This document shows, piece by piece, positions 1-58,613 of a stretch of DNA of 58,613 bases; position 1 is the stretch's first letter; each line of letters begins with the position of its first letter. The stretch is from an uncultured Bacilli bacterium. Its GTDB lineage: Bacteria > Bacillota_I > Bacilli_A > RF39 > UBA660. The notes under the pieces are model-generated. The model had not been told where the DNA came from. It was given only the letters and a program-made list of their open reading frames with translations, and ran no database searches. Location: positions 1 through 58,613 of the forward strand of contig CANROW010000005.1 in assembly GCA_947632345.1 (NCBI GenBank), read 5' to 3'. Made by a program: the position numbers and the translations under genes.

Positions 1-9
1 CCTCCTTTC
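1..9 (-). promoter_or_regulatory. Ribosome binding site of a minus-strand gene off the left edge
   Basis: Read on the minus strand the first bases are GAAAGGAGG, a near-perfect Shine-Dalgarno sequence. The start codon it serves would lie just outside the window, to the left. This implies a gene transcribed leftwards, divergent from the Xer recombinase gene. The product cannot be seen. Confidence 0.5.
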
Positions 10-85
10 GAAAGTGTATTTTACCATATTTTTTTTAAGTTCTTTTTTTTGATGTCTACTCTAAAGGATGCAGTTCAGACTTCGG

Positions 86-114
86 TTAAATCCTTCTTTT
101 TTTGTGGTATAATG
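86..114 (+). promoter_or_regulatory. SigA-type promoter of the Xer recombinase gene
   Basis: TTAAAT, a 17-base spacer, and a perfect TATAAT lie just upstream of the start codon at 136. The -35 element is weak, the -10 is consensus. The leader would be only about 15 bases long and holds an AAAGG ribosome binding site. Confidence 0.5.
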
Positions 115-135
115 GATTAAAGGTATAGTGATTTT

Positions 136-1011
136 ATGAAAGAATTACAAGAGTTTTTAGATTATTTGTCATATCAAAAAAATTATTCAAAACATACAGT
201 TGAGAGTTATTCTAATGATATTATGGAGTTTCTTGAATATATAAATTCAGAGAATATCAAAATGTTAGAAATAACTTATGATGATATTCGCTTTTATTTA
301 ATGCATTTGAGTGATAAGAAAGATATCAATTCAACAATTTCAAGAAAAATAAGTGCTTTGCGAAGTTTTTATAAATATTTACAGCATAATAATCTCATTG
401 AAAATAATCCTTTTACTTTAATAAATTTGCCAAAAAAAGAAAAAAAATTACCTAGATTTTTTTTCTATAATGAATTAGAAGAATTATTTAATATACCAAA
501 GCTAACAACGGCATTGGGACAAAGGGATCGTTTAATTCTTGAAATGTTGTATGCAACAGGAGTTCGAGTTAGTGAGTTAGTTAACATCAAAATATCGGAT
601 ATCTCTGATCATACGATAAGAATTTTAGGTAAAGGAAATAAAGAAAGAATTGTTCGCTTTGGCGACTACTGTGATGAGATTTTAAAAATGTATTTGAATG
701 ATGGCCATTACAAGTTGAATGCTTCGAGCGATTATTTATTTTTGAATAACAATGGTGGTCAATTGACTGATCGAGGAGTGCGTTTCATATTAGATCGGGT
801 CATTGCTAAAACGACTATTGAAAAAAAGATATCTCCCCATATGTTGCGTCACAGTTTTGCTACCCACTTATTAAATGAGGGTTGTGACATTTTAACGGTT
901 CAAGAATTGTTAGGGCATGAAAGTTTATCTGCTACATCGATATATACTCATGTAACGAATGATCGCTTAAAAGACGTCTATTATCGAACTCATCCGCGAG
1001 CAAAAAAATAA
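136..1011 (+). CDS. Tyrosine recombinase of the XerC/XerD family
   Basis: Site-specific recombinase that resolves chromosome dimers at dif, acting with a second Xer protein and FtsK at the septum. The 291-residue length is typical. An N-terminal SAM-like core-binding domain covers about residues 1-90, followed by the catalytic domain. Catalytic residues visible are Arg144 (ATGVRVSEL), His235 and Arg238 (HMLRHSF), His261 (LLGHES) and the nucleophile Tyr270 (SIYTHV). The C-terminal HPRA sequence is common to XerC and XerD, so I do not choose between them. A weak AAAGG motif precedes the ATG. The gene is monocistronic and ends in a hairpin shared with the convergent DUF308 gene. No mobile element surrounds it, which favours a housekeeping Xer protein over a phage integrase. 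Confidence 0.9.
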   Translation: MKELQEFLDYLSYQKNYSKHTVESYSNDIMEFLEYINSENIKMLEITYDDIRFYLMHLSDKKDINSTISRKISALRSFYKYLQHNNLIENNPFTLINLPKKEKKLPRFFFYNELEELFNIPKLTTALGQRDRLILEMLYATGVRVSELVNIKISDISDHTIRILGKGNKERIVRFGDYCDEILKMYLNDGHYKLNASSDYLFLNNNGGQLTDRGVRFILDRVIAKTTIEKKISPHMLRHSFATHLLNEGCDILTVQELLGHESLSATSIYTHVTNDRLKDVYYRTHPRAKK

Positions 1012-1037
1012 GAGAAGTGATTCTCTTATTTGTTTTT
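1006..1037. terminator. Bidirectional rho-independent terminator
   Basis: An 11-base stem (AAATAAGAGAA / TTCTCTTATTT) with a GTGA loop contains the stop codon of the Xer gene and abuts the stop codon of the convergent DUF308 gene. T-rich tracts lie on both sides, so it can end transcription in both directions. Confidence 0.75.
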
Positions 1038-1574
1038 CATAACATATATGGCTCTACCAATTTTGCTCACTCCGTAAATTAGTAAGAAAATCATGACGAC
1101 CATATAAAATAAATTGATTAAAGCTTCGGAGAAAAGCATTAAAAGTCCGCCACAAATAAATGATGATATCGGCAAATAATTTGGAAAGTATATCATTTTG
1201 ATGACCGCATTTGCTATGATTAATGCTCCCAGGATGATTAGAACAAATCCTAAACTATCAATTGGATTAAACAAAATATATAGTGCTAATAAAGTAATGA
1301 GAGCTGCTTGAACGAAAAAAGATATACCTTGATTGCGTTGAACTTTAATTACTGGTAATCCCATACTGAACAGATTAACAGCGTATGTCATAATTAGAAT
1401 TGGGAAAATATAAATGACTAATTTCAATAGTAAATTAGAACCGAAAAATAATCCTGCAACAGCTATGATTGTAATAATTATTCCTTGAATCAAATCGGTT
1501 AATAATTCCTTTTGATATTGTTCTTTATATTCCTTCTGAAATTTGTCACCATCTATAACTACATTTTTTTTCAT
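1026..1574 (-). CDS. DUF308 (HdeD-like) membrane protein
   Basis: A 182-residue polytopic membrane protein. After a charged N-terminal 25 residues there are about six short hydrophobic helices, arranged as the repeated two-helix units typical of DUF308/HdeD proteins. The function of this family in Gram-positive bacteria is not established; in enteric bacteria HdeD is linked to acid resistance. A second member of the family is encoded at 55054-55596 in this window. GGTGAT precedes the ATG. The gene stands alone, divergent from the SecA-like gene and convergent with the Xer gene. I base the family on helix pattern and length, so the assignment is moderate. Confidence 0.65.
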   Translation of the reverse strand: MKKNVVIDGDKFQKEYKEQYQKELLTDLIQGIIITIIAVAGLFFGSNLLLKLVIYIFPILIMTYAVNLFSMGLPVIKVQRNQGISFFVQAALITLLALYILFNPIDSLGFVLIILGALIIANAVIKMIYFPNYLPISSFICGGLLMLFSEALINLFYMVVMIFLLIYGVSKIGRAIYVMKNK

Positions 1575-1645
1575 TTTATCACCAAATCAATTATATAATA
1601 TTTTTTTTATGTAATAAATATTTTTTTGAAATTTATATGATAATA

Positions 1646-1675
1646 TTGTTGGCCTTTGTAAATTTATGCTATAAT
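1646..1675 (+). promoter_or_regulatory. SigA-type promoter of the SecA-like gene
   Basis: TTGTTG, an 18-base spacer and TATAAT, ending 29 bases upstream of the ATG at 1705. An AGAGGTG ribosome binding site follows. Confidence 0.55.
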
Positions 1676-1704
1676 AGAAACTAGAAAATAGTAAGAGGTG
1701 TCTC

Positions 1705-4700
1705 ATGGGAAAAAGTAAAGTAGAGCCATTAAAAAGTAGTAAAAAAAAGGAACGAGAAATACAAGCACAAATTGACACTATTAATAAGTGTTATATGGCT
1801 AATCAAAGAAAATTAGGTTCTTTAAGTCCACACGAGCCTGATGATCGTGCTAAAGCACATAGTTTTTTTAAGGAAGTAACAGAAAGCTTACGCGAAGAAA
1901 TCAAAAGTTATATCGGATTGGGATATACAGAAGAAGAAGCTCTTACCCGTGTGTTACCTAAAGCTTTTGGAGCTGTCAAAGCCGCTAGTGGGTTTTTGTG
2001 GGGAAAGCCTCATTATGATGTCCAATTAAGAGGAGGTATATTACTAAATGAAGGATATGCATCCCAAATGGCAACTGGTGAAGGTAAGACATTAACAGCT
2101 ACTTTACCGGCTTATTTAAACGCATTATTGGGAAAAGGTGTCCATGTTATTACTCCTAACCCTTACCTTGCGATGCGTGACCAAAAAGAGACTAGTGAAT
2201 TATATGAGTTAATGGGCTTAACTTGTGGTTTAGTAGAAGAAAGAGAAAACTTATCTGTAAATGATATTGCTAAACAGATATTGCAACCGGCGATTGATGA
2301 ATATATTTCTAATGCGAAAATTATTGCTAATGCAGAATTGACAGATGAACAAATTCAGCAAGTTGCGGATCAGTTTTTTAAAGATCAAAGGAATCAAGAA
2401 ATAATTGACGAAGCTCTAAAACAAGCTAAGAGTGAATATGAGATTCGTAATGCTGAAGAAACTATCAAAAGACAAGAAGCGTATAAAGCTGATATAACGT
2501 ATGGTTCTTCATCAGCCATCGCTTTTGATTATTTATTTGATGGTATTGCTAAAGATCCTAGTAGTATCGTCCAAAGAATTGGTAGACCAAATTTTGCCAT
2601 AGTTGATGAAGTGGATGAGGTACTATTTGATGACGCTATAACGCCTTTTACATTGTCTGGTAGTCAAGATGATGCACAACTGAAGTTAACGGATCAAGAA
2701 AAAAAAGAATCGGAAAGAGATATTCAAAATGCTAATTATGCAGTTAGCTCTATTCTTAAAAAAGAGGAGAGCCTACGCAAAATAGATTCTAGTGATAAAT
2801 TAATTTTCGTATGTAGTCGCGATAATAATTTTGATAATTTCGTCAATAGTAAAGAAACGGAACAAATTCATAGAATTGATATGAGTTATGCGGTAGTAAC
2901 TGATAAAAAGACAAAACGCTACCACTTGACAACGTTGGGGCAAACCATTCTTTTTCAGTATTATCGTTCGCCTGAAATAAGAGATATTCTTTTAGCTAAT
3001 CAGGAAAAAATAATTAATCTTAAAAACAATGGTCAACCAGTTTTTCAAGCAGGAAACGATTATACTTTTGATGATAATGGTTATATTGTTATGGACCCTC
3101 GAGCTTTCTGTTATTTGACGACAAGTGGCATTATTCCTGAATTAAATGAGGCTTTTGAAAATTTTGGAATAAATGAGTTATCGCAAAAGCATTTTGCAAT
3201 TGATAATGCTATGAAGGCTTGGTTTTCTTTAGAGGAAGATGTCGATTACGTTTTAGCCAAACCTAGTGATGCTAAAAAAGATAATGAGCGAACAATTTCG
3301 CTTGTCATAAATGGCCGAACAGCTGAAGGAAGAGTTTATTCAGAGGGGTTACAACAGGCAGTTGAGGCTAAAGAAAAAACAAAAAAAATTGGCAGGTTTA
3401 GTATTCGACCAACCAAAATAAAAAGTACATTGGCTTCAATTCCAACAGCAGCTTTTTTTGCACGATATTCGAGAATGGGTGGAATGACTGGTACATCGGC
3501 AATTACAGCATTTAGAGAATTATATGGTTTAGAAACTGTTGATGTACCAAGACAGAAAGATAGGCAAGTCAATGATCGAGGTGATCAATTCTATACAACT
3601 ACTGAAGGAAAAAATGCGGCTATTTTTGAAGAAGTGTTTGTTTCTTACCTAAAAGGTCAACCAGTTCTTTTATCAACGACATCAATTGAAGAAAGTGAAA
3701 AATTGTATAGTTATTTGATAGCACGATTTAAGGAAAAAGGGTATTCTATTGACATTCCTGTTTTGAATGCTAGACAAGATGATTTAGCTAAAGAAGCTAA
3801 AATTATAGCGCGTGCTGGTTTGCCTGGAGCTATCACAATTTCAACGGAGATGGCTGGACGAGGAACTGATATCAAATTAGGTGGAGAAGTACCATCTATC
3901 AGTGATTTGATGAAAGCGGTTACGGAAGATATCGTTACAAAAACAGTTGATAAAATGCGACAAAATGGGACCTTTGATGAAAAAAATGGCAGTTTCGTAA
4001 TTAATGAAGTTAGGAAAATTGTTTTAAGCCAAAAAGATGCATTGGAAATAGAAAAACAAGCTCGTGATCGCCAAGAAGCGCTTCTGAAAAACAAGGAAAA
4101 TATGGAAAAACAAGTAAAAGCTGTTGGTGGTTTGAAAGTAATTGGTTCTGGACACTTCTCTTATTCGCGAGTTGATGATCAAGTTAAAGGACGTTGTGGC
4201 CGTCAAGGCGATCCAGGAGAAACGATTTTCTTTACTGATCCAAGCGATTTATTAAAGATTGGAATAACTCAAAAAGAAGTTAGCGAGTTGATTGAACAAG
4301 CTTCTACAAGTAGAGATGGTTCTATCAAAGAAGATGTGGGAAAAGGGTATACGCCGGTTAGTGATATGGTTTATCATTGTCAAGCTAATACTGAGTTTAT
4401 GGTAAAAGAAAGCATTAGAGTAAAACAAGAAGTTGAGATAGAAGTATCAAAATATCGTGATGATTTAAGAGTACAAAAAGATGAGTTGCGAGTTCGTGAT
4501 CAATACGAAGATGCGGTTGAATATATGATTGAGGAAACGGCTACATCAATTATTAAGAGTTCAACCGCTAAAGAAAATATTAGTTTAAATGATAACACAC
4601 GCGTTTCTTCAGCACATTTAGATTTAGTAGAAATAGCATCAAAGGCAACAGAATTCTTAGGTGTTGAAATAAGTCCAGAAGATTTAGAACAATTTAGAAG

Positions 4701-5310
4701 AGTTGGACAAATTCGTGAATTTTTACAGGAAAAAGGACTACAACATTTTACAGATGGAATTCAAGGGCTTGATCCAAAAGAAGTCAACGAAACATGTAAA
4801 CAGATTGTTGAGACATCTATGAGTAGGGCATGGGAACATTTTGAAGGATATGTTGAAAATATAAGACAACAGCAGTCTTTGAATGAGTTGATGCAAATTG
4901 AAAAACGTCCTAGTAGTACATCTGCTCAAATTTTAAGAAGTTATAAACATTGTATTGAAACAGAAAGAGCCAAGAGTGTGCGTTCTGTTCTCAATCCAAA
5001 TTATGAAAGTAAATATGGTAAAACAGCTCGTGAAGAATTAGAGGTTGTTCGTGTTACTGACAAAGGAGTTAGACGCGTTGAAAAAGATTATGATGCTCAA
5101 ACTGCCGTTTTAATAGATGAAACTGAGCATGAGGCTTTAAGAGAGCAAGATAATTTATCTAAAATTAGGAATTTACAACCTCGGCCTCGAATATTTACTC
5201 TTTTTGAAAGAGTATTTGTCAAGAGAAGTCAAAGCAGAGGAGAAGTTCAACAGGATGCTGATTCAAATAGCGATGTAGAAACGGTCGATTTTAGTGGAAG
5301 AAAAAAATGA
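1705..5310 (+). CDS. Divergent SecA-like preprotein translocase ATPase, 1201 residues
   Basis: SecA-family DEAD motor that would drive proteins through SecYEG. Motifs seen in order: Walker A GEGKT (125-129), PNPYLAMRD near 151, DEVD Walker B (301-304), MTGT (594-597), AGRGTDI (717-723) and GRCGRQGDPG (829-838). Bacterial housekeeping SecA is about 780-900 residues and has DEARTPLIISG after Walker B; here the equivalent reads DDAITPFTLSG. The Walker A to Walker B distance is 176 residues against about 100 in ordinary SecA, so about 70 acidic helical residues (roughly 180-260) are inserted. The C-terminus is basic/acidic and lacks the usual Cys-rich zinc motif. I infer an accessory SecA (SecA2-like) and expect the canonical secA elsewhere. 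No secY2 or accessory Sec glycoprotein genes lie nearby. Monocistronic, with its own promoter and terminator. Confidence 0.8.
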   Translation: MGKSKVEPLKSSKKKEREIQAQIDTINKCYMANQRKLGSLSPHEPDDRAKAHSFFKEVTESLREEIKSYIGLGYTEEEALTRVLPKAFGAVKAASGFLWGKPHYDVQLRGGILLNEGYASQMATGEGKTLTATLPAYLNALLGKGVHVITPNPYLAMRDQKETSELYELMGLTCGLVEERENLSVNDIAKQILQPAIDEYISNAKIIANAELTDEQIQQVADQFFKDQRNQEIIDEALKQAKSEYEIRNAEETIKRQEAYKADITYGSSSAIAFDYLFDGIAKDPSSIVQRIGRPNFAIVDEVDEVLFDDAITPFTLSGSQDDAQLKLTDQEKKESERDIQNANYAVSSILKKEESLRKIDSSDKLIFVCSRDNNFDNFVNSKETEQIHRIDMSYAVVTDKKTKRYHLTTLGQTILFQYYRSPEIRDILLANQEKIINLKNNGQPVFQAGNDYTFDDNGYIVMDPRAFCYLTTSGIIPELNEAFENFGINELSQKHFAIDNAMKAWFSLEEDVDYVLAKPSDAKKDNERTISLVINGRTAEGRVYSEGLQQAVEAKEKTKKIGRFSIRPTKIKSTLASIPTAAFFARYSRMGGMTGTSAITAFRELYGLETVDVPRQKDRQVNDRGDQFYTTTEGKNAAIFEEVFVSYLKGQPVLLSTTSIEESEKLYSYLIARFKEKGYSIDIPVLNARQDDLAKEAKIIARAGLPGAITISTEMAGRGTDIKLGGEVPSISDLMKAVTEDIVTKTVDKMRQNGTFDEKNGSFVINEVRKIVLSQKDALEIEKQARDRQEALLKNKENMEKQVKAVGGLKVIGSGHFSYSRVDDQVKGRCGRQGDPGETIFFTDPSDLLKIGITQKEVSELIEQASTSRDGSIKEDVGKGYTPVSDMVYHCQANTEFMVKESIRVKQEVEIEVSKYRDDLRVQKDELRVRDQYEDAVEYMIEETATSIIKSSTAKENISLNDNTRVSSAHLDLVEIASKATEFLGVEISPEDLEQFRRVGQIREFLQEKGLQHFTDGIQGLDPKEVNETCKQIVETSMSRAWEHFEGYVENIRQQQSLNELMQIEKRPSSTSAQILRSYKHCIETERAKSVRSVLNPNYESKYGKTAREELEVVRVTDKGVRRVEKDYDAQTAVLIDETEHEALREQDNLSKIRNLQPRPRIFTLFERVFVKRSQSRGEVQQDADSNSDVETVDFSGRKK

Positions 5311-5338
5311 GAAAAAGGTAAAAAATCTTTTTCTTTTT
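5310..5338 (+). terminator. AT-rich hairpin terminator after the SecA-like gene
   Basis: AGAAAAAG and CTTTTTCT form an 8-base stem around a 9-base loop, followed by TTTT. The stem is weak because it is almost all A-T. Confidence 0.5.
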
Positions 5339-5352
5339 ATTTCTATGTATGT

Positions 5353-5358
5353 TATAAT
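5353..5358 (+). promoter_or_regulatory. -10 element of the ppdK promoter
   Basis: A consensus TATAAT lies 40 bases upstream of the ppdK start. No good -35 hexamer is visible at the right distance; that position falls in the T-tract of the preceding terminator. Confidence 0.4.
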
Positions 5359-5397
5359 CAACTTAAGCGTGTGTTTAGGAAAGGAAGATGAAAAAAA

Positions 5398-8028
5398 ATG
5401 AAATATGTTTATTCTTTCAAAGAAGGAAATAAAGATATGCGTGAACTATTAGGTGGAAAGGGAGCAAATCTTGCCGAAATGACAGGAATTGGACTACCAG
5501 TACCTAGAGGATTTACCGTTACAACAGAAGCTTGTACACAATATTATGAAGATGGTACAACAATTAACCAAGAGATTATTGATCAAATCTATGAGAAATT
5601 AGATGAACTTCAACAAATTACTGGTAAGACATTAGGAGATAGTAAAAATCCATTGTTAGTTTCAGTAAGAAGTGGAGCAAGAGCTAGTATGCCAGGTATG
5701 ATGGATACAGTATTAAACCTTGGTATGAATGATGAAGTGGCTAAGGGATTTGCTGAGGTTACACAAAATCCAAGATTTGTTTATGATAGTTATCGAAGAT
5801 TCATTCAAATGTTCGCTGATGTCGTTATGGGATTCCCTAAGAGTTCATTTGAAAGATTATTCGATAAAATAAAAGACGAAAAGAATGTTAAATATGATAC
5901 AGAACTTTCTGCCGAAGATTTGATGGAAGTTGTTGAAATCTACAAAGGAGAATATAAAAAACATGCTGGCGTAGAATTCCCACAAGATCCAAAAGTTCAA
6001 TTATTAGAAGCTATTAAAGCTGTATTTAGAAGTTGGAATAACGATCGTGCCATTACGTATCGTCGTCTAAATGATATACCTAGTAGTTGGGGAACAGCTG
6101 TAAACGTTCAAGAAATGGTTTATGGTAATAGAGGAGAAACATCTGGTACTGGTGTTGCTTTCACCAGAAATCCTGCTACAGGAGAAAAGAAACTATTTGG
6201 TGAATATTTGATGAACGCTCAAGGTGAAGATGTCGTTGCTGGTATTCGTACACCACAATCAATCGATACTTTAAAAGAAGTAATGCCTGAGTGTTATAAT
6301 GAGTTTGTAAAGATTTGTGAAACACTTGAAAATCATTATAAAGATATGCAAGATATGGAGTTCACAATCGAAGATGGACATTTATTCATGCTTCAAACAA
6401 GAAATGGTAAGAGAACGGCCCCAGCTGCTTTAAAGATTGCTGTTGATTTAGTAAATGAAGGTATGATTACTAAAGAAGAAGCTCTATTAAAAGTTGAGCC
6501 AAAGCAATTAGATCAATTACTACATCCAATGTTTGATGCAGAGAGCTTAAAAGCTGCTCAAGTTGTCACTAGAGGTTTAGCTGCTTCACCTGGTGCTGCT
6601 ACTGGTAAGATTTACTTTACTGCTGAAGATGTTATGAATGCCAGCGCTAATGGTGAAAAAGATATGTTACTAGTAAGACTTGAAACTTCACCAGAAGATA
6701 TTGAAGGAATGAATCTTGCTCATGGTATTTTAACTATTCGTGGAGGAATGACTTCTCATGCTGCTGTTGTTGCTCGTGGAATGGGTACTTGTTGTGTATC
6801 TGGATGTGGTGAGTTGAAGATTGATGAAGAAAAGAAAGAATTAACTACACCTGATGGAAAAGTATATCATGAAGGAGATTGGATGAGCTTAGATGGTTCA
6901 ACTGGTAATGTTTATGGTGAACAAATTAAGACAGTTGACCCAGAAATCTCAGGAGACTTCGGAACATTTATGGGATGGGCTGACGAAGCTAGAAGACTAA
7001 AGATTAGAACAAATGCTGATACGCCAAGAGATGCTAAAGTAGCTCGTAAATTTGGAGCAGAAGGTATTGGACTTTGCCGTACTGAACACATGTTCTTTGA
7101 AGAAGAGAGAATATTCAACTTCCGTCGTATGATTACTGCTGAGACAGTTGAAGCTCGCGAAGAAGCCCTCGAAAAAATTCTTCCATATCAAAGAGAAGAC
7201 TTTGAAGGATTGTTTAGAGCAATGGAAGGTTATGGAGTAAATATCCGTTTCTTAGATCCACCTCTACACGAATTCTTACCTCATACAGATGAAGAGATTA
7301 AACCACTTGCTGAAAGCTTAGGAATGACTTTTGAAGCATTAAAGGCTCGTGTTGAAAGTCTAAAAGAATTTAACCCAATGATGGGACATAGAGGATGCCG
7401 TTTAGCAGTTACTTATCCAGAAATAGCTAGAATGCAAACAAGAGCTGTTATTGAAGCTGCTATTAATGTTAACAAAGATGGTTTGAATGTTAAACCAGAA
7501 ATCATGATTCCACTTGTTGGTGATGTTAAAGAATTACAATACGTTAAAAATGTTGTCGTTGAAACAGCTGACAAATTGATTAAAGAAGCAGGAGTTGAAC
7601 TTGAATACCACGTTGGTACAATGATTGAAATTCCAAGAGCGGCTATCACAGCTGATAAGATTGCTGAAGAAGCTGAATTCTTCTCATTTGGAACTAATGA
7701 TTTGACACAAATGACCTATGGATTCTCTAGAGATGATGCTGCTAAATTCTTAAAGGATTATTATCAAAAACAAATCTTTGAATCAGATCCATTTGCTAAA
7801 GTTGACCAAGAAGGTGTTGGAGAACTAATGCGAATTGCTGTAGAAAAAGGTAGAAGTGTTAGACCTGATATCAAACTTGGTATTTGTGGAGAACATGGTG
7901 GAGAACCATCTAGTATTGAATTCTGTCATAAGCTAGGACTTACTTATGTATCTTGTAGTCCATACAGAGTACCAATAGCTAGACTTGCTGCTGCCCAAGC
8001 TGCTGTTAAAGAAAAACAAGCAAAATAA
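5398..8028 (+). CDS. ppdK: Pyruvate, phosphate dikinase
   Basis: Interconverts pyruvate + ATP + phosphate and phosphoenolpyruvate + AMP + pyrophosphate. In fermentative Firmicutes it often works in the glycolytic direction, saving pyrophosphate energy. At 876 residues it is the normal length. Seen in order: the N-terminal nucleotide-binding domain starting GGKGANLAEM, the phosphocarrier domain with catalytic His454 in GGMTSHAAVVARG, and the PEP/pyruvate barrel with the catalytic Cys830 in GICGEHGGEP. The codon use is cleaner and richer in GGA/GCT than its neighbours, as expected for a highly expressed enzyme. GGAAAGGAAG precedes the start. Monocistronic, ending in a strong terminator. With adhE at the right end it suggests a fermentative metabolism. 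Confidence 0.97.
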   Translation: MKYVYSFKEGNKDMRELLGGKGANLAEMTGIGLPVPRGFTVTTEACTQYYEDGTTINQEIIDQIYEKLDELQQITGKTLGDSKNPLLVSVRSGARASMPGMMDTVLNLGMNDEVAKGFAEVTQNPRFVYDSYRRFIQMFADVVMGFPKSSFERLFDKIKDEKNVKYDTELSAEDLMEVVEIYKGEYKKHAGVEFPQDPKVQLLEAIKAVFRSWNNDRAITYRRLNDIPSSWGTAVNVQEMVYGNRGETSGTGVAFTRNPATGEKKLFGEYLMNAQGEDVVAGIRTPQSIDTLKEVMPECYNEFVKICETLENHYKDMQDMEFTIEDGHLFMLQTRNGKRTAPAALKIAVDLVNEGMITKEEALLKVEPKQLDQLLHPMFDAESLKAAQVVTRGLAASPGAATGKIYFTAEDVMNASANGEKDMLLVRLETSPEDIEGMNLAHGILTIRGGMTSHAAVVARGMGTCCVSGCGELKIDEEKKELTTPDGKVYHEGDWMSLDGSTGNVYGEQIKTVDPEISGDFGTFMGWADEARRLKIRTNADTPRDAKVARKFGAEGIGLCRTEHMFFEEERIFNFRRMITAETVEAREEALEKILPYQREDFEGLFRAMEGYGVNIRFLDPPLHEFLPHTDEEIKPLAESLGMTFEALKARVESLKEFNPMMGHRGCRLAVTYPEIARMQTRAVIEAAINVNKDGLNVKPEIMIPLVGDVKELQYVKNVVVETADKLIKEAGVELEYHVGTMIEIPRAAITADKIAEEAEFFSFGTNDLTQMTYGFSRDDAAKFLKDYYQKQIFESDPFAKVDQEGVGELMRIAVEKGRSVRPDIKLGICGEHGGEPSSIEFCHKLGLTYVSCSPYRVPIARLAAAQAAVKEKQAK

Positions 8029-8037
8029 TAAATGATT

Positions 8038-8064
8038 AAGACTAAGTTGAACTTAGTCTTTTTT
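8038..8064 (+). terminator. Terminator of ppdK
   Basis: A perfect 10-base stem (AAGACTAAGT / ACTTAGTCTT) with a TGA loop and a T-tract. A related stem sequence recurs at 15879-15904. Confidence 0.9.
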
Positions 8065-8166
8065 GTGATGTGTTAATCGTTCGGTTAATTTTTAAACAAA
8101 TGTGCTTATAAAAGTTAAGGATATTCATAATATATAATAACAATCGTAACAAGTTATGAAATTATA

Positions 8167-8175
8167 TGATATAAT
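8167..8175 (+). promoter_or_regulatory. Extended -10 promoter of the HEXXH protein gene
   Basis: TGATATAAT is a consensus extended -10 element, 40 bases upstream of the chosen start at 8215. No convincing -35 is visible, which is common for extended -10 promoters. Confidence 0.5.
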
Positions 8176-8214
8176 GAAATAAATAAACCATAATTTAAAG
8201 AAATGAGGATTGTT

Positions 8215-9678
8215 ATGGAATTTGATAATTGGTTTGAAAAAATAAAAAGTAATAGAGAACATTTCATAGAATATTATGTGGATCAATTTGGAGAAGAAAA
8301 TAGAGGCCTTATAACGGAAAGATTTGATTCTTTGAAATTTTGCTTTTTTATTAATCCAAATGATATAGGATATTGGATGAATCTTCAGTTAAAAGATGAT
8401 TACACTATTGCCACTTATCAATTTTTACAAGATTCAGCTTCTAAACTTGATATAGATATTTCTAAAATATCACTTATATTTGATGAAGAATTAGGGCATC
8501 TATCTATAAATAGCGATGATAAAAATGTTGAAAGTAAGATTGATAAACTTTTTAGAATAGGGTTGATTGGTAGCAGTTATATTCCTGATGACTTTCATTT
8601 TCATGAGCTTTATTCTTTTAGAAATTTAGATTATTTTATAAATGGAGAAGGAGAAGGATATAGTGATGCAGCAGAAGAATTGTTAGAAAGACGTCTACTA
8701 TTCTTGATGGATATGGGAGATATAACTATAGAAGGAAGACCTATTGATTATTTTGGCTCAGAAGATTGCAGAGAGTTTGTAAACTCTCCTAATTTCAAAA
8801 AATTATTGGATAAATATCAAGATTTAGCAGAAACAGCTTTTAAATATAAAAAAGAAGTTGATCATAAATATCAAAATTTAATTGATTATATGAAAAAGAG
8901 CATTTCAACTGAACAACAAATTATTGAAAAATATAATGGATTAAAGCAAGGAGTAAACGACCCTGAAAAAATAAAAGAATATGAAAAAGCATGTAAAAGA
9001 GAAATAGCATCTTCAAGAATAATTTGTGGTGATTTTGATATATCTAGCTGTTTAGATGAAGATGGAGCATTAGAATGTATAGTTGATAGCATCGATACAC
9101 AAAGTACTACTTTTGTTAATGATTATTTAAATCATCAAGAAATAGCGATATTTTTTTGTCCCTTTAAATCTATTCCTGGTTATGAAGATGTTGATTTAAG
9201 ACACGAAATAAGACACGGAATAACTAGCAGTTTTAGTGTAGATGGAAATAATATAACAATGTACAAGATAGGAAATAAAATTGAAAAATATAGTGATAAA
9301 GAATGCGTAGAGAGAGAACTTACAGATTATAATGAATGGGTGACCCAAATAGAAGCAAAAAAGGAAACAAAAGATGCTTTTTCAAAAGGAATCTATTTTA
9401 TTTCAAAACCAAGTTTGAAAAATCATAATTTTGTAGGGCAAACTTCTTCCTACGACAGTTATTTACCATTGTTTGAAATTGTTTATAATGCACTTCCTTC
9501 TTCTGCTAAACAAAGTCAAATAGAAACATCTAATGATTCACTATATAATGCTATTCCCTTGAATCAATTAATAGATATTGAAAAAATGATACTTAATGGA
9601 TATAGAACTGATGACGAACTTGTAGGTGCACTTAATAATATATCAGATCAATTAAAAAGTAATGTAACAAAAAGATAA
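8215..9678 (+). CDS. Unknown protein with an HEXXH zinc-protease-like motif
   Basis: I chose the ATG at 8215 and not the one at 8203, because GAGGA at 8205-8209 is spaced correctly for it. The 487-residue product has no signal peptide or membrane helix. Around position 330 (numbered from this start) lies HEIRH, encoded at 9202-9216, in the context DLRHEIRHGITSS; about 39 residues later comes NEWVTQIE. A helix HEXXH followed by an NExxxxE helix is the arrangement of gluzincin metallopeptidases, so a zinc peptidase is plausible. The N-terminal 200 residues are acidic and mixed alpha/beta; residues 200-265 look coiled-coil. I recognise no named family. It is cytoplasmic as far as I can see, stands alone between terminators, and opens an accessory block of unrecognised genes. 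Confidence 0.7.
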   Translation: MEFDNWFEKIKSNREHFIEYYVDQFGEENRGLITERFDSLKFCFFINPNDIGYWMNLQLKDDYTIATYQFLQDSASKLDIDISKISLIFDEELGHLSINSDDKNVESKIDKLFRIGLIGSSYIPDDFHFHELYSFRNLDYFINGEGEGYSDAAEELLERRLLFLMDMGDITIEGRPIDYFGSEDCREFVNSPNFKKLLDKYQDLAETAFKYKKEVDHKYQNLIDYMKKSISTEQQIIEKYNGLKQGVNDPEKIKEYEKACKREIASSRIICGDFDISSCLDEDGALECIVDSIDTQSTTFVNDYLNHQEIAIFFCPFKSIPGYEDVDLRHEIRHGITSSFSVDGNNITMYKIGNKIEKYSDKECVERELTDYNEWVTQIEAKKETKDAFSKGIYFISKPSLKNHNFVGQTSSYDSYLPLFEIVYNALPSSAKQSQIETSNDSLYNAIPLNQLIDIEKMILNGYRTDDELVGALNNISDQLKSNVTKR

Positions 9679-9783
9679 ATTACAAATTTATAAATAGAAT
9701 ACAAGTTATTTATTCTTTTCTATGATACAATTTTTATGCAATCTATTAAGTTCCTTAAAAATAATATTTATATATAAATTAGA

Positions 9784-9811
9784 CTAAGATAGTTGTATCT
9801 TGGCCTTTTTT
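9784..9811 (+). terminator. Rho-independent terminator
   Basis: CTAAGATA and TATCTTGG pair around a GTTG loop, followed by CCTTTTTT. It lies about 105 bases after the HEXXH protein gene. Confidence 0.65.
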
Positions 9812-9911
9812 AATTTCTAATAAAAAGATGTTAGAAGTTCAATATATCAGTAAATATTAGTTGATTGGATAGTTTATCATAACAAGAGTTAGAGGTATCA
9901 AAATAAAAAAA

Positions 9912-9941
9912 TTGACAAAAATATTATGATGGATGTATAAC
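9912..9941 (+). promoter_or_regulatory. Strong SigA-type promoter of the repeat-protein operon
   Basis: A consensus TTGACA, an 18-base spacer and TATAAC. It is the best -35 element in the window. The predicted leader is about 75 bases long. Confidence 0.65.
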
Positions 9942-10022
9942 TAAATTATAGGGTAGAGAAAAAAGTAATATTAATTCGTGTTAACATTGAATTCATATTT
10001 TATTAGATAGGAGGAAAAAAGT

Positions 10023-11237
10023 ATGGCATATGATGAACCTTACAAGAATTCCGAACACTATTATAGTGAAGGATTTACAGAGCGTGGACCAAATGATCCA
10101 AATGAACCTGGTTACAAGAATTCGGAACATTATTATAGTGAAGGATTTACAGAACGTGGACCAAATGATCCAAATGAACCTGGTTACAAGAATTCGGAAC
10201 ATTATTATAGTGAAGGATTTACAGAGCGTGGACCAAGTGATCCAAATGAATCTGGTTACAAGAATTCGGAACATTATTATAGTGAAGGATTTACAGAGCG
10301 TGGACCAAATGATCCAAATGAACCTGGTTACAAGAATTCCGAACACTATTATAGTGAAGGATTTACAGAGCGTGGACCAAATGATCCAAATGAACCTGGT
10401 TACAAGAGTTCTGAACACTATTATAGTGAAGGATTTAGAGAACGGGGCGGACCAGATATCAATGGTAAAACTCCTAGCGAATTAATTACTAGTGGTTTAA
10501 TATCTCCAGAAACTATAAAACCAGAAGAGCAACAAGTTATATATGAAGATATTATGATGGGTGTTACAAATGATAAGGATATGTTAGCAAAAAAGATAGA
10601 CTTAATTATATCTGATAAAGAAATTGTACAGAATATTATTTTAAATCAGTATAATTTGGCTGTAGATGAAATGTGGAGAGAAAAAAATGAAAATTATAGT
10701 AATGGAGTAGAAAATAGAAAATTTCAATTCTTATCAACAATTAAAATATTAATTGAAAAAGGGTATGATATTAACAGTTTAAGTTTTAATATAGGAGAAC
10801 CAGAAACTTCATTAGCAAAATTAATAGTAGATTTTAAAAAGAAATGTACTGAATATCAGGCTACACCTATTGAAGATCCTAGTTGGTTTAAATCAGGTAA
10901 AGCGCCAGAAAATTATGCTATGAGAAAAGTTAATAATCCATGGCTTTTTGCCGGAATATTAGTTGCCGAAATTTATGCTAAAGATACACAACCTTTTGAA
11001 CGTGAATATGAAGATTATTTAAAAGAAACTAAGATGCCACTAGATAGACCGTTGAGTTATGAAGAATTTATGCATTATTCTTATCAACTTGATGTTCCTG
11101 CTAAAACTGATAATTTACGACCATTTATAGAGGCTAGGGAAGCGCAAAAACAAAAAGATCAAGACATGAGGAATCAGCAATTGTCTGGTTTAAGTCAAGA
11201 AAATATTGAAACTAATGAAGGAAATAAGTTAAAATGA
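10023..11237 (+). CDS. Unknown protein with six tandem 24-residue repeats
   Basis: A 404-residue hydrophilic protein with no signal peptide or membrane segment. Residues 7-142 are six copies of a 24-residue unit, consensus YKNSEHYYSEGFTERG followed by PNDPNEPG; the sixth is truncated. The units are nearly identical in DNA as well, so they are recent or kept uniform by recombination. Residues about 150-404 form a helical domain with conserved-looking Trp and Pro, with no family I know. Tyr, Glu, Asn and Pro dominate the repeats, suggesting an extended surface or binding array. The start is set by an AGGAGG seven bases upstream and a strong promoter. The stop overlaps the next gene by four bases (ATGA), so the two are translationally coupled. 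Confidence 0.8.
   Translation: MAYDEPYKNSEHYYSEGFTERGPNDPNEPGYKNSEHYYSEGFTERGPNDPNEPGYKNSEHYYSEGFTERGPSDPNESGYKNSEHYYSEGFTERGPNDPNEPGYKNSEHYYSEGFTERGPNDPNEPGYKSSEHYYSEGFRERGGPDINGKTPSELITSGLISPETIKPEEQQVIYEDIMMGVTNDKDMLAKKIDLIISDKEIVQNIILNQYNLAVDEMWREKNENYSNGVENRKFQFLSTIKILIEKGYDINSLSFNIGEPETSLAKLIVDFKKKCTEYQATPIEDPSWFKSGKAPENYAMRKVNNPWLFAGILVAEIYAKDTQPFEREYEDYLKETKMPLDRPLSYEEFMHYSYQLDVPAKTDNLRPFIEAREAQKQKDQDMRNQQLSGLSQENIETNEGNKLK
10041..10448 (+). repeat. Tandem 72-base coding repeat, five full copies and one partial
   Basis: Units start at 10041, 10113, 10185, 10257, 10329 and 10401; each full unit is exactly 72 bases (24 codons). Copies differ only at scattered positions (for example AATTCC or AATTCG, AATGAT or AGTGAT, CCT or TCT). 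Because the unit is a multiple of three, copy number can change without a frameshift. Confidence 0.95.
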
Positions 11238-11500
11238 GTGAAAAATTTAAAAATGCATTTGATAAATTAAGCGTTAATGAAAAAAGAAATCAAATAAGTA
11301 CGGAATTACTTATTATTGGTGAGTTAATAAAAAGTTTAGAAAATAAATATAATATTCAAAGTATATTAAATGTTAAAAACTATGATACAAATACAGATAG
11401 TGAACTAACAGAAACTGAGATGTTGTCATTTATATATGAAGATATATACAATATTCAAAGAGAGTTAATAACTATTTTATCTGCTATTACATTAAATTAA
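11234..11500 (+). CDS. Unknown small helical protein coupled to the repeat protein
   Basis: An 88-residue acidic, helical, cytoplasmic protein. Its ATG overlaps the stop of the repeat-protein gene (ATGA), so translation is probably coupled and the products may act together. The sequence is mostly amphipathic helix with no Cys, no membrane segment and no motif I recognise. A perfect terminator follows four bases after the stop, closing the two-gene operon. Confidence 0.7.
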   Translation: MSEKFKNAFDKLSVNEKRNQISTELLIIGELIKSLENKYNIQSILNVKNYDTNTDSELTETEMLSFIYEDIYNIQRELITILSAITLN

Positions 11501-11504
11501 ACAG

Positions 11505-11528
11505 ATCCAGATTACTCTGGATTTTTTT
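11505..11528 (+). terminator. Terminator of the repeat-protein operon
   Basis: ATCCAGA and TCTGGAT form a perfect 7-base stem with a TTAC loop, followed by seven T. Confidence 0.9.
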
Positions 11529-11713
11529 GTTAAATAATAAATATATATAGTAGAATAAAAATTCATATTAAATGGATGAAAGGGTGCTTCAATTATATAG
11601 AATAATTGAAAGGTATGGCGTTATATGAAATAAAACAATTATTTTATATATTTTATTTCTGATGAGTTATTGTCCAAGCTGCTATAAAAGGTATATATTA
11701 ATTAACAAATTAG

Positions 11714-11742
11714 ACTGAAGTAGAAGCATTTCAGTTTTTTTA
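11714..11742 (+). terminator. Orphan terminator-like hairpin
   Basis: ACTGAA and TTCAGT pair around a 10-base loop and are followed by a T-tract. No coding gene lies between this and the preceding terminator. Confidence 0.5.
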
Positions 11743-11757
11743 TGAGAAATTTTAGTT

Positions 11758-11788
11758 AATAAAAAGATGATTCATAAAAGAATCATCT
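11758..11788 (-). terminator. Terminator of the acidic helical protein gene
   Basis: A perfect 9-base stem (AGATGATTC / GAATCATCT). On the minus strand it is followed by TTTTTATT. Confidence 0.8.
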
Positions 11789-11818
11789 ATCTTGTATATG
11801 TTTATGATAATAACTGAC

Positions 11819-12328
11819 CTAATTATTTTTAGGAGTTTTGATTTTAACCGCAATTCTATCATAGTCTTCTTGTGTTTCAGCATAAAATGCTTCATCGTCT
11901 TTTAATGCTTGAACATCCTCGTAATCAGAGTCTTCTAGATAATCATCAAGTTCATTTTCCAAAATTTCAGCATATTTTGGTACTAAATCAATATGTTCTA
12001 AATATTTTGCAACCAGAAAAGCATCGCTGTTATTTATTTGACTTAATTCCTCGTCTGGTAAGCAACATTCTGCTTCATTTAAAATCGTTCCCATATACCG
12101 AACTAAATCAAAATATTTAAAATTATCATAATCTTGTTCGACTTTGTCTGCAATTTCTGAAAAATAGGGATAATTTTTTATAATAAATTGATAAAATAAT
12201 TGATGTTGTCCCATTGTTTCATTAACGGGCGAAATACAATCCATCATCACTTCTTCGCTGGCTGTTATCGTTAGTAAGATAATTCTTAATAAGTCTAATC
12301 CATTCATTAAATTAATCTCATTTTTCAC
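11819..12328 (-). CDS. Unknown acidic helical protein
   Basis: A 169-residue, strongly acidic, all-helical cytoplasmic protein; the C-terminal third is rich in Asp, Glu and Tyr. I recognise no family. The frame opens with GTG at 12328 without a clear ribosome binding site; an in-frame ATG at 12307 is a possible alternative start. It has its own terminator and is transcribed against its neighbours, at the right edge of the accessory block. It could be a small binding or immunity-type protein, but nothing in the sequence proves that. Confidence 0.6.
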   Translation of the reverse strand: MKNEINLMNGLDLLRIILLTITASEEVMMDCISPVNETMGQHQLFYQFIIKNYPYFSEIADKVEQDYDNFKYFDLVRYMGTILNEAECCLPDEELSQINNSDAFLVAKYLEHIDLVPKYAEILENELDDYLEDSDYEDVQALKDDEAFYAETQEDYDRIAVKIKTPKNN

Positions 12329-12613
12329 GCTATTATATTATTGAGGATTAATATATGTCAAGGTAAGTACTATCTTCTTATTTTATTTTTACTCTTGAAT
12401 AAATGTTTGGTATTATTAATGTATAAAATAAGCCATACTAACAGTAAATGTTGTTTACTTTTATTTTTTAGTTTGGTAAACTTATATTATGTAAGTAATT
12501 AAAAATAGCATAAAGGTAATTCCTTTGTTTTTTTGTGTTATTTAGATAATTTGAATTAAAATATGTTTGAATGATTACTAATATTTTACTTAAAAAAATA
12601 ATGAGGTAGATAA

Positions 12614-13471
12614 ATGATGAATTACGTTAAGTTACTTAGAGTCAAGCATTATATAAAAAATTTACTTATTTTTTTGCCACTGATATTTAGTGGTATGTTA
12701 TTTGAGAAAAACAATTTTTTTAAAACTTTTCTTGGTTTTATTTGTTTTTCTTTGGTTGCTAGTTCTATTTATATTATTAATGATATTAAAGATAGAGAAA
12801 AGGATCGAAAACATAAGACTAAATGCAAGCGGCCAATTGCATCCGGAAAAGTTTCAGTGCGTAGCGCAATAATACTAGTATTATTGTTATTGATATCTAC
12901 TATATCAATAACAGTCTTATCTGATATAAAAATCAATTCTATAATGTGTCTAGTCGTATATTTTGCTATTAATTTAGGATATAGTTTTGGACTTAAAGAT
13001 ATTCCTCTATTAGATGTTGCTATCATAGTATTGGGCTTTATACTTAGAGTAATGTATGGTTCTAGTATAGTCAATATAGAGGTATCAAATTGGTTATATC
13101 TCACTGTCCTCGCAGCATCCTTTTATCTGGCTTTAGGAAAAAGACGCAATGAAATTAATAAAAATGGGCGTAATGCTAGAAAAGTATTGAGTTATTATAA
13201 TTCTAATTTTTTAGATAAAAATATGTATATGACTTTATCTATGGCCATTATCTTTTATTCATTGTGGACTACTGATGTTAAGATAGTCCAGCAAAGTAAT
13301 AATTTGCTAATTTGGACTATACCTATAGTTATTTTAATTTGTATGAAATATAGTATGGATATTGAGGGGAATAGTGATGGTGATCCCGTTGAAGTTATCT
13401 TAAAAGATAAAGTTATTATCTTTTTAGCTTTGTTTCTAGCTGGAATTATGCTTTGGATTTTGTATGGTTAA
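12614..13471 (+). CDS. UbiA-family prenyltransferase, decaprenyl-phosphate phosphoribosyltransferase-like
   Basis: Integral membrane prenyltransferase, 285 residues, eight to nine helices. The first Asp-rich motif NDIKDREKD (56-64) and the following KCKRPIASG match the UbiA superfamily. The second motif region YSFGLKDIPLLD (123-134) and the LGKRRNE loop (174-180) resemble the mycobacterial enzyme Rv3806c, which moves phosphoribose from PRPP to polyprenyl phosphate, more than the quinone or heme enzymes. I infer that it makes a polyprenyl-phosphate-linked phosphoribose or a similar pentose lipid. GAGGT sits correctly before the ATG. It leads a tight operon with a polytopic protein and a HAD phosphatase, which fits a path of transfer, dephosphorylation and use of the lipid sugar. 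Confidence 0.8.
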   Translation: MMNYVKLLRVKHYIKNLLIFLPLIFSGMLFEKNNFFKTFLGFICFSLVASSIYIINDIKDREKDRKHKTKCKRPIASGKVSVRSAIILVLLLLISTISITVLSDIKINSIMCLVVYFAINLGYSFGLKDIPLLDVAIIVLGFILRVMYGSSIVNIEVSNWLYLTVLAASFYLALGKRRNEINKNGRNARKVLSYYNSNFLDKNMYMTLSMAIIFYSLWTTDVKIVQQSNNLLIWTIPIVILICMKYSMDIEGNSDGDPVEVILKDKVIIFLALFLAGIMLWILYG

Positions 13472-13482
13472 GAGGTGTTTTT

Positions 13483-15120
13483 ATGAAAAAATATATCGAC
13501 ATAAAAAATGAGAACATAGAAAAGATAATTAAAATTGTTTTAATGTTTTCATGTCCTTTTTTAACTCTTCTTTTGTCTAATAGATTTGAAAAGATTCATA
13601 TATTAATAGGAATGGTTTTATCTTTTTTAATCTTTTCTTACTATGCGATTAGAAAATTAACAATAAAAAGGATTAATACTACAAAGTTAATCAGTTCAAT
13701 ATTGATTGCTAGTTATATGATAAAATGCTATTTTGAATATATTAATACTAATAAGGGATTTATTTTTTCCGCATTTCATTTCTTTCATATGTATATACGT
13801 TATGGTTTAATGGTTAGATTAGTTGGAATTGCCGCGGTTTTCTCTTTAATCTATTTTGTTTATGTGTTTATAGATAAATTAATACCTAAAGTTTTGAAGT
13901 TTTTAAAGAACTTTACGAAATTAGAAAAAAAATATTTTATAATAGTGATCATCGTAAGTACAATACTATCGGTTTTTATCAATCATTATACGTCAGCTTT
14001 TGGTGTTGCGAAAAACCAAAATGGAACTTTTTTGTATGATATTATTTATGTCAGTGATTCAGGACGAATCGTTCAAGATGATGCTTACTTCAATCCTAGT
14101 AATTGCTTGAATGATGTGAGACAACCTCTATTTGGTATTTTTGCTTTACCATTTTCAGTACCAGCTAAAATACTGAGCGAATTTTGTTTTTTCTTACCTA
14201 GTGGTATGGCATATGCAACTATTATGATGATAATTCAATGTCTTTTAGTTGCTGTGACATTTATCATGATTGGGAGACTTCTTAATTTAGAAGAAAAATA
14301 TAAAAAGTATTTATATATGTTTTTACATACTTGTTTTTATATAGTCTTATGGTCTTTGGTTTTAGAACAATATGCTGTTGCCGTTTTCTATTTGATGCTT
14401 GCATTATACAATTATTTCCAAAAAAGAGAAAAAATAAATTATGCCTATGTTGGTGCGGTTGGAACACTCATTACCTCAGGGATTATATTTCCTGTTATTA
14501 CCAAGTTCAAAAATATTAAACAATGGATTAAAGATGCATTTAAATGTTTTACTATCTTTCTCTCTCTATTAATCATTGGTGGTCAAGCTCCACAACTTTT
14601 TACTGTTTATGACTGGTTTAAGCACTTAATACACAATCATGCTGGTCTTAAAATTTCTTTTGCCAGTAAAGTAAAACAATTTTTAGAATTTGTCAAAGGT
14701 ATGCTTATTGCGACAGGTGGTGAAACAATTAAAGCTGGAACGCGTTTTAATTATCATCTCATTCCTGTTTCTTCATTTTGGTATATAGGCATAATAATAT
14801 TAGTATTATGTGTTATCGGCTACATCTTGAATCGCAAAGAGAAGTTTGCTAAAGTATGTATGCTTTGGATTATCTTTTCATTTTTTGTAACAGTCGTTGT
14901 CGGTTGGGGAGCTAAAGAGCAATGTCTAGCCCTTTATGGACTTTATTTTTCATGGGCTTACCTAGTACTTATCTTCCTATTATTAAAAAAGATATTCAAA
15001 AAATATCGTTGGTTTAAAGTTGTCGTTGTTACATTAAGTATAGTTGTGTTGGCATTTACGATTAAAGAATTTGTAAGTATTTTAGCATTTGCAATTAAAT
15101 ATTATAGGGTAACAATATGA
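13483..15120 (+). CDS. Polytopic membrane protein, possible GT-C glycosyltransferase
   Basis: The start is the ATG at 13483, preceded by AGAGGTG. The 545-residue product has about twelve membrane helices. A long hydrophilic loop (about residues 155-210) contains VQDDAYF; an acidic pair in the first large outer loop is typical of GT-C enzymes that use polyprenyl-phosphate sugars. The C-terminal half also shows periplasmic-side loops. No named family is certain. It lies 11 bases after the UbiA gene and overlaps the HAD phosphatase gene by four bases, so the three are one operon. Working hypothesis: it transfers the sugar from the lipid made by the UbiA enzyme to a cell-surface acceptor. A flippase or polymerase is an alternative. 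Confidence 0.65.
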   Translation: MKKYIDIKNENIEKIIKIVLMFSCPFLTLLLSNRFEKIHILIGMVLSFLIFSYYAIRKLTIKRINTTKLISSILIASYMIKCYFEYINTNKGFIFSAFHFFHMYIRYGLMVRLVGIAAVFSLIYFVYVFIDKLIPKVLKFLKNFTKLEKKYFIIVIIVSTILSVFINHYTSAFGVAKNQNGTFLYDIIYVSDSGRIVQDDAYFNPSNCLNDVRQPLFGIFALPFSVPAKILSEFCFFLPSGMAYATIMMIIQCLLVAVTFIMIGRLLNLEEKYKKYLYMFLHTCFYIVLWSLVLEQYAVAVFYLMLALYNYFQKREKINYAYVGAVGTLITSGIIFPVITKFKNIKQWIKDAFKCFTIFLSLLIIGGQAPQLFTVYDWFKHLIHNHAGLKISFASKVKQFLEFVKGMLIATGGETIKAGTRFNYHLIPVSSFWYIGIIILVLCVIGYILNRKEKFAKVCMLWIIFSFFVTVVVGWGAKEQCLALYGLYFSWAYLVLIFLLLKKIFKKYRWFKVVVVTLSIVVLAFTIKEFVSILAFAIKYYRVTI

Positions 15121-15683
15121 AAGTAAATATATATGATTTTGATAAAACTATTTATGATGGTGATAGCTCAATTGATTTCTTTCGGTTTTGTCTAAAGAAA
15201 AAATATAGTATTATTGTTCATATACCTAAGATATTTTTGTATTATGTTCTTTACTTCTTTAAGGTAAAAAGTAAGAAGGAAGTAAAAGAAGTCTTTTTTG
15301 AATTTTTAAAGAGAATAGATGACGTCAATCTTTTGATTAATGAATTTTGGAAAATGAATAAGGAGAAAATAAAGAAATTTTATTTAGAGCAAAATGACCG
15401 TAGTAAAGATATCATTATTTCGGCTTCTCCTGAGTTTTTACTAAAACCGATATGTGAAGAACTTAAAGTTTATGATTTGATTGCGAGTAAAGTTGATAAA
15501 AAAACTGGTAAATTTTTAGGAGAAAATTGTAAAGGTGTAGAAAAAGTATATCGCTTAAAAGAAAAATATGGTGATTTAAAAGTGAAGGCTATGTATACAG
15601 ATAGCTATAGTGATCAACCTTTGATTGATCTTGCGAGTAGTGCTTATATTGTTAGAGGTAATGATATTAATAAAATAAAATAA
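15117..15683 (+). CDS. HAD superfamily (subfamily IB) phosphatase
   Basis: A 188-residue phosphatase. The nucleophile motif DFDKT is at residues 7-11, motif II is IISASPEF, a conserved Lys lies in the following segment, and motif III reads YTDSYSDQPLI. These are the motifs of the SerB-like IB group. A hydrophobic stretch at about 35-50 within the cap may associate with the membrane. Its ATG overlaps the previous stop (ATGA). In the context of the UbiA gene I infer that it removes the 5-phosphate from a polyprenyl-phospho-phosphoribose, the role played by a separate phosphatase in mycobacteria. The substrate is not proved. Confidence 0.85.
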   Translation: MKVNIYDFDKTIYDGDSSIDFFRFCLKKKYSIIVHIPKIFLYYVLYFFKVKSKKEVKEVFFEFLKRIDDVNLLINEFWKMNKEKIKKFYLEQNDRSKDIIISASPEFLLKPICEELKVYDLIASKVDKKTGKFLGENCKGVEKVYRLKEKYGDLKVKAMYTDSYSDQPLIDLASSAYIVRGNDINKIK

Positions 15684-15705
15684 GTAAGGCTATCATAATA
15701 TTTAA

Positions 15706-15846
15706 AAAATAAGAACTATTTTAACATTTTTTTTAATATCGTCAATAATTGGAGTTTTTGGCATTATCTTTATTTCTATGTATTTTGCTTCACGGAAAGT
15801 TAAAGAAGCTAATATCATTGAAACAATTAGGAATGACAACACTTAA
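15706..15846 (+). pseudogene. Remnant of the N-terminal membrane anchor of a lost gene
   Basis: The open frame has no ATG, GTG or TTG at its 5' end; a TAA lies directly upstream. It encodes RTILTFFLISSIIGVFGIIF, then a short basic and polar tail that stops at 15846. That is a classic signal-anchor helix with no body attached. The first ATG (15778) would give only 22 residues without the helix. I read it as a decayed gene whose start and C-terminal part are gone. The parent protein cannot be identified. Confidence 0.4.
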
Positions 15847-15878
15847 TGTGAAAATAGTTCATTATAATTATTTAATAG

Positions 15879-15904
15879 AGACTAAGGAGAACTTAGTCTT
15901 TTTA
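15879..15904 (+). terminator. Terminator of the UbiA/HAD operon region
   Basis: AGACTAAG and CTTAGTCT pair around a GAGAA loop, followed by TTTTT. The stem resembles the ppdK terminator. Confidence 0.8.
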
Positions 15905-16010
15905 TGTGAATTAATATGTTAAAATCAATGTGTAAGGTTTATAATAGAGAGCTTTCAAAAGGTTAAAAAATAGTTTTTGACTATTATTTACAAAAAAATG
16001 AAAAAAAAAC

Positions 16011-16039
16011 TTTAAACGAATAGTAAACTTTGTTATAAT
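16011..16039 (+). promoter_or_regulatory. SigA-type promoter of the PfkB/surface protein cluster
   Basis: TTTAAA, a 17-base spacer and TATAAT. The genes that follow (16061-22982) are tightly spaced and may form one transcript ending at the terminator at 22989. Confidence 0.5.
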
Positions 16040-16060
16040 AAAATAAAAGGTGATATGGGT

Positions 16061-16966
16061 ATGAAGATATTATGTATAGGAAATGCCGCCTATGATGTTA
16101 CTGTGCCTATTGATCATTTTCCAATAGAGAATAAAAAGGTAAGATTAAAAGAAAGTCGAGTAGAGTGTGGTGGCGGAAGCGCTTCTAACTGTGCTTACTT
16201 GTTAGCCAAATGGGGAGTTGAAACCTATTTTGGTGGTGTTGTTGGTGATGATTACTATGGCAGTAAAATAATAGAAGAGTTTGAGAAAATAGGAGTTAAT
16301 ACCAAATATTTAGAAAAAAAACCAGGCATTATGACAACCAGTAGCGTCATTATCGCTAATACAACTAGTGGAACGAGAACAATAATGACAAATAAAAATA
16401 AAGATGTGGTCATGTCTAAAAGAAAAATTGAAGATGATTTCGATATTATCTTTTTAGATGGATATGAACGAGAGTTCGCCATTGAAGCTATTAAACACAA
16501 TCCTAAGGCGATAAAAATAATCGATGCTGGATCGTTGCGAGAAAATACCGTAGAGCTTGCCCATATGGTTGATTATATAGTTTGCTCAAAAGATTTTGCT
16601 GAAGAGTATACGAAGAAGAAAGTTGACTATAACGATACTAAAACTTTAATTGAAATATATGAAGAACTAAAAAAAGAATTTGATAGTAAAATTGTTATTA
16701 CTTTAGAAGACAAAGGATGTTTTACTTATGATAATGGCTATATTTTAGTTCCAAGTATTAAGGTTGAAGCGGTTGATTCAACTGGCGCTGGCGATATTTA
16801 TCATGGAGCATTTACTTATTGCTTAGCAAATAATTATGATATGGTTACAACTATGAAGATGTCTAATATAGCTGGAGCTTTGTCCGTTACGAGACTAGGA
16901 GGAAGGTTCTCAATATTTTCTTTAGAAGAGGTGAAAGCAAAATATGATGAACTTGCTCTATCGTAA
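16061..16966 (+). CDS. PfkB-family carbohydrate kinase
   Basis: Ribokinase-fold sugar kinase, about 301 residues. Seen: N-terminal ILCIGNAAYDV, the substrate-side GGGSASNCA signature near residue 42, and the PfkB signature 2 DSTGAGD near residue 245 with the catalytic Asp. The substrate (fructose, ribose, tagatose phosphate, nucleoside) cannot be told from sequence. ATGs at 16055 and 16061 are both possible; I prefer 16061 because MKILCIG is the usual family start, though AGGTG is then ten bases away. The 3' end overlaps the Smr gene by 23 bases. No sugar transporter or regulator lies next to it. Confidence 0.9.
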   Translation: MKILCIGNAAYDVTVPIDHFPIENKKVRLKESRVECGGGSASNCAYLLAKWGVETYFGGVVGDDYYGSKIIEEFEKIGVNTKYLEKKPGIMTTSSVIIANTTSGTRTIMTNKNKDVVMSKRKIEDDFDIIFLDGYEREFAIEAIKHNPKAIKIIDAGSLRENTVELAHMVDYIVCSKDFAEEYTKKKVDYNDTKTLIEIYEELKKEFDSKIVITLEDKGCFTYDNGYILVPSIKVEAVDSTGAGDIYHGAFTYCLANNYDMVTTMKMSNIAGALSVTRLGGRFSIFSLEEVKAKYDELALS

Positions 16967-17267
16967 AAGTATGCCACAATTGGATTTGCATGGAGAGACG
17001 AGTGATAGTGCAAGAGTTCTAGTTAAAGAGTTCTTAAATGATAACTATAAAATGGGATTATTTGAAATAGCAATAGTTCATGGAATAGGAGAAGGAATAT
17101 TAAAAAAGGAAGTGCATAAAGTGCTAAAGGAAAGTAGAATTGTTGAAGAATATGGATTGGATAATTTTAACAGTGGTTGCACACTAGTGAAATTGACCAG
17201 AAGTATTGACAAAAATGAGAAAAAGTTGTACAATAAGCGACATAACTCAAAGGGGGAGAGGATATAA
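16944..17267 (+). CDS. Small protein with a stand-alone Smr domain
   Basis: A 107-residue protein that is almost entirely one Smr (small MutS-related) domain: LDLHG near residue 13 and IVHGIGEG near 50 are the signature. Smr domains bind or nick nucleic acid; in MutS2 they act on stalled ribosomes or recombination intermediates, but here there is no MutS ATPase. The gene overlaps the end of the kinase gene, and its stop overlaps the next ATG by one base, so it is translationally linked to both. The start is uncertain: GAGGTG lies about 12 bases before the first ATG. Confidence 0.85.
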   Translation: MMNLLYRKSMPQLDLHGETSDSARVLVKEFLNDNYKMGLFEIAIVHGIGEGILKKEVHKVLKESRIVEEYGLDNFNSGCTLVKLTRSIDKNEKKLYNKRHNSKGERI

Positions 17268-19633
17268 TGTATTCAGATGATGAAGAAAAAAGAGGATTTC
17301 CGATAAGAGATTTCCTAATCAGATTAGTTTTAATCATAATATTTGTTCTATTATTAATGTGGCTTTTACCACCTAGACTTAAAGGAAATAATGTGGATTT
17401 GTCACCATTGACTAATAGAATATTTAACGCAAATATTCAGGCGATGAAAGAGGCTGCTATTCCTTATTTTACAACTGAAAGATTGCCAAAAAAAGTTGGT
17501 GACGAAGCAAAACTAACATTACAAGAAATGTTAGATAAAAAGTTACTATTACCATTTACTGACAAAAATGGTGATTCATGCGATACAAAAAATTCGTATG
17601 TATTAGTTACAAAAGAAGAAAATGAATATCTTCTAAAAGTTTATTTGAAATGTAATGACGATGAAGATTATATTTTAGTACACATTGGATGCTATTCGTA
17701 TTGTACAACTGAAAATGGTGTTTGTGAGAAAGAAGAAACTCAAAAACCAACAACAACTAAACCAACACCAACAACACCAAGTACTACACAACCATCTGGA
17801 CCAAATTGTACATTAGAGATTGCTTCTGGTACAAAGGGACAAAATAATTGGTATGTAGGAAATGTTAAAGTAAGATTTAAGAGTAAAAATACGACAAGCT
17901 CTGGTGCAAAGATTACATCTTATGGTATAACGACTTCATCAACACCTACATATAATGGTAACGATGCTTTAACTGTTTCTAAAGATGGAACTACTAAAGT
18001 ATATGGTTATGTCAAAGATTCAAATGGAAAAACTGCTGTTTGTACTGTAACTGTTAAGAAAGATACAGTAGATCCAGATTGTTCTTTAGCTGTAGTAAGC
18101 GGTACTAAGAACTCAGCTGGTAATTATGTTGGAACTGTAAAAGTTGGATTTGCTAGTAGAACAGATGCAACTAGTGGTGTTAATGCCTATGGTATGGATA
18201 CTTCTAAAAATCCAAATTATAATAGCAAAGCAGATTATTCTGTATCAACTATCGGTACAACTACAGTATATGGATTTGTTAAAGATAAAGCTGGTCATGA
18301 AAAGGTATGTTCTACAACTATTAAGATTGATAAAATACCAGATCAAAAGCCAGATGATCCAAAACCTTCTACTCCAAGCTGTACACTAGAAGTAACTTCT
18401 GGTAAACTTGGAAATAACAAATGGTATGTAAGCGATGTTGTCGTAAGCTTCAAGACTAAAACAACTACTAACGGTGCTAAAATCACTAATTGGGGATTTG
18501 GACCAAATTACAATTATAGTAGTGCAAATGCTAACTCTTATACAGTATCTACTGATGGAACACATTTAATCAATGCTTATGTTAAAGATTCAAATGGTTA
18601 TACTGCTACATGTAGTATCACAGTTAAGAGAGATGCTACTAAACCTAGTTGTTCATTGAGCGTTACGAGTGGTACAAAAGCTTCTGATGGAAAATATACA
18701 AGTAATGTTGTATTAGGATGGAAATCAAGAAGCGATGCAACTAGTGGTGTAGATGTATATGGAATCGATAAAACAACAAATTATACAAATAATACTAGTT
18801 ACACAATTACGACAAATGGTAAACATACAGTTTATGGGTATATAAAAGATAAAGCTGGTAATACAAACACTTGTAGTATAACGGTTGAAAAGAGAGCTCA
18901 TACTTATGAATATCAATATGCTAAGGATATACCTGCAACATACAGTGCATGGTCAGCATGGAAGACAAGTGAATATGATTGTAAGAAAGCTCCAGCTTTC
19001 ACTAAGAACGATACTTATGAATCAGAAGATTTAGGTTCTAAGAAAGAGATTAGTGGATATGTTGAAAAGAATAGCAAAGGAATTTATGCAACACAACTTA
19101 TTGAGACTGGTAAAGTAGTTGAAAGATCTTGTACTGGATGGAAGTATTATCGTACTACGACTACAACTACCAAAACTTATGCAATTAAAGTTGCTGAGGA
19201 TTGGAAGTATGTTGGTCTTGTTCGATTAACTGCTCCTCCAACTGATACTTTGTCTACAAAGTATGAATTCGTTGGTATGGATTGGGATAAATGTGGAGCA
19301 ACGTGTACTTCAACTCCATACACTTTATGGAAGAAATATACAAGAAGTGTTTCATTGTTGACTGCTACAGATACAATTACGGATGGAAGCAATGTATCAG
19401 TTAAGTGTACATCATATGAAAATAAAGAAACAGTTTTATTCTCAACATATAATGCACTTGTAGGTTATGAGAAAACAAGAACGATTCTTTATAAAGATGT
19501 ATGTTCTTATAGATATAGAAACCGTACAATAACAAAAGCTGCTTATACAGACTATAAGTGGAGTACATATAATGATCAAGCATTATTAGATGATGATTAT
19601 AAGATGACTGGTGTTAAAAGATTAGTTGATTAA
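17267..19633 (+). CDS. Membrane-anchored surface protein with four Ig-like domains
   Basis: 788 residues. Short basic N-terminus, one membrane helix (about 16-35), a globular Cys-containing domain (40-150), a Thr/Pro linker (about 155-178), then four Ig-like domains of about 90 residues starting near Cys181, Cys272, Cys372 and Cys462. Each begins with C-[ST]-L and an SGT/SGK turn and ends with a second Cys. Domains 1 and 3 resemble each other and 2 and 4 (both with RxDATSGV) resemble each other, so a two-domain module was duplicated. Residues 549-788 form a further Cys/Trp/Tyr-rich domain I do not recognise. Topology predicts an extracytoplasmic protein. A GGGGGAGAGG ribosome binding site suggests strong translation. 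It is followed after 19 bases by another large membrane-anchored protein, probably its partner. Confidence 0.8.
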   Translation: MYSDDEEKRGFPIRDFLIRLVLIIIFVLLLMWLLPPRLKGNNVDLSPLTNRIFNANIQAMKEAAIPYFTTERLPKKVGDEAKLTLQEMLDKKLLLPFTDKNGDSCDTKNSYVLVTKEENEYLLKVYLKCNDDEDYILVHIGCYSYCTTENGVCEKEETQKPTTTKPTPTTPSTTQPSGPNCTLEIASGTKGQNNWYVGNVKVRFKSKNTTSSGAKITSYGITTSSTPTYNGNDALTVSKDGTTKVYGYVKDSNGKTAVCTVTVKKDTVDPDCSLAVVSGTKNSAGNYVGTVKVGFASRTDATSGVNAYGMDTSKNPNYNSKADYSVSTIGTTTVYGFVKDKAGHEKVCSTTIKIDKIPDQKPDDPKPSTPSCTLEVTSGKLGNNKWYVSDVVVSFKTKTTTNGAKITNWGFGPNYNYSSANANSYTVSTDGTHLINAYVKDSNGYTATCSITVKRDATKPSCSLSVTSGTKASDGKYTSNVVLGWKSRSDATSGVDVYGIDKTTNYTNNTSYTITTNGKHTVYGYIKDKAGNTNTCSITVEKRAHTYEYQYAKDIPATYSAWSAWKTSEYDCKKAPAFTKNDTYESEDLGSKKEISGYVEKNSKGIYATQLIETGKVVERSCTGWKYYRTTTTTTKTYAIKVAEDWKYVGLVRLTAPPTDTLSTKYEFVGMDWDKCGATCTSTPYTLWKKYTRSVSLLTATDTITDGSNVSVKCTSYENKETVLFSTYNALVGYEKTRTILYKDVCSYRYRNRTITKAAYTDYKWSTYNDQALLDDDYKMTGVKRLVD
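17804..18910 (+). repeat. Duplicated two-domain Ig-like module, A-B-A-B
   Basis: Module 1 covers about 17804-18376 and module 2 about 18377-18910, each coding for an A domain (TLE.., WYV.., KDSNG) and a B domain (SL.V.SGTK, DATSGV, YG..KDKAG). A matches A and B matches B better than A matches B. A short Pro/Asp/Lys linker separates the modules. Confidence 0.75.
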
Positions 19634-19652
19634 TTAGGAAGGTGAATACAGT

Positions 19653-22600
19653 ATGGATAAAATTAAAAAGATTATTCAAATAGGTTCTATAACAGACGAT
19701 GTTTGGACAACAGATGGTAACGTCTTAGTATTTTTTGATGATGAATCAATAGAGCCTATTATAGTATCTGCAGAAGATTGTTACAAAATAATTGATGAAT
19801 ACGATAAACAAAATGGAAATACTGGGGATCTTGCTGGTGTCATAAATAACATGTATGAAGAAGGTGCTTTTGGTCTCGTTGATAGTAACAACGAAGAAGA
19901 AATGAGACAAGCAGAAGCTGAATTGAAAGCAGCACAGGAAAGAGCAAAAGAATTGCAAAAAGGAAAAATTTCTCCAGTACCAATTCCAGTACCTCCAATT
20001 AAACCAGAACCAGAGCCTATCCCTCCTACTCCTGACGATGATAAAGAGGAGTTAGAGGAAGAAGTAAAAGGAAATTCCCATACAGGTAGAAAAATTGCGG
20101 CTGGCGTTTTAGCAGGAGCTGCTTTAGCTGGAGCTGGTTTAGTAGCTGCTCAAATGATTAATCATAACAAAGATGCAGATAAAGATAATACTAACAATAA
20201 TGGTAATAATACTGGTTCAATCGATTTTAATACTGCGACTTTTGAAGAATTGATGAATGCTATGGATGATAATGATCCTAGAAAAGTAGTTTCACAGACG
20301 GCTCTTCAATTAGTTCAGAGCTTTCACGATGCAACCCATAAAGATAACAATTTCAGATTAGGAGAAGATTCTCAATCTTATTTGGATTTATCTTTTGAAG
20401 AAGCATTAGTTTTGTCAACATTTGCTAACTATGGTGATCAAGAGAGTTTGTATCAGATTTTCGGTTCTTATAATATGTCTGCAACGCAAGCTCAAGAAAT
20501 ACTAGAGTCTGCAAGAGAAAAAATTATAATATATTATATGAATGCTGTTGAACCAAGTGGTTTAGCTGAGATATTTAAGAAAGATGAAGATAAACAATTC
20601 TTTAAGAATTTTGAAGATGATGTTTTAAGATTTAATAGAGAACATACAACTGAAGCTTCAGATCAAGTTATTAGAGATGTATACTATAATGCAGCACTAA
20701 ATGGTGCAACTAATGACATTCAAGTTGGTGCAATGGCTAAATTATTATCATACAATATGGTATATGGTGGATTAAATTTAGTTGAGTCTGCTTCAACAAA
20801 ACATACTCAATATCTAGTATTCCATGGTAATGGTAATGATGAAGAACTTAGAAACTATATTACTAACGTTTTAGGTAAAGATTATGATTCTTTAAGTGAA
20901 ACAGAGAGAAATAATTATAGAACAAGTATTATTGAAAATGGTACACAATTAGTAAGTTTGAATCAAAATGGTGAAACAATAACGGAAGATAATTCAACTG
21001 TTGATGAAAGAGGAGCTAACGTCAGTCTTACTAATGTAGTCGATATGCTTGGATTATGTAATGCCGTTAATTCAGAGGTAGAAGCTTCAATTCAAGCTCT
21101 TGAAACTTTGAAAATTAGTAATAATCAAACGGAAGTAATTCAAATTACAACTATAAATAATACTATTGCTAATCAATTGAGTGAAGCAGGATTTAAGGAT
21201 TTGTCTAGTAAAGTTTCTTTATCTCTTAATGAGAGATTATCAGATGAATTATTAGAGGAAATTCGTGCAACTGGTGTTGAGGCTGCTCAAATAGTTGAAA
21301 ATTATGAAGAGAAAATTGATACGATTGGAGAAGCTAATCGTCCAACACTTGATCAAATCAGTAATGCTGCTAATCGTCAATTACAAAATTTAGAAAATTA
21401 TACAAATACTTCAGCTGATGATATGGCCATTTTAGTAAATAATCGTCGTCATAAAGAATTACAAGAGACATTTGAGCCTGATGAGAATGGCAAAGTTGGT
21501 GAAGACGATTATGTTGATAAAAATGGTGAAACACATAAAGTTCCAGTCTACACAGAGGAAGTAATTGAAAATAAAAAAGAAGAAGCTCGTGAAGAAGCTG
21601 AAAATAAGGCCAAAGAAGAAGGAAAGACAGACGAAGAAATCAAAGAGGCCGGCGATAAAGCCGCTCAACAAGCTCAAGATGAGTTTGTAAAAGAAAATGG
21701 TGAAGTAATCGAAGAGAAACACGAAGAACATACAGAAGAGGTTAAGAAAGAGGATTTAACAACCGAAGAAAAAAATCAGGTTGAGCACGAGATAGCTGTT
21801 GAAGAAGCTAAAAATGCTAAGATTAATTCTGAAGCACAAGGTGGAATCAAAGCTAATGAGTATGCTAATGATAATCAGTATAAATTTAATCCTAGTGAAT
21901 TGTATGATAAAGTAACTGGTGGTACTGTTAAATTAAATGAAATGTCATTCTTTAATGGAATTGCTAATTTATATGCGTATAGCGAGGATGAGAATGATGC
22001 TAAAGCTATTACTTCAAGTGATGCTCAAATCCAAAATGCTTGTGAGGTTGCTGCCGAGAATTATTTGAATAGTATTTCTCAAGAACAAAGAGAAATGATA
22101 GCTGAAGGATTAGGTGTATCTTGGGAAAATGCTAGAGAACAGTTGAAAGCTGCATTTAAAGAAGGGTATGTCTCACAGATGGATAATGAGATAAATACTG
22201 CTATTAATTTAGGAGTAGAATTGAGAAAACAAGTTGAGACTGCTTATGCTGAAAATCTAGCAGCTGAGGAGGCTATTAGACAAGCTGAACAAGACAATAG
22301 TGCTAATTACGGTGCCGTTGAAGAAACTCCTAGTAATACTCCTGAGCAAAACGAAAATTCTGGTTCAGAAGAAGATGTAGCTCCAGCACCAGAAGAAAAT
22401 GAAAATTCTGGTCCAGAAGGTAACGAAAGTTCAGATGGTAATGCTAACGATGAGGAACAAAATGATATAGATCCAAACTTGAGTGGTGATGACAATATTG
22501 GTGAACACTTTGAACCTGGTGAAGAACTTGTAGAGGGTCCTGATGGAGAATCAGTTGAAGAAGAAGTTGTCGCTCCTGCTTCAATCATTGAGTCTGAACC

Positions 22601-22982
22601 AGTAGCTGAAGATGTTCCTGTTGAACCAACTCCAGATGTTGAAGAGGCTGATTTAGATAGCGTTCTTAAAGGAGATTTGCGTGATGCTATCGAATATCCA
22701 GGAGGAGTTGTTGAAAAACAACCAGGTGAGCCTGCAATTGGAATAAATCCACCTTTGGAACCAGAACCTGTTTATGAGGTTAAAGGTGAATCAGACATTT
22801 CTACTGATGACAATATTGGAGTTCATACAGAAGCTGGTGAGGAAGTCGTTGATTCTAACTATGATACTAATGAGATGATTGATAGTGTCTCAGCTTTAAG
22901 AGAAAAAATTCTTGCAGCATTAGGTTCTGTTACTGAAGAACAACCACAAGAAGAAGAATCTATGGGTAGTAAAACAAGATAA
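19653..22982 (+). CDS. Large acidic single-pass membrane protein of unknown function
   Basis: 1109 residues. Residues 1-75 form a small domain; 80-105 is a charged helix; 106-127 is a Pro-rich stretch (PVPIPVPP and similar); 148-169 is a membrane helix made mostly of Gly, Ala, Val and Leu. About 900 residues follow, mostly helical and acidic, with a highly charged coiled-coil part (about 610-720) and a disordered Glu/Pro/Asn-rich C-terminal 250 residues. The motif DDNIG-x-H-x-x-x-GEE occurs twice in the tail. There is no family I recognise, no sortase motif and no Cys-rich anchor. AGGAAGGTG precedes the ATG. It lies directly after the Ig-like protein, ends in a strong terminator, and is probably co-expressed with it as a cell-envelope pair. 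Confidence 0.75.
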   Translation: MDKIKKIIQIGSITDDVWTTDGNVLVFFDDESIEPIIVSAEDCYKIIDEYDKQNGNTGDLAGVINNMYEEGAFGLVDSNNEEEMRQAEAELKAAQERAKELQKGKISPVPIPVPPIKPEPEPIPPTPDDDKEELEEEVKGNSHTGRKIAAGVLAGAALAGAGLVAAQMINHNKDADKDNTNNNGNNTGSIDFNTATFEELMNAMDDNDPRKVVSQTALQLVQSFHDATHKDNNFRLGEDSQSYLDLSFEEALVLSTFANYGDQESLYQIFGSYNMSATQAQEILESAREKIIIYYMNAVEPSGLAEIFKKDEDKQFFKNFEDDVLRFNREHTTEASDQVIRDVYYNAALNGATNDIQVGAMAKLLSYNMVYGGLNLVESASTKHTQYLVFHGNGNDEELRNYITNVLGKDYDSLSETERNNYRTSIIENGTQLVSLNQNGETITEDNSTVDERGANVSLTNVVDMLGLCNAVNSEVEASIQALETLKISNNQTEVIQITTINNTIANQLSEAGFKDLSSKVSLSLNERLSDELLEEIRATGVEAAQIVENYEEKIDTIGEANRPTLDQISNAANRQLQNLENYTNTSADDMAILVNNRRHKELQETFEPDENGKVGEDDYVDKNGETHKVPVYTEEVIENKKEEAREEAENKAKEEGKTDEEIKEAGDKAAQQAQDEFVKENGEVIEEKHEEHTEEVKKEDLTTEEKNQVEHEIAVEEAKNAKINSEAQGGIKANEYANDNQYKFNPSELYDKVTGGTVKLNEMSFFNGIANLYAYSEDENDAKAITSSDAQIQNACEVAAENYLNSISQEQREMIAEGLGVSWENAREQLKAAFKEGYVSQMDNEINTAINLGVELRKQVETAYAENLAAEEAIRQAEQDNSANYGAVEETPSNTPEQNENSGSEEDVAPAPEENENSGPEGNESSDGNANDEEQNDIDPNLSGDDNIGEHFEPGEELVEGPDGESVEEEVVAPASIIESEPVAEDVPVEPTPDVEEADLDSVLKGDLRDAIEYPGGVVEKQPGEPAIGINPPLEPEPVYEVKGESDISTDDNIGVHTEAGEEVVDSNYDTNEMIDSVSALREKILAALGSVTEEQPQEEESMGSKTR

Positions 22983-22988
22983 ATATTA

Positions 22989-23016
22989 AAAGAAGGGTAA
23001 TTCCTTCTTTTTTTTG
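22989..23016 (+). terminator. Terminator of the surface-protein operon
   Basis: AAAAGAAGG and CCTTCTTTT form a 9-base stem with a 6-base loop and a T-tract. It lies a few bases after the stop codon. Confidence 0.9.
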
Positions 23017-23044
23017 TTTGTTAGCATATAATTATGATATAATT
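23015..23044 (+). promoter_or_regulatory. Promoter of the murG-murB-divIB operon
   Basis: TTGTTT, an 18-base spacer and an extended -10 TGATATAAT, ending 17 bases before the murG ATG. The leader is very short and holds AGGAGTG. Confidence 0.55.
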
Positions 23045-23061
23045 AAATTAGGAGTGATTAG

Positions 23062-24144
23062 ATGAAAGTCGTTGTTAGTGCTGGTGGTACTGGGGGTCAT
23101 ATTTATCCTGCTTTGGCAATAATCAATAAGATTAAAGAGATGGAACCCAAAAGTAAATTTTTATATATTGGTACTACTGATCGTATGGAAGCAACGATTA
23201 TTCCTGAATTGGGTTATGATTATGTAGCATTAGATATTAAAGGTTTAAATCGTAAAAATCCTTTTGCTAATATCAATGTAATAGGAAAGTTTATTAAAGC
23301 AATCGATGTTTCTAAGAAGGAGCTTAAAAAATTTAATCCAGATATTGTTCTAGGTGTTGGTGGCTATGTCACTTTACCTGTTTTATATGCGGCTCAATCA
23401 TTAAAAATCAAAACCTTTATTCATGAACAAAATTCTATTCCCGGATTATCTAATAAATTAATTGGTAGGAAGGCTGATGTAATTGCGGTTTCTTTGCCTA
23501 GTAGTCTCAAATATTTTGACTCTAAAAAAGTAGTTTATACTGGTAATCCTCGTAGTGAAGAAGTAATCAATGTAAAGAAAGTAGATAAACAAAAATATGG
23601 ACTTATGCGAAATAAAAAATTAGTTTTATTTGTGATGGGAAGTTTAGGATCAAATAGTGTTAATGATATGATGATTGATATATTGCCAAAATTTGCCAAT
23701 AAGGATTATGAGGTTTTATTTGTGACTGGTAAAAATTATTATGATAAATTTACCAAGATTAAAGAAATTCCCAAAAATGTTAAATTGGTTCCATATCTTG
23801 AGGATATGCTTGGTGTTATGAAAGATACTGATTTAATCATTTCTCGTGCCGGAGCTTCAACTATTTCTGAAATTACTACTTTGGGATTACCTAGTATATT
23901 GATACCATCACCATATGTGACACATAATCATCAGGAAGAGAATGCTAGAGTGTTAGAAGAAAATGGTGCTTCCATTGTCATAAAAGAAAACGAATTGAAT
24001 GCTGATGATTTGCTTGCTAAAATAGATTTACTTTTAAATGATAAGGTTAAATATGATAAAATGGTTCAATGTAATAAAAAATTAGGAATTACAGATAGCG
24101 CTACAAGAATATATAAAATTATAAAGGATTTAATAGACGCATAG
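23062..24144 (+). CDS. murG: UDP-GlcNAc:undecaprenyl-PP-MurNAc-pentapeptide GlcNAc transferase
   Basis: Converts lipid I to lipid II on the inner face of the membrane. Normal length at 360 residues. Seen: the N-terminal glycine-rich loop SAGGTGGHIYPA (residues 6-17), HEQNSIPG near 120, and the C-terminal UDP-GlcNAc site with SRAGASTISE and the HNHQEENA motif. No signal peptide; it is a peripheral membrane enzyme. It leads murG-murB-divIB, a division and cell wall cluster seen in many Firmicutes, here without murD, mraY or ftsW. murC lies 3.7 kb downstream beyond a block of minus-strand genes. Confidence 0.97.
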   Translation: MKVVVSAGGTGGHIYPALAIINKIKEMEPKSKFLYIGTTDRMEATIIPELGYDYVALDIKGLNRKNPFANINVIGKFIKAIDVSKKELKKFNPDIVLGVGGYVTLPVLYAAQSLKIKTFIHEQNSIPGLSNKLIGRKADVIAVSLPSSLKYFDSKKVVYTGNPRSEEVINVKKVDKQKYGLMRNKKLVLFVMGSLGSNSVNDMMIDILPKFANKDYEVLFVTGKNYYDKFTKIKEIPKNVKLVPYLEDMLGVMKDTDLIISRAGASTISEITTLGLPSILIPSPYVTHNHQEENARVLEENGASIVIKENELNADDLLAKIDLLLNDKVKYDKMVQCNKKLGITDSATRIYKIIKDLIDA

Positions 24145-24158
24145 TAAGTGGTGATGAA

Positions 24159-25067
24159 ATGAATGAATTTATAGATTTGATAAAAGAAAGAGAAATTGGC
24201 AAATGTCTTGAAAATGTGAGCCTAAAGAATTTTACTTCGTATAAAGTTGGTGGAAAGGCGAGATGTATAGTCTATCCTAAAGATACTAAAAAGTTGATAG
24301 AGTTACTCAGATTGTGTAAAAATCGCAATGTTAAATATAAAGTATTAGGAAACGGCAGTAATACTTTATTTAGTGATAAGGACTATGATGGTATTATTAT
24401 TAAGCTAGATGAATTTAATAAGATATCGATGATTAATGATACTACTATTAAGGTAGGAGCTGGGTACAGTCTTATGAAATTAGCTCTTTTTGCTACTAAA
24501 AAATCGCTATCTGGTTTAGAATTTGCTTGTGGCATACCGGGAACGGTTGGTGGAGCTGTCTACATGAATGCCGGAGCTTACAAAAGTGATATGGGATACA
24601 TAGTTAAGAAAGTTAAAGTTTTGACTCCTAATTATACTGTTATCAATATGACTAATGCAGAACTCAATTTTCATTATCGATCATCTTTTTTTCAAACACA
24701 TCCCAATTATATTTGTTTGGAGGCAACAATTGGTTTAAAAAAAGGAAATCGGGAAGAGATGATGGCGATAAATCAGGATCGTAAGGAAAGGCGTCAATCG
24801 ACTCAACCACTAGAATATCCATCAGCAGGTAGTGTCTTTAGAAATCCAGATGGTAATTTTGCGGGTAAAATGATTGAAGATTTAGGATTAAAAGGTTTGA
24901 CTAAGGGTGGAGCACAAGTAAGTGAAAAGCATGCTAATTTTGTAATCAATTTAGGAAATGCTAGCGCGAATGATATTAAAGAATTAATAATGTTTGTCCA
25001 CGACACTGTTTTAGAAAAATATGATGTTGATTTAAAAATAGAACAAGAATTTGTAAATTGGGATTAG
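24159..25067 (+). CDS. murB: UDP-N-acetylenolpyruvoylglucosamine reductase
   Basis: FAD-dependent enzyme that reduces UDP-GlcNAc-enolpyruvate to UDP-MurNAc, the second committed step of peptidoglycan synthesis. 302 residues, the size of the short (type II) MurB of Gram-positive bacteria. Seen: the N-terminal FAD domain with YKVGGKA and VLGNGSN (near residues 29-67), the GIPGTVGGAVYMNAGAY segment near 128, and the C-terminal substrate domain with YPSAGSVFRNP, holding the catalytic Ser, near 220. It starts 14 bases after murG, and its stop lies just before the chosen divIB start. Confidence 0.97.
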   Translation: MNEFIDLIKEREIGKCLENVSLKNFTSYKVGGKARCIVYPKDTKKLIELLRLCKNRNVKYKVLGNGSNTLFSDKDYDGIIIKLDEFNKISMINDTTIKVGAGYSLMKLALFATKKSLSGLEFACGIPGTVGGAVYMNAGAYKSDMGYIVKKVKVLTPNYTVINMTNAELNFHYRSSFFQTHPNYICLEATIGLKKGNREEMMAINQDRKERRQSTQPLEYPSAGSVFRNPDGNFAGKMIEDLGLKGLTKGGAQVSEKHANFVINLGNASANDIKELIMFVHDTVLEKYDVDLKIEQEFVNWD

Positions 25068-25075
25068 GTGATACT

Positions 25076-25771
25076 ATGGTAAAAAAAGTTAAAAAGAAAA
25101 AAATACGAATTATTCCGTGCCTTATATTTTTAGTTTTAATTGGCTTTTTTTATCTAATTGGTTTATTTTTGTATAATTCAAAAATAAAAAATATTTATAT
25201 ATTCGATAATGAATTATTAAACGATCAAGAAATAATTGATCTGGCCCATCTAGATGATTATCCTCGTTTTTTTAAATATAGTAGTAATGACATAAAGAAA
25301 ATGGTTGAAAAGAGTCCATATGTCGAAAAAGCTAGGGTATATAAAACGTGGTTCAATACTATTAAGATTCATGTGACTGAATATAAAATTCTAGCCTTTG
25401 ATTATGCAAATGATAAATTTATATTGTCAAATGGTACGATGATTGATGTAGATAAATATGATGACCGAGGTTATCCTACATTAGTCAATTATGTTTCAGA
25501 TGAGGTCTATGATAAATTTGTTAATAAGTTAAGTCAGTTAGAGGACTATATCATTAATCAAATTTCAGAAATTAAATATGATCCATCTAATTATGATAAT
25601 GGTCGCTTTCTTTTAAAGATGAATGATGGCAATTATATTTATATCAATATATCAAATTTTTTGTCTTTAAATTTGTATAATGACATTTATCCAAATTTTG
25701 ATGGCCATATTGGAGTGTTGTATTTAGATTCTGGATATGGTGACGCTAGTGAATACAAAATTATAAAGTAA
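25076..25771 (+). CDS. divIB: Cell division protein FtsQ/DivIB
   Basis: Single-pass membrane division protein that links early and late divisome parts with FtsL and FtsB/DivIC. I chose the ATG at 25076 (231 residues), preceded by AGGTGATACT, and not the upstream TTG at 25058. Seen: a basic cytoplasmic N-terminus (VKKVKKKK), a membrane helix at about 14-36, a POTRA-like domain (about 38-108) that ends in an ILAFDY-type strand, then a beta domain. Primary sequence of this family is poorly conserved; the call rests on topology, size and position after murG-murB. A terminator follows immediately. Confidence 0.88.
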   Translation: MVKKVKKKKIRIIPCLIFLVLIGFFYLIGLFLYNSKIKNIYIFDNELLNDQEIIDLAHLDDYPRFFKYSSNDIKKMVEKSPYVEKARVYKTWFNTIKIHVTEYKILAFDYANDKFILSNGTMIDVDKYDDRGYPTLVNYVSDEVYDKFVNKLSQLEDYIINQISEIKYDPSNYDNGRFLLKMNDGNYIYINISNFLSLNLYNDIYPNFDGHIGVLYLDSGYGDASEYKIIK

Positions 25772-25794
25772 AAGCACTTTTGGGTGCTTTTTTT
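25770..25794 (+). terminator. Terminator of murG-murB-divIB
   Basis: AAAGCAC and GTGCTTT form a 7-base stem with a 6-base loop and T-tract. It overlaps the end of the convergent small gene and may serve both directions. Confidence 0.85.
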
Positions 25795-25993
25795 AATAGT
25801 AATATTGATTGTATTGATAAGGATATGGATATGGATAAGGATATGGGTATGGTTGATAAGGATAGTAATATCCAGAATTGTTAGGTCTATAAGTCAATAG
25901 ACTACCTGTAATTCCTCCTAATATAAAAGGACCAAAAAAACCACCGCCAACTAATCTATTACCATTATTTCCTCTAAAGTTATTGTAGTTCAT
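25793..25993 (-). CDS. Small Gly-, Tyr- and Pro-rich protein, possible spore surface protein
   Basis: 66 residues. The N-terminus is Asn/Gly-rich, the middle is a hydrophobic Gly-rich segment (GGGFFGPFILGGITGSLL), and the C-terminal 25 residues are almost only Tyr, Pro and Gln, with PYPYPYPYPY. A consensus AAGGAGG spaced correctly before the ATG shows it is a real gene. Small proteins of this composition are common among coat and inner-coat components of spore formers, and this genome has sporulation genes, so a spore surface role is my inference. It could instead be a generic envelope protein. It is separated from the metallophosphoesterase gene, which is read in the same direction, by a terminator. 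Confidence 0.7.
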   Translation of the reverse strand: MNYNNFRGNNGNRLVGGGFFGPFILGGITGSLLTYRPNNSGYYYPYQPYPYPYPYPYPYQYNQYYY

Positions 25994-26042
25994 ATAAACC
26001 TCCTTAATGTATTGTATGAATTATGCGAAAAAATGTTTTGAA

Positions 26043-26073
26043 TAAAAGAAAAAATGACAATAAATGTCATTTT
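26043..26073 (-). terminator. Terminator of the metallophosphoesterase gene
   Basis: AAAATGACA and TGTCATTTT form a 9-base stem overlapping the stop codon; on the minus strand it is followed by a T-rich tract. Confidence 0.75.
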
Positions 26074-26966
26074 AAACGATAGAAATTAATGCTTGGATGA
26101 TTAAAGAGACGATACGGATATTCTCGCATTCCTATTCCTCCTGATATATATAGATCAGTTTGACCAATTTTATAATAACAGTCATAATATTTCTTGGCTC
26201 CGTTATAAGTAAACAGACCACCAACTTTGGGAAAACGAATCAAACCATTTAAGGAGTGACCAGCCATTGCTAAATCGACGTGATGGTAATTCAAAACTCG
26301 ATCTATGATGTCCGGTTTATGCATAAGAGCTATGGTGAAAATATCTTGTTGGCTATTTTCTTCTGAAAAATAATCAAAAGCTTTTTCAATATTGCTGTTA
26401 TCACTATCAAAGCCGACGATTAAAATAGGATTGTAATTGTCTTTATAAATGAGGTCATAACTATTATCTAGGTCGATAAAACCGGCATTGTTGAGTACGA
26501 CGTGACTATTGACATCATCTTCTCCAGAAACAGCATATTTGCCAATAGTAGCTTCTAATTTATTAAATTCTTTTTCTAAAGCACTAATTTCATTATTTGA
26601 TGGTTTGCCATAGATTAAGTCACCAGTAAAAACAATGATATCGGGTCTTATAGAGTTAATTTTTTTTACTAGTTTGGTCACTTTTTTAATATCGGTTGTA
26701 TTTTTATTATAATTTAGATCACTTATTTGAATAATCTTTAAACCATAAAAATTATCAGGAAGGTTTTCATAGGTCAGACTGTACTCTTTAACGACGAGAC
26801 CACTTGTTCCAACATAACGACATATGCCATATATAATTACCAAAATAATGATAAAGCCGATTAAAACAATTAAAACTCTTTTGCTAACGACTTTTGTTCT
26901 ATTAATATATTCTTCTTTTGCTACGTCTAATCGCTGTTTTTTATTTTTATCAATTCTACTCACCAT
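26067..26966 (-). CDS. Membrane-anchored metallophosphoesterase-like protein with degenerate active site
   Basis: 299 residues: a basic N-terminus, one membrane helix (31-49), then a calcineurin-like phosphoesterase fold of the YkuE type. The landmarks are in order but changed. The DxH motif reads ISDLNYN (His replaced by Asn85); GDLI (115-118) is kept; GNHD reads GEDD (148-151); the middle His216 (LMHKPD) is kept; GHTHGG reads GHSLNG (His replaced by Leu239). At least three metal ligands are therefore missing. Either it binds metal differently or it is a pseudoenzyme. YkuE-like enzymes act on lipid or cell-wall phosphates outside the membrane. The start codon overlaps the end of the CPBP protease gene (ATGGTGA), so the two are coupled. 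Confidence 0.85.
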   Translation of the reverse strand: MVSRIDKNKKQRLDVAKEEYINRTKVVSKRVLIVLIGFIIILVIIYGICRYVGTSGLVVKEYSLTYENLPDNFYGLKIIQISDLNYNKNTTDIKKVTKLVKKINSIRPDIIVFTGDLIYGKPSNNEISALEKEFNKLEATIGKYAVSGEDDVNSHVVLNNAGFIDLDNSYDLIYKDNYNPILIVGFDSDNSNIEKAFDYFSEENSQQDIFTIALMHKPDIIDRVLNYHHVDLAMAGHSLNGLIRFPKVGGLFTYNGAKKYYDCYYKIGQTDLYISGGIGMREYPYRLFNHPSINFYRLK

Positions 26967-27712
26967 AAGATAACACCTGCCAATAAAAAGGTTGTAAATG
27001 CGGTTAATAAGTTGTGAAATACATGGATGATATAAGAAGTATAGATATTATCATTATACGCATATATATAGCTTAACGAAATTCCAACACTGCAATAAGG
27101 AATTAAGTATAATAATTGATATATATCAGTAAATGCTCCCAAAACGTGCATACTTCCAAAGATGACACCAGATAAAATTATGAAAAGAGTTTTGTTTTTG
27201 ATAATATCTTTGAAATTTAAGCGGAAAGTCATTTCCTCTATAAAGGGCGCTAAAATCATAGTTGATATGCCTCCTAAGATTGGTGAAACATAAAGAATAT
27301 TTTTTATATTTTCATCATTGGTAGGAGGACTTATTCCCATCTTTTTAATAATAAAGTTAGAAACTAACATAATGATTAATCCGATTAACCAAAAGCGAAT
27401 AGAGGAATCTAAAGCAATTTTAAGTTTAGATCTATTCATATTTTTTAAATCATTAAAATCCTTCTTCAATCTCTTATAAAAAATCAAAATAAAGATTATC
27501 AGAGTAATTATATTAGAGAATAAAAGGAGATATGATTTTGTCGAATTATTGGCAATATTATTGATATCAATTTTAAATAGATAGATAGGAATGAGTTGCC
27601 AAAGCGCTGATAATAAGAACAATAGTATTACACCAATAAATCTTATGTATTTGGTCATTGATTTGAATAGACCTATCATTTCTTGAAAAAAAACCTTTAA
27701 AAAATTCAACAT
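26960..27712 (-). CDS. CPBP-family intramembrane metalloprotease (CAAX/Abi type)
   Basis: A 250-residue polytopic membrane protein of the CPBP family, relatives of Rce1. The three motifs are present: EEMTFR (glutamate pair), FGSMH with one His, and HVFHN with a further His and Asn. Members process prenylated or other membrane proteins, or protect against bacteriocins; the substrate here is unknown. Eight hydrophobic helices can be seen. GGAGGAAAC precedes the ATG. Its stop overlaps the start of the degenerate phosphoesterase gene, an operon of two membrane proteins. Confidence 0.9.
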   Translation of the reverse strand: MLNFLKVFFQEMIGLFKSMTKYIRFIGVILLFLLSALWQLIPIYLFKIDINNIANNSTKSYLLLFSNIITLIIFILIFYKRLKKDFNDLKNMNRSKLKIALDSSIRFWLIGLIIMLVSNFIIKKMGISPPTNDENIKNILYVSPILGGISTMILAPFIEEMTFRLNFKDIIKNKTLFIILSGVIFGSMHVLGAFTDIYQLLYLIPYCSVGISLSYIYAYNDNIYTSYIIHVFHNLLTAFTTFLLAGVILW

Positions 27713-27830
27713 GTTTCCTCCATTATCTATTCTATATACTTACATTTTAATAAAATAAAATTAGACATGTCAACTTATTTTATAATATTATTAGATATTG
27801 CCAAAAAAAGTGTAAATTGATTTTGAATAA

Positions 27831-27839
27831 TGCTATAAT
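27831..27839 (+). promoter_or_regulatory. Extended -10 promoter of murC
   Basis: TGCTATAAT is a consensus extended -10 element 22 bases before the murC ATG. No good -35 is present at 16-18 bases. Confidence 0.5.
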
Positions 27840-27860
27840 ATATTAGAGGAAGTGTTAGAC

Positions 27861-29165
27861 ATGAAATATTATTGTATAGGAATAAAAGGTTCAGGGATGA
27901 GTACTCTAGCGAGTCTTCTTTATGATTTAGGAAATGAGGTAACCGGTTATGATGATGCTAGAGAATACAAATATACAATGGAAGGCTTGAATGCCCGAAA
28001 TATTGAGATTTTTTATGATGATCACGATATTGATAAAGACACAATTGTGACTTATTCGAAGGCTTTTAGTCCTGAACATCATGAAATAAAAAGAGTTAAA
28101 GCTTTAGGCTTAAAGATAAAAGAGTATAATGAAGTAGTTGGCGATATAACTAAAATGTTTACAACTATTGGTGTTAGTGGAACTCATGGAAAGACGACGA
28201 CCAGTCTATTAATAAGTAATATATTCAATAATGTGTTTGGATGTAACTATTTTGTTGGAGATGGCAGTGGTCATGCCGCTAAAGAAAATAAATTTTTTGT
28301 CATAGAAAGTGATGAATTTAATAAACATTTTTTAGCTTATCAACCAACGGTTGCCATTATAACGAATATTGAGCTTGACCACGTTGAGTGTTATCCCAAT
28401 GGAATTTCTGAAATTAGGGAAACATTTAAAAAATTTGCCGATAAGGCTGAGTTGGTCATTGCTAATGGTGATGATGAAAATGTTCGCTTGATCAATTTTG
28501 CCAAGAGAACAATGTATTATGGATTTGGTGAAAATAATGATATTGTTGCTAAAAACGTCGTTTTGAACGAAAAGGGGAGCAGTTTCGACTGCTACATAGA
28601 TGGAGAATTATATGGCCATTTTGATATACCACTTTTTGGCAAACATATGATTTTAAATACTTTGAGTGCAATTGCCGTTGCTAAAGAGTATGGTATTGAT
28701 GTTGAAACCATCAAAAAATACATCATAGAGTTTAAAGGAGCAAAAAGGCGATTCAAAGAAAAAGATTTTCGGGATGTAGTTATTATTGATGACTATGCTC
28801 ATCATCCAACTGAGATTGATGTTACAATCTCTTCAGCCCGTCAAAAGTTTCCAACACGAGAAGTAGTTGCTGTCTTTTTACCAAATACTTATTCGCGAAC
28901 GGAAGCTTTGATGGATGATTTTGTGCGGGTATTGAAAAAAGCTGATAAAACTTATATAATGGATATTCATTGTGATCGTGAGAAACAGAGCGATTATCCT
29001 GATGTCTCTAGTGATTCTTTGATAAGACAAATTCCAAATAGCGAGAAAATAGCTGTTGAAACTTGTGATAAATTATTAAGACATAAGAATGCAGTCATCT
29101 GTTTTATGAGTTGTACTAACATATACGAAATAGAAAATGAATTTGAAAAACTATTACAAAAATGA
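27861..29165 (+). CDS. murC: UDP-N-acetylmuramate--L-alanine ligase
   Basis: ATP-dependent ligase adding the first amino acid of the peptidoglycan stem. I chose the ATG at 27861 (434 residues), eight bases after AGGAAG; a GTG at 27852 is the alternative. Seen: the N-terminal Rossmann motif GIKGSGMSTLA, the ATP loop SGTHGKTTT (about 106-114), and the C-terminal DYAHHPTEI. The order of motifs and length fit MurC and not MurD/E/F, though some spore formers have short MurC-like paralogues. Its stop lies within a few bases of the comN gene, so it may be co-transcribed with comN-relA-dtd. Confidence 0.93.
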   Translation: MKYYCIGIKGSGMSTLASLLYDLGNEVTGYDDAREYKYTMEGLNARNIEIFYDDHDIDKDTIVTYSKAFSPEHHEIKRVKALGLKIKEYNEVVGDITKMFTTIGVSGTHGKTTTSLLISNIFNNVFGCNYFVGDGSGHAAKENKFFVIESDEFNKHFLAYQPTVAIITNIELDHVECYPNGISEIRETFKKFADKAELVIANGDDENVRLINFAKRTMYYGFGENNDIVAKNVVLNEKGSSFDCYIDGELYGHFDIPLFGKHMILNTLSAIAVAKEYGIDVETIKKYIIEFKGAKRRFKEKDFRDVVIIDDYAHHPTEIDVTISSARQKFPTREVVAVFLPNTYSRTEALMDDFVRVLKKADKTYIMDIHCDREKQSDYPDVSSDSLIRQIPNSEKIAVETCDKLLRHKNAVICFMSCTNIYEIENEFEKLLQK

Positions 29166-29179
29166 TAAGAGGTGGTTTT

Positions 29180-29479
29180 ATGAACGAGGATAATAAAGAT
29201 ATTGAATTTAATAGTGTTTTTGATTTATATACTCGTGTAAAACCGGCTTTAAAAAGTAAATTAAAAGAATTAAAACGAGAGAAATTTGAGTATATTAAAG
29301 AAGAAGATATATGGAATTATTTGGTCAAAAAAATATGGATTGATGCACACGGACTCGTTTTATGTGATGTTGTCAATGATATTTTAAATGCTGAAAATAA
29401 GAAAATCGATGCATTTGTGAAAGAGGAGCATCAAAAGCGCAAAGAAGAATTATTAGTTGAAGAATTAGATTTGCTTTAG
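29180..29479 (+). CDS. comN: ComN-like post-transcriptional regulator
   Basis: A 99-residue helical protein of the family named after B. subtilis ComN (YrzD), which controls stability or localisation of the comE message. The pattern RVKPALKSKLKEL, EEDIWNYL and LCDVVNDIL matches this family. In B. subtilis comN lies in the same neighbourhood as relA and dtd, as here. I chose the ATG at 29180, preceded by AGAGGTGG, and not the one at 29162. No competence genes are in the window. Confidence 0.8.
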   Translation: MNEDNKDIEFNSVFDLYTRVKPALKSKLKELKREKFEYIKEEDIWNYLVKKIWIDAHGLVLCDVVNDILNAENKKIDAFVKEEHQKRKEELLVEELDLL

Positions 29480-29492
29480 TGGAGGAAAGGTT

Positions 29493-31643
29493 ATGGCAAG
29501 CGATAAGAGATTATATACAATAGATGATTTAATAGATAAAGCTAAAACATATATAAATAAAGAAGAAGATCTCAATAAGATAAGAGAAGCCTTTGCCTTA
29601 TGTAAAGAAAAACATGAAGGACAATTTCGTGATAGTGGAGAAGCTTATTATTTTCATCCTTTAAATACAGCGATTATATTGACAACAGTCTACGCTGATT
29701 GTGATACGATTTGCGCGGGATTATTACACGACGTCATCGAAGATTGTGGTATGACCAAGCAAGAGTTAGAGGATGAATTTGGACCAACCGTTGCCAATTT
29801 AGTATATGGTGTTACCAAGATTAGTAAGATTCATTTTTCAACGGAAAATGAGGCTCTAATTGAGTATTATAAAAAAATAATTGTGGGAATGAGTGAAGAT
29901 GTCCGCGTCATCATTATCAAACTTGCGGATCGTTTACACAATATGCGTACTCTTTGGGCCAAAGATGAGGAAAAACAAAAAAAGATTGCGCGGGAAACTC
30001 TTGATATTCTAGCGCCAATTGCTCACCATTTAGGTATTCATAAGATCAAGAGCGAATTAGAGGATTTGTCTCTTCGTTACTTAAAACCAAATGTTTTTTA
30101 TGACATTGCAGATAAATTGAATAATACTAAATTGGAAAGAGATAAAGTTGTCAATGATATGATTGCTAGCGTCAGCAATTTACTTAAAGAAAATAATATT
30201 GAACATGAAATTAAGGGTCGTAGTAAAAGTATTTACAGCATTTATAAAAAATTAGAAAATGGTCGTAAGTTCAGTGATATATATGACTTGTTAGCTTTAC
30301 GAATTTTAGTTGATACGGTTCAACAATGCTATTCTATTATTGGAATGATTCATGCGAAATACAAGCCAATACCTAAACGTTTTAAAGACTATATAGCGAT
30401 GCCTAAGCCAAATGGGTATCAATCACTTCATACTACTGTCTTTGGTATAGATGGTTATTTATTTGAAATCCAAATTAGGACCCACGAAATGGATGAAGTT
30501 GCCGAAAATGGTGTAGCTTCCCATTGGTCTTATAAAGAACACAAAGACTTGAAACAATTGGGAACGAATACGACAGAAGCCAAATTACAATTCTTTAAAT
30601 CAATAATTGAATTGAATGAAGATAAAATGAGTAGTGAGGAATTCGTCAATAGTGTTAAAAATGAGATTTTGAATAATAATATTTATGTTTTTACGCCTAA
30701 AGGTGATATATTTGAATTACCAAAAGGTTCAACGCCAATTGACTTTGCTTACAGCATTCATACTCGTGTTGGTGAGACAATGGTTGGGGCGATTGTTAAT
30801 GATAGTATTGTACCGCTAGATTATGAATTAAAAGATAATGATATTGTTAAGATAAATACTAATAAGAATTCACCCGGACCTTCAAAAGAGTGGTTAAATA
30901 TTGCTAAATCGACCAGAGCTAAAAATAAGATTCGCGGTTTCTTTACGAGAAATGAAAAAGACAATTATATTGAAAGAGGTAAAGCTGAACTTGAAAAAGA
31001 GCTTCGCAAAAGAAAATTGTCATTTAGTGAATTCTTGACTGATGAAAATCTGGATGAAATATATCGTCAGTCCAAAGCTGTTGATCTAAATGATTTATAT
31101 TTAGGAATTGGTAATGGTAAATTTAGTGGTTCTTACATCGTCAATTTGATTTATAAAAAGGATGAGAGCCCAGAAATAAAAAAAGTTGAAGTACCTAAAA
31201 ATGTTGAAGGAGACATCATTGTTGAAGGAATCGATAAAATAAAAGTAAATTTAGCCAATTGTTGTAATCCCGTTCCAGGTGATGAAATTGTTGGATATAT
31301 TACTAAAGGAAATGGAATTAGTGTCCATCGCCGCAGTTGTCACAATTTAGCTTATCTCGATAATCGGATGGTTAATGTCAGTTGGAATCCCGAAAAGAAA
31401 AATAATAGATTTATTACTTCATTGTTCATCTTTTGTCACGATTATGATAAGTCACTCCTAGAAGTGATGCAAAAAGCTAGTAGTAGTGGAATCAGTATTG
31501 ATAGTATGCATAATATTCGGAAAGATGATGAGATTGTTTATGAAGTTGATATCTGGGTTAGAGATTTGGAGCATTTAAATAATTATATTCGGGATTTAGA
31601 AAATATATCGTGTATTGAGAAAGTGGTGCGCATTATAAAATGA
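29493..31643 (+). CDS. relA: Bifunctional (p)ppGpp synthetase/hydrolase
   Basis: Long RelA/SpoT homologue (Rel), 716 residues. Domains in order: HD hydrolase (about 30-180, with YFHPLNTA, LLHDVIED and ADRLHNMRT), synthetase (about 220-340, with RSKSIYSIYKK, RFKDYIA and NGYQSLHTT), TGS (about 385-450, IYVFTPKGDIFELP), a Cys/His-containing zinc-finger-like domain (ANCCNPVPGD, HRRSCHN) and a C-terminal ACT domain. The HDxxED catalytic residues are intact, so both activities are expected. The enzyme makes and degrades the alarmone on stalled ribosomes. GGAGGAAAGG precedes the ATG; its stop overlaps the dtd ATG. Confidence 0.96.
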   Translation: MASDKRLYTIDDLIDKAKTYINKEEDLNKIREAFALCKEKHEGQFRDSGEAYYFHPLNTAIILTTVYADCDTICAGLLHDVIEDCGMTKQELEDEFGPTVANLVYGVTKISKIHFSTENEALIEYYKKIIVGMSEDVRVIIIKLADRLHNMRTLWAKDEEKQKKIARETLDILAPIAHHLGIHKIKSELEDLSLRYLKPNVFYDIADKLNNTKLERDKVVNDMIASVSNLLKENNIEHEIKGRSKSIYSIYKKLENGRKFSDIYDLLALRILVDTVQQCYSIIGMIHAKYKPIPKRFKDYIAMPKPNGYQSLHTTVFGIDGYLFEIQIRTHEMDEVAENGVASHWSYKEHKDLKQLGTNTTEAKLQFFKSIIELNEDKMSSEEFVNSVKNEILNNNIYVFTPKGDIFELPKGSTPIDFAYSIHTRVGETMVGAIVNDSIVPLDYELKDNDIVKINTNKNSPGPSKEWLNIAKSTRAKNKIRGFFTRNEKDNYIERGKAELEKELRKRKLSFSEFLTDENLDEIYRQSKAVDLNDLYLGIGNGKFSGSYIVNLIYKKDESPEIKKVEVPKNVEGDIIVEGIDKIKVNLANCCNPVPGDEIVGYITKGNGISVHRRSCHNLAYLDNRMVNVSWNPEKKNNRFITSLFIFCHDYDKSLLEVMQKASSSGISIDSMHNIRKDDEIVYEVDIWVRDLEHLNNYIRDLENISCIEKVVRIIK

Positions 31644-32077
31644 AAGTAGTTGTTCAAAGAAGCCTAGCGGCTTCGTGTGAAGTTGATGGCAAGATAACTG
31701 GTAAAATTAATCAAGGAATGGTCCTTTTAGTCGGATTTACTATCGGTGATAGTAAAGAAACCGTTGATTATATGGTTCAAAAAGTTTTAAATTTGCGTAT
31801 ATTTGATGATGAAAATGGTATAATGAATAAGAGTATTGATCGTGATGCAGCTAGTATTTTATCAATATCACAATTTACATTATATGGTGATGCTAAAAAA
31901 GGTAATCGACCCAGTTATTCAAAAGCGTTGAATGGCGCTGAGGCTATAAAATTATATGATTATTTTAATGAAGAATTAGGTAAAGAAATTCATGTTGAAA
32001 CGGGAATTTTTGGTGCCGAGATGAAAATAAGTCTCATTAATGATGGACCTATAACCATTATTTTAGAAAAGGAGTGA
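31640..32077 (+). CDS. dtd: D-aminoacyl-tRNA deacylase
   Basis: Removes D-amino acids (and mischarged glycine) from tRNA. 145 residues, the normal length. Seen: MKVVVQRS at the start, the SISQFTLYGD active site motif near residue 78, NRPSY, and the C-terminal MKISLINDGPIT with the cis Gly-Pro dipeptide replaced as usual by GP in the NDGP motif. It overlaps the relA stop by four bases (ATGA), the same coupling as in many Firmicutes. Confidence 0.95.
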   Translation: MKVVVQRSLAASCEVDGKITGKINQGMVLLVGFTIGDSKETVDYMVQKVLNLRIFDDENGIMNKSIDRDAASILSISQFTLYGDAKKGNRPSYSKALNGAEAIKLYDYFNEELGKEIHVETGIFGAEMKISLINDGPITIILEKE

Positions 32078-32082
32078 GGTAT

Positions 32083-33132
32083 ATGTACAAAGATAAATTG
32101 AACTATAAATTGTTAAATATTTTAATATTATCTACAATCATTTATTTAGGAATTATAACTTTTGATTATTGGATTGGCTTTATCATCAAAATATTTTATT
32201 TGGTATTTCCTTTCTTAATTGCATTTATAATAGCTTATGCATTATCACCATTAGTGAGAAAAATTCAAGCGCGAGGCGTGCGGAAAAACCTAGCTGTAGC
32301 AATTGTCGTTTTAGTCTTCGTCGGTATATTTGCTGGACTTATCGGTTTAACAGTTCCTCTCATCTATGAACAATTAATATCTCTATCACGAAATATGGGG
32401 GAAATTGTTAACGATTTATCGAAAGTATTCAACATCGATATAAATCAATATCAATCGACGATTAATACATATTTGAATGAACTTATCGGTAGTGTTGGCA
32501 AATATGTTTCAAATGGGTTATTCAATTTCTTATCGCAATCAGTTAATTTTTTAACTAAATTCATAATTGTAGCGATTGTCAGCATTTATTTTCTTGCCGA
32601 TATGGATCAAATTCGTCATGCTGTTAAAAGATTTTTGAAAAAACATAACGAAAGAGCTTATCAATTGCTCAGAAATATTGATGATGAATTAGGACATTAC
32701 TTAGAGGGATTGACAATATTTATGATTATTCAATTCTTTGAATATTCGTTCTTGTTTTGGATAGTTGGTCATCCTAACTGGATATTATTAGGATTGCTTG
32801 CTTCTTTCACAACCGTCATTCCTTATTTTGGTGGATGGATTACCAATATCATTGCCGTTATTTTAGCTTCAGTTGTTTCACCTAGCTTGTTCATCGCAAC
32901 TTTAGTAATTTGTTTCATCTTCCCAAATATTGATGGTTACATCATATCACCTCGTGTCTATGGTAAGACGAATAATGTTAAACCACTATGGTCAATCTTT
33001 GCGGTTACGGTTATGGGTAGTCTTTTAGGATTGTTCGGAATTTTATTCGCTTTGCCAACCTATTTGGTATTGCACTGCATCTATAAATTCTTCGAAGACG
33101 ATATCAAAGATAAAATCGAATCAAAGAATTAA
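32083..33132 (+). CDS. AI-2E family permease
   Basis: A 349-residue polytopic protein of the AI-2E (TqsA/YdiK/YtvI) family. Pattern: two N-terminal helices, a long amphipathic segment (about 90-145), then helices with the family motif GLLASFTTVIPYFGGW near 250 and the C-terminal PRVYGKTNNVKP. Members export autoinducers, ions or unknown solutes; a B. subtilis member, YtvI, is sporulation-linked, but the substrate cannot be told here. AAGGAG lies eight bases before the ATG at 32083, just after the dtd stop. A terminator closes the transcript. Confidence 0.88.
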   Translation: MYKDKLNYKLLNILILSTIIYLGIITFDYWIGFIIKIFYLVFPFLIAFIIAYALSPLVRKIQARGVRKNLAVAIVVLVFVGIFAGLIGLTVPLIYEQLISLSRNMGEIVNDLSKVFNIDINQYQSTINTYLNELIGSVGKYVSNGLFNFLSQSVNFLTKFIIVAIVSIYFLADMDQIRHAVKRFLKKHNERAYQLLRNIDDELGHYLEGLTIFMIIQFFEYSFLFWIVGHPNWILLGLLASFTTVIPYFGGWITNIIAVILASVVSPSLFIATLVICFIFPNIDGYIISPRVYGKTNNVKPLWSIFAVTVMGSLLGLFGILFALPTYLVLHCIYKFFEDDIKDKIESKN

Positions 33133-33137
33133 TTAAA

Positions 33138-33169
33138 AAAGTACAATGAATTGTCATTGTATTTTTTTT
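33138..33169 (+). terminator. Terminator after the AI-2E permease gene
   Basis: TACAATGA and TCATTGTA form a perfect 8-base stem with an ATTG loop and a long T-tract. Confidence 0.9.
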
Positions 33170-33221
33170 ATAGTATAATGTTAATAATTGCAAATTTGAA
33201 TAAATGCATGACGAGGTGTTT

Positions 33222-36200
33222 ATGAATTTAGATCGATTATTAAGACGGAAAATATCGGCGACGACTATAATGGAACATCCTGATTGGTTACCTTATTTAA
33301 TGGGTGTGGATTTAGTCGATTGTCTGCGTGAAAAATATGCAATCGTTGAAGATGAGGATAACTTTGGTTTTGTCGAACAGAATACGGTCAATATATATAA
33401 ATTACTCATCCAAACGATGTCTAAAAATGAATTATTAGATTTGATCAGTAAATATGGTAGATATATCGATAAATACAATTTTACTTTTAGTAAAAAGGCC
33501 ATCGCTGATTCAGCGTCTGTCAAAAGAGAATTAATAAAATATATATATATCAATTTGATGAAAGATCGCAGTGTGTTTCTCGACGAGTTACCAATAGAAT
33601 TTAGAAAGTTATATCCTAAAATATTTCTTAGTGATGAGGCTCCATTAGAGTTAAAGAAACTATTTTATCATCGCGAAGTAACTTCTTCTTATATCATTGA
33701 ACATCCTGAATATAGAAAATTCTTAATCGATTTAGATATGCGTTTCCTTTTTAATGAATTCAACGTTTTAGAGCATCATCGTGATGGTAGTAGTCGTAGC
33801 GTCAACTTAGTTTCTCTTTTAGAAGAGCGATACGGCAAAGAACGAGCTTTTGATATTTTATCTGTATATGACCCGTATTTATCACGTTTAAATGCTCGTG
33901 CTAAAAGTAATATTATTATTCAAGATACAGATGGTATAAATGACATATTAAATAAGCTCGACAGTAATATCTTTGCGATGATAACGACCAAACATTCTTT
34001 TTATGATATGAATATGTCCCAACATTTTAAAAATAATTATCCAGAACTATTTCTGCCAGATGACGCTCCTAAAGAATTAAAAGTCAAGTTTTATGCTCAA
34101 GATTTATCCATTGAAGATTTCCTAAATCATCCAGAGTATATCAATTATTTTAAAAATACAAATATTGAATATGGATGTCGCGGATTTATTTGGCTAAATG
34201 AGTTCTTTAAAGAAGATTCAATTCAAGAGGCTAATAGCAAAAAGTTGAAGCTATTATATGAGTTTGCCAAGGTGAACGACGCTGTTCTTGAGGAAAATTT
34301 AAAAGAATTTATTCTAGCCAATAGAGAGCATTTAGATATGAGTAAAGTTGGATATATGGCTGATATTTTGTGCCGTCTTTCCTTATCTAATTCCATTGAA
34401 ATCTATAATTTTAGAATGGAAATAGCAGAACAACTTTTAAAGACTGATAATCCAATTGATAATTTGAAAAAAATTGAGAATTTATTTCTCAAAAACAATA
34501 TTCCGACGATTGGGAAAATCTATTCAGTTTTCAATATTTTACATCCTCAATTTAAAGGTTTTGATTTCTCTGATGATTCTATGATTTCACCTGTTTTAAA
34601 AAGTAAATCGAATATGGCTAAAAGTATCATTGTTTTCTCTGATCTGATCCGAACAGCTTTTGGCAGCAATAACCGGTCCATTAGAAATTATTTGGACGAT
34701 TTAGAAAAGGGAAATATGGTATTTGAAGCAATCTTTAAAGGTGAAGTGACAATTGATAAGTTAGAGGAAAAGCAAAGAAAGCATTTTGATAAATTTTGTA
34801 AATACTTGAAAACGATGTATGAAAGTGCGCGACTAGGTAAAGAAAGCGACACATTTAGTGATAATGACTTTGAAAATGTTCTATTATTTAAAAAAATTTA
34901 TTCTCCCGATGGGACATTGGATTATAATTTAGCAGATCGAGTTGTATCAATGTTTTGTCATTTTGTGGGAATTGACACTTTGGCTCAAGCAAAAGAGTAT
35001 TTGAATATGGTTGTTAAAGAAGCTGATGCCCGAAATCGTGTTAGAGGTGAACAGAAGATGGAGTTAGAGGAGGGCGATTTTGTTAAAGGTATAGGCGAAA
35101 TAAACTTTTTAGGTAAAATTCTCCAAAATGGAAGTATTGCTAAAGAGTTCTTGGGAGCTAGTGCTTTATCTGATGCAACGCCCTTAGATACTGATCTATC
35201 GCGCATTATGGCATCAGATGGATCGATTGCTCAAAAAATAGCTCTAACGGAAGCTGGTGAATATGGTCCCATTTGGGTCATTTTGAAAAACGATGATCGG
35301 TTGAAATTGACTAGAGATAGAGAAGGTAATGACTATGATACGCGTCACGATTCTTCTAAACTCGAAATATTTTATACTGGTGCGATGGGCAATAGTCACT
35401 ATGGCATAAGAACAGGTTTTCCTTCAACTGCTATTGATTATATCGTTACTGATGAGCCATACGATGAAAGAATAGGTTTAGAAATCGCGATGAATGGCTT
35501 TTATATACCCGTCGCTAATAAAGCAGGGACAATTGTCTTTAAGCCTCGGGATTATGATTTGATGAGAGAAAAGTTGCGCGGTTTAAAGCCTTATAGTGAG
35601 GGATTTTACGAATGTTCCCCAAATTTAGTCAATGATAGTACGACGATGATTGTGAACCAATTAGAAGAAAGTCGAGAAACGATTAGGCAAAAGCGCATTA
35701 TCATTTATGAGGCAATGGCTAAGACTTTAGAAGAACTATCTAGTCACTATCTTTTTAAGGATATGCCGTTGTGTTTAAAAACTAGCGTCGATGGTGATTT
35801 ATTGCCGGGTAAAGTAGAAGTTATTGATATAGGGTCAACTGGTAGAGATACGAATGTTATAAAAGATGGCGATTTCGATTTCATCATCCGTTTAGATCGC
35901 TCGATTATTACTTCACCTATCAAAATGAAACTTTTTAGAAGTACGCTTCTTAAAAATTTAGAAAAGGATGATGTTGAGCGTGAAGAAGTCACAGGTCTTG
36001 GTGATTTTCGTCTAAAAGATGTTCAGCTTGATGATATGATTGCAAATATTGACGTTTCATTTGAATTAAAAACTGATGAGCTTTCTTATTCGACCGATAT
36101 GGCTCTAAAGGATAGATTGGATTCAATAAAGGAACAATCCCCAGCGCAATATGATTATGTTTTAGCTAATATCATTCTCGCTAAATGGGTTTTAAAGAAT

Positions 36201-36548
36201 GCCGGAGTATATAAATCAAAGCGTAGTGAAGAATCACAGGGAGGATTAGGTGGTGTCGGTATTGAAACCTGGATTTTGAATCATGGTGGATCCTTTGAAG
36301 ATGCCGCCAAAAGTTTTGTGGCTGTAGCTGACGATAAATCCTTTGAAGAATTTAAAAAATGTTATCCAATATATGACTTTGGTGAAAATCATTTTTCAAT
36401 AAGGGATGGAAAATATCCTCATAGTGAATTTATATCAACTAATATGACTAAAAACGGATATGAAAGAATGGTTGTAACATTAAAAAACTATTTACAAAGA
36501 GAATTGGGACAAAATCAAGAATTAGGTAATGCTCATAAAAGAGTATGA
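33222..36548 (+). CDS. 1108-residue protein with a C-terminal class I CCA/OAS-like nucleotidyltransferase
   Basis: I chose the ATG at 33222, preceded by GAGGTG. Residues 1-640 are helical and include three similar segments of the type HPEYxxxL/HPDWxxYL near 19, 158 and 305. Residues about 650-800 hold a mixed domain with YGIRTGFPSTAIDYIV and EIAMNGFYIPV. The C-terminal part is a polymerase-beta-type nucleotidyltransferase: GS at 871-872, DGDFD with Asp884 and Asp886, and a third Asp944 in ANIDVSF. It continues with ILAKWVLKNAGVY (985-997) and GGVGIETWILNHGGSF (about 1010-1025), which resembles the head of archaeal (class I) CCA-adding enzymes and the OAS/cGAS superfamily. Bacteria normally use class II CCA enzymes. 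Substrate and product are unknown. Cytoplasmic; monocistronic. Confidence 0.75.
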   Translation: MNLDRLLRRKISATTIMEHPDWLPYLMGVDLVDCLREKYAIVEDEDNFGFVEQNTVNIYKLLIQTMSKNELLDLISKYGRYIDKYNFTFSKKAIADSASVKRELIKYIYINLMKDRSVFLDELPIEFRKLYPKIFLSDEAPLELKKLFYHREVTSSYIIEHPEYRKFLIDLDMRFLFNEFNVLEHHRDGSSRSVNLVSLLEERYGKERAFDILSVYDPYLSRLNARAKSNIIIQDTDGINDILNKLDSNIFAMITTKHSFYDMNMSQHFKNNYPELFLPDDAPKELKVKFYAQDLSIEDFLNHPEYINYFKNTNIEYGCRGFIWLNEFFKEDSIQEANSKKLKLLYEFAKVNDAVLEENLKEFILANREHLDMSKVGYMADILCRLSLSNSIEIYNFRMEIAEQLLKTDNPIDNLKKIENLFLKNNIPTIGKIYSVFNILHPQFKGFDFSDDSMISPVLKSKSNMAKSIIVFSDLIRTAFGSNNRSIRNYLDDLEKGNMVFEAIFKGEVTIDKLEEKQRKHFDKFCKYLKTMYESARLGKESDTFSDNDFENVLLFKKIYSPDGTLDYNLADRVVSMFCHFVGIDTLAQAKEYLNMVVKEADARNRVRGEQKMELEEGDFVKGIGEINFLGKILQNGSIAKEFLGASALSDATPLDTDLSRIMASDGSIAQKIALTEAGEYGPIWVILKNDDRLKLTRDREGNDYDTRHDSSKLEIFYTGAMGNSHYGIRTGFPSTAIDYIVTDEPYDERIGLEIAMNGFYIPVANKAGTIVFKPRDYDLMREKLRGLKPYSEGFYECSPNLVNDSTTMIVNQLEESRETIRQKRIIIYEAMAKTLEELSSHYLFKDMPLCLKTSVDGDLLPGKVEVIDIGSTGRDTNVIKDGDFDFIIRLDRSIITSPIKMKLFRSTLLKNLEKDDVEREEVTGLGDFRLKDVQLDDMIANIDVSFELKTDELSYSTDMALKDRLDSIKEQSPAQYDYVLANIILAKWVLKNAGVYKSKRSEESQGGLGGVGIETWILNHGGSFEDAAKSFVAVADDKSFEEFKKCYPIYDFGENHFSIRDGKYPHSEFISTNMTKNGYERMVVTLKNYLQRELGQNQELGNAHKRV

Positions 36549-36553
36549 TCAAC

Positions 36554-36585
36554 AAAAAACAGTAGTTTAAACGCTACTGTTTTTT
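36554..36585. terminator. Bidirectional terminator
   Basis: AAAAAACAGTAG and CTACTGTTTTTT pair around an 8-base loop, serving the nucleotidyltransferase gene on the plus strand and the transglutaminase-like gene on the minus strand. Confidence 0.85.
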
Positions 36586-37493
36586 GCAATCTCTTGAAAA
36601 ACATTTTGATCATAGACATGTTGCTCTTTTTCAATTTCCGATAGTTCATCAGATGTTATTAAGAAGAAAGTGTATTCTAGGACATCTTTGCCTGATGAGT
36701 TAACTGGATCATCCCAAGTCAAATCTAAATGATACCAATTATTATCAATGTATACAGCGTTCCAAATATGGTTTTCACTGACAATTTTAAAGTTAGGAAT
36801 ATTGTAATAGTCTAAGAAAAGAGCCATTGCATCAGTATATCCACCACATAATCCATATCCCTCAAAAAGAGGACCATAAGCTATATTAGATTTATAATTA
36901 ACTATCTTTTTGTCACTGCGATCAGAGTCATATTTAGTTGTCTTGATTATATAATCGTGAATATTTTTTATTATTTCTCTTTGATCATTTGTCACATTAA
37001 AATTTTTACTAACTATTTCTTTAACTTTCCCATTTATTTTTTCAATTTGTTCATCAGTATAATTATGATTTACTTTCACAACAACTTTACCAAACATATT
37101 ATATTTTGTTTCAACACTGGAAAAACTATTATATGGATGGACAAAACTATTAATATTTGAAAGAAAGGCTTGACTATGCGAAAGAGTAGCAACATCATCT
37201 AAACAATTTTTATAATTATTATCACAAATAAAAGTAAAATTAGTCATACCACTATTAATAATCGTATAATAAATATTTAATAAATGCTGTTTGTCTTTAG
37301 CGACAAAGTCATCAGTCACTTGCACATACTTATAATTATTAGGACGATAATAAGTATTAGCTTGGATTGTGCTTACTTCTACATTTTCAGAAATGATATA
37401 TTTAAATAGAACATCACTAATATCTTCTCTAAATACATAAATTGCTCCCAATAATATAATGATAACTACTACTGATATAAAAAATTTTTTCAC
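36567..37493 (-). CDS. Membrane-anchored transglutaminase-like protein
   Basis: I chose the GTG at 37493 (308 residues), spaced correctly from AGGTGATTAGC. Residues 4-21 form a signal anchor, so the body is extracytoplasmic. The C-terminal half is a transglutaminase-like core with the catalytic triad Cys216 (GYGLCGGYTD), His242 (ENHIWNAV) and Asp257 (HLDLTWDDP). In bacteria such domains act as proteases or peptide cross-linkers at the cell surface. The N-terminal part (40-150) has two Cys (90 and 97) but no known fold. The gene is divergent from nothing close and ends in a terminator shared with the nucleotidyltransferase gene. Confidence 0.88.
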   Translation of the reverse strand: MKKFFISVVVIIILLGAIYVFREDISDVLFKYIISENVEVSTIQANTYYRPNNYKYVQVTDDFVAKDKQHLLNIYYTIINSGMTNFTFICDNNYKNCLDDVATLSHSQAFLSNINSFVHPYNSFSSVETKYNMFGKVVVKVNHNYTDEQIEKINGKVKEIVSKNFNVTNDQREIIKNIHDYIIKTTKYDSDRSDKKIVNYKSNIAYGPLFEGYGLCGGYTDAMALFLDYYNIPNFKIVSENHIWNAVYIDNNWYHLDLTWDDPVNSSGKDVLEYTFFLITSDELSEIEKEQHVYDQNVFQEIAKNSSV

Positions 37494-37530
37494 GCTAATC
37501 ACCTATAATAATTTTATCTTATTTATGAAT

Positions 37531-37556
37531 AAAAAAAAAGAGTAATATTTTACTCT
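37531..37556 (-). terminator. Terminator of rpsT
   Basis: AGAGTAA and TTACTCT pair around TATT and overlap the rpsT stop codon; on the minus strand nine T follow. Confidence 0.8.
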
Positions 37557-37813
37557 ATAGTATTTTTCATCTTTGTTAATCTTGATTTTAATCTAGCAGC
37601 TTTATTTGCATGAATTAAACCATTTTTAGCAGATTTATCAATTCTTTGAATAGCAACATTTAATTTTTCACTTGATAATTGTTTATCACCAGCTTTAACG
37701 GCTTTTTCAAAATCTTTAATAGCTGTTCTACGACTAGATTCAACGGTGTTATTACCGACAGATTTTTTTCTACTAGTGATAACTCTCTTTTTGGCACTTT
37801 TAATATTTGGCAT
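37550..37813 (-). CDS. rpsT: 30S ribosomal protein S20
   Basis: Binds 16S rRNA in the small subunit. 87 residues from the ATG at 37813, which begins MPNIKSAKKRV, the invariant family start; a GTG three codons upstream is less likely because GAGGTG is spaced for 37813. Very basic, three long helices. Divergent from gpr, the arrangement found in Bacillus. Confidence 0.97.
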   Translation of the reverse strand: MPNIKSAKKRVITSRKKSVGNNTVESSRRTAIKDFEKAVKAGDKQLSSEKLNVAIQRIDKSAKNGLIHANKAARLKSRLTKMKNTIE

Positions 37814-37940
37814 TTTCTTCACCTCGCTTTTTGACTAAATATATTCTAACAAAAAATATATAAAAAAGCAAACAAAATATAAAAATAATGCAAAATGTAT
37901 ATATTGCATAACTTTGTTAACAATATAATAGGTGAATAGT

Positions 37941-38957
37941 ATGGACAAGGAAATTGATTTGAGTAATTATAAGATTAGAACTGATTTGTTAATTGATGAA
38001 GTCGATCACTTTGAAAAACAGGCCATTGAAGTAAATGAGGAAGTTTATGATGATGTCGTAGTCAATTCTACTAAAGTTCTAGAAGATAATGAAATTAAAC
38101 GAAAGGGTATTTATACGACAATTTCTTTTGAAGATGTTACTGATCGGCATAACTTTAAAAAAGTTCAACAGGTCTTTGAGAAAGAATTGAAAAAAATAAT
38201 AGAAAATCTTCACTTAAAAGATGATTATAAGACGTTAGTTATCGGTTTGGGAAATTGCAATAGTACCCCGGATAGTTTAGGAGTTAAAGTTTGTGACAAT
38301 ATTATCGTCACTCGTCATTTATACGAGTTGAATGAAGCAAGTGAAAATTATAAGAATGTAGCGGCTTTTACTCCTAATGTCATGGGAAATACGGGAATTG
38401 AAGCTAGTGACATCATCAAAGGTATTGTGGGGTCTATAGATGTTGATTTGATAATTGTCATTGATGCCTTAGCTTCGTCAAAAATAGAACGCGTCAATAA
38501 AACCATTCAATTGACGAATACAGGAATCTCGCCAGGCAGTGGTGTGGGAAATTATCGCAAGGAAGTTTCTGAGAATACTTTAAATATTCCGGTCATTGCG
38601 ATTGGTGTGCCAACGGTCGTCGATGCCGTCATCATCGTCAGTGATACCATTAATTTATTGATGAAAAAGATTGAATATATGAAAAATAATGATGCTAAAG
38701 AGAAATTGAAGGCCAAGAATAGGGTAAATTATTTAAAGGAAAAGCGTGAACAATTAAACGATGTTGAAAAAAGCAATTTACTAGGCTTGATTGGTCAATT
38801 ATCTGATGATGATTTAAAGAGTTTCATATATGAAGTTTTATCACCGATAGGTTATAATATGATGGTAACTCCAAAAGAAATTGACTTTATTATTGAAAAA
38901 TTATCCCTTTTGATAAGTAAAGGAATAAACAATGTCATACACGAATTACAAATATAA
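37941..38957 (+). CDS. gpr: Germination protease, degrades small acid-soluble spore proteins
   Basis: Spore protease that cleaves SASPs in early germination, releasing DNA and amino acids. I chose the ATG at 37941 (338 residues) preceded by AGGTG; a GTG at 37932 is the alternative. Family marks: DLSNYKIRTDLL near the N-terminus (the propeptide cleavage region), VIGLGNCNSTPDSLG near 105, DALASSKIERVNKTIQ near 180 and GSGVGNYRKE near 205. Made as a zymogen in the forespore. The rpsT / gpr-spoIIP order is the same as in B. subtilis, although lepA does not follow. I see no convincing sigma-G promoter. Its presence shows that this lineage makes SASP-protected spores. Confidence 0.95.
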   Translation: MDKEIDLSNYKIRTDLLIDEVDHFEKQAIEVNEEVYDDVVVNSTKVLEDNEIKRKGIYTTISFEDVTDRHNFKKVQQVFEKELKKIIENLHLKDDYKTLVIGLGNCNSTPDSLGVKVCDNIIVTRHLYELNEASENYKNVAAFTPNVMGNTGIEASDIIKGIVGSIDVDLIIVIDALASSKIERVNKTIQLTNTGISPGSGVGNYRKEVSENTLNIPVIAIGVPTVVDAVIIVSDTINLLMKKIEYMKNNDAKEKLKAKNRVNYLKEKREQLNDVEKSNLLGLIGQLSDDDLKSFIYEVLSPIGYNMMVTPKEIDFIIEKLSLLISKGINNVIHELQI

Positions 38958-38964
38958 TGGAAAC

Positions 38965-38995
38965 ATTATATTTTTTTTGACAAATTTCATACGAT
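38965..38995 (+). promoter_or_regulatory. Candidate sigma-E promoter of spoIIP
   Basis: ATTATATT, a 15-base spacer and CATACGAT. The sigma-E consensus in Bacillus is about KMATATT and CATACAMT with 13-15 bases between. The -10 has one mismatch. It lies 31 bases before the spoIIP ATG. In B. subtilis spoIIP is transcribed by sigma-E, which fits. Confidence 0.45.
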
Positions 38996-39026
38996 GTAGG
39001 GAATATAATGCAGGTATGGTGATGAT

Positions 39027-39989
39027 ATGAAAAAAGATAATAAGGGTAAAATGATAAAGCGATTTTTCTTCTTCACAATAATAATTATTACATATATTTT
39101 CTCATTAAAAATGATGGATAAAATTAATTTAGATGTCAAAAATGAACGTTTATATAAGTTCTTAATAAATAATTCATCTTCTATTTCGAGTCATAATTTT
39201 ATAAGTTTTGATAGCTTTAAAAAAATTTTTCATTTTCAACCTAATAAACTCTTATCAAGTAATTTAGTCTATTCGGAAGTGGGAGAAGAAGAAGAAACGC
39301 CAAATCAAAATATTGTTTCAGATGAAGGAGTTGATCCTGCCATAAAAGAAGAACCAAAAAAGGATCCGATTGTCTATATTTATAATAGTCATCAAACCGA
39401 AGCTTATAGTGGTGAATATTTGGCTGAATATAGTATTACGCCCAACGTCATGATTGCTAGTTATATGTTGAAGGAAGACTTAGAAGAGTATGGTATCTAT
39501 TCCTACGTTGAAGAAGATAGTGTCAGTGATGTCTTAGATAAAAATCATTGGAAATATGCCAGCAGTTATCGGGTTACTAAAGGTTTCATGGAAAAGCGAA
39601 GTCAAGCGATACCGACACTTAAATACTATGTCGATCTCCATCGCGATTCTGTTCAAAGAAAATATACGACGGCCGAGATTAATGGAACCAGTTATGCTAA
39701 GATAATGCTTTTAGTCGGATTGGATCACGATTCTTATCAGGTCAATTTGAAAGAGGCCCAGAGAATAAATGATAAATTGAATAAATATTATCCAGGTATA
39801 TCTAGAGGTATTTATAAAAAGAGTGGTGCTGGTGTCAACGGTATCTATAATCAAGATTTTTCAAAGTATACCTTTTTATTTGAGGTAGGCGGTGTCGATA
39901 ACAATATCAGTGAAGTAAACAATAGTATTATGGTATTATCCCAAGTTCTAGCAGAATATATTAAAGAAGAAGGAGATGCTAACTATTAA
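39027..39989 (+). CDS. spoIIP: Stage II sporulation protein P, cell wall amidase
   Basis: Amidase/endopeptidase that with SpoIID and SpoIIM thins septal peptidoglycan and drives engulfment. 320 residues with a signal anchor (about 12-27), a variable spacer and the C-terminal amidase domain from about residue 112. Seen: VYIYNSHQTEAYS with the first zinc His/Glu, YYVDLHRDS with another His, and FLFEVGGVDNN with the catalytic Glu. It would act outside the mother-cell membrane. It follows gpr by 69 bases, as in Bacillus, and its end overlaps the next gene by 14 bases. Confidence 0.95.
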   Translation: MKKDNKGKMIKRFFFFTIIIITYIFSLKMMDKINLDVKNERLYKFLINNSSSISSHNFISFDSFKKIFHFQPNKLLSSNLVYSEVGEEEETPNQNIVSDEGVDPAIKEEPKKDPIVYIYNSHQTEAYSGEYLAEYSITPNVMIASYMLKEDLEEYGIYSYVEEDSVSDVLDKNHWKYASSYRVTKGFMEKRSQAIPTLKYYVDLHRDSVQRKYTTAEINGTSYAKIMLLVGLDHDSYQVNLKEAQRINDKLNKYYPGISRGIYKKSGAGVNGIYNQDFSKYTFLFEVGGVDNNISEVNNSIMVLSQVLAEYIKEEGDANY

Positions 39990-40299
39990 AATTTTTAAAG
40001 TGATTTTCGGGGCAATTTTAATCTTTTTCGGCTGTACAGTCATCTTATCGGTCAGTGGCTATTATCAAGGTGAGCTTCAGAAAAAAATGATTTTGACACA
40101 AGAGGCCATTGATAATTTTGAAAAAGATGTTGAAGAGGGTAAAGAAATAGATGTCAACAATTACTTAGAAATAAAAGAAAAAAATTATGATAATAAGTTT
40201 TCTAATGGGGGACGATACATATCCAATAAAATTAATAGCATCATTTCTAATGGTATAAAAAAAACTTTGAAAATAATTTCAAAAGCAATTGAGGAATGA
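39976..40299 (+). CDS. Small membrane protein in the YqxA position
   Basis: 107 residues with one N-terminal membrane helix (about 7-27) and a charged, helical outer part. In B. subtilis a small single-pass protein, YqxA (DUF3679), follows spoIIP, and size and topology match; sequence similarity is too low for me to be sure. The ATG overlaps the end of spoIIP, with AAGGAG directly adjacent, so the exact start is uncertain. It probably takes part in sporulation by co-expression. Confidence 0.6.
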   Translation: MLTIKIFKVIFGAILIFFGCTVILSVSGYYQGELQKKMILTQEAIDNFEKDVEEGKEIDVNNYLEIKEKNYDNKFSNGGRYISNKINSIISNGIKKTLKIISKAIEE

Positions 40300-40340
40300 T
40301 GTTATATATTGTATAATCAGAATGATAGGGTGTGAACGTG

Positions 40341-41486
40341 ATGAAGAGAGTAATTAGTATTATCTTTATGCTTGTAGGAGCTTTTATCATTTCATTTGGT
40401 GTCTTTATCCAATTTCAGCCAAAGAGTAATTCTAATGATGAAGAAAATAAAATGGTTTTTGAAGGCTTGAATGTGTTGGAACAAAAAGAGTTATGTAGTA
40501 CTGAACAAATGCACGATACATATATAAATACTAGTGATTATAAAACGATATCTTTTTTATATCCCGATTGTGTTCATGAATACGACTTATCTTTTTGGAG
40601 TAAATCATTAACTAGCGAAGATGATGATATAACTTTATTAGTTCAAGTGGAAAATATGGCGATTGATGATTATATTAGCCAAAGAGAAACAGAAATTAAA
40701 AATGCTGCTAATGATGAGAATTATACTGAATATAAATATACAACTATTCAAAGTGGAAAAAACAAAGAAGGCTTTAAATTTAATTATCTTGAAGCTAATT
40801 ATAAGGAAAATAATAATTTATTTTTTGATGAATGGGTTATTGGTGTAGCCATTGGCGATGACAAAACGCTAGTCTTTGAAGTTATGGTGCGAAATGGTGT
40901 TTTTGCGTATGGAAGTGTTGAGAAAATGTTAAATAGTGTAACAATCGGCAAGGAAAAGGTGACTCTCTTAAACACAAAGGCTCAAGAAGGATACTTACAA
41001 GGTAGTCTTTATCAAAATATTTCATCATCATACGAACATGGTTATCGCATCAATTTAAAAATACCTGATAAATATGTAGAAATTGAGAGTTTAACTACAG
41101 ATTTTGATCAATCTTCTTTTAAAAGCATAGATGCTGACTTAGATTTGTCAATAAATGCTTTTATCGAAAGCGATTCTACCAAAAAGATCGCTGAAAAAAT
41201 TGATCAAATGCATCGAAACGTAATATCGTCGTATGACGATGAGAATTATCAAAATATTCGCGATACCAAGATTTTGAAAGAAAAACTAAAAGATAAAGAT
41301 GTATATTACTTCATATTTACATATGACTATAACTATAGTGATGATTCGATGATTACAGATTCACAAGCTTATGTTTATTATGAGCTTGCGGATGGATTTT
41401 ATTATTCTTTATATTTAAATAGTAATCAGCCTATTGATTCTACTGTCATCGAAGACTTTCTCAATTTTGAAATAGAAAAATATTGA
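40341..41486 (+). CDS. Unknown single-pass extracytoplasmic protein
   Basis: The ATG at 40341 is about nine bases from AGGG; in-frame GTGs at 40332 and 40338 are alternatives. The 381-residue product has one N-terminal membrane helix (about 7-25) and two similar beta-rich halves (about 60-200 and 215-380), each with a strand pattern of YxxxLxxDIxIxVxxxxxD. That looks like a tandem of two related domains of unknown function. It is followed after 14 bases by a thioredoxin-like protein gene, so the two may be co-transcribed. Not recognised as any named family. Confidence 0.65.
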   Translation: MKRVISIIFMLVGAFIISFGVFIQFQPKSNSNDEENKMVFEGLNVLEQKELCSTEQMHDTYINTSDYKTISFLYPDCVHEYDLSFWSKSLTSEDDDITLLVQVENMAIDDYISQRETEIKNAANDENYTEYKYTTIQSGKNKEGFKFNYLEANYKENNNLFFDEWVIGVAIGDDKTLVFEVMVRNGVFAYGSVEKMLNSVTIGKEKVTLLNTKAQEGYLQGSLYQNISSSYEHGYRINLKIPDKYVEIESLTTDFDQSSFKSIDADLDLSINAFIESDSTKKIAEKIDQMHRNVISSYDDENYQNIRDTKILKEKLKDKDVYYFIFTYDYNYSDDSMITDSQAYVYYELADGFYYSLYLNSNQPIDSTVIEDFLNFEIEKY

Positions 41487-41500
41487 TAACGGAGTAAAAG

Positions 41501-42052
41501 ATGAAAAATAAAAAAGATTCTTCAGTTTATCTCTTATGTGGGATAGGCATAATTTTAATTATAGTAATCGTCATTTTATCGATAGCTATTATGTCAAAAA
41601 AACCAGAAAATAAGCAAGAAGATGATCAAACCCCATCAGTTGATGAACCAGTTTATAATGAACCAGATTCATCATTAGATTATGACTTAAGTATGTTTTC
41701 GGTCATAAATGTTGATGAATTTTGTGATTTGTTCTCGCAACGAGACCATAAGACTTATTTTGTTCTTTTTGGTCAGAAATTATGTGGGCATTGTCAGAAT
41801 TTTATCCCAATTGTTCAACAATCTCTAGAAGAGTATGATTACAATATGTATTATTTAGATGGATCTAATCTATCTTCGAAAGACTTTGTAAAATTGATGC
41901 AACTTGATGATTTGATTAGAGAAAATATTGGTTATACTCCAAAGGTGTTCGTAGTTAGAGATGGTCAAGCTCGCGATGTCAATGATGGCGATTTAGAGTA
42001 TGCGACGTATTGTGATTTCTTAATAAAAAATGGTGTTCAAAAAGAAAAATAA
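41501..42052 (+). CDS. Membrane-anchored thioredoxin-like protein
   Basis: 183 residues: an N-terminal membrane helix (about 10-30), an acidic Pro-containing linker, then a thioredoxin-fold domain with the active site CGHC (Cys95-Cys98) in the context KLCGHCQNF, followed by a cis-Pro loop YTPKVFVV. CGHC is the dipeptide of protein disulfide isomerase and DsbA-like oxidases. The domain faces outside, where it could form or reshuffle disulfides. Cys-rich surface proteins in this window (for example at 17267-19633) are possible clients, but that is inference. Thiol proteins such as StoA also serve the spore cortex in Bacillus. It ends in a terminator. Confidence 0.85.
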   Translation: MKNKKDSSVYLLCGIGIILIIVIVILSIAIMSKKPENKQEDDQTPSVDEPVYNEPDSSLDYDLSMFSVINVDEFCDLFSQRDHKTYFVLFGQKLCGHCQNFIPIVQQSLEEYDYNMYYLDGSNLSSKDFVKLMQLDDLIRENIGYTPKVFVVRDGQARDVNDGDLEYATYCDFLIKNGVQKEK

Positions 42053-42054
42053 AA

Positions 42055-42090
42055 AAGAATTGTTGGGTGAGAATCAACAACTCTTTTTTT
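42055..42090 (+). terminator. Terminator of the thioredoxin-like gene
   Basis: AAGAATTGTTG and CAACAACTCTT pair with one mismatch around a 9-base loop, followed by a T-tract. Confidence 0.75.
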
Positions 42091-42272
42091 GTATCTCAAC
42101 GATACTGTACCTTAAGTACAATTACATAGTAATATACTAATATGAAAATAATGTGAAATTAATATGAAATATAAAGGAAATGAGTTATAAGTAATGATTA
42201 TTTAAAAAATAACTATTTTGTATTATATTAATTTTATCATTTGCTATACAATGAATTTGTAGGAGGGATATG

Positions 42273-43163
42273 ATGAAAGAATTTATGGATCTACATATTC
42301 ATACTATTTATTCTGACGGTAGTAAGACACCTAAAGAAATAATGAATATAGCGAGAGAAATTGGTTTGACAACGGTGGCGATTACTGATCACGATATGAT
42401 AAACGGTGTTAAGACTTTAACGGAAGATGATTTAGGCGAATTGGAATTGATTCCTGGCGTAGAGATGACTGCTAATGTGGCAAAAGGACGAATGCATATT
42501 TTGGGATATGGGATTGATGTTGATGATGTAGGTCTCAATGATAAATTAAATAATCGCAATGATTTATATAATTTATTGATGTATGTTGAATATTTGAAAA
42601 AGATGTTTAATATAGAGATTTTAGAAGAAGATATTGTTGAGATAAAAAATAAAATAGGTAATGTTGGACGTCCTGAATTGGCTAAACTTCTCATCAAATA
42701 TGGTTATGTGACGACGATTAATGAAGCCTTTACTAATTATTTAAATGCGGTAATGGAGGCTTGTCGTGACCAAAAAAGAGGTTATACTAAAGAGGAATGT
42801 TTAGAGATGATTACCCAAGCTGGTGGCCTTCCTGTTTTAGCTCATCCTATTTCATTAATGATGGATGAAGATGAATTGCGAAAAGAGATTCTATATTTAA
42901 AACAATGTGGTTTAAAAGGAATTGAAACACAACACATTCAGTTGGATGCCGAATATCGTAGAATGGTAGAAAAGATCGCTGATGACTACGAATTATTGAC
43001 GACTGGTGGTACTGATTACCATGGTGATGTCAAACCAAATGTCCATTTGGGAACAGGAATTGACAACAATATTAATGTCACTTCTTCAACGCTAGTCGAT
43101 TATTTGAGAAAAGAAAATAAGCAAAAGATTAAATGTAAGAAAATAAATACCACAAAACTATAA
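42273..43163 (+). CDS. PHP-domain phosphoesterase (RNase AM/TrpH type)
   Basis: The second of two adjacent ATGs is preferred: AGGAGG lies six bases before it. 296 residues. Metal-binding motifs: DLHIHTIYSDG near residue 5, AITDHD near 36, GVEMTA near 62, HPISL near 190 and GGTDYHG near 245. This set matches the TrpH/YciV group, which removes nucleotides from RNA 5' ends or hydrolyses 3',5'-nucleoside bisphosphates. The 3' end overlaps the end of the convergent gerAB gene by 64 bases, with no terminator between them. Confidence 0.9.
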   Translation: MKEFMDLHIHTIYSDGSKTPKEIMNIAREIGLTTVAITDHDMINGVKTLTEDDLGELELIPGVEMTANVAKGRMHILGYGIDVDDVGLNDKLNNRNDLYNLLMYVEYLKKMFNIEILEEDIVEIKNKIGNVGRPELAKLLIKYGYVTTINEAFTNYLNAVMEACRDQKRGYTKEECLEMITQAGGLPVLAHPISLMMDEDELRKEILYLKQCGLKGIETQHIQLDAEYRRMVEKIADDYELLTTGGTDYHGDVKPNVHLGTGIDNNINVTSSTLVDYLRKENKQKIKCKKINTTKL

Positions 43164-44125
43164 GTGACATATAAATAATTGATGGGAATGAAATAACTTA
43201 CTAAAAAGACAATGATACAAATGATTAAAGGATATAAATAACTTATATTCTTTTTTAATGGTTTGATGTAATTTAATCCCTCTTTAATATAGAAGAGTGA
43301 TAGACTGATTAAAAAAAAGAAATTGGTAATAGAATTGAAACATAATAACCATTCAATTCTTTCTAAAAAACCAAATAGATTGATATTTTTATACATGATG
43401 ACATCCGGATAATTATATATACCAATTGATGAATAGCCAAGAACGGATACACAAAGAACATTTTTTAAAATTATAATAGCGGTAACTATTAAATAAGTAA
43501 TAAACATTCTCTTGCCAAAATGTTGGTTATCTTTAATCATATTTTTGGATAAGAATAATAAAAAGAGAATGGGACTTATCAAAAAGATGATATAGATATA
43601 ACTATAATTGATTGATGTTTCTAAATCCATAGTAATGGGTAAAAGATTATTTAAATCGACATAAAACACTAAAAGAAGACAAGTTATTATTTCCACTAAT
43701 ATATAGAAATAAAAGATAAGAGTACTACAGCGAAAGAATGCTAAATGATCATTTTTAATCAGATAGAAAACGATTGCGATAAAAGAAACCATAATATAGA
43801 ATTTATCCATATTATTCAGATATACATAGTTGATGTAAGAAGTAATATTATTCAAACTGAAACAGGCAAAGATGAAAGCATTTATCAATAGAATAAAGAC
43901 TAATATTTTACTTTTGATGTTTTGAAAAATATTTTTATTATTTAGACCAAAGAGATGATTGAACAAAAGGATGATGCTTATTCCTAAAAAAGCTGCTACC
44001 CCTAAGAAAATGATGTAATTATAAGATAATGATGAAATGGTTTTACTGATTAATATCATATATGTAAAAGCTTGGAAAATATATATTAAAAAAATAGATA
44101 AATCGATACTCCTAATTTTTTTCAA
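43100..44125 (-). CDS. gerAB: Spore germination receptor subunit B (permease-like)
   Basis: GerAB-family polytopic protein, 341 residues, ten hydrophobic helices of the amino-acid/polyamine permease fold; with GerAA and GerAC it forms the receptor that senses germinants in the inner spore membrane. Sequence conservation is low, but topology, size and operon position agree. It starts with TTG at 44125, well placed after GGTGATTTAA, inside the end of gerAC (14-base overlap). The 3' end overlaps the PHP phosphoesterase gene on the other strand by 64 bases. Confidence 0.85.
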   Translation of the reverse strand: MKKIRSIDLSIFLIYIFQAFTYMILISKTISSLSYNYIIFLGVAAFLGISIILLFNHLFGLNNKNIFQNIKSKILVFILLINAFIFACFSLNNITSYINYVYLNNMDKFYIMVSFIAIVFYLIKNDHLAFFRCSTLIFYFYILVEIITCLLLVFYVDLNNLLPITMDLETSINYSYIYIIFLISPILFLLFLSKNMIKDNQHFGKRMFITYLIVTAIIILKNVLCVSVLGYSSIGIYNYPDVIMYKNINLFGFLERIEWLLCFNSITNFFFLISLSLFYIKEGLNYIKPLKKNISYLYPLIICIIVFLVSYFIPINYLYVTYSFVVFIFLHLIFCLFSFLK

Positions 44126-45083
44126 TTAAATCACCATCTTTCATATTATTTATTTCATCTTTTGATAAATTTATTACTATGTCGAATTGAATAGTAAAAT
44201 GGGGATGATTTTGATAAAAAGAATAATTTTTTTTCTTAATGACATTAAAAAAATAATTTTGATTGATATCAAGACTTAAAAAATGGTCAATGTTATTTTT
44301 TAGATAATTAGCTATTTCTTTTTTTGAAGTATTGCCTTGATATAAAAGATCAAGTGTCATTAATAGTTCATTTTCTTTTGTTTCATAACAAATATCGATA
44401 TTTTTAATTTTGACTTCATCACTATCAATGGTAAAAGCGGTATTTTCTGTTTTATCTTGAAGAATATTGAGAATTAAAGCTTCATTATCATTATAAAAAC
44501 GATATTCATCAAAGAGAGAATGCATACCGATAACTTTTAAATTTTCATCTAGAATTGGAATGTAGGCAATCTGCAATTCTTGGTAATCCGTTATTAAATC
44601 ATTAAAAGTAGTAGGATAAATTGTTCCTAATTCCGAGTGATTATTTTTTAATAGTTCAATTATTCTTTGGGATGGATTATCAAACAGACCAGAAGTGAAA
44701 TGATGAATCATGATGACATTAAAAGTCCCACGTAAATCAGATCTTTTATTAAAGGTATTAACGACGTCGATCATATCTTCGTTTTCAAGATTAGAACTTA
44801 AAAATAGGGTGTTGAGATGCGATAGATAAATATTTTTATTAGCTTCGAGATAAATTGTATTGAAGGCATCATTGAGATCTTTTTCTCTAATCTCGTGAAC
44901 TTCATATTCATCATCTTTGACATAAGTATTGAAATAAATGATATATTCATCTTCTATTTTATCAATGGCAATACCATCGACAATCATAATGGTATTGAGT
45001 TCATTATATGTTGAACAACCGGTGAAGAGTAGAGCGATGAGACAGAGAAATAAACTATAAATTATTATTTTCATTTTTTTCAT
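44112..45083 (-). CDS. gerAC: Spore germination receptor subunit C (lipoprotein)
   Basis: GerAC-family lipoprotein, 323 residues. A signal peptide ends in the lipobox LLFTGC, with the lipidated Cys near 23, directly followed by NELNTIMIVDGIAID, the family start. Three mixed alpha/beta domains follow. It would sit on the outer face of the inner spore membrane. GGGGACG precedes the ATG, one base after the gerAA stop. The operon order is A, C, B, not the A, B, C of B. subtilis gerA. Confidence 0.9.
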   Translation of the reverse strand: MKKMKIIIYSLFLCLIALLFTGCSTYNELNTIMIVDGIAIDKIEDEYIIYFNTYVKDDEYEVHEIREKDLNDAFNTIYLEANKNIYLSHLNTLFLSSNLENEDMIDVVNTFNKRSDLRGTFNVIMIHHFTSGLFDNPSQRIIELLKNNHSELGTIYPTTFNDLITDYQELQIAYIPILDENLKVIGMHSLFDEYRFYNDNEALILNILQDKTENTAFTIDSDEVKIKNIDICYETKENELLMTLDLLYQGNTSKKEIANYLKNNIDHFLSLDINQNYFFNVIKKKNYSFYQNHPHFTIQFDIVINLSKDEINNMKDGDLIEKN

Positions 45084-45084
45084 T

Positions 45085-46494
45085 TTAACGTCCCCTAATC
45101 ATATTCTTTTTAGCTAACATTTGGTTGCGGTACTTTGGTGAAATATTATATTTGACAAATGAATCAGCAAGTTCTTTCTTATAGATTGGTGCGAAAGGAT
45201 AGGTATATGGATATCCCATTGAAGTTAGACTAGTAAGTTTGATAATAATGATTAAGAAAGATAGAAAGATACCATAGAATCCTAATAGAGTTCCGAGAAT
45301 AACTGTTAGAATGCGGAGATAGCGTACAAGATAAATGATGGATATGTTCGAAAAAATTAAACCGCTGATTGATGAAATCGCCACAATGATGATCATAATG
45401 GGCGAGACGATTCCGGCACTGACTGCTGCTTCGCCAAGAATTAATCCACCTAAAATCGAAATAGAGCTTCCCAATTTACTTGGGATGCGCAAATCAGTTT
45501 CACGAAGTATCTCAAAAGCGATTAACAAGATGAGACATTCAACAAAACTGGGGAAGGGGACGCTCAGACGCTGATTGATCAAATTGGTCAAAAGAAGAGA
45601 TGGTAACATATCAATGTTATGGGTTGTCAAACTGATATAAATACCTGGTAAGAAAACCGCTATCATAAAAGCGATCAATCGCAAGATTCTGACGAAAGAA
45701 ATATTAATATTTTTTTCATAATAATCATCTGGTGTATGAAAGAAATCGACAAAGAAGGTTGGAGTGATTAAAACATAAGGAGAATTGTCAACGACAATAA
45801 CAATTTTTCCTTCTAAAAGAGCTTGACTACAAATATCTGGCCTTTCAGTAATATTTATTGTGGGAAAGAGATGGGATTTAGATAAATATTTTCGCAAATA
45901 ACTACTATCAATTATCGCATCGATATCGATATCATCCAACTGTGATTTTATCTTGTAGAGAAGGTCATCATCAACGATGTTACTCATATAACAAATACCA
46001 ATTTTAGTTTGGGATAAATTGCCAATATCTAAACTGTCTATGTATAATTCATTAGTTCTAATTCGTTTACGGATCAAAGCGATATTATCATTAAATTTTT
46101 CATTGAAACTGTCTTTGGGTCCTAATAGAGAAACTTCTACTTCCGTACTGGGAATATCGCGATCTATTGCATTTTTGGCTTCAATTCCTAAAATTAGGTC
46201 ATTGGTGATGAGAATACAAAAACCCTTATATAAGTAATTTAAGATATCATTATAAGAATAAATTTCAACAATGTTATTACCATATAAATAGCTCTCAATA
46301 TTAGTCATTGAAAAATCTAATTGATTTATTTTTAATTTGATGAGAGCTTTGATGATGTACTCATTGATGTAATCACCACTGGATAAGACTTCACTGAAGA
46401 CTAAATCAATGCTTTTTTTATTAAGAGTCATTTTTTTATAAATAATGTCACAACTATTACCTGTATCCTTTTTAAGTCTATCAATCATTTTCAT
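45085..46494 (-). CDS. gerAA: Spore germination receptor subunit A
   Basis: GerAA-family protein, 469 residues: an N-terminal soluble domain (about 1-235), then four to five membrane helices with the conserved GLILGEAAVSAGIVSP segment near 355 and a YTYPFAP motif near the C-terminus. The subunit forms the ligand-gated oligomer of the receptor. It leads gerAA-gerAC-gerAB. A sequence resembling a sigma-F/G promoter lies upstream. No second ger operon is in the window. Confidence 0.94.
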   Translation of the reverse strand: MKMIDRLKKDTGNSCDIIYKKMTLNKKSIDLVFSEVLSSGDYINEYIIKALIKLKINQLDFSMTNIESYLYGNNIVEIYSYNDILNYLYKGFCILITNDLILGIEAKNAIDRDIPSTEVEVSLLGPKDSFNEKFNDNIALIRKRIRTNELYIDSLDIGNLSQTKIGICYMSNIVDDDLLYKIKSQLDDIDIDAIIDSSYLRKYLSKSHLFPTINITERPDICSQALLEGKIVIVVDNSPYVLITPTFFVDFFHTPDDYYEKNINISFVRILRLIAFMIAVFLPGIYISLTTHNIDMLPSLLLTNLINQRLSVPFPSFVECLILLIAFEILRETDLRIPSKLGSSISILGGLILGEAAVSAGIVSPIMIIIVAISSISGLIFSNISIIYLVRYLRILTVILGTLLGFYGIFLSFLIIIIKLTSLTSMGYPYTYPFAPIYKKELADSFVKYNISPKYRNQMLAKKNMIRGR

Positions 46495-46511
46495 AATATC
46501 ACCATCTCTTT

Positions 46512-46540
46512 TAGTATTGTTAAAATAAGAAAAAATATGT
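46512..46540 (-). promoter_or_regulatory. Candidate forespore (sigma-G/F-like) promoter of gerAA
   Basis: On the minus strand ACATA, a 17-base spacer and AATACTA. The sigma-G consensus is about GHATR and CATWHTA at 17-18 bases, so each element has one mismatch. The predicted leader is only about 11 bases. The same bases carry a good SigA promoter for the opposite strand, which weakens the call. Confidence 0.25.
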
Positions 46541-46545
46541 ATAAT
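46517..46545 (+). promoter_or_regulatory. SigA-type promoter of the rRNA methyltransferase gene
   Basis: TTGTTA, a 17-base spacer and TATAAT, 36 bases before the ATG at 46582. Confidence 0.6.
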
Positions 46546-46581
46546 AGAGACGATTAAAAACTAATGTGATTAGGAGTAATT

Positions 46582-47805
46582 ATGGCAATATTAGAAAATG
46601 TAAAAATTGAAAAATTAGACCATTTTGGAAGAGGATTAGTTCATAATAATGGAATTATTTTTATTGAAAATGCGTTACCTGGTGATGTCGTTGATATTGA
46701 AATAGTCAAAGATAAAAAAGGAATTAAAGAAGCAGTTGTTTTAAAGTATAAAGAGAGATCTAATATGTATCAAGAAGCCATCTGCCCATATGCCAAAGAG
46801 TGTGGTGGTTGCCATATCATCAATTTGCAATACGAAGAACAATTGAAGTATAAGAAGCAAAAAGTTCAAGAACTGATAGATAAAATGTTAAAAGAAGATA
46901 TCAAAGTTAATGAAGTCATTTCTTCTGGAAACGCCTTCAATTATCGCAATAAAATAACTTTGCACGGCGATGGTAAAAAAATAGGATTATATCGGAATAA
47001 GACTAATGAAGTAATAGCGATTGATGAATGTCAATTGGTCAATCCGCGCATAAATGCTTTAATCAAGAGAATAAATGATTATCTTGCAGAAAGAGATGTT
47101 TTAATCTATGATGTAACGATAAAAACGACGACTCTTTTAGAAGATATGTTAATCGTTCACGGTCGTCTTGATTATGAAGATTTTAAAAAGGAATTTTCCG
47201 ATGTAAAAGTTATATTTATCAATGAACAAATGGTTACAAAGGAACACTATATCAGGGAAGAATTATTGTCAAAGCAATTCGATATTTCTCCAAATTCTTT
47301 TTTCCAAGTAAATATGCAGACGACGCCACTCCTATATGAAAAAGTAAAATCATTATTAAAAAATAATCATTATAAAACTTGTTTAGATCTTTATTGTGGA
47401 ACTGGAACTATTTCGATTTTAGTAAGTGATCTATTTGCGAGAGTCTATGGCATTGAAGTTGTCAAAGACGCTGTTTTGGATGCCAATCGCAACAAAGAAT
47501 TAAATGGTGTCAATAATGTGGAATTCATATGGGGAAAAACGGAAGATCATTTAGGTGAGTTTCAAGATATTGATGTTGTCATCGTTGATCCACCCCGTGA
47601 AGGTTTAGATCGTAAAACAAAAGATAATTTAAAAAGAATTAAACCTAAAACTATTATCTATGTATCGTGTGATCCAGCAACGTTGATGCGGGATCTATCT
47701 GAGCTAAAGGATCTATATGATATTAAAGAGATAAATATTTGTGATATGTTTTCCCAAACGTATCACGTTGAAAGTATTTGTGTATTGAATTTAAAAAACA
47801 AGTAG
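46582..47805 (+). CDS. 23S rRNA (uracil-5-)-methyltransferase, RlmD/RlmCD/TrmA family
   Basis: SAM-dependent methyltransferase making m5U in rRNA (or tRNA). 407 residues. Order: an N-terminal TRAM domain (1-58), a Cys cluster CPYAKECGGCH for a 4Fe-4S centre, SPNSFFQVN, the SAM site LDLYCGTGTIS near 270, VDPPREGLD, and the nucleophile region YVSCDPATLMRD. In Gram-positive bacteria one such protein (RlmCD) often modifies two 23S positions; which base is modified here cannot be told. AGGAG precedes the ATG. Divergent from gerAA. Confidence 0.93.
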   Translation: MAILENVKIEKLDHFGRGLVHNNGIIFIENALPGDVVDIEIVKDKKGIKEAVVLKYKERSNMYQEAICPYAKECGGCHIINLQYEEQLKYKKQKVQELIDKMLKEDIKVNEVISSGNAFNYRNKITLHGDGKKIGLYRNKTNEVIAIDECQLVNPRINALIKRINDYLAERDVLIYDVTIKTTTLLEDMLIVHGRLDYEDFKKEFSDVKVIFINEQMVTKEHYIREELLSKQFDISPNSFFQVNMQTTPLLYEKVKSLLKNNHYKTCLDLYCGTGTISILVSDLFARVYGIEVVKDAVLDANRNKELNGVNNVEFIWGKTEDHLGEFQDIDVVIVDPPREGLDRKTKDNLKRIKPKTIIYVSCDPATLMRDLSELKDLYDIKEINICDMFSQTYHVESICVLNLKNK

Positions 47806-47827
47806 CTTTGATGAAATAGGTGAGAAG

Positions 47828-49492
47828 ATGTTTAGAGAAAAATTGAAGAAAATATTTCCGTATTTAGCGTTGTTATTGGTGACATTAGTTGTTGGAGCAC
47901 CTCTTTTACGGGGAAAAATGTTAGATGGAGATGATGCGGTTTTTCATCTCTTTAGAAGTTATACGACGAGAGTCGCTATCAGTGATGGTCAATTAATTCC
48001 AATGATTAATCCCTATATCCTTAGTGGTTTTGGCTATGCTTACAACATGTTCTATGGCATTTTATCGAGTTATGGTATTACTCTTTTATCATATTTGTTT
48101 AAACCATTTGGTTTATGTGTCAATATCTTTATTCTCATCGTCATCTTTTTATCAGGCTTGGCAATGTATAATTTTGTCAAAGCCATCTCAAAAGATAAAT
48201 ATATCGGTCTATTAGGCGCTATTATATATATATCTTCCCCATATTTTTTATACGATATTTATAATCGATTGGCCTTAGGTGAAATAGTGGCTTTCATTTT
48301 TATTCCGCTTTTATTCTATGGCATTCATAGTCTTATTTATGATGCCAAAAAGAAATGGTATCTATTGACGATTGGAACCGCTGGTCTATTTCTTTCCCAT
48401 ACCGTCAGTGCTTTTATGATTGGCATCTTTGCTGGTTTATATTTACTAATGAATATAAAGCATTTAAATAGGGACATAATAAAAAAGATCATTTTCAGTC
48501 TCTGTTTAGCCTTTTTGCTAGCATTACCTAATATTTTGCCTTTGATAGAAGCAAGGATGAGTAGTGAATACATGGTCTTCAATTCGCATTATATGAAAAC
48601 GACAGGAGTGATGATGGCGAAGAGAAGTATTAATCTTTTCCAAATTAGTCGCGATGAATTAGTTATAATGACCCAAGTTTATGTCCTTTTAACCATTTTC
48701 ATAATACTTTATAGCATATGGATTAAGAAAAAAAATAAAAAAATACTACCTGTTAATTCATACGTGTTTCTTTGTATAATTTCACTATTATTGACGATTA
48801 AATTGGTGCCTTGGCATTTTCTACCAGATATTTTATCAACTCCCCAGTTTCCTTGGCGTTATTTACAAGCTGCTAGTTTTTTCTTAGCGCTATTAATTCC
48901 TTTAATATATCAAAATATTTGTCATAAAGAGATCAAAAAATGGTTATTTATTCCCATCAGCATATGTTTAATCTTTGGTATTGCTGTTACTACTACAACA
49001 ATCATGGACAATGAGTGGATAAACGATAATTTATTAGAATCAACTAGTATCAAAAAAAGAGGTGATATAGCGCGCGGAGTTGGGACGGCCAGTGCCGAAT
49101 ATTTGCCTAAACAGGCTATTTATAATTATGAATATTTAGTTTCCCATTCTAAAAATCCCATCGTCTTGCAAGGAAAGGGCACCATTGCTAATGTTGCTCG
49201 TCATGGCAGTCATCTATCATTTACTAGTGAAAATTCTTCATCTACAATTATTGAATTACCTTATATTTATTATCCCGGTTACATTATCAAAGACAAAAAA
49301 ACACCAATTTCTTCTTTTGAAACAGATAATGGTTTATTAGGAATAGAATTAGAAACTGGTAAACACCACATAACAGCGCATTATCGTGGAACTATCACGA
49401 TGATTATTTCCTATTTTGTATCATTGATAGCCAGCTTTTGTTTGATTATTATGATTATTGTACATATAAAGAAATTAAAGTGCTATAATTAA
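47828..49492 (+). CDS. Large polytopic membrane protein, GT-C-like
   Basis: 554 residues, about twelve membrane helices and a C-terminal outer domain (about 390-520) before a last helix. The first outer loop carries GDDAVFH; an Asp pair there is a mark of GT-C glycosyltransferases, and the general layout resembles bacterial YfhO-like membrane proteins. I infer sugar transfer from a polyprenyl-phosphate donor to an envelope polymer. There is a possible link with the UbiA operon at 12.6-15.7 kb, which could supply such a donor. The gene starts 22 bases after the methyltransferase gene, with AGGTGAGAAG before the ATG. Confidence 0.7.
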   Translation: MFREKLKKIFPYLALLLVTLVVGAPLLRGKMLDGDDAVFHLFRSYTTRVAISDGQLIPMINPYILSGFGYAYNMFYGILSSYGITLLSYLFKPFGLCVNIFILIVIFLSGLAMYNFVKAISKDKYIGLLGAIIYISSPYFLYDIYNRLALGEIVAFIFIPLLFYGIHSLIYDAKKKWYLLTIGTAGLFLSHTVSAFMIGIFAGLYLLMNIKHLNRDIIKKIIFSLCLAFLLALPNILPLIEARMSSEYMVFNSHYMKTTGVMMAKRSINLFQISRDELVIMTQVYVLLTIFIILYSIWIKKKNKKILPVNSYVFLCIISLLLTIKLVPWHFLPDILSTPQFPWRYLQAASFFLALLIPLIYQNICHKEIKKWLFIPISICLIFGIAVTTTTIMDNEWINDNLLESTSIKKRGDIARGVGTASAEYLPKQAIYNYEYLVSHSKNPIVLQGKGTIANVARHGSHLSFTSENSSSTIIELPYIYYPGYIIKDKKTPISSFETDNGLLGIELETGKHHITAHYRGTITMIISYFVSLIASFCLIIMIIVHIKKLKCYN

Positions 49493-49532
49493 ATTATGAT
49501 AGTCAATAATATTGACTGTGAGGGATCTATTT

Positions 49533-50468
49533 GTGGTAAAAGATTTGAGCTTTGAAATAATTAAAAATTGTCATAATAATTGCTTCATATGTGCATCTAG
49601 TTCTTCTGTTTCTTGTTCTGATGTTGTCGATATTGAACTCTTTAAGAAAACGATTGATTATTTAAGTGAAAAATATCGCATTGAACAAATATCACTATTT
49701 GGTGGTGAACCTTTTCTTCATCCTAATTTAGTTGAAATGGTTGAGTATTGTAAAAGTAAAAACATTAGGACGATCATTTTTACAAGCGGTATAACACATG
49801 GACATTTTTTGTCAAGCGAAGAGAGAAAAATCGCTGAGGCAGAACTGGAAAACAGTTTAAAAGAAATCGAAGAAAATGAACCAAAAAATCAAAAATTGCA
49901 AGAAAGTATAAAAAAATATTATGCTAATTTATTAAAACCGCATATGCTCATCCCCATTCAAAGTAACATTTTACATTTACTTAAAGAAAAAGGACTTGAT
50001 CAAATAATATTTGATTGGCGAGTTCTTGACAAAGAGACTTGTAACGAAATTGTGGATATCAAAGATATAATTTCTAATTTGTTACAGTCAATTATTCGAA
50101 CTAGCCAGACAAAGTTGCAATTTGATGTCAATTTTACTCCTAATGCTAGTAATTATCGGGAATTTCCCAATTTGATAGAATGTTTAAGTATTGTGGGAGT
50201 CAAAAAGATTAGTGTTTTAAATTTTGATGCTCAATGTAGCGATGATAATTGCTCAAATACTAAAATGACTGCTCTTCAGATGGAGGAATTTAGTAACATT
50301 TATAAAAAATGTAAAAAGAAATATAAGGGAATCCTAAAAATTGAAATGCCGGCTTTGGAAGACTGTCAGCCTAAATCTACTACAGAATTTGATCAGTTGT
50401 TGATCAAATACGATGATGTTATGTTAGACTGCTCAACATCAAAAGAGCGGCAGTTGGTATTAAAGTAG
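49533..50468 (+). CDS. Orphan radical SAM protein
   Basis: I chose the GTG at 49533, eight bases after GAGGG; a TTG at 49512 is the alternative. The 311-residue product has the 4Fe-4S motif CHNNCFIC (Cys13, 17, 20) and the GGE motif LFGGEPFLHP near 60. A charged helical segment (about 100-150) interrupts the barrel. Later Cys residues (QCSDDNC near 235, EDCQPK near 275 and a final DCSTS) might bind a second cluster but do not make a clean SPASM domain. The substrate is unknown; no peptide precursor or partner enzyme gene is adjacent. Confidence 0.85.
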   Translation: MVKDLSFEIIKNCHNNCFICASSSSVSCSDVVDIELFKKTIDYLSEKYRIEQISLFGGEPFLHPNLVEMVEYCKSKNIRTIIFTSGITHGHFLSSEERKIAEAELENSLKEIEENEPKNQKLQESIKKYYANLLKPHMLIPIQSNILHLLKEKGLDQIIFDWRVLDKETCNEIVDIKDIISNLLQSIIRTSQTKLQFDVNFTPNASNYREFPNLIECLSIVGVKKISVLNFDAQCSDDNCSNTKMTALQMEEFSNIYKKCKKKYKGILKIEMPALEDCQPKSTTEFDQLLIKYDDVMLDCSTSKERQLVLK

Positions 50469-50534
50469 GAAGATAATATTGAAACGATAATAATATATTT
50501 TAGAAGGGGAGTTAATCCAATAGATAAAATATGA

Positions 50535-51779
50535 ATGGGAATGATTAAAATGAATAAAAAGTTGGAAAATTTACGTGATAAAAAGAAGACGTTATTGTCT
50601 ATCTTGCTTCTGTTAGTTCTATTTTTGGGGTTGTGTTTTGTTATGGTTAAACAAAAAGAAAAGCGCCAACGCGAAGTAGAAAAAGAAATAGCTTTTTCCG
50701 AAAATATAGATGTTGAAGTTTATAGTGATGTAACATTAAAAGATGTTATTGCTAGAGATCAAATTGAAATAATATCCAATTTTAAAATTGATACCCAAAA
50801 ATTAGGAGTTCAAAAGATTAAATTTAAATATATGTACAATAATGAGAAATTTTCTAAAAAAATTAATGTAAACATTGTTGATACAACTAGTCCAACTATT
50901 TTTGCCAATAGTAGTTATACTATTACGAAAGGAAGTACGCGTGATTTTGTCAACTACATCTTATCAGGTGACAACTATGATGATAAACCGCTGCGCAAGA
51001 TAATTGGAACTTATGATTTAAATAGCGTTGGAGATTATCCCGTAACTTATTATATGAAAGATAGTAGTGGCAATGAAGCACGTCGTAATTTTACGATTAA
51101 AGTTATTGAAAAACAGAATGGTTCTTCATCTTCATCATCATCTAGTCCTTCGAGAATAATGTTTTCAGATGTCAGAGAAGAACACAAAAAGGCCAATACG
51201 GAAATTGGTATAGATGTCTCTAAATGGCAGGGTGATATTGATTTTGTTAAAGTTAAAGAAGCGGGATGTGATTTTGTAATCATTCGTCTCGGCTATCAAA
51301 CGGAGATAGCTGGTGAATTAAAGCTAGATCCTTATTATGAACAAAATATAAAAAAGGCTAAAGAAGCTGGATTAAAAGTTGGTGTTTATTTATATACATA
51401 TGCCAAAGATGAAAAAGACGCCATCCAACAAGCTGATTGGGTTTTTCAACAAATAAAGCCATATGAACTAGAACTAGGAGTTAGTTATGATTGGGAGAGT
51501 TGGACTTCATTTAATAAATTACATTTGAGCTATCATAACTTTACAGATTTAGCTACAGCCTTTATTAATCGTTTAACCGAGTATGGCTATGATGGAATGT
51601 TGTATAGTAGTAAATATTATTTAGAAAATATTTGGACGCCAAACAATAACATGGTTTGGCTAGCACATTATACCAATAAGACTGATTATCAGGGTGATTA
51701 TCGTTTATGGCAGCGGACTAATAATGGGAGTATTGATGGTATAAATGGCGCTGTTGATATTGATATTTTGTATAAGTAA
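50535..51779 (+). CDS. Membrane-anchored GH25 lysozyme
   Basis: 414 residues: a signal anchor (about 20-38), an Ig-like beta domain of the DUF5011/HYR type (about 115-195, with VDTTSPTIFA and YPVTYYMKDSSGN), a Ser-rich linker, then a glycosyl hydrolase 25 domain from about 222. Catalytic residues: the DVSKWQGDIDF start, and D319 and E321 in YDWESW. It cleaves the MurNAc-GlcNAc bond of peptidoglycan outside the cell, in wall turnover or spore germination. Several ATGs are close together (50535, 50541, 50550) and no ribosome binding site clearly decides between them. Confidence 0.93.
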   Translation: MGMIKMNKKLENLRDKKKTLLSILLLLVLFLGLCFVMVKQKEKRQREVEKEIAFSENIDVEVYSDVTLKDVIARDQIEIISNFKIDTQKLGVQKIKFKYMYNNEKFSKKINVNIVDTTSPTIFANSSYTITKGSTRDFVNYILSGDNYDDKPLRKIIGTYDLNSVGDYPVTYYMKDSSGNEARRNFTIKVIEKQNGSSSSSSSSPSRIMFSDVREEHKKANTEIGIDVSKWQGDIDFVKVKEAGCDFVIIRLGYQTEIAGELKLDPYYEQNIKKAKEAGLKVGVYLYTYAKDEKDAIQQADWVFQQIKPYELELGVSYDWESWTSFNKLHLSYHNFTDLATAFINRLTEYGYDGMLYSSKYYLENIWTPNNNMVWLAHYTNKTDYQGDYRLWQRTNNGSIDGINGAVDIDILYK

Positions 51780-51816
51780 TAAAATATTAAATATCTCTTT
51801 TATAAAAATGATTTTG

Positions 51817-51825
51817 TGATATAAT
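51817..51825 (+). promoter_or_regulatory. Extended -10 promoter of the rubrerythrin gene
   Basis: TGATATAAT, about 59 bases before the start. I see no clear PerR-type inverted repeat around it. Confidence 0.5.
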
Positions 51826-51883
51826 AATCTTGTAATCGTTAATAGGTTATATATAAATTAATTAAATATTTATGGAGGATGTC

Positions 51884-52426
51884 ATGGAATTAAAAGGAAG
51901 TAAAACAGAACAAAATTTAATGGCTGCATTTGCTGGAGAAAGCCAAGCTCGAAATAAGTATACTTATTATGCTAGTAAAGCTAAAAAAGAAGGATATGAG
52001 CAAATTGCTGCTATTTTTGAAGAGACAGCAAACAATGAAAAAGAACATGCCAAATTATGGTTTAAAGAATTACATGGTGGGGATGTGCCAACTACTAGTG
52101 TCAATTTGCAAGATGCTGCTGATGGTGAAAATTATGAATGGACAGATATGTATAAAGAGTTTGCTGAAGTCGCTAGAGAAGAGGGATTCACTCGCATAGC
52201 TAATTTATTTGAAGCTGTAGGTAAAATTGAAAAAGAACATGAGGAAAGATATAGAAAACTTCTTGAAAATGTTGAAAATGGGCTTGTCTTCAGTAAAGAT
52301 GGTGATAAGATTTGGATCTGCCGTAATTGTGGACATGTTTGTGTAGGAAAAGAAGCTCCTAAAGTTTGTCCAGTATGTGCTCATCCACAGGCTTATTTTG
52401 AGGTTAAAGCTGATAATTATATGTAA
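51884..52426 (+). CDS. Rubrerythrin
   Basis: Non-haem iron peroxidase that detoxifies hydrogen peroxide in anaerobes. The start is the ATG at 51884, five bases after GGAGG. 180 residues: a four-helix ferritin-like domain (about 1-135) with the ExxH pairs EKEH and EKEHEE of the di-iron site, then a C-terminal rubredoxin-like domain with CRNCG and CPVCAHP. The full fusion is present. It indicates an anaerobic or microaerophilic life. Monocistronic, with a strong terminator. Confidence 0.96.
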
Positions 52427-52431
52427 AATAT

Positions 52432-52454
52432 GAGAGACTTCGGTCTCTTTTTTT
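52432..52454 (+). terminator. Terminator of the rubrerythrin gene
   Basis: AGAGAC and GTCTCT close a stable TTCG tetraloop, followed by seven T. Confidence 0.92.
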
Positions 52455-52570
52455 ATGCGAAAAGATCAAATAATAAGTATAGGTTAATGCTGGATGAAAA
52501 TAACTTTATTGACTATTTATGTCATATAGTATAAATTAAATTAAAGATGATAAAAGATTAGAGGAATGCT

Positions 52571-53089
52571 ATGAAGACAATGATCATATCTGATATTCAT
52601 GGATATAGTAAAAATTTAAAAAGGGTAATTGACATATTTAACGCGACCAATTGTCAGAGATTATTGGTTTTGGGTGACTTATTGACACCAGGTCCTGAAT
52701 ATGAAGAGGTACTAAAAATACTTAACAGTATGCGTTATTGTATGCTTTGTATGCGTGGAAATAATGATCGTAATATTTATCGTGAAGACGTTGATTTCAA
52801 TATAATCGACAATTATTTAAATATTAGACTTGATCAAAATAATGTTTTTATGACGCACGGTCATCAATTCAATAGAAGAAATTGCCCTTTTTTAGAAAAA
52901 GGTGATATTTTAATTCAAGGTCATAGCCATATTGCGTGGATGTATCAAGAAAATGGCAGATTTTTTATCAATCCTGGTTCTATTTCCCTACCACGCGATC
53001 ATTTAGGCGGTACTTATATAATTTATAACGATAACACGTTCTTTTTGTACAATTTGAAGGAAGAACTTTTATTAACTTTAAAAATATGA
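52571..53089 (+). CDS. YfcE/MJ0936-type metallophosphodiesterase
   Basis: 172-residue cytoplasmic calcineurin-like phosphodiesterase. All metal ligands are present: SDIHG (8-12), LGDLLTPG, RGNNDR, MTHGHQ and QGHSHIAW. This is a useful contrast to the degenerate relative at 26067-26966. The family hydrolyses model phosphodiesters; the natural substrate is not known. GAGGAATGCT precedes the ATG. Confidence 0.92.
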   Translation: MKTMIISDIHGYSKNLKRVIDIFNATNCQRLLVLGDLLTPGPEYEEVLKILNSMRYCMLCMRGNNDRNIYREDVDFNIIDNYLNIRLDQNNVFMTHGHQFNRRNCPFLEKGDILIQGHSHIAWMYQENGRFFINPGSISLPRDHLGGTYIIYNDNTFFLYNLKEELLLTLKI

Positions 53090-53134
53090 ATAAAGATGTT
53101 ATAATTACTTATAGTATGTGTATGGAGGAAAGAT

Positions 53135-53395
53135 ATGGATAATAGCAATAATTTTAATTCTAATAATAATCAGACCAACGAAGGGGAATTGACTTCAAAA
53201 GAAAGAAATAATATTATCATTGCGGCAATACTAGAAGTGGTAGGTATTTTTTTCGCTGGTATTCCTTGCGCTGTTGGAGCTATTGTTTTAGTGCAAAAGA
53301 TCAAGCGTAAAAATACTTCAAAAACAATTATTATTGTTGTAGGAATTTTAGAAATATTTTTAGTAATCATTTCTTTATTTGCAAAGATGCTCTAG
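53135..53395 (+). CDS. Small two-helix membrane protein
   Basis: 86 residues: an Asn-rich N-terminal 27 residues, then two membrane helices (about 28-50 and 62-82) with a short basic loop between. Similar in layout to DUF4190-type proteins but too short on marks to assign. GGAGGAAAG precedes the ATG. The function is unknown. Confidence 0.65.
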   Translation: MDNSNNFNSNNNQTNEGELTSKERNNIIIAAILEVVGIFFAGIPCAVGAIVLVQKIKRKNTSKTIIIVVGILEIFLVIISLFAKML

Positions 53396-53478
53396 TTAAA
53401 AAGAAATATATTCAATATTGATTTATATTGCAATTGAGCTTAAAATATAAGTAGAAGATAGAGGAAGGGGACGGAGAT

Positions 53479-55041
53479 ATGAACGGAAAAAAGACAATTT
53501 TATTTTTAGCTAATGGTTTCGGAATGGAAGCGAAAGATTCATATAGTCTAGGTGATGATTTAATTCCTACAGTAACTAAGTTGAGTCAAGAATATATGTT
53601 TACAGGACTTGATTCTAGCGGTAGAGATTGTGGTTTTTCTAAAAATCAAGTCAGTACTTATCAAACTGGTTACTCTTGTTTTACTAGTGGTGGTTATATC
53701 GATTTAGCTGTAAGAAGTATGGACCGAAGAATTGCTGAGGGTAATTTTATTGATGAAAAAATGATAAGTAGTATTGAGTTCGCTGTAAAGAATAAGTCAA
53801 AAATGCACATCTTTTTCATGATAGGAGACAAATTCTCTTATTCAACTGGTGATCAATTGACAGCATTCGTAAAAAAATGTATGGAAATGCATGTAAAAGA
53901 AGTATGTATTCATCTATTCATTGGCTACAATAGTGAAAGAGGATTAAAAGAAGCTAAGAATTCTATCAAAGCTATCACAAGAATTACAGCGGATTTTGAA
54001 AATGTTAACATTGCTTTAATTGTCGGTGTTGACTTAGTAAGTGATTCAACCCCAGTTATCAATTTGTCAAAGTTATATCAGATTGCGACTACTTCTATCG
54101 GTGAAACTTGGCCAGATTGGCAACAGCTATTTGATACGCGGTACGCTAACGGAATTCCTGATGAAAAGATAACGCCTTTCTTGGTAAAACGAAGAGTTCT
54201 ATTTGAGAGTAATGATAGTATTTTCATTTTTAATTATGAGCCAATGCCTATTACACGGTATTTGAGTATCATCATTAATCCAAAACAATTATTTGCGGTT
54301 GATACTAATCCGACTAATATTAAGATTACATCCTTGCTACCAATTCAGGAAAAAACGTCTTTAGCTCATGTCTATGAATATGAAGCTCCATCTGAATATT
54401 TTACTAAAGACCTTGAAGCATTAGGAAAAAAAGTAACTTTAATTGCTGATAGCACTAGAGCTGGCTACATAAACAGCATTTTAAATGGTGATAGAAATGA
54501 GATTAGTCCTTTTTTAGACACTAAATCAGTTAAAATAAATAGTGATTATTTTGCTGAAATGACGCAAGTATTATTAAATGATATTCCCAATGATCCCAAT
54601 GAATTAATTATCGTTGATTACAATCTTATGAATGGTTATAAAAAGGGTGATGTTGAAAAACTTCGATTTAATTTCAGCCAAATGGATAAAGCTTTGCGCA
54701 AAGTTTATGAATACACATATCCTAATCATCATCGCTTGATTTTTACTTCGCTTTATGGAGTCAAAGATGAAATCGTTATTGAAGAAAAGACAACGATGAT
54801 CAATTATGCCAATCGTGTTCCTTTTATTATTGTGGATGATGAGTATACGAAGAATACGGCTTCAATGATGTCGGCATCGATCAGTTTGATATCGCAAACG
54901 ATGTTGTATCTATTGGGTGATCATAATCGTAGGACATTGGTCATATTGAATAAAACTGGCAAGGGTGGAAGTAAAAATAAAATTATATTGATTGTGGCAA
55001 TTATGGTAATTTTATTTTGTTTATTACGTCTCTTCTTATAG
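53479..55041 (+). CDS. Membrane-anchored phosphoglycerate-mutase-like pseudoenzyme
   Basis: 520 residues, the length and full fold pattern of cofactor-independent phosphoglycerate mutase (GpmI), plus a C-terminal membrane helix (about 499-520). The alignment by eye is long: N12-GFG for DGFG, NQVSTYQTGYSCFTSGGY in place of GQMGNSEVGH..GAGR, AEGNF for EDGSF, ANGIPDEKITPFLV for the ANGVTDEF region, IFNYEPMP for FFNFRPDR, and NRVPFIIV for the PVPF strand. The catalytic residues are gone: D12 is Asn, the nucleophile Ser62 aligns with Tyr61, TDGRD reads IGYNSE, TADHG reads TSLYGV, and the metal His residues are absent. It cannot work as GpmI. I infer a membrane-bound binding or regulatory protein. 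It lies upstream of DUF308-DUF948-YtxH. Confidence 0.8.
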   Translation: MNGKKTILFLANGFGMEAKDSYSLGDDLIPTVTKLSQEYMFTGLDSSGRDCGFSKNQVSTYQTGYSCFTSGGYIDLAVRSMDRRIAEGNFIDEKMISSIEFAVKNKSKMHIFFMIGDKFSYSTGDQLTAFVKKCMEMHVKEVCIHLFIGYNSERGLKEAKNSIKAITRITADFENVNIALIVGVDLVSDSTPVINLSKLYQIATTSIGETWPDWQQLFDTRYANGIPDEKITPFLVKRRVLFESNDSIFIFNYEPMPITRYLSIIINPKQLFAVDTNPTNIKITSLLPIQEKTSLAHVYEYEAPSEYFTKDLEALGKKVTLIADSTRAGYINSILNGDRNEISPFLDTKSVKINSDYFAEMTQVLLNDIPNDPNELIIVDYNLMNGYKKGDVEKLRFNFSQMDKALRKVYEYTYPNHHRLIFTSLYGVKDEIVIEEKTTMINYANRVPFIIVDDEYTKNTASMMSASISLISQTMLYLLGDHNRRTLVILNKTGKGGSKNKIILIVAIMVILFCLLRLFL

Positions 55042-55053
55042 TAGGTGATTAAA

Positions 55054-55596
55054 ATGAGTAAAGATGAAGCAGAAAAAACTTTTTGGACAACATTAATTTC
55101 TTCTCTATTGTTTATTGTTTTTGGAGTTGTTCTATTGTTTCAGCCCCATACGACGATAACAATAATATCGCGTTGTATAACAGCAATAACGTTATTCGTG
55201 GCTATCTTTGGCCTCTATAAATATTTTACGCGCAAGGATAAAACTAAAAAAATTGACATAAATATTTTGTATAGTTTAGTAGCTTTAATCATATCCGTTT
55301 TAGTATTTATTTACCCGACAGCGATAGCTGGGTTGATTCCTATTGTGATGGGTAGTTTTATGGATATTAATGCCTTGTTCAAGATTGGATATTTAAAACA
55401 ATTGAGAAAAAATGAAAATAAAGATTTTGGAGTTTGCCTTTTGATTTTTATAGTTATGATGTCATTAGGAATTATCTTAATATTGAATCCTTTAAAGAAC
55501 GTTTTAGAAATGAGTCAATCTTTGGGAGTGTTAATAACATTTTATTCAGTATTAGATATCATCATATGTTATTTATTTAAAAATAATATTGAATAG
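55054..55596 (+). CDS. DUF308 membrane protein
   Basis: 180 residues from the ATG at 55054, placed six bases after AGGTG; a GTG at 55045 is the alternative. Six short hydrophobic helices in pairs, as in HdeD/DUF308 proteins, and of the same size as the protein at 1026-1574. The function is unknown. It follows the pseudoenzyme gene by 12 bases and precedes DUF948 by 8, so these genes form an operon. Confidence 0.7.
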   Translation: MSKDEAEKTFWTTLISSLLFIVFGVVLLFQPHTTITIISRCITAITLFVAIFGLYKYFTRKDKTKKIDINILYSLVALIISVLVFIYPTAIAGLIPIVMGSFMDINALFKIGYLKQLRKNENKDFGVCLLIFIVMMSLGIILILNPLKNVLEMSQSLGVLITFYSVLDIIICYLFKNNIE

Positions 55597-55604
55597 GAGG
55601 ATTT

Positions 55605-55880
55605 ATGACAGGTGAAGTTATTTTAATGACTATGGTATATTCTCTAGTTATAGTTTTATTAATAGTATTAATTATTGTTGGAATAAAAACGATTTTTGTC
55701 ATAGATAATATCAATAATAATTTAAAGGAAATAAATGAGCGAATTCATAGTTTTGACGGCTTTTTTGAATTTGTTGATGGAATCAGTAACAGTTTAGCAT
55801 CCATTAATAAAAAAATGTTGGCCAAAGTCAGTTCGGTCATGAATTTTAAAAATAGAAAGAAGGATGGTAAAGATGAGTAA
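55605..55880 (+). CDS. DUF948-like single-helix protein
   Basis: 91 residues, one N-terminal membrane helix (about 8-30) followed by an amphipathic helical tail that resembles the DUF948 pattern of Bacilli general-stress proteins. AGGAGGA precedes the ATG. It overlaps the YtxH gene by eight bases. DUF948 and YtxH proteins are commonly encoded side by side, which supports both calls. Confidence 0.7.
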   Translation: MTGEVILMTMVYSLVIVLLIVLIIVGIKTIFVIDNINNNLKEINERIHSFDGFFEFVDGISNSLASINKKMLAKVSSVMNFKNRKKDGKDE

Positions 55881-56280
55881 AAAAGAAAGTTCAGGATGGG
55901 GAAAGTTTGTTTTAGGAGCAATTGTTGGTGGTACGATAGGTATTTTATTTGCCCCTAAAAAAGGTAGTGAGACGAGAAAAGAATTGAAAGCTAAGGCCGA
56001 TGAACTCATTGCGAAAGCTAAAGAGATTGATATTCAGGAAGTAAAAGAAAAGATGCTTGCTAAAATAGAGGAAATAGTGGAAGAAGTACAAGATTTAGAT
56101 AAGGAGAAAGTAAAAGAGATTGCTATTGAAAAAGCGCAATTATTAAAAGCTAAATGTGAGGATTTAGTTGCTTATGCTAAAGAAAAAGGAACTCCAGTAG
56201 TAGAAAAATTGGCCAAAGAAATGCGTGAAAAAGCTATTATAGTTACAAAAGATGTGTTAAAAAAATTAGAAGATGAATAG
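55873..56280 (+). CDS. YtxH-domain protein
   Basis: 135 residues from the ATG at 55873, eight bases after AGAAGGA; an ATG at 55864 is the alternative. The N-terminal segment GKFVLGAIVGGTIGILFAPK is the Gly-rich membrane helix of YtxH, followed by SETRKEL and a long charged helix. In B. subtilis YtxH is a general-stress protein of unknown action. Last gene of the operon; a terminator follows at once. Confidence 0.85.
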   Translation: MSKKESSGWGKFVLGAIVGGTIGILFAPKKGSETRKELKAKADELIAKAKEIDIQEVKEKMLAKIEEIVEEVQDLDKEKVKEIAIEKAQLLKAKCEDLVAYAKEKGTPVVEKLAKEMREKAIIVTKDVLKKLEDE

Positions 56281-56307
56281 AAGTATAGTTAAATACTTCT
56301 TTTTTTG
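56279..56307 (+). terminator. Terminator of the DUF308-DUF948-YtxH operon
   Basis: AGAAGTAT and ATACTTCT form a perfect 8-base stem with a 6-base loop and seven T. Confidence 0.9.
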
Positions 56308-56325
56308 TAAAGATATGTCAATTAA

Positions 56326-56356
56326 TTGTTTTACAAGAAAATAATTATGCTATAAT
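56326..56356 (+). promoter_or_regulatory. Promoter of adhE
   Basis: An extended -10 TGCTATAAT (56348-56356) with TTGTTT at 19 bases or TTTACA at 15 bases upstream as -35. I see no clear Rex operator, which often controls adhE. Confidence 0.5.
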
Positions 56357-56380
56357 ATTATAGAATAGAGGGTGGCTTAT

Positions 56381-58613
56381 ATGAATAAAGCAAATGAAAA
56401 AATTGATCAAATGATTAATGAATTAGTTGAAAAAGCTAAAGTGGCTAGTGAAGAATACAGAAAACTTACACAAGAGGATGTCGATCGCATCGTCAAAAAA
56501 ATGTCGATGGCTATTCTCGAGAACCATATGAAGTTAGCTAAAATGGCTGTAGAAGAGACCAAAAGAGGAATTTATGAAGATAAAATCACTAAAAACATAT
56601 TTGCGTCTGAATACATTTATCATAGTATAAAGCATAGTAAAACAGTTGGTGTTATTGAAGACAATGTAGAAGATGGTTATGAAGTTATCGCTGAGCCAAT
56701 TGGTATTATTGCGGGAGTTACACCGGTTACCAATCCAACTTCGACAACTTGTTTTAAAGCTTTGATTTCAGCGAAGACACGCAATGTTATCATTTTTGGT
56801 TTCCATCCATCAGCTCAGGCATGTAGTGTTGAAACGGCCAGCATTTTAAGAGATGCCGCTGTTAAAGCTGGGGCTCCTGAAAATTGTATTTTGTGGATTG
56901 AAGAACCATCTATAGAAGCAACAACGGCCTTGATGCATCATCCTGATGTCAGTTTGATTTTGGCTACAGGTGGTACTAATATGGTTAAATCAGCTTATTC
57001 CTGTGGTAAGCCAGCTTTAGGTGTTGGTCCTGGAAATGTACCATGTTATATTCATAAAAGTGCTAAATTAAAGACGAGTGTCACGGATTTAATCCTATCT
57101 AAATCATTTGATAATGGAATGATTTGTGCTAGTGAACAGTCAGTTATTGTTGATAAAGACATCAGTGTCGACTTTGAAAGCTTGATGTTGGATAATGGAT
57201 GCTATTTTTTGACACCATCTGAAAAAAACAAGTTACAAGAAAGTATGTTTTCAATAAAGAATGGCAAATATGATTTAAACAGTAGTGTTGTTGGACAAAG
57301 TCCTTATAATATTGCTAAAGCGGCAGGAATTGATGTCCCAAAAGACACCAAGTTGTTAGTTGTTAAAGAAAATGGTGTTGGTGATGAATATCCTTTTTCA
57401 AAAGAAAAATTGAGTCCAGTTTTAACTTATTATATAGTTAAGGATAGCGATGAAGGTATAAGTTTAGCTGAGAGGTTAATTGAATATGGCGGACTTGGAC
57501 ATTCCGCTGTCATTCACGCCGAAGAAAAAGAGGTTATCGATAAATTTTCTAATACCTTAGAGGCTGGAAGAATTATTGTTAACTCACCATCAACCCATGG
57601 CGCAATTGGCGATATTTATAATACTAATATGCCATCATTAACCCTTGGATGTGGTACTTTTGGTGGTAACTCAACAACTGATAATGTATCCAGTGTCAAT
57701 TTGATCAATTTGAAGAGAGTTGCTAAGCGTCGAGTTAATATGCAATGGTTTAAAGTACCTAACCGCATCTATTTTGAATGTGGTTCAATTGAATATTTAT
57801 CGAAGGTACCAAATGTCAAAAATGTTTTTATAGTCACTGATCAATCAATGGTTGAATTGGGCTATGTTGATAAGATTATTTATCAATTAGAAAAACGAAA
57901 AGATCCAATTCATTTCAAAGTCTTTTCTAATGTTGAATCTGATCCATCATTCAATACTGTCAAAAACGGAGTTGAAGCAATGAATAGCTTTAATCCTGAT
58001 ACAATTATTGCTTTGGGTGGTGGTAGCCCAATTGATGCGGCTAAAGGAATGTGGCTCTTCTATGAGCATCCTGATGTTGATGTTGAAGGATTGAAACTCA
58101 AGTTTTTAGATATTCGAAAGAAGACTTATAAATATCCAAATTTAGGAAGTAAGGCTAAATTGATTGCTATCCCAACGACGAGTGGTACGGGAAGCGAAGT
58201 GACATCTTTTGCCGTTATCACAGATAAAGAAAATAATATCAAATATCCATTAGCTGATTATGAATTGACACCGGATGTTGCCATTATCGACCCTGATTTA
58301 GTTATGAGTCTACCACAAAGATTAACCGCTGATACGGGAATGGATGTTTTGACCCACGCCATTGAATCTTATGTTTCAACAATGGCTAATGATTACACTG
58401 ATGGTTTGGCTGAAAAAGCAGTTGAACTTGTTTTCAACTATTTATTACAAGCATACGAACACGGTGATGATCGTGTAGCCCGGGAGAAGATGCATAACGC
58501 TAGCTGCATAGCGGGAATGGCTTTTACAAATGCTTTTTTAGGAGTAAATCACTCCCTTGCTCATAAATTAGGTGGGGAATTTCATATTGCTCATGGTCGT
58601 TGTAATGCTATTT
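56381..58613 (+). CDS. adhE: Bifunctional acetaldehyde-CoA/alcohol dehydrogenase, 3' end outside the window
   Basis: Reduces acetyl-CoA to acetaldehyde and then ethanol, regenerating NAD in fermentation; forms spirosomes. 744 codons are inside the window of the usual 860-890, with no stop before the edge. N-terminal aldehyde dehydrogenase domain: TPVTNPTST near 120, ATGGTNMVK near 200 and the catalytic Cys in NGMICASEQ near 250. The C-terminal iron alcohol dehydrogenase begins about 455, with ALGGGSPIDAAKG, TTSGTGSEVT and the iron-ligand regions DVLTHAIES and GVNHSLAHKLGG. GAGGGTGG precedes the ATG. The gene is intact as far as it can be read. Confidence 0.97.
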   Translation, partial: MNKANEKIDQMINELVEKAKVASEEYRKLTQEDVDRIVKKMSMAILENHMKLAKMAVEETKRGIYEDKITKNIFASEYIYHSIKHSKTVGVIEDNVEDGYEVIAEPIGIIAGVTPVTNPTSTTCFKALISAKTRNVIIFGFHPSAQACSVETASILRDAAVKAGAPENCILWIEEPSIEATTALMHHPDVSLILATGGTNMVKSAYSCGKPALGVGPGNVPCYIHKSAKLKTSVTDLILSKSFDNGMICASEQSVIVDKDISVDFESLMLDNGCYFLTPSEKNKLQESMFSIKNGKYDLNSSVVGQSPYNIAKAAGIDVPKDTKLLVVKENGVGDEYPFSKEKLSPVLTYYIVKDSDEGISLAERLIEYGGLGHSAVIHAEEKEVIDKFSNTLEAGRIIVNSPSTHGAIGDIYNTNMPSLTLGCGTFGGNSTTDNVSSVNLINLKRVAKRRVNMQWFKVPNRIYFECGSIEYLSKVPNVKNVFIVTDQSMVELGYVDKIIYQLEKRKDPIHFKVFSNVESDPSFNTVKNGVEAMNSFNPDTIIALGGGSPIDAAKGMWLFYEHPDVDVEGLKLKFLDIRKKTYKYPNLGSKAKLIAIPTTSGTGSEVTSFAVITDKENNIKYPLADYELTPDVAIIDPDLVMSLPQRLTADTGMDVLTHAIESYVSTMANDYTDGLAEKAVELVFNYLLQAYEHGDDRVAREKMHNASCIAGMAFTNAFLGVNHSLAHKLGGEFHIAHGRCNAI

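Follow-up and report, generated by a model that had tools for sequence, protein, structure and literature searches.

An ADP-ribosyltransferase-fold domain and a CCA/CD-NTase-like nucleotidyltransferase predicted in tandem in a sporadic repeat protein of uncultured Bacilli

Analysis of a window of 58,613 nucleotides, i.e., the whole stretch of DNA considered here, from an uncultured Bacilli bacterium showed that one of its genes encodes a 1108-aa protein in which three N-terminal helical repeats precede a predicted ADP-ribosyltransferase (ART)-fold domain and a predicted C-terminal nucleotidyltransferase (NTase) domain. We give about an even chance to the reading that this gene is a single-gene, horizontally moving conflict effector. 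Each of the domains belongs to a known superfamily. No description of the conserved tandem of ART and CCA/CD-NTase was found in the open-access literature searched, and an earlier account elsewhere is possible.

The gene, its start signals and the region between the repeats and the enzymatic domains are as follows:

33151-33179, plus strand: sigma-70-type promoter TTGTCA-17-TATAAT, a consensus match only (11 of 12 positions)
33213-33218, plus strand: ribosome-binding site GAGGTG, read from the sequence, 3 bases before ATG 33222
33222-36548, plus strand: coding sequence, 1108 aa, from the reading frame, homologs and dN/dS in relatives
34359-35006, plus strand: segment linking the repeats to the enzymes, residues 380-595, with conservation seen in the alignment of the family

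The ORF is intact and its frame is open from position 33204. ATG 33222 was taken as the start because GAGGTG and the near-consensus promoter lie 5′ of it; both elements support the start proposed in the initial annotation. The ORF is real, with a promoter of its own and purifying selection in relatives. In pairs of close relatives dN/dS was 0.07-0.22 in both catalytic domains, and the protein is therefore maintained, as expected under purifying selection. Scans of the 1108-aa protein alone with Pfam, NCBIfam, PHROGs and PADLOC gave no family above cut-off, and a sequence search of the PDB, with the single sequence as well as with a profile, gave no match.

To the C-terminal part we assign the following features, with conservation counted in an alignment of 55 non-redundant relatives:

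35637-36512, plus strand: predicted nucleotidyltransferase domain (class I CCA/PAP/CD-NTase core), residues 806-1097 (Z 16.4, rmsd 3.6, 228 residues)
35832-35837, plus strand: GS motif, residues 871-872 (54/54 relatives)
35871-35879, plus strand: DFD, predicted catalytic D884 and D886 (each 54/54)
36051-36053, plus strand: D944, predicted third catalytic Asp (53/53)

G871, S872, R875, D884 and D886 were found in 54 of 54 relatives and D944 in 53 of 53, far above chance; the GS, DxD and third Asp lie where they had been placed at first reading. An AlphaFold model of residues 596-1108, computed from an alignment of 30 sequences, reached pLDDT 88 and pTM 0.86, and in this model D884 and D886 start one strand while D944 is located in another, as the fold would have it. 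Structural comparison of residues 800-1097 with archaeal CCA-adding enzymes gave Z 16.4 with an rmsd of 3.6 over 227-228 residues at 16% identity; the head and neck fold and the GS/DxD/D set are shared with the class I CCA-adding enzyme of A. fulgidus (PDB 3ova, 4x4u). The next matches were poly(A) polymerase (PAP; Z about 15), terminal uridylyltransferase and the ILF3/ILF2 (NF90/NF45) pair (Z 14.6 for both) and the CD-NTases (Z 14.0-14.4, with DwCdnB at 14.4). The proposed likeness of the helical part to archaeal CCA enzymes and CD-NTases was in this way recovered. The Z steps between the CCA, PAP, uridylyltransferase and CD-NTase groups amount to about 1 unit or less. Profile searches of 30 members gave weak matches to NTP_transf_2 (20 members), to the PADLOC oligonucleotide-cyclase profiles of CBASS (25 members, best 1.2e-4) and to NCBIfam cca_archaeal (7 members, best 0.0015). 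The C-terminal part is thus predicted with high confidence to be a Pol-beta-type NTase, as the initial annotation held, with the class I CCA/PAP/CD-NTase catalytic core and a branch within the fold that the Z scores do not settle. Weak matches to HEPN (PF18735) on the helical part in 10 of the 30 members (best 2.6e-6; the one match given in detail fell under its cut-off) were set aside, as the fold search gives a CCA/PAP neck there.

The name class I CCA fits as a fold, but not as a role. The alignment to the archaeal enzyme covers only its residues 4-252 of about 437, and the window protein ends 11 residues further on; the body and tail domains with which class I CCA enzymes hold tRNA are absent, and the PF09249 profile gave no match. 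Unlike the archaeal enzyme, the protein is bacterial, sporadic and fused to an ART. Since the protein has no tail for binding tRNA, and since an ordinary class II CCA-type gene scores above profile cut-off in the genome, we do not regard the protein as a housekeeping CCA enzyme. A housekeeping or backup role in adding CCA to tRNA, to which the catalytic-core fold and the cca_archaeal matches would point, is also at odds with the finding that >90% of the genomes sampled in the family lack the gene, and we consider it very improbable.

The cyclase profiles bear on another alternative, that of a CD-NTase-like signal synthase in which the repeats would sense, the NTase would make a (cyclic) oligonucleotide or NAD-derived messenger, and the ART would be an in-cis responder or modifier. 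The domain has the same core fold and size as the CBASS cyclases CdnC, CdnB and CdnE (Z about 14), lacks the CCA tail and belongs to a gene that is spread sporadically like defence genes. Yet the window protein itself matched no PADLOC family, CCA and PAP score slightly above the CD-NTases in structure, and the ART-NTase unit occurs also within giant type VII-linked proteins (see below). Unlike CBASS, there is no nearby effector gene, nor a conserved neighbour to serve as one, and the cyclase-like domain is preceded by an ART domain and a helical-repeat N-terminus. We regard signal synthesis as the main alternative, though on balance rather unlikely.

The domain containing YGIRTGFPSTAIDYIV was noticed initially as a separate domain, which it is, and was taken for a mere sensor or substrate-binding part. 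Modelling it alone gave instead an ADP-ribosyltransferase fold:

35007-35636, plus strand: predicted ADP-ribosyltransferase-fold domain, residues 596-805 (model pLDDT 84; Tpt1/KptA Z 8.7, DarT Z 8.1)
35085-35087, plus strand: K622, strand 1, in the place of H/R in ART triads (K in 42 and R in 10 relatives; placed by secondary structure)
35364-35366, plus strand: E715, strand 5, candidate ART catalytic Glu (53/53 relatives; strand placement from the model)

The first ten Foldseek rows for residues 596-805 were DarT, PARP1, Tpt1 and exotoxin A, all of them weak (E 0.03-0.5), and VIA-align gave Z 8.7 over 103 residues to yeast Tpt1 and Z 8.1 over 125 residues to Thermus DarT. The first 27 structural matches were without exception ARTs, as were most of the top 50. 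Because the single scores are modest, what carries the fold call is that many distinct families of ARTs agree. A fold search of BFVD gave nothing under 0.001, with PARP-like viral proteins among its weak matches. E715 (pattern KxE) is invariant in 53 of 53 relatives and lies within strand 119-123 of the model of residues 596-805, i.e., on strand 5, the place of the catalytic glutamate in ARTs; D656, D658, R730, T731 and G732 are likewise invariant, and dN/dS in this domain is 0.12-0.19. A Glu is common to the H-Y-E and R-S-E ART motifs (PMC8883491), and the catalytic glutamate of DarT1 is E152 (PMC11543638). Triad position 1 (residue 622) holds K or R, which makes the triad non-standard. As modelled, residues 596-805 adopt an ART fold whose predicted site is conserved yet unusual. 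We infer that this domain uses NAD+, a chemistry that is less secure because of the non-standard triad position 1. An ART-fold domain that is catalytically dead and structural only, leaving the NTase as the sole enzyme, would be consistent with the K/R at this position, with the lack of a clear residue for triad position 2 and with the weak Foldseek E values (best 0.03), but the invariant E715, R730, D656 and D658 and the low dN/dS speak against it, and we judge it quite improbable.

The ART core and the invariant strand-5 Glu are shared with DarT, and the core also with Tpt1/KptA. Unlike these proteins, the domain has no sequence-profile match (PF14487 for DarT was found neither in the own genome nor in the Pfam scan of the protein; PF01885 for Tpt1/KptA was not found in the own genome), carries K/R at triad position 1 and has no antitoxin-type neighbour. 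Profile searches of genomes of the phylum found DarT in 0 of 100 and KptA in 0 of 120. Tpt1 is matched over its C-terminal lobe only (archaeal residues 90-182), with the N-lobe unmatched. These data touch on a role in RNA repair, where a KptA-like ART would remove a 2′-phosphate or cap RNA ends and a CCA-like NTase would restore nucleotides lost on tRNA cleavage. The top structural matches of the two domains are indeed Tpt1/KptA and the CCA-adding enzyme, and the RNA-repair sets of phages include enzymes of both types (PMC9503650, PMC7824862). The match to one Tpt1 lobe without PF01885, the lack of a recurring ligase or kinase neighbour and the tie to giants with an ART-toxin domain make this reading improbable.

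The ART and NTase domains are kept together in nearly all relatives (about 50), most of which are 1,100-1,800 aa long. At one locus (L116) they form a 558-aa protein after a separate 572-aa ORF, and at another (L117) a 407-aa version with only the ART end and the NTase follows a 1210-aa ORF. A short relative of 381 aa, again ART end and NTase only, was observed at L034/L037 (G001:C148). Further relatives carry other helical-looking N-termini ahead of the unit. In giant proteins the unit is internal (L112, 5100 aa; L113 and L114, >3000 aa each; L110, >6600 aa), and in L110, L112 and L113 it is followed by an ADP-ribosyltransferase-toxin domain (PF03496, E 1e-14 to 8e-17). Just before the giant gene of L114 lie small ORFs and the C-terminal half of EssC, and before that of L112 three small ORFs, one with a weak WXG100 match (E 0.05). 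EssC of the own genome is on another contig, and no EssC/WXG100-like gene adjoins the window gene. Because no EssC scores above cut-off in G008, which carries the protein, secretion does not appear to be general.

Other features of these loci were also recorded. The >6,600-aa ORF (L110 1-20000 and the start of L111) has in addition weak metallopeptidase and HopA1 matches. Similar ORFs of 111-113 aa overlap the ends of two giant genes (L112 16550-16885; L113 9064-9405) and are followed in both by a near-identical 125-aa ORF; the small ORFs are possible immunity genes, the first of them with no Pfam match. On two contigs labelled Clostridia (L024/L025 6825-11007) the gene is in two frames with the break inside the NTase domain, which is decay or a frameshift.

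The repeated HPExxxxL segments pointed out initially are real, at residues 19, 161 and 303, with three profile copies:

33246-33317, plus strand: first copy of the helical repeat, core at residues 9-32, HPDW motif (repeat profile)
33642-33737, plus strand: second copy of the helical repeat, core at residues 141-172, HPEY motif (repeat profile)
34068-34175, plus strand: third copy of the helical repeat, core at residues 283-318, HPEY motif (repeat profile)

The HPE/HPD motifs are spaced by exactly 142 residues. According to the unit profile, the repeat of about 140 aa occurs in 3 copies in the window protein and in 2-5 in relatives, and it is absent from the family libraries searched. The window protein begins at the first copy, while most relatives have several hundred residues before the repeats. 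Contig C31 of the own genome encodes a second relative of full length (1663 aa), which over about 630 N-terminal residues is 78% identical to a 1619-aa ORF on contig C4. The two endings differ: the C31 protein ends in ART-NTase, the C4 protein in a 'DPLAMAIGTLTDCCQ' domain that recurs in more repeat proteins of other genomes. The pattern of the sequences is that of modular helical-repeat proteins whose N-termini and endings appear to be exchanged.

The proteins with the latter ending form a second class of repeat proteins (L044 6965-11824, i.e., the own-genome C4 protein, and L169-L177), and their ending 'DPLAMAIGTLTDCCQ...GRVFVIKDxxGNIVAQSWVWRN' has no Pfam match. At L172 (2137-12656) both classes are adjacent on one strand; the 347-aa ORF between them weakly matches aldehyde dehydrogenase (E 6e-4), and an ORF of similar appearance lies after the C4 protein (L044 5947-7005). 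A 370-aa ORF with no assigned family is directly upstream of the own-genome paralog (L045 1017-2129).

When genome contigs were scanned, 25 loci were found. Within the window's taxonomic family the NTase domain was detected in 31 of 385 genomes (24 of 150 genera); it was further detected in 3 of 392 genomes of a phylum-wide sample, all three in this family, and on four contigs labelled Clostridia. Phage, plasmid and viral-contig collections contained no relative. A match on G006:C4 (E 6.6e-4) lies within a surface-protein-like ORF and was taken as chance. The window gene is flanked by relA/spoT, dtd, an AI-2E transporter gene, a transglutaminase-like gene and S20, so it was correct that it does not stand next to an effector. 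The downstream neighbour is the convergent transglutaminase-like gene; no small gene recurs, no effector, antitoxin or immunity gene family was found next to the gene, and no neighbour is common to the relatives. Both in the window and in G008 the gene lies between the AI-2E transporter and transglutaminase-like genes, which in six congeners (G001, G002, G004, G005, G006 and G007) are directly adjacent and convergent with no insert. Near this site, G004 has an extra 249-aa ORF between the transglutaminase-like gene and S20 (L123 11810-12559).

The same-site proteins of the window and G008 are 49% identical, whereas three upstream neighbours are 81-87% identical, and in the tree the window protein groups with G450 and not with G008 (moderate support); for these reasons we do not take the G008 copy for a plain ortholog. 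The own paralog pairs as sister with a copy from another species, congeners are scattered over the tree, and the giants linked to type VII genes branch at two different points (L099; L096 with L097). Because of the empty site, the low same-site identity and the shuffled tree, the simplest reading of the sequences is horizontal transfer with module exchange.

The reading as a conflict effector is favoured by both predicted folds, the almost constant pairing of the two domains, the invariant predicted catalytic positions and purifying selection, by the sporadic spread, the empty site in 6 congeners, the shuffled tree and the swapped N-termini, and by the giants, of which L110, L112 and L113 carry PF03496 and two adjoin EssC/WXG100-like genes. 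The conflict domains named for polyvalent and polymorphic-toxin proteins include both ARTs and Pol-beta NTases (PMC5512222). Against it stand the lack of an immunity or antitoxin gene, the lack of a phage, plasmid or viral match, a secretion that is not general and the non-standard triad. As such an effector, the protein would recognise a trigger or partner by its variable helical N-terminus, which would hold the enzymes off or target them. The released unit would then modify its target, a nucleic acid or a protein, with the use of NAD+ and NTPs, and would so arrest the cell acted in, i.e., the infected cell itself or, where the relative is a giant linked to type VII genes, a target cell. RNA ends or nucleotides would be the favoured substrates, because the closest folds of both halves act on nucleic acids or nucleotides. 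Of the roughly 700 N-terminal residues initially assigned to sensing or substrate binding, the ART-fold middle domain does not fit that role, and for the repeats we infer a recognition part. The two enzymes may also be coupled on one substrate (nucleic acid, protein or nucleotide), to which the ART would add ADP-ribose before the NTase extends or nucleotidylates it, or an NAD-derived messenger may be the product; we hold such coupling to be unlikely. To our knowledge, no toxin or immune system is known to couple ART and NTase chemistry in this way.

Swapped modules and the presence of ART and Pol-beta NTase domains are also seen in polyvalent proteins and polymorphic toxins (PMC3482391, PMC5512222), and NTase toxins of the RelA/SpoT type are already known (PMC3482391). 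Like polymorphic toxins, the family has giant multi-enzyme relatives, some of which adjoin type VII genes, and a common N-terminus with swapped C-termini (C31 vs. C4 paralogs); unlike them, it has no adjacent immunity gene. Both halves of the protein belong to superfamilies that are central to bacterial immunity and toxins, and conservation gives a clear list of residues for mutation. The gene is spread sporadically across a whole family of uncultured gut-type Bacilli, where such weapons are little known. If the proposed reading is true, NAD+ and nucleotide chemistry would be linked within one polypeptide.
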